A stretch of DNA of 35,321 nt from Anaerolineales bacterium. GTDB lineage: Bacteria; Chloroflexota; Anaerolineae; Anaerolineales; Villigracilaceae. Below the pieces are notes generated by a model that saw only the letters and a list, made by a program, of their open reading frames with translations, searched no databases and was not told the DNA's origin. The DNA is taken from contig CAKKRM010000001.1 of assembly GCA_919902735.1 (NCBI GenBank), forward strand, positions 96,100 through 131,420. Reading direction: 5' to 3'. The position numbers and the translations under genes were made by a program. Positions 1-35,321 of this stretch are shown piece after piece (positions within the stretch are counted from its first letter, which is position 1; each line of letters starts with the position of its first letter).

Positions 1-1
1 C

Positions 2-253
2 ATCTTCAAAGTCTGGCGAAAGGGCAACCTCATCGCTCATCAATTCGGAATGTTTCCAAAAATGATGGATGGCAATCTGCCCGATGCGCTTGCTCTGGCT
101 AAGACGATGGCAAACGAGATCCCAGGTGTGTCAGTTTTCATTGGACTTGAAACCGATGTGGATGAAGACACTATCCCCTGGCTGACCATCATCCTGCCGG
201 GAGGTGAGACTGAACCGGTCATCGAAGAAAGCGAGGAATCATGCACGCAGTAG
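2..253 (+). CDS. Partial hypothetical protein, 5' end outside window
   Basis: The reading frame is open from the left edge of the window to a TAG at 251-253, giving 83 visible residues, so the true start lies upstream. An internal ATG at 50 has no Shine-Dalgarno sequence in front of it and is unlikely to be the start. The visible C-terminal part is acidic, ending in a Glu/Ser-rich tail, with a short hydrophobic stretch around WLTIILPGG. I do not recognise a family. The stop overlaps the start of the next gene by 13 bases, so the two are probably translated together from one transcript. The acidic character and compact size fit a small soluble protein, but no function can be assigned. Confidence 0.6.
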   Translation: MFKVWRKGNLIAHQFGMFPKMMDGNLPDALALAKTMANEIPGVSVFIGLETDVDEDTIPWLTIILPGGETEPVIEESEESCTQ

Positions 254-501
254 TGCCAAAACAACGTATCCGCATCCTGACGATTCAGATCGCAGTCGCA
301 GATGAAGCTGACCCTGACTCGGTTGCCGATGAAATCTCCGAATTGCTTTCTGAAAATGGGATCTGTTCCGATAGCAGTCACATCCTGGACTGGCGCTATC
401 TCACGGAATATCAGCCCGTTGTCATTGCCAGCGATGATCCGGAAGAAGGGGAAGTCTTTGGACTGCTGGACTTCAACCTGACGATTACAAACAAGGAGTA
501 A
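241..501 (+). CDS. Small acidic hypothetical protein (86 aa)
   Basis: This 86-residue frame starts at an ATG that overlaps the 3' end of the preceding gene by 13 bases and ends four bases before the next start. The sequence alternates beta-like hydrophobic stretches (IRILTIQIAVAD, QPVVIASDD, VFGLLDFNLTI) with an acidic helix, which suggests a small alpha/beta fold. There is no signal peptide, membrane segment or cysteine motif. The dense packing with its neighbours suggests it belongs to the same operon, and its partners may be the products on either side. I do not recognise the family and no function is claimed. Confidence 0.6.
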   Translation: MHAVVPKQRIRILTIQIAVADEADPDSVADEISELLSENGICSDSSHILDWRYLTEYQPVVIASDDPEEGEVFGLLDFNLTITNKE

Positions 502-504
502 CCA

Positions 505-1587
505 ATGTACGAATGGACCGAACCTTATGAAGATGAATATATAAAGGAACGAATTGAAGAGTTTGGACAAGCGCAGAAAATTGCGATGCAGAATGGCAAA
601 GTGCTTGTCTCATCATACGAACAGTTCTGGTTGCCTGCTCTGAATGACCTGCCCGATGTTGAGTATCTTGGACGGGAACGTCACCGCACTCCGTATGGAA
701 CATTCGAACCTGCACCGGATGTACCCTTTCATGGTGCATTGTGGTTCACCCCAGCAAAGGATGCTGAGCTGCCTTCATCCTTGAAAAACATCAAAGAGTG
801 GATACCTGCCGGCGCGGTTGTGGACCTGAATGCGCGTATGGTGAAAATCAAGGTGGATGAAATCGAGATTACCTTTACGAGTATCAATGTCAGCCTGAAT
901 GCGCATCAACTGTTGCAGGAGATCAATCAGGAACTGGTACGCGCCAATGCAGGCGTGTATGTCTGGAAGATCGAGCCTGTGGATGAAATATCCTCTTCAG
1001 TACGGCATCTATTTCCTGATGGAAAAATTCCAGCATTGAGCAATGCCCATACCCGCGCTGATGTCACTGGCTATGCCCTCATGCAGGATCGACCCTATCA
1101 GCATACATTAGTGTACGTAGGCATTGCGGCATACAAAACCAGCATCGAGAGTCTATGGGCTTCGTTGATCCGTGGGCGTGGTTCATGTTCCATGCGCGGT
1201 ACTTCTGTCCTGGCGGATGGCGAAGTGAAGATGATGACCCAGCCATTGACCGAGTTCAATGTCATGCACGCAGGCATCATTTGCCGCAAGGCTTTGCCTG
1301 GGAAATGGGAAGCTAAAGATGACTTTGCCTATGCCCTGGTCTTTGAACAAGGCAGGGAGGTGGAAACAGAATTGCAGATGCTGGCAGCGAAACGTTTGCA
1401 GGAAGCGCTGGCCTTTCCTATCCCTGAAAACTGGGCAAAGACCCTATGGGAACATGGACTGGATGCCGGCTTTATCCAACGGCTCGAAACAGGAGGAGAC
1501 TGTCGAGGTGGAGTCAGAATGGATTTGGCTAAGCCCTGGCAGGAACTGGTGCAGAACCTGCTTGAACAGGAAGTCCTGACGATTTAG
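505..1587 (+). CDS. Hypothetical protein (360 aa)
   Basis: The start at 505 is well supported by AAGGAG at 493-498, six bases ahead of the ATG. The product is a soluble protein of 360 residues with no signal peptide or membrane segment. The N-terminal third is rich in acidic and aromatic residues. The middle holds beta-like segments around VDLNARMVKIKVDEIEITF, and the C-terminal third is helical and ends in an amphipathic helix. I see no nuclease, helicase, methylase or metal-binding motif. It sits in a run of four closely spaced small genes ahead of a methyltransferase-helicase, a setting typical of accessory genes on conjugative elements. Function is unknown. Confidence 0.65.
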   Translation: MYEWTEPYEDEYIKERIEEFGQAQKIAMQNGKVLVSSYEQFWLPALNDLPDVEYLGRERHRTPYGTFEPAPDVPFHGALWFTPAKDAELPSSLKNIKEWIPAGAVVDLNARMVKIKVDEIEITFTSINVSLNAHQLLQEINQELVRANAGVYVWKIEPVDEISSSVRHLFPDGKIPALSNAHTRADVTGYALMQDRPYQHTLVYVGIAAYKTSIESLWASLIRGRGSCSMRGTSVLADGEVKMMTQPLTEFNVMHAGIICRKALPGKWEAKDDFAYALVFEQGREVETELQMLAAKRLQEALAFPIPENWAKTLWEHGLDAGFIQRLETGGDCRGGVRMDLAKPWQELVQNLLEQEVLTI

Positions 1588-1597
1588 GAGATACAGC

Positions 1598-1981
1598 ATG
1601 TTTCAATCCATTCAAGTTGATGAGATCTTCGATCCGAGCAAGGCGCAAGCTAATGAGGATCATCCTGCATATTGGCTGGCGCAGTTTCGCAAGGCAGACT
1701 GGCGTGAACTTCTGAAATTTGTTGATCTGAGGTTTGCCAAATCCGCCAAAAAGCAAATGCTTGCAGAAGCTACACTTGTGCGCTTCGATTTTGAAGTCTG
1801 TGAATCTCGCGCACAAGTCTGGAAAGTTTGGCAGGCAGAGGAAGGTCGTCGCCTGATCATCCAATTCCGACACTCTGAAACAGATTGGACACGTGGCACT
1901 CCCGAGTTCGTTCATCTCGATAAAGATGAGCCGCTTGGCTTCGTAAACATTGCCGCACGCTTGATCTGCAAAGTCAAATAA
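1598..1981 (+). CDS. Hypothetical protein (127 aa)
   Basis: The start is ten bases past the stop of the preceding gene, with GGAG at 1587-1590 overlapping that stop as a ribosome binding site. The 127 residues are mixed charge with several Trp and Phe residues. The C-terminal part (RRLIIQFRHSE, FVHLDKDEPLGFVNI) looks beta-rich. There is no membrane segment or recognised motif. A hairpin terminator follows at 2000-2036, so this is probably the last gene of the transcript that enters from the left edge. I do not recognise a family. Confidence 0.6.
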   Translation: MFQSIQVDEIFDPSKAQANEDHPAYWLAQFRKADWRELLKFVDLRFAKSAKKQMLAEATLVRFDFEVCESRAQVWKVWQAEEGRRLIIQFRHSETDWTRGTPEFVHLDKDEPLGFVNIAARLICKVK

Positions 1982-1999
1982 GAGTATCTATTCAAACTT

Positions 2000-2036
2000 A
2001 ATCCCCTGCACCAATTGGTGTGGGGGATTTTGATTT
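2000..2036 (+). terminator. Rho-independent terminator after the first gene cluster
   Basis: A 13-pair stem is formed by 2000-2012 and 2017-2029 around the loop AATT. Eleven pairs are Watson-Crick and two are G-T. A T-rich stretch, TTGATTTT, follows. It lies 19 bases past the stop of the preceding gene and ends just ahead of the ribosome binding site of the next one, so it separates two transcription or translation units. Confidence 0.7.
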
Positions 2037-2052
2037 TCAAAAGGAGATTGAT

Positions 2053-5000
2053 ATGCGTCCTCCCGCACTAGAGAAGATGGGCTATTACGAAACATCTATA
2101 AAGGTAGCCCAATTGCTCAAAACATATTTCAAACCTGCCGAGACTGGTCGATTACTCGATCCTTGTGCAGGTGAAGGCACTGCCGCCTCAATCCTGGCAA
2201 AAGCCCTGAATTGCCAAAGTTGGGGGGCAGAGTTATCGCCAGCTCGTGCTGCGCTGGCCTCGGAAAAAATGGACCGGCTCTTTAATACCCCGTGGGGTTC
2301 ATGCCACCTGACAGGCGAGTCCATCACCATCTTATTTCTCAACCCGCCATATAGTCATGATCGCCTCGGAGATCAGAAAAGGCTGGAACTGGAGTTCCTG
2401 AAATCCACTACACCAAAGCTAATACACGGCGGTGCATTGATCTACATCGTGCCTCATCAACTCTTGCGCGACTTGGATGTTGCTTCCCATCTGGCAGGGT
2501 ATTACGAAAACATCACGGTCTATCGTTATCCTGAAACGGGATTCAATCAGGTTATCGTACTTGGGTTGAAGCGTTTGAAATTCAAGATGCCATCCAATGA
2601 CGAAGTTCAGCAAATACAGGCATGGGCCGAGATAGAACCGTCCATGTTGGAAGATGTCGTCGAGCCGTTATATCGACTTCTGCCTGCTTCCGATAAAGGC
2701 GCCGGTGGACAGCCAATCCGTTTTTCCCGTTTGGATTGGCAACCCGAAGAAATTGTGGACGCTACACAGAAACGAGGTGTCCTTGTATCCAAAGAATGGC
2801 TTGACCTGATCAATCCTTCACGTGGATTGGGCGAATTCAAACAACCAGTGATGCCTTTGAAGAAGGGACACATCGCCATGCTCATTGCTTCCGGCATGAT
2901 GGGGACTCTGCGTTTGAACGACGAGGACGGAAAGCCCATGCTGGTGAAAGGTCGGGTGGTGAAGGTCACAGAAAAAGTGGAAGAGACTACAAGCAAAGAT
3001 GGCAAGATTTCATCAGAAACTTTTCGGGACCGCTTTGTCTCGACTGTTGCCATTCTGCGCCAGAGTGGTATTGAGATCATTGATACGGTTGAGCCGCTTT
3101 CCAAGTTCATGCACGCCTATGGCGACCAAATTGGCGCGCACATCCTGTCCACCTACCGTCCGTTATATAACTTCGATCCGACACTGGAAGAGACTGCAAT
3201 ATTGGATGGATTGGGCACAAAACGCAAGCCACTACCTGGACAGGATAAGCCTGGGTTGTTACCAGCACAAAGACATGCGGCAACAGCAATCGCTCGCTCA
3301 ATACGCAAGAATGGTGTAGGGAATGTCCAGGGAGAAATGGGGCTGGGCAAAACGATTTTGGGCGCAGCTACTCTCGATTTACTCCATGCCTATCCTGCAG
3401 TCATCCTATGCCCTCCACATCTTGTTCCCAAATGGATTCGAGAAATCGAAGAAACCATTCCTAGCGCGAGGGCAATGGAGCTGATACGTATTGGTCGCAA
3501 TGCAGATAACCCGGGCGATGTGAATGATGTCCGTAAATTTTTACAACTATGTGAAGAAGGAAAACTGGGGCAGAAACCTGTGGCTGTCATCGCTCATACC
3601 TCTGCGAAATATGGTGCTGGCTGGGAACACGCTGTGGTTCGAAAGAAGTTCGTTGATGAAGAGGATGGCCAGGTATTTGAAGCATTGACCTGCCCCGAAT
3701 GTGGTTCACCCATTCAGATTGATCTGCCCGGTGGGTTTGTTTCCACGGCAAACAATCTTGATGACCTGGGTGACAAGCGTCGATTCTGTCAGGCCAAAAT
3801 CACGGGCTATGAACTGGATGACCATCGGCGGTTGGTTCATGATGAACATGGCAAACCGGTTTGGGGAAAACGGATTTGCGGCACACCCTTATTCCAGTTC
3901 ACTGGGCGTCGTTGGGCGATTGCTGATTACATTGCCAAACATGCAAAAGGCAAGTTCAAACTCCTTATCGCTGATGAGGTGCATCAATTTTCGGCGAAAG
4001 CCTCCGACAGGGGCATTGCTTTTCATCAGCTTGTTGAAGCAACCCAATATACCCTTACCCTGACAGGCACATTCTTCGGCGGTAAAAGCACATCTATCTT
4101 CTGGTTACTTCATCGTTTGAACGCCAGCGTGAGGAAAGACTTCGCCTTCAATGATGAGAAGCGCTGGGCGCGGCTGTATGGTGTGTTGGAGATGACCCGT
4201 AAGAGCAAACGTGCCGAGGAAGATAGTGATGAGGATGGTTTTACCGGCAATCGACGCTATCAGAATCAGGCAAAAGAGAAGCCTGGCATTTCTCCAGCCA
4301 TTGTGAATCGCCTGTTGGATACAACGATATTCCTATCCCTTAAAGACTTGGGGTTGGCGATGCCTCATTATGCCGAAGAAGTGGTTACTCTCACGATGAC
4401 CGATAAACAGAGTAGCCAGTATCGCTCAATGGCAAAGAAACTGCGCGACCTAGCGATCAAGAACCGCCGCTATCTCTCGTCTTGGCTGCAATGGACTCTG
4501 GCACGCCCGAACTCTGCATTCCGCGATGAAGTGGTTGAGATTGACGAAGTGAATCGCAAGGGCGAATTTGTGCGCAGAAAGGAGCTGATGGAATTGCCGG
4601 CAGTGGTTGATGATGAGACCATGCCAAAGGAAGCCTGGTTGGTGGATTTCTGCCGCTCTGAACGCCAACAAGGGCGAAAGGTGCTGATCTACCTGCGCCA
4701 AACGGGAACGCGTGACATCCAGGATCGCATCCTAAAAATTCTTCGGGATGGCGGGGTACGTGCTGAAGTATTGACCAGTGGCGTCAATCCACGCAAGCGT
4801 GAGGAATGGATCGCCAAGCGTGTCGTTGGACTGGACGCGTTGGTAGTCAATCCTAGATTAGTGGAGACGGGTCTTGACCTGATTGCTTTCTCATCGGTGG
4901 TATTTGCCGAGATTGAATACAGCTTGTATACCCTGTGGCAGGCTGTACGCAGAGTTTGGAGGTTGGGTCAAACCAAACCTGTGAAAGCGATCTTCTCGGT

Positions 5001-5373
5001 CTACAGTGAAGCGATGGAGGCACGCGCATTGGCATTGATGGGTCAGAAGATGAAAGCTGCCCAATTGCTTTACGGCGATGAAGTCGGCGGCGCGATTGTC
5101 CCGGAAGAAGATGGAGACATCCTGATGAAGCTCGCACGTGAGGCACTGGAGTCCGCCGACCTGCCCGATCTACAATCTCTGTTTGCCGATGAAGTAATCG
5201 TGTCCAATTCGCCGCTTGGATGTCCAACGGCTCCGAGCGCACCGCTTCCAGTTCCAGATATGCCCAAAGCAGTTTCCTGGTCCGACTGGATGACTCAGAA
5301 GGGAGTAGTGGGGAGGTCTGCCAATCACCCACGATCCAAACAAGTGACGCAGAACCAAGTGTCACTATTCTAA
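2053..5373 (+). CDS. DNA adenine methyltransferase-SNF2-like helicase fusion (1106 aa)
   Basis: I place the start at the ATG at 2053 because AAAAGGAG at 2039-2046 sits six bases ahead; a GTG at 2020 is inside the terminator hairpin. The N-terminal region looks like an N6-adenine methyltransferase of the DUF6094 kind: a SAM-binding DPCAGEGT at residues 36-43 and the catalytic NPPY at 97-100. After a linker region, a SNF2-like helicase follows: GEMGLGKT (Walker A) at 427-434, an inserted zinc-ribbon-like segment beginning CPEC at 547-550, DEVH (motif II) at 641-644, and a C-terminal helicase lobe with an arginine-finger-like QAVRRVWRLGQ. Related fusions occur on plasmids and conjugative elements. 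It probably modifies DNA and remodels or translocates on it, either to protect the element or to aid its maintenance. The role is inferred; the domains are clear. Confidence 0.8.
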   Translation: MRPPALEKMGYYETSIKVAQLLKTYFKPAETGRLLDPCAGEGTAASILAKALNCQSWGAELSPARAALASEKMDRLFNTPWGSCHLTGESITILFLNPPYSHDRLGDQKRLELEFLKSTTPKLIHGGALIYIVPHQLLRDLDVASHLAGYYENITVYRYPETGFNQVIVLGLKRLKFKMPSNDEVQQIQAWAEIEPSMLEDVVEPLYRLLPASDKGAGGQPIRFSRLDWQPEEIVDATQKRGVLVSKEWLDLINPSRGLGEFKQPVMPLKKGHIAMLIASGMMGTLRLNDEDGKPMLVKGRVVKVTEKVEETTSKDGKISSETFRDRFVSTVAILRQSGIEIIDTVEPLSKFMHAYGDQIGAHILSTYRPLYNFDPTLEETAILDGLGTKRKPLPGQDKPGLLPAQRHAATAIARSIRKNGVGNVQGEMGLGKTILGAATLDLLHAYPAVILCPPHLVPKWIREIEETIPSARAMELIRIGRNADNPGDVNDVRKFLQLCEEGKLGQKPVAVIAHTSAKYGAGWEHAVVRKKFVDEEDGQVFEALTCPECGSPIQIDLPGGFVSTANNLDDLGDKRRFCQAKITGYELDDHRRLVHDEHGKPVWGKRICGTPLFQFTGRRWAIADYIAKHAKGKFKLLIADEVHQFSAKASDRGIAFHQLVEATQYTLTLTGTFFGGKSTSIFWLLHRLNASVRKDFAFNDEKRWARLYGVLEMTRKSKRAEEDSDEDGFTGNRRYQNQAKEKPGISPAIVNRLLDTTIFLSLKDLGLAMPHYAEEVVTLTMTDKQSSQYRSMAKKLRDLAIKNRRYLSSWLQWTLARPNSAFRDEVVEIDEVNRKGEFVRRKELMELPAVVDDETMPKEAWLVDFCRSERQQGRKVLIYLRQTGTRDIQDRILKILRDGGVRAEVLTSGVNPRKREEWIAKRVVGLDALVVNPRLVETGLDLIAFSSVVFAEIEYSLYTLWQAVRRVWRLGQTKPVKAIFSVYSEAMEARALALMGQKMKAAQLLYGDEVGGAIVPEEDGDILMKLAREALESADLPDLQSLFADEVIVSNSPLGCPTAPSAPLPVPDMPKAVSWSDWMTQKGVVGRSANHPRSKQVTQNQVSLF

Positions 5374-5377
5374 AACG

Positions 5378-5410
5378 ACAGCAGTACAGGCGTCACACCT
5401 GTACTGCTGT
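5378..5410 (+). terminator. Perfect 13-bp stem hairpin after the methyltransferase-helicase gene
   Basis: The arms 5378-5390 and 5398-5410 are perfectly complementary over 13 bases, with a seven-base loop. The sequence after the stem, ATTCTTAATT, is only weakly T-rich, so this may be a poor terminator or a processing hairpin. It lies five bases past the stop codon and 11 bases ahead of the ribosome binding site of the next gene. Confidence 0.55.
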
Positions 5411-5431
5411 ATTCTTAATTGGAGGATCACT

Positions 5432-5860
5432 ATGGAAGAAAATCCAAGATGTAAAAAGTGTAAAAGGGTTTTGAAATCCCCAATAAGTATCGCACGAGGG
5501 ATGGGTCCAAAATGTGCGGGAGTTTCTGCTACACGAGGAAAAAGTGTTCGCGCCAGAATTACACGGAGTTCTGGGATTGCGTATCAAAGTGCCGGCTCAG
5601 ATCAATTACAGACGCAACTTTTTCCTGGTGACTTGCCAACGAAGCGTTTGAGTAAAAGAGAGTTGTATCGCCGACGAAGGGAGGAACGCAGGCGGTCGTT
5701 TGAAATGCGTGTGCCATTCCAATGCGGCATGTTGTTGCCAAAAAGGAAGCCGTTGGTTTATACGCCATTAGATGATGGAAGTTGGAAGGAAAATCCGACT
5801 GGAAGAGTAATCTCACATGAACGGTTACAAGAGTATTTGAGGCAATACCGCTTTATATAA
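5432..5860 (+). CDS. DUF6011-type zinc-binding small basic protein (142 aa)
   Basis: A strong GGAGG at 5421-5425 sits six bases before the ATG. The N-terminus carries cysteines C7, C10 and C28 in the arrangement CKKCKRVL...GMGPKCA, which matches the DUF6011 pattern, a short putative zinc-binding domain common in phage and plasmid proteins. The middle is very basic, with an Arg-rich stretch around residues 70-90 that suggests nucleic acid binding. The rest is not recognisable. It is the last + strand gene before the defence operon, which runs toward it on the other strand, and a strong terminator follows. A role in DNA or RNA binding is plausible but unproven. Confidence 0.6.
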   Translation: MEENPRCKKCKRVLKSPISIARGMGPKCAGVSATRGKSVRARITRSSGIAYQSAGSDQLQTQLFPGDLPTKRLSKRELYRRRREERRRSFEMRVPFQCGMLLPKRKPLVYTPLDDGSWKENPTGRVISHERLQEYLRQYRFI

Positions 5861-5864
5861 CCGT

Positions 5865-5901
5865 AAGCCCCTGATTTGTTGAAAATCAGGGGCTTTTTTG
5901 T
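5865..5901 (+). terminator. Strong rho-independent terminator
   Basis: Arms 5865-5877 and 5883-5895 form a 13-bp GC-rich stem around a five-base loop, followed directly by a run of T bases. It ends the + strand gene cluster. On the opposite strand no T-run follows the stem, so it works in one direction and would not clearly stop the convergent defence transcript. Confidence 0.85.
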
Positions 5902-6176
5902 TTTAAGTGTATTGTATATGGGCTGGAGAATGAGTCTGATGCACTAATGAAAGTGGCGTGACGGGGGTGCACAATTTTTCCATCATCAAATCATCCCGAA
6001 ATGACACAACGCCGCACGAACGAAACCTTTGATATCGGAAAAGCCTAGCCATCTCAACTCTGTTGTGCTTTGGCGCTTTCCACATTATTTAACCAGTTTG
6101 GGATTTCACAGTCGCAATCCAGCACATGACGTGAAACACAACAAGTAACGAATTCTTTGATTTCCCGAGATAACAA
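5902..6176. other. Intergenic region between convergent transcripts
   Basis: About 275 bases lie between the terminator of the + strand cluster and the stop of drmB. I see no drmC-like frame, no tRNA, no convincing terminator for the - strand operon and no repeat. The absence of a phospholipase D-type frame here is what shows that DISARM ends with drmB. Confidence 0.6.
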
Positions 6177-8054
6177 TCAACCAAAGAACGCAAGCTCATT
6201 ATTGCTAATCGTACTAACTAACACAGCTCGATCTAAATATCTATTCCCTTTTTCACATGATGTTTCGGGAGCAAAAGTACAAGCATGACAAGCTGCAGCG
6301 TGAAGAGTTGCATTACCATATTCAGGACGGTGTTCTGAGCAAGTAGGATCAGAGGTACATAACGTTGCACTTTCCAAAGCAACTTCAATATGATGTCCTA
6401 ACGATTCTGGAGTTCCTAAATTCACCAAACCTCCAAGTGTTCCTTCACTATCTGGGGCAGATGTGTAGAGCAAAATACCAGCCATTGGGCCACCATCTAC
6501 TTCGGGATTGCGTGAGTAGATTCTTTCTCGAATACTAGCCTGTGAATAACCGCATTCAAGGACAATTTGTCTCATCAGGATATGGCTGAAGGTATGAAGG
6601 AGGATATAGCGCATTCCTGGAAAGTTTGCAGATGGATTTTCGAAGTTGCGCGCTTTACGCCATTCCATATGAGCATTTAAGAAAAAACGTTCTTGTTCCT
6701 GTACTTCTGGTTTTGCAAGCCATGTTTGGATTTTAGCTTCATCAAATTGGATAAAAATACCTTCACCTCGTACTTCGACTGCGGGCACCCAATTTATTTT
6801 AGAACGACTTAATGGAACAGCATCAATCCTTTGTTCTTCATCTGAATCGTCCAATTCGCCAGGCGAATCAATTCGAGTAAACCCTGCCAGGGCTTTGACT
6901 TCCCTCAGACGATCTGCCAGGACAACTTTTGATATTAACAATCTATATTTGTCAGGAGAAGATACTTTCCTGAGTTGAAAATCTGCCGATCGTAGTTGTT
7001 CGTTCCCTGATGAAAATGCAGTCCATTCAGGTAATAGCAAATCTGGATATTGTTCGGATTCTTCGCTTGGAATTCCAGTATCTCTCTTACTTTGAATTAC
7101 CCCCCAAATTTCTTCAAGTGGGTACTCTGCCAAAGCTTTTAACTGACCTGTTTTCTGGGCAAACTTAAGAATATCAAGACTGGTGATTTCATTTAGTACA
7201 CTCCAGTGATCATCGACCAAAACAGATAACTTATCCAATGTTGCAGGTATGGCAATTGCGCTCATTACTTGAGGAAACCACAAATTTGAAGCGCCTAAAA
7301 GGATGGGTCGCATATGAAGTTCGCACCCATCGGGATCCAAATCGTGCAAGTGAGGCCTTCTTGCAGAACAAATGGGTAATTTCTCGCGGTTGTCCCGTCC
7401 AAATGCCTCTGCCATCTGACGCCGATTCCCGCAGGTATCGCAATGAATAAACAGATCACGCGCTTCACCAGACGGACCATATTCTTGCAGAGTTACACTT
7501 GAATTTCCTGAACAAGGTTTTTCACCAAAGGAATGAACAAAATCTATCCAGGGAAAATCATCCAAATGACCCTTTTCGCAAGCCACAAGAAAACGGGCTG
7601 GTAATACTGTTGGTGGTTTTTTTGCACGAGGACAATTGCTGTGGACATAGCGAGTGCGGTCTGGATGATACATATCTGGTCTGAGTTCAAAGAACCCAGC
7701 TTCTACTGAAGCAAGCGTTCGGCATGAAGGGCAAACCATCCACTTTGGAAATGTTCCCACAGGTACGCCGATCAAAGATTCCTGTTCAAAAGGATTCGGG
7801 GATTGATCTGAGTTAGTTGGCAGGGAGTACATACGTTGAATATGATGACCCACCGCAGATTTTAAACCAATCAGAAGACGATCTTCTTTGATTTCACGGA
7901 CATAGTTTGGATCCTGTGTCCAGTCATCCAATCCAGAAACGATAACCGAAATTTGAGGTAAATCTACAATTGCCCCGACGCCAAAGCTATACAGCAACTG
8001 ACTCGGATTGAGTTCTCCCACACGAAAGTGGTTAGGGTGATTGGTGTTTTTCAT
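6177..8054 (-). CDS. drmB: DISARM protein DrmB (DUF1998 family, 625 aa)
   Basis: DrmB partners with the helicase DrmA in the core complex of DISARM, a defence system that acts on incoming unmodified DNA. The N-terminus has the family's RVGELNPSQLLYSFGVGAIVDLP-type opening. A cysteine pair CPSC lies at 108-111, with further CDTC at 205-208, suggesting zinc binding. The C-terminal part is the DUF1998 region with a cysteine cluster (about residues 558-596) containing ACHACTFAPETSCEKGNRYLD. Its ATG overlaps the drmA stop as ATGA, so translation is coupled. The length is usual for the family. It is the last gene of the operon, where drmC would often follow. Confidence 0.88.
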   Translation of the reverse strand: MKNTNHPNHFRVGELNPSQLLYSFGVGAIVDLPQISVIVSGLDDWTQDPNYVREIKEDRLLIGLKSAVGHHIQRMYSLPTNSDQSPNPFEQESLIGVPVGTFPKWMVCPSCRTLASVEAGFFELRPDMYHPDRTRYVHSNCPRAKKPPTVLPARFLVACEKGHLDDFPWIDFVHSFGEKPCSGNSSVTLQEYGPSGEARDLFIHCDTCGNRRQMAEAFGRDNREKLPICSARRPHLHDLDPDGCELHMRPILLGASNLWFPQVMSAIAIPATLDKLSVLVDDHWSVLNEITSLDILKFAQKTGQLKALAEYPLEEIWGVIQSKRDTGIPSEESEQYPDLLLPEWTAFSSGNEQLRSADFQLRKVSSPDKYRLLISKVVLADRLREVKALAGFTRIDSPGELDDSDEEQRIDAVPLSRSKINWVPAVEVRGEGIFIQFDEAKIQTWLAKPEVQEQERFFLNAHMEWRKARNFENPSANFPGMRYILLHTFSHILMRQIVLECGYSQASIRERIYSRNPEVDGGPMAGILLYTSAPDSEGTLGGLVNLGTPESLGHHIEVALESATLCTSDPTCSEHRPEYGNATLHAAACHACTFAPETSCEKGNRYLDRAVLVSTISNNELAFFG

Positions 8055-11000
8055 TCGCGGGGTTCCTTCCCTTCTTCAATCTTTACTGGGATTTTTAATT
8101 CGTAGTTGTTTAGAATCAAGGTTACAGGGGACTCGACATCACGCAAGCTGGTGAGACAATTGAAAATATCTTTTTCCTTGCCGGGTGGAACTAGGAGACC
8201 TGTTGTACGTCCATCATCCTGGGGTTTATATCCTAACGCCCCGCCGCCTTGGGAGACCTTTGTGGCGTTTGCAAGCCAATTAACGATTCGTTCATTGATA
8301 TTCTCTCGAACTCTTTCTTCCATTTCAGGGTCAGATGTGATTGCTGAGGCTCGTTTACTAATATCATTCATGGCACGAGTGAGAAATTCATGACCTGCTT
8401 TCAAAGAACCGGCATCTCTGTTCCCGTTGAATTTATCTCCTAGCAAACGGACGTATGAAACCAACAAAGCACTCAATCCACGATCCATGGCACGAGCAGA
8501 AAATGGAGTAACTGAGAGTGGTTCTACTTGTTGATATAAAGTGGAATGATAATGTTCAAAGCGCTCAAAGTGACTTAGGTCACGCGGACGTACCCAGTTA
8601 TATACCGTGCACACCAGGCCTGGAAATTGGCGACCTATTCGACTTGTGGCTTGGATATATTCTGACGTATATTTTGGCTGACCTGCAACGACCATCAAAC
8701 CCAAACGTGGAACATCCACCCCAACAGAGATCATATTGGTAGCAAGCAAAACATCAATTGGAATTTCTGAATAATTAATTTTTTCTTTTGCCTTGGATTT
8801 TGTTTGTCTTTCCTTTTCTGCATTGGGGTCAAAAACTGAATTCAAGCGATCTAAAGTTTCAGGAATGTCAGTTGCTCCTACGCGGGAAGTTAATTCTTTA
8901 ATGCTATTTGTATGAAAAAATCTATTTTCCATATTGCGCTTTTGCATTTGGCGCAGGCGCGTACTGATTGCATCATCCACCAGCCGTCTCAATCCACCTA
9001 ATTCACGCATGGCGTTGAAATAACCTACAAGTGTCATATATGGATCAGCCCATTCTCCATATTTTTTGTAAAGAAATTGTGCCGCAGATAAAAAGGATGA
9101 ATAGACACGGATCATTACAACTTTAGATTGCACCCCGGGAGCGCAAATGCCAAAATACAAACGCCCTGGTGACTTCTCTGTTGGGACAATTTGACGTGCG
9201 AAGAAATTATCTTCCACATCCAAACCTGTTGGCGGGAAAATACCTGCTTTGCGTAGATATAAGGCATGGACTTGTTCGGACGCCCTGCGAATGGTGGCAC
9301 TGGATGCAATAACCTTTGGTCGCACAGATTTGCCTTCGTACTCCCATGTAGATAAACCATCTATAGCCGTTTCGTAGAGACCAACCAGTGTGCCGAGCGG
9401 ACCATTGATTAGGTGAAGTTCATCTTGAATGATCAAATCTGGTGGGCGAAGTGGACCGCGTGCTTCACTCTTCACAGCAGGCAAACCACTATTCTTATGT
9501 TTGGTGTGCGAGTCGGTATCTTCAATATCTGGAGAACGAAAGCCATGCCGAGGGCAGTAAGCATTGACCTTGCCAAAGAGCATTTGTACCTCGCCCTTCC
9601 ATGGCATTTGGGCAAATTTATCTACAGTTGCGATCAAAAGTGATGGCAATCGGCGATAGACTTCTTCATCAACTACCACTACGGGAAGACCTTCACCTTT
9701 AGCATTCCGTTGATTGAATTCACAAGAAGTCGAAGGGCAATATACCAAAGTACGACCAGCGCCAGCTTTGTATGTTTCCACTTGAATGTCACGACCTGGG
9801 ATTAAGGTTTCGCCGCACCAGGGACAATTGGTTAGTTGATGTGGAGTACCGCTTCCTCCAACGGATGAACTGCGAAAACTTCCCCCACGTCGATATTCCT
9901 TAACTACTTGATCGCTATCCTTTGTCCAGTTAGGCGTACTCCGTTGACCAATCCACAAACCAATGCGGAAGGGTTCATCACCCCATTTGTTGACATCCGA
10001 TTTGCGGACAAGTTCACAAGCACAGATTAACGCGGTAGCGCGTTGGAATTGTTGCAGGGTGAGCAGGCGTAAGGTGTAACGCATTAACACAGTGACGCCA
10101 GCGCTACCATCGTAATCTCCCATTTTGCCTTGCAAGCGGCGGATCGCGAGAGTAAAGGCTGTGAGACCTAAATATGCTTCGGTCTTACCGCCGCCTGTGG
10201 GAAACCAGAGCACGTCGGCAATTGCTGATGTAGGATCACTGCGTTCAGGATGTGTTGGATCCACCATACCTGGAAGATTGATTAAGATAAAGGCAAGCTG
10301 GAATAAATACCAGGTCCGATTCGGCAGTGTGTCAATTGACTCCAACGATTCATTTTTCTTTTGCCGCACGGATAAAGTAAACAATGAATGGATACGTTGC
10401 TGCCACATGGCACGATTTGCAAAACGGAATGCTTCTGCGGCTTGCGGATTTGTATCCAGCATTGCGATCGCATTTTCAAGCCGCGTCAATACCAATTTAC
10501 AGGATTCAACGACTGTTTTGGCTTGATTGGAATAGGGTTGTAAATCTAATTCTGGCGTGCGAGCGCGGATTTGAATTGATTCAAGCCAAATCCGATATGC
10601 AGTAACCAATGGAAAGAGTGAGGCGCTAAATTCACCATCTGGAATCTTGGATAATACTTTCATGTCTAGTTCAAAGCCCTTAAGACCAGGCACATCATCA
10701 GGCTTGGGAGCAATCGTTTTGGGTAATTCGTATGTTGGGGCTGTATCTGTCTTGATTCGCACGGCACGATCAAAACTACCCTCCAACAATTCGACATGGG
10801 TCGCTACTCCATGTCCAACGGCGAACTCAACTTGCTTTCTGTATACCATTTGCATAGAAAGTTCTTCATGATTGGCATTGGCACGTACCGTCATGCGACG
10901 AATGAAGATGGGTTTTCCATCAGGAGCTTCGACAACTAGCTCGGGCTGAAATACCCATGCAGAATCCTTAAGTTGACGCGGCTCTTGTTGTCCGTTGACC

Positions 11001-11551
11001 AAAAATAGGGTAATAATCCATTGATCGGCTATTCGACGAACACGTCCATCTACATACACATCGGAAAAATCTTGATCCGGAATCCAACGGGCGATCCGTC
11101 CTTCTTTGATAGAGATTGCCTCGCTTATGACATCAATCTGTTTGCGTTTCCAAACGGGCTTTGGTGGATCGAGATCCAAGCCAAGTTCGGTACTAGGAAT
11201 TCGATCATAATGCCCCCATCTTATCTTGACCACGATCTCTTTTGCATCAGGGGCAACCGTAAAGGTCATACCAAGGGACGATGGCAACATGGTGCGCCCC
11301 TGCACATTGACAGGTTCGCTCTTTCCATCTTCGCCATCTGTGCCGTCGAATGCCAGGTCTTCGTCTTCCTCTGCTGGCAAGGGAGTTTGACCTTTGGGAG
11401 CAAGCAACCCCAATATGTAGCGGTCTCGCACGGTTTGTTCAGTAATAATTTCTTCTGAGCCATTTGCGGGACCAAGAAGATCGCTCAGGACGAGGTTTTG
11501 TAGTTCCAGACGAATTTGGTTAGCAGAAAGTGGTTTTAAGAATTCTGGCAT
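8051..11551 (-). CDS. drmA: DISARM helicase DrmA (1166 aa)
   Basis: DrmA is the superfamily 2 helicase at the core of DISARM. Walker A is PTGGGKT at residues 451-457, preceded by ADVLWF and followed by EAYLGL, the typical DrmA form. A cysteine cluster (CPWC at 576-579, then C605 and C610) may bind zinc. Motif II is QDELH at 709-713, a DEAD-box variant, and motif III is SSATI at 750-754. The C-terminal lobe carries TNMISVGVDVPRLG and QATSRIGRQ. The N-terminal 400 residues are the family's non-helicase region with an acidic patch. AAAGGAAA stands just ahead of the ATG at 11551. The gene overlaps drmB by four bases and follows the Ski2-like helicase gene after a 60-base gap. By hand count one 60-base line (9661) is 42% GC. 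Confidence 0.9.
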   Translation of the reverse strand: MPEFLKPLSANQIRLELQNLVLSDLLGPANGSEEIITEQTVRDRYILGLLAPKGQTPLPAEEDEDLAFDGTDGEDGKSEPVNVQGRTMLPSSLGMTFTVAPDAKEIVVKIRWGHYDRIPSTELGLDLDPPKPVWKRKQIDVISEAISIKEGRIARWIPDQDFSDVYVDGRVRRIADQWIITLFLVNGQQEPRQLKDSAWVFQPELVVEAPDGKPIFIRRMTVRANANHEELSMQMVYRKQVEFAVGHGVATHVELLEGSFDRAVRIKTDTAPTYELPKTIAPKPDDVPGLKGFELDMKVLSKIPDGEFSASLFPLVTAYRIWLESIQIRARTPELDLQPYSNQAKTVVESCKLVLTRLENAIAMLDTNPQAAEAFRFANRAMWQQRIHSLFTLSVRQKKNESLESIDTLPNRTWYLFQLAFILINLPGMVDPTHPERSDPTSAIADVLWFPTGGGKTEAYLGLTAFTLAIRRLQGKMGDYDGSAGVTVLMRYTLRLLTLQQFQRATALICACELVRKSDVNKWGDEPFRIGLWIGQRSTPNWTKDSDQVVKEYRRGGSFRSSSVGGSGTPHQLTNCPWCGETLIPGRDIQVETYKAGAGRTLVYCPSTSCEFNQRNAKGEGLPVVVVDEEVYRRLPSLLIATVDKFAQMPWKGEVQMLFGKVNAYCPRHGFRSPDIEDTDSHTKHKNSGLPAVKSEARGPLRPPDLIIQDELHLINGPLGTLVGLYETAIDGLSTWEYEGKSVRPKVIASSATIRRASEQVHALYLRKAGIFPPTGLDVEDNFFARQIVPTEKSPGRLYFGICAPGVQSKVVMIRVYSSFLSAAQFLYKKYGEWADPYMTLVGYFNAMRELGGLRRLVDDAISTRLRQMQKRNMENRFFHTNSIKELTSRVGATDIPETLDRLNSVFDPNAEKERQTKSKAKEKINYSEIPIDVLLATNMISVGVDVPRLGLMVVAGQPKYTSEYIQATSRIGRQFPGLVCTVYNWVRPRDLSHFERFEHYHSTLYQQVEPLSVTPFSARAMDRGLSALLVSYVRLLGDKFNGNRDAGSLKAGHEFLTRAMNDISKRASAITSDPEMEERVRENINERIVNWLANATKVSQGGGALGYKPQDDGRTTGLLVPPGKEKDIFNCLTSLRDVESPVTLILNNYELKIPVKIEEGKEPRE

Positions 11552-11611
11552 GTTTTCCTTTATTGTTTTTCACCTAAATAAAAGTCCAAACTTTTTCGTT
11601 CATATCATAAG

Positions 11612-14581
11612 CTATGGAATGTATAAATCATTTAATATTGATTTTAACGCCATAACCTCATCCAAGCCTAATCCGGGAGGAATGATTTCAGTGTTTAATT
11701 TCCATATTTTCAATTGTTGTTGAACACTTTTCTGAATATCAGCAATATTATCTTCATCATTCAAATCGAAATAAGGAGTTATCTTATGAGCAAATACGCG
11801 ATCATTATTACCAATTTCTTTTAATACAATTAACTTCTGTTTTGAATTTACTCCATTTCGAATAAAAGGCTGAAGCAAATCAAATTGATGACTTTCTAAA
11901 CCAAAAAGGATTTTTTCACAAACAGCCAAACATCCCCAAAACTGAGCGAATTGGGGCAGTTTGTTATTCAGAAAACTGCCTGTTGAAATAAGATCATTTT
12001 GAAAACTGTTAATAAATCCTATAGCTATTTCGTTCCATGTATTTCCTATTAGCCATCCTTTGACAGCAGTAAAACCTTCATTAAAATCAAAAGATTTAGT
12101 CGGCGTTAATTTACTAAAGCTTATATACCAGTTTCGAGCACTGCACGTTATTAAACTTTGTTGAATAATTTCATTTCCAAAACTTAATGGATCATCAATT
12201 TCATTGAAGTCTACTTCATGGAGTTTCTCTATCAATGAAGTTATAAATTCCGCTGGTAAACCAGTAAAAGCCATTGTCTGTAATATTTCTGGCGAACGAG
12301 TTGATAATTCCGTGATAATTGGTGCCAATATTCCAGCAAAAAAAGCTGATATATCTTGATCTGGGCCTACACTATTTTGCAGGTCATTTATAGATGGATA
12401 TTTTCCAATTTCGTCCTTGAGCTTGTGTTCCAAATTTCCTTCAGAATTTTCTGCGCACACCTTTGCTAGCAGAATGTTCAATGACATTGCTTCACTAAAA
12501 TCAAATCCAGACAATTCTTCTATCCAATTTTGGGGATCAAAATCATCTTTTAGTAGATTTACTAAGATTCTGGATAATCCAATAAACCTCTCGGAAGTAG
12601 ATTCATTGTGAAAAAACCATTGTCGGTAATGATTTAAAATTGCTCGAGCATCATTATCGCTTCGATAATTTTTTTGGGCGATTAATGCTAACCCGTCTGA
12701 AACCATCCCGGCTCGCCCAGCTCGCCCTAACATATTCATTACTTCTGCTTGGGATAATTCTTTACTTGCACCATTTACATATCTAGTTAAGAATGTGATG
12801 ATACTTATATCAAATGGCAAATTTACTCCCTGAGCGAGAGTTGGGGTTGCTATAACATGTTTAATGAAACCCTTACGGATCCACTTTTCGATAAAAATTT
12901 GTTCGATTTTGGGTAACGATCCATGGTGCGGAGCAATTTCATGTTTGAATGAATCTTCAAAAGGTGAGGATTCGCCACGTTCAATTTTGATGCGAGCCAA
13001 ATCGAAAAGAGCTTCTTCCGGATAAGCAATTTCTTCTAAATCTTTTGAAAACTCTCTTGCCCTCGTTTCAGTCGAGTCTCTTCTATTAACAAAGATAATT
13101 GATCTTAAGCTAGACCTTTGGGAATTTTTTATAAAATTCTTTATAAGTGTTGAAGTATCTAGCCAGTTCTTCCCTCTCGTCTTCGGTAAAAATATTGTCC
13201 GAGGCTGCTGTAAATTTTGCGTATCACTTTCCAGCGCGGAGTAACAAACTAAAGCAGGAGATTGAGTTTGATCTTGAAAGCTCGTAAGAATTCCATAGGA
13301 GCACCGCGTTGGTCGGTTCGAGGAAATGATTTGCGTTAATTCTTTACCTGGTCTAAGACGATTATAAAATTCGATTAACTTTGGCGCTTTATCTGCCATA
13401 GCACTTAAGAACACAATTTTACATTCCGGGTTTTTGGTTGTTATTTGAAAAAGGTTTGATTCAATAGCAAACCCGCGATTCTCGAACAAATTTTGAGCCT
13501 CATCAACAACTACCAAGCCAATATTCTTTAACGCATCCTCATTAATGCGGATTAATGCCAAAAATTTCTCTGGTGTTGTAATAGCTACCATTGGTTCGGT
13601 ATAGTTTATTTCTGAGACCCAGGGAATATAATCGTCTGTAGTTGGCAATTCTTGGACAGTAATGTTTAGTGAATTAAAGGCTTTGCTCATTTCTATTTGG
13701 GTTTGCCGAACCAATGAGCGCATTGGTAATAACCAAACTACTTGCTTCCCATTTGCAAGAGTAAGAGCTGTTTTCAATTCTCCAAAGATAGTTTTTCCTG
13801 AGCCAGTTGGTAGAACAACCAATAGATCATTATCAATCCTTAGCCAAGAATCAAAGTCATTGTTAATCTGTTCTTTTGTGAATGTGGTGATACCTCGAAG
13901 AGTTAATTCTTGTAAATATCGATTCCAAAAAGTAATTGCTTCCGGGGTATTAATTCCCCTTTTCATCAACCATTCAGATTCAACATTGAGTCCAAGGTCT
14001 GTCAGGTTTGCAACTCGGTTTGATTGAATTTGATTGATGAGATTCGTTATCTTTTCTTTTTGAATAAAAAACAATTCCCGTTCATAATCGAATTGATCTG
14101 AAAAGAGTTTCTTGATATCGTTGAAAGCTTTTTTATATTGCTCATCTTGTGTTTGACTTAATGTGAAACCAAGGTTGTTGACAATTGTCTTTGCCTGAAT
14201 CCTATATCCTCCCGCAAGGTAATGCAAGAAAGCCAATGTTAGATGATACCAATAATCATTTTCCTCTGGTGAGACATTCATCTGGGTAGCCATGTAGCTG
14301 CGCGCAATCAATCCGCCTTGCTGTTCCAGAATCATTCCAACCAAATAATGAAGCTTTTCTATGTGAAGTAATTGAGGGTTGTTAGCAATGGTCGAACTGA
14401 GAAGAGAGGCTTGAATTAAGGTATCCGAACGGTTTACAGATGGGGATAATGTGCCGTTAATTTGGTCGGCAATGGAGTCTAAATAACAACGCATGCCGCG
14501 ATCAATCAAATCATAAACTTCTCCTGGGTTCGAAATCTCGGAGATTGAATCGACAATTTCTTTAAGTGATTGCGAATACAT
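11612..14581 (-). CDS. Ski2-like DEAD/DEAH helicase, HamB/AbpB-like (989 aa)
   Basis: This is a superfamily 2 helicase. A helical N-terminal region of about 250 residues precedes PTGSGKT (Walker A) at 258-264, DEAQ (motif II) at 360-363 and LSAMA (motif III variant) at 392-396. The second lobe has ATPTLAQGVNLP and MLGRAGRAG, which are typical of Ski2/Hel308-type enzymes. The remaining C-terminal part is helical. Its start overlaps the stop of the preceding HamA-like gene by one base (TAATG), so the two form a pair. That architecture, a small nuclease-like protein plus a Ski2-like helicase, is that of Hachiman (HamAB) and AbpAB. The gene is AT-rich (one line at 11881 counts 33% GC). Assignment to Hachiman is an inference; a different two-gene helicase system is possible. 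Confidence 0.65.
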   Translation of the reverse strand: MYSQSLKEIVDSISEISNPGEVYDLIDRGMRCYLDSIADQINGTLSPSVNRSDTLIQASLLSSTIANNPQLLHIEKLHYLVGMILEQQGGLIARSYMATQMNVSPEENDYWYHLTLAFLHYLAGGYRIQAKTIVNNLGFTLSQTQDEQYKKAFNDIKKLFSDQFDYERELFFIQKEKITNLINQIQSNRVANLTDLGLNVESEWLMKRGINTPEAITFWNRYLQELTLRGITTFTKEQINNDFDSWLRIDNDLLVVLPTGSGKTIFGELKTALTLANGKQVVWLLPMRSLVRQTQIEMSKAFNSLNITVQELPTTDDYIPWVSEINYTEPMVAITTPEKFLALIRINEDALKNIGLVVVDEAQNLFENRGFAIESNLFQITTKNPECKIVFLSAMADKAPKLIEFYNRLRPGKELTQIISSNRPTRCSYGILTSFQDQTQSPALVCYSALESDTQNLQQPRTIFLPKTRGKNWLDTSTLIKNFIKNSQRSSLRSIIFVNRRDSTETRAREFSKDLEEIAYPEEALFDLARIKIERGESSPFEDSFKHEIAPHHGSLPKIEQIFIEKWIRKGFIKHVIATPTLAQGVNLPFDISIITFLTRYVNGASKELSQAEVMNMLGRAGRAGMVSDGLALIAQKNYRSDNDARAILNHYRQWFFHNESTSERFIGLSRILVNLLKDDFDPQNWIEELSGFDFSEAMSLNILLAKVCAENSEGNLEHKLKDEIGKYPSINDLQNSVGPDQDISAFFAGILAPIITELSTRSPEILQTMAFTGLPAEFITSLIEKLHEVDFNEIDDPLSFGNEIIQQSLITCSARNWYISFSKLTPTKSFDFNEGFTAVKGWLIGNTWNEIAIGFINSFQNDLISTGSFLNNKLPQFAQFWGCLAVCEKILFGLESHQFDLLQPFIRNGVNSKQKLIVLKEIGNNDRVFAHKITPYFDLNDEDNIADIQKSVQQQLKIWKLNTEIIPPGLGLDEVMALKSILNDLYIP

Positions 14582-15537
14582 TAGAATGCAATCCTTTTCG
14601 TAGTGAGAATTTCTTTTACCTTGGTTTGAACACTATCAGCTAAATCCTTCCAATTTCCCGAACCGACATATATTCCAATACATCGAAGAGGTTCATCTGC
14701 GACTTTATTAAACCCTGTGAAAAGGTTGTTAGCTGCGTATTGTTCATCAGCAACCACCATCGCATTAAATTGACTATGTTTACTTAACAAAACATGTCTT
14801 ATCAGATTCTCTTCATCTTGGTGTAATTCCTGAAGGAGCGTGTTTAATTTATCGTCGAGCCTTTGAAATCCACGATTGCGATTTAGAAAGGCGTAAAATT
14901 CATCAAAAATCTTTTTTTCATTCAATACAATCTTGGAACTGCCACGAAAACTTGCCGATGAAATTAAGTCTTGGGGCGAAATTATAGAATTCTTAACAGA
15001 AATTATCTTAATAATTGAAAAATCATTGCCTACAATACAAGCTAATCCATCTGGGCCTTTATCTTCGGGCTGAAGATTGGGTTTCGAGATTGAGAAATCC
15101 TGATGATTTGCCACTTTTATTATGGAAGCCAGCATAGCCCAAAATGCTAAATGCTCCGAGAGAGAATTCCGAAATGCATTTAGGTGTATTGCAGTTTCTT
15201 CGGCGTTAATAACTCTCGCTACATCACCATCTAATTGATTGTTGGAATATCTCAACTCAAAATTAAAAATATGCTTTTTTAAATTGGGCAGATAGTCTGA
15301 CACAGAAGCTAGTTGACTCACCAAATAAAGTCTCGCCAGATAAATATCTGCATCATCACATTCATCAATACATTTTATGTAGTCAGGATATTTCCAATGC
15401 TTATGGTCAAAATAGTACCCATGTTCTTCAACAAGGGATTGATCTATAGAAATATGATCAAGTAGCCAAATCCAAGCTTCCTGGAATTCTTGGGCAGAGA
15501 TAATTTCACGTAGGTGAGTATCAATTAAGGCATCCAT
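14581..15537 (-). CDS. HamA/DUF1837-like nuclease-fold protein (318 aa)
   Basis: The central segment resembles the effector HamA of Hachiman. A helix contains E128. It is followed by ISKPNL and the motif KGPDG with D163, and then the strand IIKIISVK, ending at K182. This follows the order E...D...(E/D)xK of PD-(D/E)XK nucleases, but the residue expected to be acidic is S180. The N-terminal 100 residues are acidic and helical, and the C-terminal third is alpha/beta. No membrane segment is seen. It lies 11 bases after drmMI and overlaps the helicase gene by one base. One line (14881) is 25% GC by hand count, far below drmMI. In HamAB the helicase restrains HamA until damaged or invading DNA is sensed. 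The match is by motif only, so family membership is moderate. Confidence 0.5.
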   Translation of the reverse strand: MDALIDTHLREIISAQEFQEAWIWLLDHISIDQSLVEEHGYYFDHKHWKYPDYIKCIDECDDADIYLARLYLVSQLASVSDYLPNLKKHIFNFELRYSNNQLDGDVARVINAEETAIHLNAFRNSLSEHLAFWAMLASIIKVANHQDFSISKPNLQPEDKGPDGLACIVGNDFSIIKIISVKNSIISPQDLISSASFRGSSKIVLNEKKIFDEFYAFLNRNRGFQRLDDKLNTLLQELHQDEENLIRHVLLSKHSQFNAMVVADEQYAANNLFTGFNKVADEPLRCIGIYVGSGNWKDLADSVQTKVKEILTTKRIAF

Positions 15538-15548
15538 AATTTTCTCTG

Positions 15549-18500
15549 CTACAGCAACCCCATCTGCTCATCACTAGTCTTGCTCTTCTTCCCCTTTTTT
15601 CCGCCCTTTGACTTGGGCTTCTCGCCCTCCAGCGCGGACTGTTTCTGTTCTTCCTCATGCCGCTCATGATTCAACCCCAACAGCCGTGACAACACCTCCC
15701 GCCGTGCGGACTCTGATATTGTATAGCGGATTCCCTGTGCCGTCTCGTGGAAGCTGTGACCCAGTTCTAGATCACCCCAGCCATACGCGCCAGCGACAGC
15801 ATTGTCCATCTCGACGTGAAACTCTCGCAAGCGGACAATGTCTTCGGCGCTTTCTTTCGGGTTGTGGAAGCGATTGTAAATATCCGTCAAACTTAATCGA
15901 TTCTTGGATAATAAATCAGTTCTTTGTAAATAATATTTTTCGCCTATTAATTCTAGCGCATTATCTTTTCCAACTTCAATACTTAATGGAAACGGAAAAG
16001 TTAAGAAACAATCTGATGGAGTGTATTGGGCTGTAATTCCAACTGAAGACGACCTGTGAGAAGCCCAACTAGCATGAAAGTCAGATTGCAATACACAAAA
16101 ATGGGAATAATCTTCAAAAGGAAATACCTGAAGTGTATTGAGAAACACATAATCTGAAGGCAAAAAGTCAAAGGCGATGTACTTCGCAACACGTGCATTT
16201 ACCAGCACGCGCGCGAGAGTGGAAATCGATTTGTATAATTCAATTCTTGGGCGTTCATATTGCCAATAATACGTCCGCAATGGACCAGGTCTTGCATTCA
16301 TGCGAAAGGGCTTAACACGTTCTTCTATTATTTGCCAAGTAGCGTTATATAGTCTCGATTCGTCTTCAGATTTTTCACCAAAATAAATAATCCAGCCGCT
16401 GTAATTCGGATATGGTTCTGATGTGAAGGTCTTTCCAGTTATATACTTTCGAACAACATCACTGTTATTTTTAAAATTACTTAATAATTGCTCTGCCTCA
16501 AGTTCGGAAATCATAAAGCCGTCACCATATACTGCTGACCCCGTGAATACCTGCCCGTTTCTAATTTTTAGAGTATGTGTCTCGCCTGTACTACTCTCGT
16601 CAACTAAATAGGATGAAATATTTTTTACGGTTTTGCCATTAAGAATACAAAATGAATTCCATTTTGTTTTTGTCATGCAAACAACAGTAATTAAAACACT
16701 TGCGCTGCCTGGCCAGTTTTTGTCAGTATCAGCAACAATTATTCTTGCTCCTGCCTTTGTCAATAAATCTAACCCCGCTTCTCTGACATCACCTTCGGCA
16801 ATTGTTTTGGTTGAAATAAACCCCCAATAACCATTTTGAAAAAGGAAACGAAATGCTTGATGAAAAAAATAAACACATATATCTGCATTTTTGTTAATGC
16901 TTGGGTAAATAACTCGTAACGTCTGTTGATAATCACTTCCTAATGTTCTAACAATCCTTTTACCTCCCAAAAATGGCGGATTTCCCACAAATGCGCTAAA
17001 ACCACCGTGTTCAAACACTTCGGGGAATTCAGATTCCCAATGAAAGACAAGATCCTTTTTTGCAATATTCAAAGCACGAGCAGCTTCTGGATGTTTGCCC
17101 GCGTCAATTTCACCATCTAAATCACCTGCCATGTAGGGGAACAACAAACCCATTTGCAGTTCTTCAATCTCTCGGTCGCTCAAACCCAACATGCGCGCTC
17201 CCGTCAGAAGGTCACAGCCTCGTTTGATGTGATTCATGGCGGCGTCGGCTTCTTTGAGCAGGTCGGCTTTCAATGCCGAGTCGCGCACATCCTTCACTTC
17301 AAAGGCTTCCAGTTCACGCCGTTTCTGGCTGGCGATCTCCAATTGTAGGTGTAACTGCTCATCGAACAAGGTCATCGCCGAGTTCTGGTATCCATGCGCC
17401 CAGCGCAGGAAATCATCCGCACTCGCGCCCACCAACGCGTCCCCGCACTTCAAGGCATGGTTAAGGAAAGTGAACGGGCGACCCTTCGCCATCGTCGTCA
17501 GCCACAGCGAAAGTTTGGCAATCTCCACTGCCAGTGGGTTCTTATCCACGCCATACAGACAGCGATCCGCCACCAGCCGCCGCGCTAAAATCATCCGTTC
17601 GTCCTCATCTTTTGGAAGCAGTGTCTCACCTGGCAAACCCTTCGAAGGTATTCCATCGGGCGTGATTTGAATCCCGCCCTCGCTGGCAATCGCCCACGCT
17701 TCCATTAGACGCTCCGCAAGGTAACGGTCAGCCTGCACCAGAAACCCCGCCGAGCCCATCGCCATATCGCAAACCTTCAGCGCGAGAATTTCTGCGGGTG
17801 AGCGCAGTTTCCACTCTTCGCGCGGCAATCCCTCTGCCACCCCGATATAGACCAGCGGCTCCAGCGTGTGCTGCACAACAGGCTCAGTCAAACTGCGCGG
17901 TGTGTAATGTGTCCCTGTCGCGCGCCGCGTCACTCCCGCAGTCACATACACATTCCCAGACAGGATGACCATCGGCATCTCAAAACCATCCTCGCGAATC
18001 ATCCCAGCAAACGGCTGCACCTTTTGAAAGATTTGCGGATCATTTCCACACGCACTTTTCAATCGCTGGATTTGAAATGAATCCAACTCCGCAGATAGAT
18101 TCTTCCTGATCGCATTTTCCGTGCGACCAGTATTCTCTGCTAAATATTTCGCGAATCTTTCCTGACCCTTAGCCTGCTCGGCGATCAACGAAGAGAGTCC
18201 CACCTCGGGCTCTTTATCGCGCGAACCCGCTAGCCCCAACACGATTTCCGTCGCCCGCACCGCCGTATGATCAAGCAGACCTTCATATACATGCCCAATC
18301 TGTTCCACATCCAGCGAACGGAAACTCAAACGCCGTGGTTCCTTTCCTCCGCCAGGCACTGGCATCCGCAAAATTTGCAACGCCTCCAACAAATGCAACA
18401 CCGTCCGATTATTGATTGGGAGTGGATGGTCATCATCATTCACGGGAACATCACGTAAGCGACCTTCCAGAAACGGGAATCTTTCAGGGTCGAATAAACT

Positions 18501-19583
18501 ACCACCGTAAGCGGGCAACCGCAAACGATCATGCTGAATTCCGCCATACACTGCGCGGAAAGTTGCCAATAATCGACACCACGCATCAAAACGACGCTCC
18601 AACACTTCCTCGCCATGTTGATCAGCAATTTCACGCAACTGCGCTCGTAACGTCGAAATAGCATAATGCTGGTCATACAACGGATCGCCAAGCAAAAGCA
18701 ACCCACGCTCTTCTGCCGAAAATAGGAAGACCAATCGCATCATCACTGTCAACGCGGCTTCATACAATTCCGATTCCTTGATCCCCTGCAATAACTTGCG
18801 CTCACGATCCCGATCCGCGCGGTCAATCGAACGGATCAACACTTCCACTGCTCGCCGCACCTGATACCCTAACTGTTCAGTGACTTCCTGCTGTTCATTG
18901 ACACTATCAGCAAGCATGCCTTCAAGCGTCTCTTTATCCTGCACCGAGAAAAACCGTTGCGCACTCAACAAACTTCTGAACGAGCGCAACGTCAATGGCT
19001 CTTCAAACCACAGACTCGCATACCACGATACAAATGCGGATGTCTCGCCACGCGGTGCATCCACCAGCATCCACTCCTCGCCATTAGTCACCAATCCTAG
19101 GCGAACCCCCGTTGCTCTAAGCAGTTCCATCATCCGCATCGCAGGCGATGTCTTCCAACGTTTTTCTGCCACCGTCTTATCTAAATTTTGGCCGACGGGA
19201 TATACCTCCACCAACACATGCGGCTTGGTTGGATCATTAGGCTGATGCAAAACTAAATCAGGCTGTAGTGTTTCCCCATGCTCGGCAAACGTCACACGAA
19301 GCGTGGGCGAAATCGCTACACTCTCAGCAATCGTCTCATTTGAAAACCCCAATAAACGCTCGAACACATATCGCACCCAAAGCGTGTGCATCGCATTCTC
19401 AGGGCGTAATCCTTGTTGATTATCAAGCCACTCCTCATGTGCAAGCCGCGCCTCGCGACTCGCCTCCGCATCATGCGCCTCCAACCCTTGCGGGTACACG
19501 CGCAACAATACAGGCAGACTCAAGAAGGGACCTGAGATGTCGAGCAGGGATAACCATTCGTTGTGATGTTTTGCGATGGACAT
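15549..19583 (-). CDS. drmMI: DISARM class 1 adenine methyltransferase DrmMI (1344 aa)
   Basis: DrmMI is the N6-adenine methyltransferase that marks host DNA in class 1 DISARM. The N-terminus resembles a restriction nuclease fold with PDLVLH at about 108-113 and LVEVYP near 124-129, where the usual ExK is replaced by EVY. A helical region follows, then GTHYTPRSLTEPVV near 557-570, the SAM-binding DMAMGSAGF at 606-614 and the catalytic NPPF at 868-871. Residues of about 875-1230 are the target recognition region, and the tail is Lys-rich. The recognition region is markedly AT-rich (27% GC in line 16441) compared with the catalytic part (65% in line 17881) and the C-terminus (57% in line 15661). 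The gene begins two bases after the drmD stop. Confidence 0.88.
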   Translation of the reverse strand: MSIAKHHNEWLSLLDISGPFLSLPVLLRVYPQGLEAHDAEASREARLAHEEWLDNQQGLRPENAMHTLWVRYVFERLLGFSNETIAESVAISPTLRVTFAEHGETLQPDLVLHQPNDPTKPHVLVEVYPVGQNLDKTVAEKRWKTSPAMRMMELLRATGVRLGLVTNGEEWMLVDAPRGETSAFVSWYASLWFEEPLTLRSFRSLLSAQRFFSVQDKETLEGMLADSVNEQQEVTEQLGYQVRRAVEVLIRSIDRADRDRERKLLQGIKESELYEAALTVMMRLVFLFSAEERGLLLLGDPLYDQHYAISTLRAQLREIADQHGEEVLERRFDAWCRLLATFRAVYGGIQHDRLRLPAYGGSLFDPERFPFLEGRLRDVPVNDDDHPLPINNRTVLHLLEALQILRMPVPGGGKEPRRLSFRSLDVEQIGHVYEGLLDHTAVRATEIVLGLAGSRDKEPEVGLSSLIAEQAKGQERFAKYLAENTGRTENAIRKNLSAELDSFQIQRLKSACGNDPQIFQKVQPFAGMIREDGFEMPMVILSGNVYVTAGVTRRATGTHYTPRSLTEPVVQHTLEPLVYIGVAEGLPREEWKLRSPAEILALKVCDMAMGSAGFLVQADRYLAERLMEAWAIASEGGIQITPDGIPSKGLPGETLLPKDEDERMILARRLVADRCLYGVDKNPLAVEIAKLSLWLTTMAKGRPFTFLNHALKCGDALVGASADDFLRWAHGYQNSAMTLFDEQLHLQLEIASQKRRELEAFEVKDVRDSALKADLLKEADAAMNHIKRGCDLLTGARMLGLSDREIEELQMGLLFPYMAGDLDGEIDAGKHPEAARALNIAKKDLVFHWESEFPEVFEHGGFSAFVGNPPFLGGKRIVRTLGSDYQQTLRVIYPSINKNADICVYFFHQAFRFLFQNGYWGFISTKTIAEGDVREAGLDLLTKAGARIIVADTDKNWPGSASVLITVVCMTKTKWNSFCILNGKTVKNISSYLVDESSTGETHTLKIRNGQVFTGSAVYGDGFMISELEAEQLLSNFKNNSDVVRKYITGKTFTSEPYPNYSGWIIYFGEKSEDESRLYNATWQIIEERVKPFRMNARPGPLRTYYWQYERPRIELYKSISTLARVLVNARVAKYIAFDFLPSDYVFLNTLQVFPFEDYSHFCVLQSDFHASWASHRSSSVGITAQYTPSDCFLTFPFPLSIEVGKDNALELIGEKYYLQRTDLLSKNRLSLTDIYNRFHNPKESAEDIVRLREFHVEMDNAVAGAYGWGDLELGHSFHETAQGIRYTISESARREVLSRLLGLNHERHEEEQKQSALEGEKPKSKGGKKGKKSKTSDEQMGLL

Positions 19584-19585
19584 AA

Positions 19586-22500
19586 TTATTTCGCCAACTT
19601 TTCAGGGACAAGGAACGTCACAGCCACCGGGAACATTCTCGGCTGTGGGTCGGCAAAACGTTTGCGGATTTGTTCCTTTTCCGCATTGATTTCATTCGGG
19701 ATCTCTTGCAGTCTGCGACGCAAGGCGTCAAAATCTCTGCTTCGTTGAGTATTTTCCTCTAGTGTAGGCAACTCCATTTGCCATACTTCTGGCTCATCTA
19801 ATTCTTTTTCAATGGATCGAAGCAATTCATTGAGGATTGATTCGATATTTGCCGCTTCCAAATCTCTGCGTTCCTCAAGCAATTTTAATACACCTTCCAT
19901 TCTATCCGTTCTGCGCGCCTCCAACGACAGCATCAATTGAAGCATGATCTTTTCGTACAACGCCAACAGGCGTTCATTCATTTCTTTGGATGGTTCGTTC
20001 TCCAAAGCATTCTCAAGCGCTTTGGAAATCTGCCCGACGTTCATTCTTGCAAAACGACCCTCGCGCAAAAATCCGCCCGCCGTGATGATCTCTTCATGCA
20101 GGCGATACTGGTCTCCGCCGATTACAACCAATCGTGCGTGGGCAATCACAGCAGGGGAGTCCAAAACCGTATCAGGCACGAGTCGTGCAGTAATTCTGTG
20201 CAACCCTTTTTTACTTCTCGGCGACCAAATCTCCGCTCGTAGCAAACGCAAGGACATCTGCACCAGTTTGTGGTTGAGATGAGCCAGCACAATATCATCC
20301 CGGTCCTTTATCAGGTTTTGGTCAAAGACAATCGGCCGCGTTTCTTGTGTATGTGGATGTATTAATCCATCCAGGCAGGTTGCCCAGGCATTGTTCAAGG
20401 CTGGCACATCAAAAACAGGACAGGGCATGTTGCGATTGGCTTTTCGAGTCCACAAGCCTTCTATCTCTTTCTCGATCAACGGTCTTTGTTCGGCAAGTTC
20501 CAATGCGGTTTGCACCACTGAAACAATATTCTCCGATGAGAAATTTAGATCATGGCGGGTCTCTTGCAGTTGCTCCATATGGCGGGCGATCTGAGTACGC
20601 AGGTCACGCTCAAATTTCAAAGCATGTCGCACGGGTTCACTGTCCTTTTCGGCTTGCTCGGTCTGCAAGCGACTTCGCCTGCCAAGCATGGCTTCTTCTA
20701 CTTGTAAAGCGATCACAGGTCCAACCTTGCCCAAATCCTCCCTGATCTGTTCTACCTTTCGGACTGCCACCATCAGGAACTCAAGGTCTGCGTCCAGCAC
20801 ATCGGTACTTGACGAATTCAAGATCTCAGTTTGTTTACTATACCCTTTGCTTACAAAATGATATACAAAGACGTTTTTCTTCTGTCCATGGCGGTCAATA
20901 CGTCCATTGCGCTGCTCCAACCGATTCGGATTCCATGGGATTTCCATGTGGAAGATCTGATGACAGTGGTTTTGCAGGTCTATGCCTTCAGAGGCCGCAT
21001 CCGTAGCAAGCAGAATTCGCACAGCGCTTTTATCTGGTGCAGTCTGAAACGCCGCTTTGATGGCTTCACGTTTGTCGCTCTCCATACCGCCATACAGGGT
21101 CATCAACCTGCCTTCTTCGGTAAATCCCTCTGTTGCCAGAATATGTTGTAACCAATTCAACGTGGTCCGGTATTCGGTGAAGATCACAATCCGCTCATTT
21201 GTCCACTTGCCATCTACTTTGATATTTCGCCTGAGCCAATTCAACAACTCCTGCATCTTGCTGTCAGCACGGCGTTCCGCTTTTTCCGCCCAGGTGCGCA
21301 TTTTCTTCAACAGTTCTGTTTCTTCTGTGCTTAATTTTTGCAGCACTGTAGAAGCGGTGGATAATGCATCGCTTGTAGTATCGTCATCATCCGAATCATC
21401 CTGCTCCGCCTGATCCAACTGTTGGCGTAAAATCCCGAAATTTACTTTTGGCTTCTTTTCGGATTCCTTTTGTCGCACAGCATTCAGCGAACTTTCATGT
21501 TTTTGTAGTGTGGTTAGAAAAGCGGCTGGTGATGAGAACAATCTCTTCTTGAGAAGTTTCAGCACGAATTCAGTCGCGTATTGTTCAGTCGAGTCTTTTG
21601 TGTTTTTCTGGCGAAGTTCTGAATATTCTCTCAGCCAGGCATGGGCTTCGCGTTCTTCCTTTGTGTAAGGAACTTCAATTGCTTGTATTTCGCGTGCCGG
21701 GAATCTCGGTGTGCCATCGAACATGGGCGGCAACTCTGATTTCATTCTTCGTACCATGACCGCCTGTAATTGTTGGCGGTCGGGTGTCACTCCGCGCGCA
21801 AAGCGCTGATCATCGAGCAGTTCCATCAAGGCTGAGAAACTTTCCCTATATCCGTTGTGAGGAGTAGCAGTCAAAAATAATTTATGTTCAAAATGAGGAG
21901 CAAGCGTTCGGATGGCTTCTGTGCGAAGAGAGTCAGTAGCATATCGTCCGCCCCCCACTGGCGCGCAGTTGTGCGCCTCATCAATAACCAAAATATCAAA
22001 CTTGCGTGGATACTTTGATTCTCCCTCGGCAGGTAGCAATTCCTTCAATAATCGCATGGGGCGGTCGCGTTTGATAAAGTCAATAGAAGAAATCAAACGC
22101 GGAAAATGCGACCACGGGTTGGTGTGCAATCCGCGCGATCTGCGCAACCCACGCATCATCTCCGAATCTACAATTCGGAACTCCAACCCGAATTTATCCC
22201 GCATCTGATCCCGCCATTGAATTTGAAGAGATGAAGGACAAACAATTAATATTGTTCTGGCGCGGTTGCGAAGCAGCAATTCCTGCACGATCAATCCTGT
22301 CTCGATTGTCTTTCCCATCCCAACATCATCTGCAATCAACAAATTAGCGCGCGGCATCTGCACGGCGCGCACCAACGGGTCAAGTTGATAATCCTCAATT
22401 GTGATTCCACTTCGGAATGGGGATTGTAATAATCGAACATCTGCCGATGAAATCGCTCCCCAACGAACAGCATTTAGAAAAGCATCGAATTTTTTGGGCG

Positions 22501-22747
22501 AATCAAAACCTGTAGCTTCGGGCAACCCGACACGCTCATCAATTCGCGCATCTGGCTCAATCTCCCATACTACCTGTAAATTTTCTCCAAGAGCATCATC
22601 CTCGATGGAATTCAGCAAGACAAGGTGTTGTGGTTGTTCTGAAAGATCAGTCAGTGCACTCGACTGTACAGCAGCCACCACAAATCTGTGCTGACGGACA
22701 GATACAATTTGTCCCTGCTCGGGGATGGGTTTGTTTGATATTGACAT
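19586..22747 (-). CDS. drmD: DISARM SNF2-like helicase DrmD (1053 aa)
   Basis: DrmD is the SNF2-family helicase that defines class 1 DISARM together with DrmMI. Lobe 1 has DDVGMGKT (Walker A) at 140-147, DEAH (motif II) at 256-259 and TATPHNGY at 293-300. An acidic stretch with runs of Asp lies near residue 455. Lobe 2 has ATDAASEGIDLQ and QRNGRIDRHGQ with the arginine fingers. The C-terminal 350 residues are helical and charged, probably coiled coil. The order drmD then drmMI, almost touching, is the usual one. The start has no strong Shine-Dalgarno sequence. A 133-base gap separates it from the upstream ATPase gene, so it may have its own promoter or be read through from the ABC-3C module. 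Confidence 0.88.
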   Translation of the reverse strand: MSISNKPIPEQGQIVSVRQHRFVVAAVQSSALTDLSEQPQHLVLLNSIEDDALGENLQVVWEIEPDARIDERVGLPEATGFDSPKKFDAFLNAVRWGAISSADVRLLQSPFRSGITIEDYQLDPLVRAVQMPRANLLIADDVGMGKTIETGLIVQELLLRNRARTILIVCPSSLQIQWRDQMRDKFGLEFRIVDSEMMRGLRRSRGLHTNPWSHFPRLISSIDFIKRDRPMRLLKELLPAEGESKYPRKFDILVIDEAHNCAPVGGGRYATDSLRTEAIRTLAPHFEHKLFLTATPHNGYRESFSALMELLDDQRFARGVTPDRQQLQAVMVRRMKSELPPMFDGTPRFPAREIQAIEVPYTKEEREAHAWLREYSELRQKNTKDSTEQYATEFVLKLLKKRLFSSPAAFLTTLQKHESSLNAVRQKESEKKPKVNFGILRQQLDQAEQDDSDDDDTTSDALSTASTVLQKLSTEETELLKKMRTWAEKAERRADSKMQELLNWLRRNIKVDGKWTNERIVIFTEYRTTLNWLQHILATEGFTEEGRLMTLYGGMESDKREAIKAAFQTAPDKSAVRILLATDAASEGIDLQNHCHQIFHMEIPWNPNRLEQRNGRIDRHGQKKNVFVYHFVSKGYSKQTEILNSSSTDVLDADLEFLMVAVRKVEQIREDLGKVGPVIALQVEEAMLGRRSRLQTEQAEKDSEPVRHALKFERDLRTQIARHMEQLQETRHDLNFSSENIVSVVQTALELAEQRPLIEKEIEGLWTRKANRNMPCPVFDVPALNNAWATCLDGLIHPHTQETRPIVFDQNLIKDRDDIVLAHLNHKLVQMSLRLLRAEIWSPRSKKGLHRITARLVPDTVLDSPAVIAHARLVVIGGDQYRLHEEIITAGGFLREGRFARMNVGQISKALENALENEPSKEMNERLLALYEKIMLQLMLSLEARRTDRMEGVLKLLEERRDLEAANIESILNELLRSIEKELDEPEVWQMELPTLEENTQRSRDFDALRRRLQEIPNEINAEKEQIRKRFADPQPRMFPVAVTFLVPEKLAK

Positions 22748-22880
22748 TGTTATTGACTTTGAAAACTAGGATCTACCTTTCAGATATTTTACAACTTAAT
22801 GTCCCTCAAAAGAAGTTTACACCTGCACCAAAGCAATGCTTTAGCCTTTTCATCCACATTCGTCGCGAGAGGATATTGCC
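22748..22880. other. Spacer between the ABC-3C module and the DISARM genes
   Basis: This 133-base gap is the largest inside the defence operon. It contains the dyad AAAGCA-A-TGCTTT at 22830-22842. I found no convincing -35/-10 pair and no terminator with a T-run on the - strand, so read-through from the upstream ATPase gene is the simplest reading. Confidence 0.4.
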
Positions 22881-24743
22881 TCAAACTTCGAACGCAAATT
22901 CTTCAAATTCAGGCAGAATATCCTCACTAGCAGTAGCTATTACTATTTGAATATCTTCGCGATATTCAAGAGCAAGTTGCCCTAACATTTGTAGCACTTG
23001 ATGATATCTTTCTTTTCCCATCTTTTGTTGTTCTGGCTCATCAATAATGAGTAGTTTAGGGTGGTTTGTGAATACCCGTGGATTTGCAACAGGCATAGCT
23101 ATCAAAGAATAATAAAACCCCAATACGGCAATGGCCAAATCAGGGCCAGACATAACACTCTTGTATGCTTGGCCGTTAATTCGTGGGAGTTGTTCTTTGT
23201 CGTCCCACTCAGCACTCTCAAATGACTTTTCAAGCTTTACCTTTCGCATAAATTTTCGAAAATGGGTCAGGAAAGAATTTTGCCTTTCTGTCGTTGTGCC
23301 TAACGCTCGCCTTGCAGCCTCTAACTCCATAGTCACTTTTTCAAGGCTTTGTTTTACCTCAGGCAATTTTTCTTCTTCAAGAAATATTGCATATTCTCTT
23401 TGCCTTTTTTGATAATCTAATTGACTTAATTCTTTTTCAATTGATGTAATTTGTGCAATATTCAGCGTAATATTTTCAACAAGCGGCGAGACATAATTAC
23501 TCTCTTCTAACGTAAGCTGCTTATGTATCCATTCAATTCTTTTTTTCAATTCATTTCTTTGGTTATTTAAATTCTTGATGCGTTCATCAAAATTCCCTAA
23601 TAACTCTATAGTTTCTTTTGTTGCTTGGACCGAATCGCGGCGAGCTTTTTGCCAAACCGCATCATCATATTCCTGAATAATAATGGGGCGTCCACATACC
23701 ATACAGTTATTCTCAGCTTCCCGTTTTTTCATGTCTGCTGTGATTTCCTGAAGACAACGTGGACAATGAGTAAAGGTATAAGTTGACACAACATGTTTCG
23801 AAACAAAATGACGATTAATGCGACGACTTTCAGCATCAAGAACGTCCCGCAACTCCGTCATTCTTTGCTTCTGATTTTGGAGATTTAAAACTTCTTGTTC
23901 GGCAGATTCGTATTGACGACGTTTTTCAACTAATTCAGTTCGAAGTGCTTCGTAAGGCGTTTGAGTGTCTTTTGACTTAACACTTTTAACTTGTTTTCTG
24001 ATCTGTTCTTCTTCAACTCGCAAATTTGCTAATTCAGTAAGAAGTTTTTGACGATTCTTATCGATGTCTTCTAAAGACGGGATGTCAATTTCATCTAGAA
24101 ATGTGCGAATCGCTGAAATTTCCTGAATAAGCTTAAGTCGATCTGCTCTTAAATCACGCTCTCTATTCTCGATTTCAGCTATTGTAGGTGTCGTTAATCC
24201 CATCATAACTCTTATGGTTTCTTTTCGTTTGGTATCGTATACCTCATTTAAAATCCCCGCATAACTTATATCACGGTCAATTAACATTGCCTTTGCAATG
24301 TCATAAAAGCTAAGAGGATTATTTTGCACCTCACCTTCTTCTGTTCTATTCTTTAGAAAAATTTTTGGTAAATCTAACTTTTCAAGTAAATATTGTGACA
24401 TGTTTCGCTTAAGAAATTGTTGTCCGTGCTCCGAATCATAAACATCAAACATTCCTGCAGGATGTTGACAATCCCTAACCACTTTTATTGGTTCGCCATT
24501 TGCATAAAAATCTAACTCGACGGTTTGTAGCGAATCCATAAAATCTTTATCTATGCCTTTTGCATCGTCGCCTATTGCGTAGCGAATTAGTCTAAGAATT
24601 GTCGTTCGATAAGCCTGGGTTTGTCCATGCAGTATTGTTAATCCTGATGAAAACGGGATCGTAAATTTCTCGTTTTCAGTATCGAGCCAGCGAAACTCAC
24701 GCAAATGAAGTTTTGGATAAAGTTGGCTCTTAGTGTCAATCAT
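22881..24743 (-). CDS. Rad50/SMC-like ABC ATPase of an ABC-3C-type system (620 aa)
   Basis: The protein has the split layout of Rad50/SMC-type ATPases. An N-terminal ATPase half carries a P-loop position at residues 40-48 reading GQTQAYRTT, in which the canonical GK(S/T) is replaced by YRTT. Coiled-coil segments span about 190-325 and 360-500. Between them is a zinc-hook-like region with C327-x2-C330 and C347-x2-C350. The C-terminal half has a signature-like MSGPDLAIAVLGFYYSL at about 531-547 and Walker B LLIIDEPEQQ at 564-573. It overlaps the middle-component gene by four bases (ATGA). Three-gene sets of nuclease, middle component and ABC ATPase are known as ABC-3C conflict systems. The ATPase is expected to sense or process invading DNA and gate the nuclease. 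Confidence 0.75.
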   Translation of the reverse strand: MIDTKSQLYPKLHLREFRWLDTENEKFTIPFSSGLTILHGQTQAYRTTILRLIRYAIGDDAKGIDKDFMDSLQTVELDFYANGEPIKVVRDCQHPAGMFDVYDSEHGQQFLKRNMSQYLLEKLDLPKIFLKNRTEEGEVQNNPLSFYDIAKAMLIDRDISYAGILNEVYDTKRKETIRVMMGLTTPTIAEIENRERDLRADRLKLIQEISAIRTFLDEIDIPSLEDIDKNRQKLLTELANLRVEEEQIRKQVKSVKSKDTQTPYEALRTELVEKRRQYESAEQEVLNLQNQKQRMTELRDVLDAESRRINRHFVSKHVVSTYTFTHCPRCLQEITADMKKREAENNCMVCGRPIIIQEYDDAVWQKARRDSVQATKETIELLGNFDERIKNLNNQRNELKKRIEWIHKQLTLEESNYVSPLVENITLNIAQITSIEKELSQLDYQKRQREYAIFLEEEKLPEVKQSLEKVTMELEAARRALGTTTERQNSFLTHFRKFMRKVKLEKSFESAEWDDKEQLPRINGQAYKSVMSGPDLAIAVLGFYYSLIAMPVANPRVFTNHPKLLIIDEPEQQKMGKERYHQVLQMLGQLALEYREDIQIVIATASEDILPEFEEFAFEV

Positions 24744-25315
24744 GAGCTTATCTCCGAATTTAAAGGTAGTGCCACAATTTCAGGGAAGTTATTATAAATA
24801 TAATCTTTAAGCTGGGTGCCAGAAAAATCTTTAAACCTTTTATTAACAAGTTCGCATCGATTGATTATCTCGTCGAAATCGGGTCCCTTTAATTCGTTTA
24901 CAGCTTCTTGTCCACGGTCAGTCAGAGCAAACTCATCCCCTCGTTTAGTGGGTGAAATTGACACCAATCCCTTTGCAACAAGAAAAGCAAAAACATCATA
25001 ATATTTATTGTCCCATGGACCATATTTGTACCGTATCATTGGCGATTCGGGATCTACAGGCGCAACAATAGTTGCATTGGCTTCTAATGCTTTTTTTAAG
25101 TAGGATGGATATCTTACAAAAAAATCAAGTTTGGCAAGTTTAAGCCGACCAGAAATCTTTGAGTATTTACCGCCTGCGTATCTTAAGAGTAACAACAGAC
25201 GTGCGGAGTGAAATTCTAAGCTGTCTTCTGCAGTAGGATAGTGGTGAGGTTCGCTAGTGTCAATAACTAAGCCACTAGGTACCTCTGTGGCTAGGAATTC
25301 GAAGTTGGTATTCAT
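24740..25315 (-). CDS. ABC-3C middle component, winged-helix type (191 aa)
   Basis: A 191-residue soluble protein lies between a nuclease gene and an ABC ATPase gene with four-base ATGA overlaps on both sides. The central part (ARLLLLLRYAGGKYSK, LKLAKLDFFVRYPSYL) and the motif RYKYGPWDNKYYDVFAFLVAKGLV followed by LTDRGQEAV read like a winged-helix domain and match the usual look of ABC-3C middle components. The product probably links the nuclease to the ATPase. There are no cysteine clusters or membrane segments. The family is inferred from position plus this pattern; no enzymatic role is expected. Confidence 0.65.
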   Translation of the reverse strand: MNTNFEFLATEVPSGLVIDTSEPHHYPTAEDSLEFHSARLLLLLRYAGGKYSKISGRLKLAKLDFFVRYPSYLKKALEANATIVAPVDPESPMIRYKYGPWDNKYYDVFAFLVAKGLVSISPTKRGDEFALTDRGQEAVNELKGPDFDEIINRCELVNKRFKDFSGTQLKDYIYNNFPEIVALPLNSEISS

Positions 25316-26466
25316 AACCCGTTACTCTTATTTCTCATCCACTTCACTTCACAAATACCCGTCATATCAAAAAATATACCTTCGGCAAAGTCATATCCGA
25401 AACGCATGTCGTTTTTTTTCTCTCCCCATTTATTGCCCAAGTCGAAAAATATTGCAACCAATCCTTGCCATAATTCAGGACCTGTTAATGAGGGGTGTTC
25501 CACTCTGAATTTACGACACACAATGTCTAATTCTGTTCGGTAGCTTTGCCATTCTGCAGATTCGATAGAGGTTTCGTAACGAAGCGCCATTGTGTTGAGT
25601 CTTTTTTGGAAAGCATATTTTGTTTTTGTTTCAAGCTCAACGCGAGTCAATTTTTCTTGAGTAGTTAATGTAGTTTCGCGATTGGCAGATGGCGAGAATT
25701 CCTCTGCACGTTTTAAAACAATGTCGATTAACTCAAGCCGAGAGATAGATTTTATTGTCCAAGGTTGAAGCGGCTGATGAGAAATTTGTCTGACTCGACT
25801 GTAGATTTCATTACACACAATTTTTGCTTCTTCCAAAGTTAATTCAATCGACCATGTTTTTTTGAGAGTGTTTAGAAGTAAATGGTAATTTTCGTTTTCA
25901 ATTGCAGACGGATGGGGATAGCTCAAGTCTATGTCAAGTAACAACAATCCCGTCTTCACTGTTTCAGCATTTATACCTTGTGTCGAAAGCTGTTCTGTTA
26001 AATATTCTGTAAATCTATTTAATTGCAATTGCCAATCTTCATCTTTGCTATTTTCTGGAGTATTGAGAAGAGCCACTAACTTACCCAAGGAAAGCTCGCC
26101 ATCATCCTTTGATAAACCCAATTTACCATGCCCCCAGAAAGCAATTTTAACTACATCTTTTCCGTTTTGAACTGGAGTGAATAATTTTCCTAACACCCCA
26201 AGTTTTTGCCGTTTTTCCGGAGCGATAAAATTATGCAATGTCCAAGTTTTGCTTTGCGTTTTTTTGACTTGTACAAACTCTAATTTATTATGATCCTTAA
26301 TTTGAACTATATCCTCATGAAACTCACAAACGACATTTTCTATTTGATGATTTTCAATCATCCTAATGCACAGCATGACAGTAAGATCGCGCTGGTAATC
26401 GTATCCTATCAACCCCTCGGTTCCGGGGTCAGAAATTTGTGGTGTGTCTAAAATCCGTTGGGCCAT
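25312..26466 (-). CDS. DUF4297/Cap4-like dsDNA nuclease, effector of the ABC-3C module (384 aa)
   Basis: The N-terminal 75 residues have the hallmark of DUF4297 restriction-type nucleases: GYDYQ at 21-25, the acidic residues E48, E51 and D52, and QVK at 66-68 forming the PD-(D/E)XK-like active site. This fold is the DNA-cutting domain of Cap4 and of ABC-3C effectors. The remaining 300 residues are helical, alpha/beta and not recognised; they probably mediate regulation. It is the first gene of the 20 kb defence operon and overlaps the middle component by four bases. The predicted role is degradation of DNA once the ATPase signals infection. The start at 26466 has only a weak GGGA as ribosome binding site. 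Confidence 0.75.
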   Translation of the reverse strand: MAQRILDTPQISDPGTEGLIGYDYQRDLTVMLCIRMIENHQIENVVCEFHEDIVQIKDHNKLEFVQVKKTQSKTWTLHNFIAPEKRQKLGVLGKLFTPVQNGKDVVKIAFWGHGKLGLSKDDGELSLGKLVALLNTPENSKDEDWQLQLNRFTEYLTEQLSTQGINAETVKTGLLLLDIDLSYPHPSAIENENYHLLLNTLKKTWSIELTLEEAKIVCNEIYSRVRQISHQPLQPWTIKSISRLELIDIVLKRAEEFSPSANRETTLTTQEKLTRVELETKTKYAFQKRLNTMALRYETSIESAEWQSYRTELDIVCRKFRVEHPSLTGPELWQGLVAIFFDLGNKWGEKKNDMRFGYDFAEGIFFDMTGICEVKWMRNKSNGL

Positions 26467-26497
26467 TTGAAATTCCCATACTGGCTGATATGACGAT

Positions 26498-26518
26498 AAT
26501 CCCTTAATGGTAGGGATT
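26498..26518 (-). promoter_or_regulatory. Small hairpin in the leader of the defence operon
   Basis: Seven-base arms AATCCCT and AGGGATT at 26498-26504 and 26512-26518 enclose a seven-base loop. It lies about 30 bases ahead of the first start codon, downstream of the candidate promoter, so it would be in the mRNA leader. It could be an operator or a weak attenuator; on the - strand no T-run follows. Confidence 0.35.
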
Positions 26519-26555
26519 TTTGATGAGCATTAAGATATGTGATATTAATTGAAGT

Positions 26556-26584
26556 ATTGTAGAACAAATTTGTGTTCTGGGCAA
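26556..26584 (-). promoter_or_regulatory. Candidate promoter of the defence operon
   Basis: Read on the - strand, TTGCCC (26579-26584) and TACAAT (26556-26561) are separated by 17 bases, a plausible sigma70-type pair matching consensus at four and five of six positions. Transcription would start near 26549, leaving a leader of about 80 bases before the nuclease gene. Nothing stronger was found upstream of the operon. Confidence 0.45.
26561..26578. promoter_or_regulatory. Operator-like dyad inside the promoter spacer
   Basis: AGAACA and TGTTCT are perfect inverted arms separated by six bases, and the dyad fills the space between the candidate -35 and -10. A protein bound here would block RNA polymerase. 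The arms recall the GAAC/GTTC half-sites of Gram-positive SOS boxes, but the spacing (N8 instead of N4) does not fit LexA. No repressor gene is adjacent. Confidence 0.4.
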
Positions 26585-26705
26585 GGAAAGAGGAAAGTTG
26601 TACGTTGTCTGATTCATTCCCTACACTTCCCTCGCCATTCTTATCCCTAAACTCTCAAGTCAGTGAATTTGATTCTCCAACAGCAAAAATCAAGCCAGCT
26701 CCGTT

Positions 26706-26734
26706 TTGATTAAGCAACTTACTCGTTCTACAAT
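26706..26734 (+). promoter_or_regulatory. Candidate rightward promoter with the same -10 core
   Basis: TTGATT (26706-26711), a 17-base spacer and TACAAT (26729-26734) form a second sigma70-like pair reading to the right. It points into the 3' end of the oppositely oriented replication-relaxation-like gene, so its product would be antisense or very short. The -10 and flanking bases (GTTCTACAATA) match the leftward promoter core exactly. Confidence 0.3.
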
Positions 26735-26772
26735 AAAGCGCGACTTTACGTAAAACCAGATGGTATTTCTAG

Positions 26773-27879
26773 TTAGCATTTTGATGTTTCTCCCCACTCA
26801 ACGATAGGAAGTTTACCAAACCTTCGCTGATTTCCCATCACCACAGCCACATCTTTTGGTAAATTCACACAGGCCCACTTTGCTGCCTCATGCACCCAAT
26901 TTGTACTTATCTGTGTGTACACAAGTCGTACCCCTGTTCGTTCATATAACTTCCATGCCTGATCCAGCCTTCTTGTTGTAATTTCAGTTATCTTATCCCT
27001 TCTCTTATGTTCATCTCCCACCTCCAGCCAAAATAGAGTCTCATATCCTTGAATTTTTCCCCAGGCCAGCGCATCGGGAATCACGAATATACCAGGAATA
27101 CGAACCTCACTCCAACCCGTCCAAATCTCGGCGTGAGGCCAGGCGGACTTCAACCACTCAGACCAGTTGCGCGAAATATACCTATGAAGAGTTCCAATCT
27201 GCTGTAGATTTTCCTCTGTTCGATTTTTAAAATCCAACCCAATTGGAACACCCCAACTTCGTAATGCAATTGACAGTCCTCTACTTTCGGGATGCCAAAG
27301 TGGAAATATATCCATCTGTTCAGGCTTGGATTTGTCACGTTTTATTTTTGGGCTGATTTTATATACGGCCAGCTTTTTTGCCTTTAGCGACTCAAGAAGA
27401 TCAACCGTTATGTCTACTGGCAAACCTGCCAACGATGCAACTTCCTGCTCACTTCCCTTTACCATTCTCGATAATGCTTGCAAGCATCTCAATTCTTCCC
27501 GGGAAACGGATTGCGGTTTATCATCCACAACAGGCGGTGGTTGGGACTGTGAATACAATAACGGGGGTCGGAATGAAAAATCCAAAAAGTTCGGTGTAAT
27601 CCCCACACGAGTCACAACAAAGGGCAGAGCCGATCCTTTCAAAGACTGTCTCACCTCTGCTGCATACCACTCGCCAGGAGCATCCACTTGTACCCAGATC
27701 GAAGCACTGGAACGTTTACTGCGTGTGTGAGCAGCCATCCGTTTCAGGAGCGGACCAAACTCAAAAGGCGGGATACAAGCCTGGGCGTCGATGCGGAAGA
27801 TAAAAGTATCAGACCAGCCAGACTGAAAAGGCAGACTGACCCAATCTGAAAAAGTCATATCACAGATACGAACGGTCAT
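26773..27879 (-). CDS. Replication-relaxation-like protein (368 aa)
   Basis: A winged-helix domain is visible at about residues 120-170 (SREELRCLQALSRMV, EVASLAGL, LLESLKAKKLAVY). A C-terminal segment follows with IPDALAW and, further on, FWLEVGDEHKRRDKI. This pairing of a winged helix with a PDA...E.D/G motif resembles the replication-relaxation family found on plasmids and conjugative elements, whose C-terminal fold is nuclease-like. The N-terminal 100 residues are not recognised. It starts three bases past the M23 peptidase stop and is the last gene of the secretion operon. The likely role is in processing or controlling replication of the element. The family call is tentative. Confidence 0.45.
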   Translation of the reverse strand: MTVRICDMTFSDWVSLPFQSGWSDTFIFRIDAQACIPPFEFGPLLKRMAAHTRSKRSSASIWVQVDAPGEWYAAEVRQSLKGSALPFVVTRVGITPNFLDFSFRPPLLYSQSQPPPVVDDKPQSVSREELRCLQALSRMVKGSEQEVASLAGLPVDITVDLLESLKAKKLAVYKISPKIKRDKSKPEQMDIFPLWHPESRGLSIALRSWGVPIGLDFKNRTEENLQQIGTLHRYISRNWSEWLKSAWPHAEIWTGWSEVRIPGIFVIPDALAWGKIQGYETLFWLEVGDEHKRRDKITEITTRRLDQAWKLYERTGVRLVYTQISTNWVHEAAKWACVNLPKDVAVVMGNQRRFGKLPIVEWGETSKC

Positions 27880-27882
27880 GGG

Positions 27883-28584
27883 TTAACTCGAACACCCGAT
27901 GTTGATGAATTCATCATCGGTAAAAAATAATTGTGGATTGAGCCAGACATAGGTATTCTCGCCTGTCTTCTGCTTGATACCGTAATGCAGATGCGCGCCG
28001 GTGCTGTTTCCGGTATTTCCACTCAAGCCAACCACATCGCCATAATTTAAAATATCGCCTTCGCCAACCTGGATACTGCTCAGGTGCGCCAGCCAGACTT
28101 GATAGCCATTGTTCTCTACCACGACAAGGTTTCCCCACGGACCATTCGAGCTGGCCCAAACCACCTTGCCACTTATAGTGGTATGGATTGGTGTTCCTTC
28201 GTTTACAGGAAAATCACTGCCAGTGTGAGTCTGGTAATGCGGGTCGTGAAAGACACAACCGAGTAGCGGCTTGTCATACCAGGTACTCCAATGTTGAATG
28301 GGTCCAACCATTGGCAAGCCATAGATATCAGACTCTGGACCGACATATCCATCCCAAGGAACTGCGCTCAAACCTGCAGGGGAGGAATCACCAATGGAAC
28401 CGTTGTCGCTGGTTTCAGCATATTGCGGAATATCGAACAACCATTGTTCGACACCCGGTTGCGCCCATTCAGGTAATTGTGGAATGGTCAAAACAACAAG
28501 CATGACATATCCAATGACCAAAGCCGCCCCGCAAAATAACGGGGCGGCCATCATAATCATCGAAAAGCGAAAGAACCCTTTCAC
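27883..28584 (-). CDS. M23 (LytM) family metallopeptidase, membrane-anchored (233 aa)
   Basis: The protein has an N-terminal membrane segment (about residues 8-34) followed by an extracytoplasmic domain. The M23 zinc motifs are all present: HTGSD with H120 and D124, LAH with H167, and HLH at 198-200. M23 enzymes cut cross-links in peptidoglycan; in a conjugation operon this one would open the wall locally for the transfer channel. The start is GTG at 28584, overlapping the preceding stop by one base (TAGTG). The length is normal for a single-domain member. Confidence 0.85.
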   Translation of the reverse strand: MKGFFRFSMIMMAAPLFCGAALVIGYVMLVVLTIPQLPEWAQPGVEQWLFDIPQYAETSDNGSIGDSSPAGLSAVPWDGYVGPESDIYGLPMVGPIQHWSTWYDKPLLGCVFHDPHYQTHTGSDFPVNEGTPIHTTISGKVVWASSNGPWGNLVVVENNGYQVWLAHLSSIQVGEGDILNYGDVVGLSGNTGNSTGAHLHYGIKQKTGENTYVWLNPQLFFTDDEFINIGCSS

Positions 28585-29516
28585 TACAAAACCCGTCCCA
28601 AACGATCCAAACGGATCTCGCCTTGTTGTCCAGCTTGCAAACCCATCGAGGCTTCAATGGATAAGCCATTGCGGATCATCCTCATCGAGAGCCAGTATGA
28701 AAGGCCTGAACCGATGATCACAGGAGATAACAACAATGGATTAGCGGAATATAATTTGCCTGTCTCTGGAGTCGTGATTGCGATCACCACCAACACCGCA
28801 GGGGGGAAGAGCGCCAGAAATCGCGCCTGCCATTCCACGCCTTTGGCAGCTGCGCGGGCACGCGATAAGACTTCCACCACGGTTCCCAATGTCCTTCGCA
28901 AGGAAGCAACCAACGGTCCAATTTCGATACGGCCTTCAATGGATGCAAGTAATGAAGTGGCAACGATATCCACTGCGGGATTGTCCCAGGCGGTCGTCCA
29001 TTCCCGCACAGCAAGTGCGGCTTCATCGGCAGGCGCAGTACGGAGACGTACCACCAGATCACTCAATACCATCTTCCCATCAGGACCAACCGCTTGCGCC
29101 GCATCATCGAGGGCGTCTCCAAGTGGCTTGCCTTGTGAAAGCAAAGTCTCGACCACACCCAGACCACGAAGAATATCCTTGGCTTGCTTCAAACGAAATT
29201 CCTGGCGTTTATCAGACAGCGTACCTGCATATAACAAGCCGCCTGCAATCGCGAACAGAATGGCAGGAAAGACTCCGAGAAAGATTCCACCTGCCAACCC
29301 GCCTCCAACCCATGCCAGAAAACCATACGCGATCTGGTTGAAGGCCAGGCCTGTCCCAGTCTGGCGTGCGAACTTTTCGGGGTCAAACTTTTTCTTCGGT
29401 TGCGCAATACCCATTGCGCGTGCCATTCCCGCTTCATCCACAGTACGTCGCCAGCCGATGGAGATGGGGATGGCGGCAAGTGCCAATGCAGCAATCAGTG
29501 AAATTAAAGTGATCAT
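28584..29516 (-). CDS. TadB/TadC-like type II secretion F-domain membrane protein (310 aa)
   Basis: Three hydrophobic regions (about residues 3-20, 60-97 and 235-285) flank a cytoplasmic helical domain around 105-230 with LLSQGKPLGDALDDAAQAVG and TSLLASIEGRIEIGPLVASLRRTL, the layout of T2SSF/TadB-TadC proteins. In Tad and type IV pilus machines this protein is the inner-membrane platform contacted by the assembly ATPase. AGGAG precedes the ATG, and the gene follows the PrgI-like gene by ten bases. GC content is high (63% in line 28981). Its presence with TrbL- and PrgI-like proteins points to a hybrid secretion or pilus apparatus. Confidence 0.75.
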   Translation of the reverse strand: MITLISLIAALALAAIPISIGWRRTVDEAGMARAMGIAQPKKKFDPEKFARQTGTGLAFNQIAYGFLAWVGGGLAGGIFLGVFPAILFAIAGGLLYAGTLSDKRQEFRLKQAKDILRGLGVVETLLSQGKPLGDALDDAAQAVGPDGKMVLSDLVVRLRTAPADEAALAVREWTTAWDNPAVDIVATSLLASIEGRIEIGPLVASLRRTLGTVVEVLSRARAAAKGVEWQARFLALFPPAVLVVIAITTPETGKLYSANPLLLSPVIIGSGLSYWLSMRMIRNGLSIEASMGLQAGQQGEIRLDRLGRVL

Positions 29517-29526
29517 TTCTTCTCTC

Positions 29527-30012
29527 CTACTTGAACCATAAAGCTAGTTCCTCGGCTCCACCATTCGCAAGCCAGACTGCAAAATACACACCCACGACAC
29601 CGAGCAGGGCAGTCAACAGTGGATAGACTCCAACTTCCTCCCATGCCAGATCGACCGGACGCATGACGGTTTGTGTATTAGGTGTATTGAATGATGGAGC
29701 ATGATGTTCGCGTTCGAACGTTGGACGTTCAGGTTTTTGTTTTTGGGATTCTTGTACGCTTTCAGTTTTGCGAGTCGCAGTCTGCTGGTTGACATACTGC
29801 CTAGTCTGCATCGAATAACGAAAGCGACGCGTCAACCAGACTTCGGGCGGGACGCGGTCGGGACCCAGGCGCAATAATGCCAATGCCATAAACCCAACCA
29901 ACACTAGAAAACCAACAACTACTTTCCCCACAAAAGAGAAGGGTAAAAATAAACATAAGACTGCCAGCAATGCGCCGGCGCCGAGGATGCCAAGATCGCG
30001 GTCGTTGAACAT
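29527..30012 (-). CDS. PrgI-like inner-membrane protein (161 aa)
   Basis: Two N-terminal transmembrane helices span about residues 8-46, followed by a basic stretch (PPEVWLTRRFRYSMQTRQYV), a Gln/Lys/Glu-rich polar linker of about 55 residues and a C-terminal membrane helix near 130-152. The paired helices followed by an Arg-rich motif resemble PrgI/VirB3-type components of type IV secretion systems. AGGA precedes the start. The family call rests on topology and context, since PrgI sequences are variable. Confidence 0.5.
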   Translation of the reverse strand: MFNDRDLGILGAGALLAVLCLFLPFSFVGKVVVGFLVLVGFMALALLRLGPDRVPPEVWLTRRFRYSMQTRQYVNQQTATRKTESVQESQKQKPERPTFEREHHAPSFNTPNTQTVMRPVDLAWEEVGVYPLLTALLGVVGVYFAVWLANGGAEELALWFK

Positions 30013-30019
30013 GGCTATC

Positions 30020-30286
30020 CTAAAACGGCGGCTTGGGTTGAAAATTTTTCAACATCTCGCCCAGTTGCGGCAAAAACAAAAAGGCGAACAGGACAATGAT
30101 GACCAAACCAACCACGCCAATGATCGCCATCGAAGTCATACGGCTCCCGCCAAAGGCCATCCCAGCCGTGCCTTGCAGAATGAAATATAGACCGCCAAGT
30201 AGCGCGACAACAATTAATAATCCAGCCATAAATGCCCAGGCGTCGCGGGCGATGGCAAGAATTTGTTCCATGATGGGATCAAACAT
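30020..30286 (-). CDS. Small two-helix membrane protein, VirB2/TrbC-like (88 aa)
   Basis: The ATG at 30286 is chosen because GGAGAAA (30294-30300 on the - strand) sits seven bases ahead; a longer frame starting further upstream would run back into the next gene. The product is very hydrophobic with two transmembrane helices (about 18-40 and 52-74) joined by a short glycine-rich loop. This matches the size and topology of VirB2/TrbC-type pilin or small channel subunits. It lies seven bases before the PrgI-like gene. Confidence 0.55.
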   Translation of the reverse strand: MFDPIMEQILAIARDAWAFMAGLLIVVALLGGLYFILQGTAGMAFGGSRMTSMAIIGVVGLVIIVLFAFLFLPQLGEMLKNFQPKPPF

Positions 30287-30309
30287 AAAAAAATTTCTCC
30301 TTTCAAGTT

Positions 30310-30792
30310 TTAACAGGTTCCGAGGAACCATGCGGCCAGGGGAATGGCTGCGCTGGCAAGGATCATGCCAAAGAACGCCTCGCCACATTCGATCAATGCA
30401 TTTGCAAATGAGGATGCCCCACCGATCGTTGCTGATAACATGGAAGTAAATGCGGCTTTAAGCATTCGCAGTGCAGCGAGTCCACCGATCAATCCGGATG
30501 CAAGGGTTCCGAGTTCACTAATGGGTCCGCATCCACCTGCACCTGGCAACGAAGATTGCAAAGCATTCACGATTTGCGGTATTCCCAAAAAGGCAAACAA
30601 CCCGAGCACCACAATGGACATCAAGGCGGAAACAGATTCCCATACCCATAGGTTCACACCCAATACACTTGCAGAACTCACACGCAACACCTGTGCAATG
30701 CCCGCTAAAAGAGCAAAAGCAAGAAATGCACCCGCAAGAGCCACCCAGGCTTCGCGCAGGAATGTCAGTAATAAGGAGGTTGCATCGCTCAT
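30310..30792 (-). CDS. Integral membrane protein of the secretion operon (160 aa)
   Basis: About four hydrophobic helices are visible, with a Gly/Ala/Ser-rich composition and one CG-containing loop (GAGGCGPIS). The start overlaps the stop of the ATPase gene by four bases (ATGA). It resembles the neighbouring VirB2-like protein in the N-terminal pattern (FLREAWVALAGAFLAFALLAGI versus IARDAWAFMAGLLIVVALLGGL), so the two may be related, and it may be another pilin-type or channel protein. No enzyme motif is present. Confidence 0.6.
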   Translation of the reverse strand: MSDATSLLLTFLREAWVALAGAFLAFALLAGIAQVLRVSSASVLGVNLWVWESVSALMSIVVLGLFAFLGIPQIVNALQSSLPGAGGCGPISELGTLASGLIGGLAALRMLKAAFTSMLSATIGGASSFANALIECGEAFFGMILASAAIPLAAWFLGTC

Positions 30793-31598
30793 GAGAGTGC
30801 CATTGGGTTATGCTTGTGAAATTCAGCTTCGAGGGCGGGATAAAAACTTTCACCCCAGAATTGCATCGGGAAGCGACGCGGGGGACCGGTGCGATCCTTC
30901 AAAGTAATGACTTCCAGTGGAGCACATCCACATTCGCGTACTTCCCCCTTTCGTTGGACAACCAGCACACGGTCGGCTTCATAGGGAACCCGTTCATCGC
31001 CCAACAAGGCAGATAGATCATCGCCATCATTAAAGTTTTCAGACTTCAACGCTGCGGCGGCGATGATCGCCCAGCCATGATGCCGCGCCATCTCGCGCAA
31101 AGCGGCTGAGGCTTCTCCACTGCGACCTTCTTCATTCATCATGCCAGTCAAGCCAACCACTGGAACGCGATTGAGATAATCCACCGCGATCAGTGCAGAT
31201 CCTTTGACTGGAAAGGCGTAATCATGAATGAGCATATCTTCCAGGGCGCGTACAGTATCTTCGCGTGAACTCAATGAAAGCAGGACGGCTTCGCTTGCAC
31301 TCGCTAATGCCATCTCGACTTTTTCCTGTGGGGCCTGTATATGCGGACCACTGGTCATCGCTTCCGTTTGTAGAAAAAGGCGATACCTTAATTCTTCCGG
31401 CGTGTGCTCATAACATCCAATCGCGGAGGGAATGTGCATGGATGAAGACTCGAAGATCATCCGCAGCAGCCAGGATGTCTTACCGATACCTGGCGCTGCG
31501 GCGAGTAGGGTCAAGCCGCCACCCCAGAAAGGCAGGCCAGCAAAGACGCCAAAGGGAGTGTATGGTTGGGGATTGCCAAGGGTTCCAGAGCGCGGCAT
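30789..31598 (-). CDS. DnaB C-domain-like RecA-type ATPase (269 aa)
   Basis: The core is a RecA-fold ATPase like the C-terminal half of the replicative helicase DnaB. It has Walker A APGIGKTS at residues 35-42, a catalytic-type glutamate E64 in GCYEHTPEEL, Walker B IAVDYL at 137-142, and a C-terminal KDRTGPPRRFPMQF like the DnaB DNA-binding loop region. The N-terminal domain of DnaB is absent. I use the ATG at 31598; a TTG at 31685 would add 29 residues and overlap the previous gene by 41 bases. It probably unwinds or loads on DNA of the element, though a motor role in secretion cannot be excluded. Confidence 0.65.
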   Translation of the reverse strand: MPRSGTLGNPQPYTPFGVFAGLPFWGGGLTLLAAAPGIGKTSWLLRMIFESSSMHIPSAIGCYEHTPEELRYRLFLQTEAMTSGPHIQAPQEKVEMALASASEAVLLSLSSREDTVRALEDMLIHDYAFPVKGSALIAVDYLNRVPVVGLTGMMNEEGRSGEASAALREMARHHGWAIIAAAALKSENFNDGDDLSALLGDERVPYEADRVLVVQRKGEVRECGCAPLEVITLKDRTGPPRRFPMQFWGESFYPALEAEFHKHNPMALS

Positions 31599-31644
31599 AT
31601 CGTTATCATATTCAATTGATGATGGGGGATAAGGGCTTGTGTCG

Positions 31645-32115
31645 CTATGGAATTTGAAATAACAAACGGAATAAAAGAAACGCAAGCAATCCTAGCAGCA
31701 GTCCCGGTAAGGCTGGGATCGAACCTGTCTGTCTGCGAATCCAAATTCTGCGCCAGATTTCCAAACCAAGCAGGGAAAGCAGAACAGCAGGCAGAGGGAA
31801 GAGACAAGCCAGTCCGCTGATTGCAAGTAAATCGGCCCTGCCAATGAGTCCACGTCTATAACCATATGCGGTGAGCAGCACCGGCCAGGCGGGTGGAAAA
31901 AATAAAAGTGGCAGGGCGAACCAGCCTGAAATGTTTCGGAATAATCCCCAGGCACAAGCCAGCAAAATAATGCCTGTTTGAATCGGATTTATTGGAAACG
32001 TCAAAAGAATTGTTCCAAGAAGAAAGAGTTCTATTCCTGGAACAAGGCGATAGCGCAGATCAGCGAAACTGAATAACGTAAATGAAACCAGAGCGAATGA
32101 TTCTGTTAAAGTCAT
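31645..32115 (-). CDS. Prepilin peptidase A24-like protein, first copy (156 aa)
   Basis: A hydrophobic protein with several transmembrane helices and the two aspartates expected of A24 aspartic prepilin peptidases: D19 in FADLRYRLVP and D95 in GRADLLAI. The second motif is usually GxGD; here it is GRAD, a variant. The A24 core cleaves leader peptides of type IV pilins. The start overlaps the stop of the TrbL-like gene by four bases (ATGA). A second, more canonical copy is encoded at the head of the same operon. Confidence 0.65.
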   Translation of the reverse strand: MTLTESFALVSFTLFSFADLRYRLVPGIELFLLGTILLTFPINPIQTGIILLACAWGLFRNISGWFALPLLFFPPAWPVLLTAYGYRRGLIGRADLLAISGLACLFPLPAVLLSLLGLEIWRRIWIRRQTGSIPALPGLLLGLLAFLLFRLLFQIP

Positions 32116-33821
32116 GCCTTGTTATCTTCGTCTTTTTTATTGATCGGCATAAAGGTGATCATGCTCTGCACCTGATTGGCATTGCCGAGTTCTGAGGCGC
32201 GATAGAGCGGATCACGCGCCTGACTGATCTCATCCGAATGATTCAAATAAGCCTGCACCATGTGGGCGGTATCTTGGGGATATTGGGCGGCGAGTACGTT
32301 TGGATCAAGACCATGTTGGGAGATGTGAGGTGACAGGGCTTGAAAGCCTTGTTGGAATTCCTGCGGTGATCCATTGAAGTTGGATTGAATTGAGGAATTC
32401 ACAGATTGGGAAAACCCATAGTCCTGTGAGGTTGAAGTTGGTTGGGCTCCATCAAAACGCTGCATGCGTTCTCCCAATTCAGCCTGTCTTGCAGCCAGTT
32501 CATGGCCATGTGCAAGCGAACGGTTGTATGCTGCAGGGGCATGAAGTCCCATTGCTTCCATATTCCCCGCGCGTTGGGTTAGTTGCTGTGCCGCGTTCAA
32601 ATGACTCATGGCGGCTTCTCCGCCGCTTAAACCACCTGCGGTTGCCGCAGTTCCTGCTGCGCCTGCACCAGTGCCCGCCGCACCCGCTGCGCCTACCGCT
32701 CCTGCGCCCGCAGCTCCAACACCACTGGCGGCCAAAGCGCCAATTGAGACGATTTGCTGAACAGCCTTGATCATCTGCCCGAAGGCGTCGGCAGTTGTGG
32801 AGATGGTCATCTTGCCGAGAATGCCTGCAAGAGATAGAAGCAGTCCCGTCGCGCCCCATAACCAGATCACACGGATGATGGCGGATAAGAGCCCTTGCTT
32901 ATCGAACAGATAACTCGCCGCAAGTCCAGCTTTGAAGACGCCGCCTGCGACGATGGGGAGCAATGCAATCAGGATGACAGCCTTCATCCATAACGAACGC
33001 AACCAACTTGCCTGCGGGAGAACACTGGCAATCGCAAGAGGTGGAGCGAGAACAGCGAGGATGAATAAGACTGCATTGGCGGAAGCAAAAGCAAATAACA
33101 TCCCGCCAATTGCAAGTAATGAACCAATGGAAAGACCGATGGAGATCAAGCCGCCAAGGAAGCTCAAGTTGGAAAGCCCAAGGACGACGGATGTCGCCGT
33201 GGTTGAACTGACAAAGTTCATCGCCAGTCCACCTGCTTCGCCAATTACTTTTCCAACCATCCACCAGCCTAGGCGGACGATTAGATCAAGGAACGGCCCA
33301 GATACAACTGCCAGTACACCCGCTGTGACCCAATCGCCTACAACGCGCAGACCGCTGTCATCATCACCGAGCAATCTTCCCCAATGATATAAAGCCAGAC
33401 GCAAAAGAAACAACGCTGGAGCGAGTGCGGCAGCAACTGGCAGACTCGCTTGTGCAACTTTGCTGTAATCGCCCTGGCTTGGGGCTTGCACGATTTCGCC
33501 GATCACCAGAGTCCAACTTGCCACTTCTTCACTCATCGCACGAACTTCTTTGTCGGCAGCTTTGTCGAAGATACCAGCCAATGCTTCTGATATTGTTTCA
33601 GCAGGAAAAACCAAATGATGAAAGATCTGTGAAATGTTGGTAATGGTTGAACCGCCACCATCGGGAGGAGTGGGTGTGGGCGTCACGGTAGCAGTGGGTG
33701 TCGGTGTAATGGTATAAGCCAGATTTTGATTCTGAACCGGTACAGCGGCCATTGCCAGGCTGCTCAACGACATCAGAGCAAGAAACAAGGCAAGCACGAT
33801 GAACGGACGGGCTTTTTTCAT
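32112..33821 (-). CDS. TrbL/VirB6-like channel protein with signal peptide (569 aa)
   Basis: The ATG at 33821 overlaps the previous stop (ATGA) and opens directly with a signal peptide (MKKARPFIVLALFLALMSLS, ending AMA), so I prefer it to the longer frame from 33893. A Thr-Pro-rich linker at about 38-52 follows, of the kind common in Anaerolineae surface proteins. Six or more transmembrane helices span about 110-370. A Gly/Ala-rich stretch at about 385-420 and a Gln/Ser-rich soluble tail come after. This is the layout of TrbL/VirB6-type polytopic channel subunits of type IV secretion systems. Confidence 0.7.
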   Translation of the reverse strand: MKKARPFIVLALFLALMSLSSLAMAAVPVQNQNLAYTITPTPTATVTPTPTPPDGGGSTITNISQIFHHLVFPAETISEALAGIFDKAADKEVRAMSEEVASWTLVIGEIVQAPSQGDYSKVAQASLPVAAALAPALFLLRLALYHWGRLLGDDDSGLRVVGDWVTAGVLAVVSGPFLDLIVRLGWWMVGKVIGEAGGLAMNFVSSTTATSVVLGLSNLSFLGGLISIGLSIGSLLAIGGMLFAFASANAVLFILAVLAPPLAIASVLPQASWLRSLWMKAVILIALLPIVAGGVFKAGLAASYLFDKQGLLSAIIRVIWLWGATGLLLSLAGILGKMTISTTADAFGQMIKAVQQIVSIGALAASGVGAAGAGAVGAAGAAGTGAGAAGTAATAGGLSGGEAAMSHLNAAQQLTQRAGNMEAMGLHAPAAYNRSLAHGHELAARQAELGERMQRFDGAQPTSTSQDYGFSQSVNSSIQSNFNGSPQEFQQGFQALSPHISQHGLDPNVLAAQYPQDTAHMVQAYLNHSDEISQARDPLYRASELGNANQVQSMITFMPINKKDEDNKA

Positions 33822-34720
33822 AGAGTTGATAGGGCGTATGGTGAGATGAAATTCTTTTCGAAGCACAGATGTTGGTATCCACATTTCTTGCATATTGAGG
33901 GCTGACGTATGGCATTTAGCGGAGGATGCGGTCCATTCTTTGCCAGATTAGATAGAGACTGAACCACGCGTTCCAAATCCTTATCCGAAAGAGTCTGGTC
34001 GAAATGGTTTGTTTCACCAGTTTCACGATCGAGGGCAAAGACCGTTGGAGTATTTTGCCAGGGTCGATTGTCGGATGAACTGCAGCGTTTCATTAGGGAG
34101 AAGCGCAATTGATCCTGTTCCATGCTGGAGACCATCAACCCTATTTTGGTTTCCATAACATGACCTACCGGGACCTTCCAAACCCAGGCATCGAATTGGA
34201 CGGGTAATCTTGTGAATGGCAGGGTCAAAAGGAGCTTTTCACCCGAAAGGATGTAACCTGCATCACGCTCGATCCTCATTCCAATTCTCCAATCCTGTGA
34301 AAGGAATGCCCAAGTGCGGATATAGATGAACAGGTTTCGCCAATCTCCGCCAAGATGGTTGATCGCATTCTGGGAACCAAAGCGGCGACCAGCGGGTATC
34401 TTTCCGCCGCGAAATAATGGCATGAGTTCCGGAGCCTGCATGGGATGATGGGAACGGTATTCCTCCACTTCTCGAATGTAATTTCGGATTTCATCCACAA
34501 GCCCATCAAAGCCGTATTCCACGAGGTACTCCAACAGTGTTTTTCCGGATGCCAAATCTTGCATCGATTTCCAAACCGGATCGAAAGCCGGAGTTGGGTC
34601 TGCGCCCGCTAGCCACCAGCGCGCCGCAGAAGGGCAGAAGGAGTACAGCATCGCTGACAGGATCGGATGTCCGCGTGCGTTTCCACGATTGAGAAGGGCA
34701 TAAAAAAGATCAGTGTACAT
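33818..34720 (-). CDS. Cas4-like PD-(D/E)XK nuclease with an Fe-S cysteine set (300 aa)
   Basis: Counted from the ATG at 34720, an N-terminal cysteine C29 lies in SFCPSAARWWL. The nuclease core has D177 in VQFDAWVW and E190-x-K192 in VMETKIG, followed by a Q-rich helix EQDQLRFSL. The C-terminal cluster is C277, C280 and C286 in SICKKCGYQHLCF. One cysteine before and three after the core is the Fe-S pattern of Cas4 and RecB-like nucleases. It has no CRISPR genes around it. It overlaps the preceding peptidase gene by 11 bases and the TrbL gene by four. A GTG at 34759 would add 13 residues. It may trim transferred DNA ends, but this is inferred. Confidence 0.6.
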   Translation of the reverse strand: MYTDLFYALLNRGNARGHPILSAMLYSFCPSAARWWLAGADPTPAFDPVWKSMQDLASGKTLLEYLVEYGFDGLVDEIRNYIREVEEYRSHHPMQAPELMPLFRGGKIPAGRRFGSQNAINHLGGDWRNLFIYIRTWAFLSQDWRIGMRIERDAGYILSGEKLLLTLPFTRLPVQFDAWVWKVPVGHVMETKIGLMVSSMEQDQLRFSLMKRCSSSDNRPWQNTPTVFALDRETGETNHFDQTLSDKDLERVVQSLSNLAKNGPHPPLNAIRQPSICKKCGYQHLCFEKNFISPYALSTL

Positions 34721-35105
34721 ACCAGCACAATAGAATAAAGGGGATGGTTCGCCATGCACCGGGAGTCAAAGATTTGGTAGGTGATTGTTTTCCTGCCATT
34801 CGCCAGAGGATTTGAGCAAGACCGGTGATAAAGAATGACACAAACATAATTAAAAGAACCTGTGATGAAAACTCAACAGGCAAAGCCCATAACAATGCAA
34901 TCCATAGTTTGGCATCGCCTGCTCCCATCCAATCACTTGCCCAGGCCGATAACAAAGCAAAACTGGCAAGCCATACATCCAAATGGCCTGGGAAGTGCGC
35001 AACCATTCCCGCGATGAGCAACGGAAACGTATACCAGTTCGGAATACGCCGGGTACGCAGGTCGTACAAGCTGATGGCAATAACGTAAATGAACAACCAG
35101 ATCAT
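34710..35105 (-). CDS. Prepilin peptidase A24, second copy (131 aa)
   Basis: A small polytopic membrane protein with both catalytic aspartates of the A24 family in canonical form: D15 in YDLRTRRIPNW and D64 in MGAGDAKLW. It lacks the N-terminal methylase domain and zinc motif of full-length PilD, like archaeal and Tad-type peptidases. It is the first gene of the secretion operon and precedes the Cas4-like gene. Its job would be leader cleavage of pilin-like substrates. No strong ribosome binding site is visible. Confidence 0.75.
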   Translation of the reverse strand: MIWLFIYVIAISLYDLRTRRIPNWYTFPLLIAGMVAHFPGHLDVWLASFALLSAWASDWMGAGDAKLWIALLWALPVEFSSQVLLIMFVSFFITGLAQILWRMAGKQSPTKSLTPGAWRTIPFILLCWYVH

Positions 35106-35168
35106 CGGTTGTTCATCATATAGGGATTAATATGCGGGTATGTGGGACGTGTCGGTATAAAATAAGCG

Positions 35169-35193
35169 ACAGCCATCCTTGACGGATGGCTGT
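35169..35193. repeat. Perfect 10-bp inverted repeat around the -35 element
   Basis: Arms ACAGCCATCC and GGATGGCTGT enclose the five-base loop TTGAC, which is itself the core of a -35 hexamer. On the - strand it lies between any upstream gene and the secretion operon and could act as a weak terminator there; on the + strand it would be promoter DNA. Confidence 0.55.
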
Positions 35194-35206
35194 TCATTGC
35201 TATAAT
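35179..35206 (+). promoter_or_regulatory. Near-consensus extended -10 sigma70 promoter
   Basis: TTGACG (35179-35184), a 16-base spacer and TATAAT (35201-35206) match the consensus at 11 of 12 positions, and TGC directly before TATAAT adds an extended -10. The predicted start is near 35211-35214. It reads rightward, away from the secretion operon, straight into two hairpins. Confidence 0.7.
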
Positions 35207-35210
35207 GTTG

Positions 35211-35263
35211 GTTGCAGGGTGCCCCCCTCACCCTGCAACAGCCGCCGCAAGGCGGCTGTTTTG
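35211..35263 (+). ncRNA. Candidate small RNA with two hairpins
   Basis: Downstream of the strong promoter, stem 1 pairs 35211-35221 with 35229-35239 (11 bp) and has the loop CCCCCCT. Stem 2 pairs 35238-35246 with 35251-35259 (9 bp) around GCAA and ends in TTTT, like a terminator. The two stems share two bases. The transcript would be about 50 nt with a C-rich loop able to pair with G-rich ribosome binding sites or with an antisense partner. No known RNA family is recognised. Confidence 0.45.
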
Positions 35264-35279
35264 TCTATGTAACTAAACC

Positions 35280-35308
35280 CATAAAGTGGCCGCTTTGGCC
35301 ACTTTATG
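35280..35308. repeat. Perfect 12-bp inverted repeat at the right edge
   Basis: Arms 35280-35291 and 35297-35308 are fully complementary over 12 bases around a five-base loop. No T-run follows on either strand, so it is not an obvious terminator. It may be part of a control or transfer region that continues past the window. Confidence 0.5.
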
Positions 35309-35321
35309 CTTCCGGACCACA

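Follow-up and report, generated by a model that had tools for sequence, protein, structure and literature searches.

Introduction

6C RNAs are defined by hairpin loops with six or more C's, two such C-loop hairpins per RNA, and belong to a phylum different from that of the Anaerolineales. Short hairpin RNAs are also found on mobile elements, RNAI and FinP among them, and antisense RNAs of this type pair with a transcript from the opposite strand of the same place. The mycobacterial RNA B11 has two C-rich loops that repress eccB4, whose 5′ UTR contains six G's, with repression lost only when both loops are mutated; mycobacteria are said to have no identified chaperones such as Hfq or ProQ (PMC10470900). 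The double-hairpin RNAs of Burkholderia (ncS03, ncS05, ncS27 and ncS62) are 57–92 nt long with CU-rich unpaired stretches and three to five homologues per genome (PMC5688073). For Chloroflexus aggregans, a Chloroflexi-1 motif, RF01698, has been listed (PMC2864571).

In the literature covered, we found no paper on the core of the RNA described below or on small RNAs in Anaerolineae or Anaerolineales; most subscription papers lay outside this scope, and an earlier description is possible. The titles and opening lines of abstracts listed for RNA motifs, small RNAs and covariance models in Chloroflexi/Chloroflexota likewise contained nothing resembling this RNA. Small-RNA regulation in Anaerolineales therefore looks little studied.

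Here we analyse a locus at the end of a 35,321-nt stretch of an Anaerolineales contig (the whole stretch is referred to as the window). The initial annotation had placed a strong promoter and a double-hairpin RNA of roughly 50 nt at this locus and suggested an antisense or target-pairing role of the kind known from plasmid copy or transfer control.

Results

A predicted small-RNA gene at the end of the window

The features of the locus are as follows.

34710–35105, minus strand: type IV leader (prepilin) peptidase, divergent neighbour; its ORF starts at 35105, before the RNA
35179–35184, plus strand: −35 hexamer TTGACG, over the loop of an upstream inverted repeat at 35169–35193 (direct reading and promoter scan)
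35198–35199 and 35201–35206, plus strand: TG and TATAAT of an extended −10, TGC TATAAT (direct reading and promoter scan)
35211–35221 and 35229–35239, plus strand: two arms of the first hairpin, 11 bp, with loop CCCCCCT at 35222–35228 (direct reading and folding)
35220–35230, plus strand: core TG-CCCCCCT-CA, invariant in 48 of 48 alignment rows, which were picked by this core
35237–35260, plus strand: second, terminator-like hairpin with loop GCAA, running into TTTTGT, with compensatory differences in relatives
35212–35265, plus strand: predicted small RNA, its start placed about 7 nt past the −10 and its end at the T run
35280–35308, strand not given: palindrome, part of a dispersed repeat (repeat comparison)

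Direct reading and the scan recovered the promoter as initially described, an 11-of-12 σ70-type sequence with the TG of an extended −10. Its two hexamers are 16 nt apart, and the −10 ends 4 nt ahead of the 11-bp stem. The stem with its CCCCCCT loop and the terminator-like stem behind it were also present by direct reading, scan and folding. The 57-nt fold reached −34.7 kcal/mol, compared with −20.6 kcal/mol for shuffled sequence (z −4.4; 0 of 200 shuffles as good), and this fold together with conservation in homologues supports the predicted double-hairpin RNA gene of about 50 nt. Within the 57-nt fold the first hairpin pairs over only 9 bp, because both hairpins compete for shared bases; the 11-bp form appears with the sequence begun at 35211.

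Taken alone, the promoter lies at chance level (1 found versus a mean of 1.0 in shuffles of 34700–35321). The RNA-gene reading depends on comparison with relatives. The window copy matches our covariance model at 35206–35250 with 47.9 bits, the window sequence being itself a row of the model's alignment. It belongs to the two-hairpin copies but has a short stem, departing from the 16-bp rule of the family given below. A pattern search with up to two mismatches found the element to be single in its own assembly, and opposite the predicted RNA there is no ORF of 80 aa or more.

The surrounding region is rich in inverted repeats. One of them, ACAGCCATCC/GGATGGCTGT at 35169–35193, has the −35 hexamer over its loop and is largely kept in the related loci L004 and L005; it is a possible operator for divergent promoters or a possible minus-strand terminator.

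A 16-bp stem with a constant C-rich loop

To describe the family, 158 distinct copies were picked by an exact match to the 17-mer GGGTGCCCCCCTCACCC, so that the inner stem and the loop are constant by construction. Outside the 17-mer, 11 pairs are formed in 139–158 cases, with many pair types, while the 12th outer position is paired in 55 of 158 copies versus 52.7 expected, which is chance level. Pairing thus stops at the 12th position outside the 17-mer, and the typical stem measures 16 bp. At least nine of the 11 lower pairs are formed in 154 copies, the exceptions being L056, L057, L059 and L112.

Covariation was scored on two alignments. A diversity-picked subset of the 154 well-paired copies (44 rows) gave 0.789, compared with 0.177 for shuffled alignments and at most 0.171 for slid structures. 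The second alignment included core-variant relatives and comprised 48 rows, namely 43 of those 44 (L209 left out) plus L004, L005, L007, L008 and L010; it gave 0.805, versus 0.178 shuffled and at most 0.182 slid, with both sides changing in 13 of 16 pairs. In four relatives of the window copy (L004, L005, L007 and L008), the inner stem is partly swapped from GGG/CCC to CC/GG, with TG-CCCCCCT-CA unchanged. Stems and promoter are both conserved in homologues; the initial annotation had named a lack of such conservation as a refutation of its reading, which thus withstands this comparison.

We also read the hairpin at 30 divergent loci from divergent families of the order, two of which (L340 and L364) gave no reading because the match lay too near the contig end. 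The loop was C6U in 31 of 33 elements and C7U in the other two, in a reading that required a loop with at least four C's and 13 of 16 pairs, so that model and filter both favour C-rich loops.

Promoter-like sequences and 3′ endings of the copies

Promoter position was surveyed in 209 copies filtered on 12 of 14 pairs outside the core, a set in which only the drop in pairing past the 16th pair and the position of the promoter are informative. A −10-like hexamer lies 4–8 nt ahead of the 16-bp stem in 197 of the 209 copies, mostly at 5–7 nt; the same test moved 20 nt upstream was positive in 36 copies, and in shuffled sequence in 48. A −35 match accompanies the hexamer in 120 of those 197 copies, a count made without a control. 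Given the fixed distance of the −10, the expected transcription start is the first stem base or a position adjacent to it.

C-loop RNA genes also occur in tandem, about 120–175 nt apart (L337 at 1490–1850; G524, G544, G084 and G109). Each tandem copy has its own −10-like sequence in four sets (L337, with three copies, L343, L345 and L348).

The 3′ ends were surveyed in 181 copies out of a set of 183 filtered on pairing outside the core, the other two having no downstream sequence. Directly 3′ of the stem the sequence reads NTTT(A/T)(A/T), followed by little conservation. Most copies have one of two endings, a T run or a TTTAA tail, and these complement each other in where a further terminator is found. 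A T run follows the hairpin in 68 of the 181 copies, and a further terminator lies within 110 nt in six of these (1.0 expected in shuffles). A TTTAA tail is found in 91 copies, 45 of them with a terminator within 110 nt (0.2 expected in shuffles) and 46 with none over that distance. The other 22 copies have other tails, with a further terminator in eight (0.4 expected in shuffles).

The family is widespread in Anaerolineales

Of the 57 genomes of the genus, 54 contain the 17-mer GGGTGCCCCCCTCACCC with at most one mismatch, at 1–6 copies per matching genome; a reversed control pattern gave no match in the same 57 genomes. At the level of the family, 123 of 152 genomes, representing 24 of 26 genera, have the exact 17-mer. 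Scanning named genomes returned at least 119 matching stretches. Among these, 80 listed matches carry titles of Anaerolineae/Anaerolineales or plain Chloroflexi/Chloroflexota, the isolate Thermanaerothrix daxensis included, with the exception of two contigs of one MAG called Herpetosiphon sp. From the titles of the named genomes we infer that the order carrying the family is Anaerolineales.

A covariance model built from 48 copies had matches at E ≤ 1e-4 in 248 of the 301 genomes sampled from the order, and in 153 of 175 once the count was limited to genomes with a completeness of 90% or more and a contamination of 5% or less. Matching genomes of the order had 1 to 10 model matches each, numbers that are upper bounds, as one hairpin can match on both strands. 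Among the matches listed for a sample of the class were 19 of the 20 genomes belonging to the order and 2 of the 278 others; for a sample of the phylum, those listed comprised 24 of 25 order members and 4 of 276 others. This split was counted from listings that gave a minority of the unmatched genomes, nearest kin first. The matches outside the order were weak (E 7.0e-6 or worse), and one of them, in G367, has the right anatomy with the loop CCCCCCG.

Genomic neighbourhood, viral copies and a putative mobile element

In 122 of the 173 copies that have a next downstream ORF, this ORF lies on the opposite strand, and in 51 on the same strand; the RNA is therefore not a leader as a rule. Neighbours vary across the family. 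The commonest, convergent in 27 of 183 copies, looks like recN, a label based on the best NCBIfam match of a 50-residue N-terminal piece. A mechanically predicted ORF of at least 90 aa is overlapped by 23 of the 183 copies.

In the window, the RNA is next to the beginning of an oppositely oriented operon, as first noted, here the prepilin peptidase gene at 34710–35105 (minus strand). A prepilin peptidase is the neighbour in 6 of 10 loci examined. As this block recurs in several of the genus's species, where its outer flanks differ, and comes with a dispersed repeat, it appears to be a putative mobile element. The repeat is palindromic, TGTAACTAAACCCATA...GCCGCTTTGGC...TATGCTTCCAGA, and was found at 35280–35308 as well as in L004, L006, L007, L009–L012, L017 and L231; 9 of 11 distinct copies start 53–55 nt after the start of the C-loop core. 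It may represent a recombination or element-end repeat. Just past the palindrome, at 35321, the contig ends, and positions 34000–35321 had no match in the plasmid collection.

In IMG/VR, seven contigs predicted to be viral contain the 21-base search pattern. Full hairpins are present on the viral pieces L054, L055, L058 and L060 (E 5.1e-14 or better); L056, L057 and L059 match the covariance model in the inner part only. Large terminase subunits are encoded on L056, L058 and L060, phage-type methyltransferase/ParB-like proteins on L054 and L055, and only a regulator on L059. On L054 and L055 the next ORF is on the same strand as the hairpin.

Elsewhere in the window, a defence island at 6177–26466 encodes DrmB, DrmA, DrmMI and DrmD, followed by Lamassu-type LmuB, LmuC and a Cap4/LmuA-like nuclease (PADLOC and Pfam models). 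We take its Drm proteins to be DISARM class 1.

Comparison with known RNA families

No family of Rfam 15 reaches its cut-off within the window, and Rfam membership of the C-loop hairpin was rejected after scans of the window, of 16 relatives' loci and of L242 1450–1640. The 16 loci yielded only tRNAs and a tRNA-overlapping plastid model at E ≤ 0.1. The 6C model RF01066 (gathering cut-off 47 bits) had no match at E ≤ 10 in window 35140–35321 or L242 1450–1640, none at E ≤ 0.1 in the 16 loci and none at E ≤ 0.001 in 21 relatives; one of 14 control genomes gave a match, below the cut-off. RF01698 was absent among the Rfam matches in the window and in L242 1450–1640.

For RF02278, a toxic small RNA of Betaproteobacteria (cut-off 50 bits), there was no match up to E 10 in window 35140–35321 or L242 1450–1640. 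It was found in 1 of 21 relatives (G015) and in 0 of 14 control genomes. This match, L367 1501–1564 on contig 158 of G015, a genome of the window's genus, is a true RF02278 RNA without the C6U core, and the contig is probably a betaproteobacterial contaminant.

The Anaerolineales RNA resembles 6C RNA/B11 in being a small RNA with a C-rich loop in bacteria without known Hfq. The six or more C's of a 6C loop are present in the window copy and in all 33 divergent elements read (C6U in the window copy and in 31 of these, C7U in two). It differs in having one C-rich loop, compared with two in B11. With RF02278 and the double-hairpin RNAs it shares short length, two hairpins and several copies per genome (1–6 per matching genome of the genus by the 17-mer, though the window copy is single in its own assembly); RF02278, however, carries a CUCCUCC-type sequence in place of the C6U loop and has a separate model. 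Sibling copies sharing one pairing motif also characterise the Neisseria sibling sRNAs. Unlike these and other anti-Shine-Dalgarno sRNAs, whose pairing partner would be the ribosome binding site, the loop here has a complement, AGGGGGG, that differs from AGGAG and AAGGA, the common Shine-Dalgarno-like 5-mers of the lineage.

Sequence tests for targets of the loop

Hfq (PF17209) was found in 0 of 21 relatives, compared with matches in 5 of 14 control genomes. Complements of the loop were counted around the starts of 705 and 373 mechanically predicted genes, covering 0.8 and 0.4 Mb of two carriers (G042 and G048). At −40 to +10 of the predicted starts, AGGGGG occurred twice in G042 (2.7 expected) and twice in G048 (2.1 expected), and the commonest Shine-Dalgarno-like 5-mers in G042 are AGGAG and AAGGA. 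With no enrichment of AGGGGG and other 5-mers common, the idea that the loop generally pairs with ribosome binding sites, as the initial annotation had envisaged, was rejected. As the starts are mechanical and only 0.8 and 0.4 Mb are covered, a small set of specific targets could still exist. By analogy, target pairing via the loop is plausible.

Further upstream, at −100 to −40, GGGGGG occurred 19 times versus 2.4 expected in G048 and 3 times versus 2.5 in G042. The excess in G048 is largely due to poly-G ahead of three paralogues, probably encoding secreted proteins (L317–L336; about 222, 256 and 258 kb into the examined block), each of which has nine G's some 61 nt before its predicted start. 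We rejected this nine-G run as a target: it abuts TATATT, a possible −10, and may therefore be untranscribed. Within coding sequences, observed/expected ratios for AGGGGG were 0.35 and 0.53 in two carriers and 0.91 in a non-carrier. The corresponding ratios for its complement CCCCCT were 0.40 and 0.44 in the carriers and 0.94 in the non-carrier; this comparable depletion means that the shortage of AGGGGG carries no strand-specific signal. Avoidance of the loop complement on the sense strand was accordingly rejected.

Discussion

At the level of sequence comparison, our data demonstrate a gene with its own promoter, a defined structure, a constant loop and wide dispersal. Strong selection acts on the single loop of this promoter–hairpin–terminator gene. 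On balance, we favour reading the window feature as an order-wide, chaperone-independent, trans-acting C-loop sRNA that acts like actinobacterial 6C/B11. Its expression, exact ends, stability, pairing with mRNA and direction of regulation are parts of this reading that we infer. Each copy would be transcribed from its own σ70-type promoter, placed for a start at or near the first stem base, and the RNA would immediately form a hairpin of 16 bp (of 11 bp in the window copy) displaying the seven-base loop CCCCCCU. The RNA would end with that hairpin itself or with a second terminator hairpin, and a 5′ end hidden in the stem could render it long-lived without a chaperone. By base pairing with G-rich mRNA segments, the loop would then block these mRNAs or make them unstable, in the manner of B11 and its C-rich loops in a mycobacterium. 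With several copies in a genome, one active loop would come under different promoters, and the copies on phages and on the putative mobile element could feed into the same network. Against this reading stand the sequence tests, which yielded no target and no enrichment of loop complements at gene starts, the 46 of 91 TTTAA copies with no terminator within 110 nt, and the window copy itself, with its departure from the 16-bp rule and a promoter that alone is at chance level.

The main rival to pairing between loop and mRNA is a protein partner. A C-tract-binding protein, titrated or delivered by the RNAs, would bind the UG-CCCCCCU-CA cap that a rigid stem presents at a fixed length, with the mobile and phage copies serving as decoys. 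C-tract binders to be considered are proteins of the KH type or the cold-shock type, Rho, or an unknown one. The constancy of the loop and its two closing pairs in the 48 rows, although these were picked by core, combined with a varying remainder of the stem, the retention of loop and closing pairs in divergent families, the fixed 16-bp stem and the lack of enrichment of the loop complement at gene starts are all in line with such a partner, and the constant closing pairs U-A and G-C would fit protein recognition equally well. Nevertheless, we consider this explanation rather unlikely; B11, the closest-looking characterised RNA, acts by its loops on a G-tract mRNA (PMC10470900). Quite improbable overall, if strongest for the phage copies, is a role in cis at the 5′ end of operons, as a leader or an antitermination site. 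The promoter directly ahead of the hairpin, the same-strand ORFs that follow it in viral L054 and L055 and in 51 of 173 copies, and the possibility that TTTAA-type copies are read through would suit such a role, for which a put-like antitermination site is the model; against it stand the 122 of 173 copies whose next ORF is on the opposite strand, the 68 of 181 copies in which the hairpin is immediately followed by a T run, and the terminator within 110 nt in 45 of 91 TTTAA copies.

The plasmid- or element-type antisense RNA for control of copy number or transfer, proposed at the outset, drew on the double-hairpin size, the C-rich loop and the position next to a divergent operon on a putative mobile element. 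An order-wide family with one common loop is unlike RNAI and FinP, both models score far below their cut-offs (RNAI, RF00106, 16.2 versus 47 bits; FinP, RF00107, 15.4 versus 45 bits), and the strand opposite lacks an ORF of 80 aa or more, so we regard this proposal as very improbable. We hold equally little belief in the absence of any RNA gene, with the hairpin a plain terminator or DNA palindrome. Many copies do resemble intrinsic terminators, and the window region is rich in inverted repeats, but the one-sided promoter-like hexamer, which keeps a fixed distance and is present in 197 of 209 copies, speaks against it, and a constant loop is not expected of terminators.

Going beyond the trans-acting C-loop sRNA itself, we propose tentatively, and with more doubt than conviction, that Anaerolineales maintain a global, Hfq-free post-transcriptional network built on the constant loop UG-CCCCCCU-CA and a stem of measured length, and that phages and mobile elements took up copies to tap or titrate this network during infection or transfer. 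If the trans-acting reading is true, RNAs with C-rich loops would be known from one more lineage in addition to those of 6C and RF02278, and the copies on phages and elements would be a striking case of foreign DNA bearing the host's own regulatory RNA. With the family present in most sampled genomes of the order, a near-constant loop and no Hfq found in 21 relatives, these RNAs offer a tractable entry point that is testable in cultured strains.
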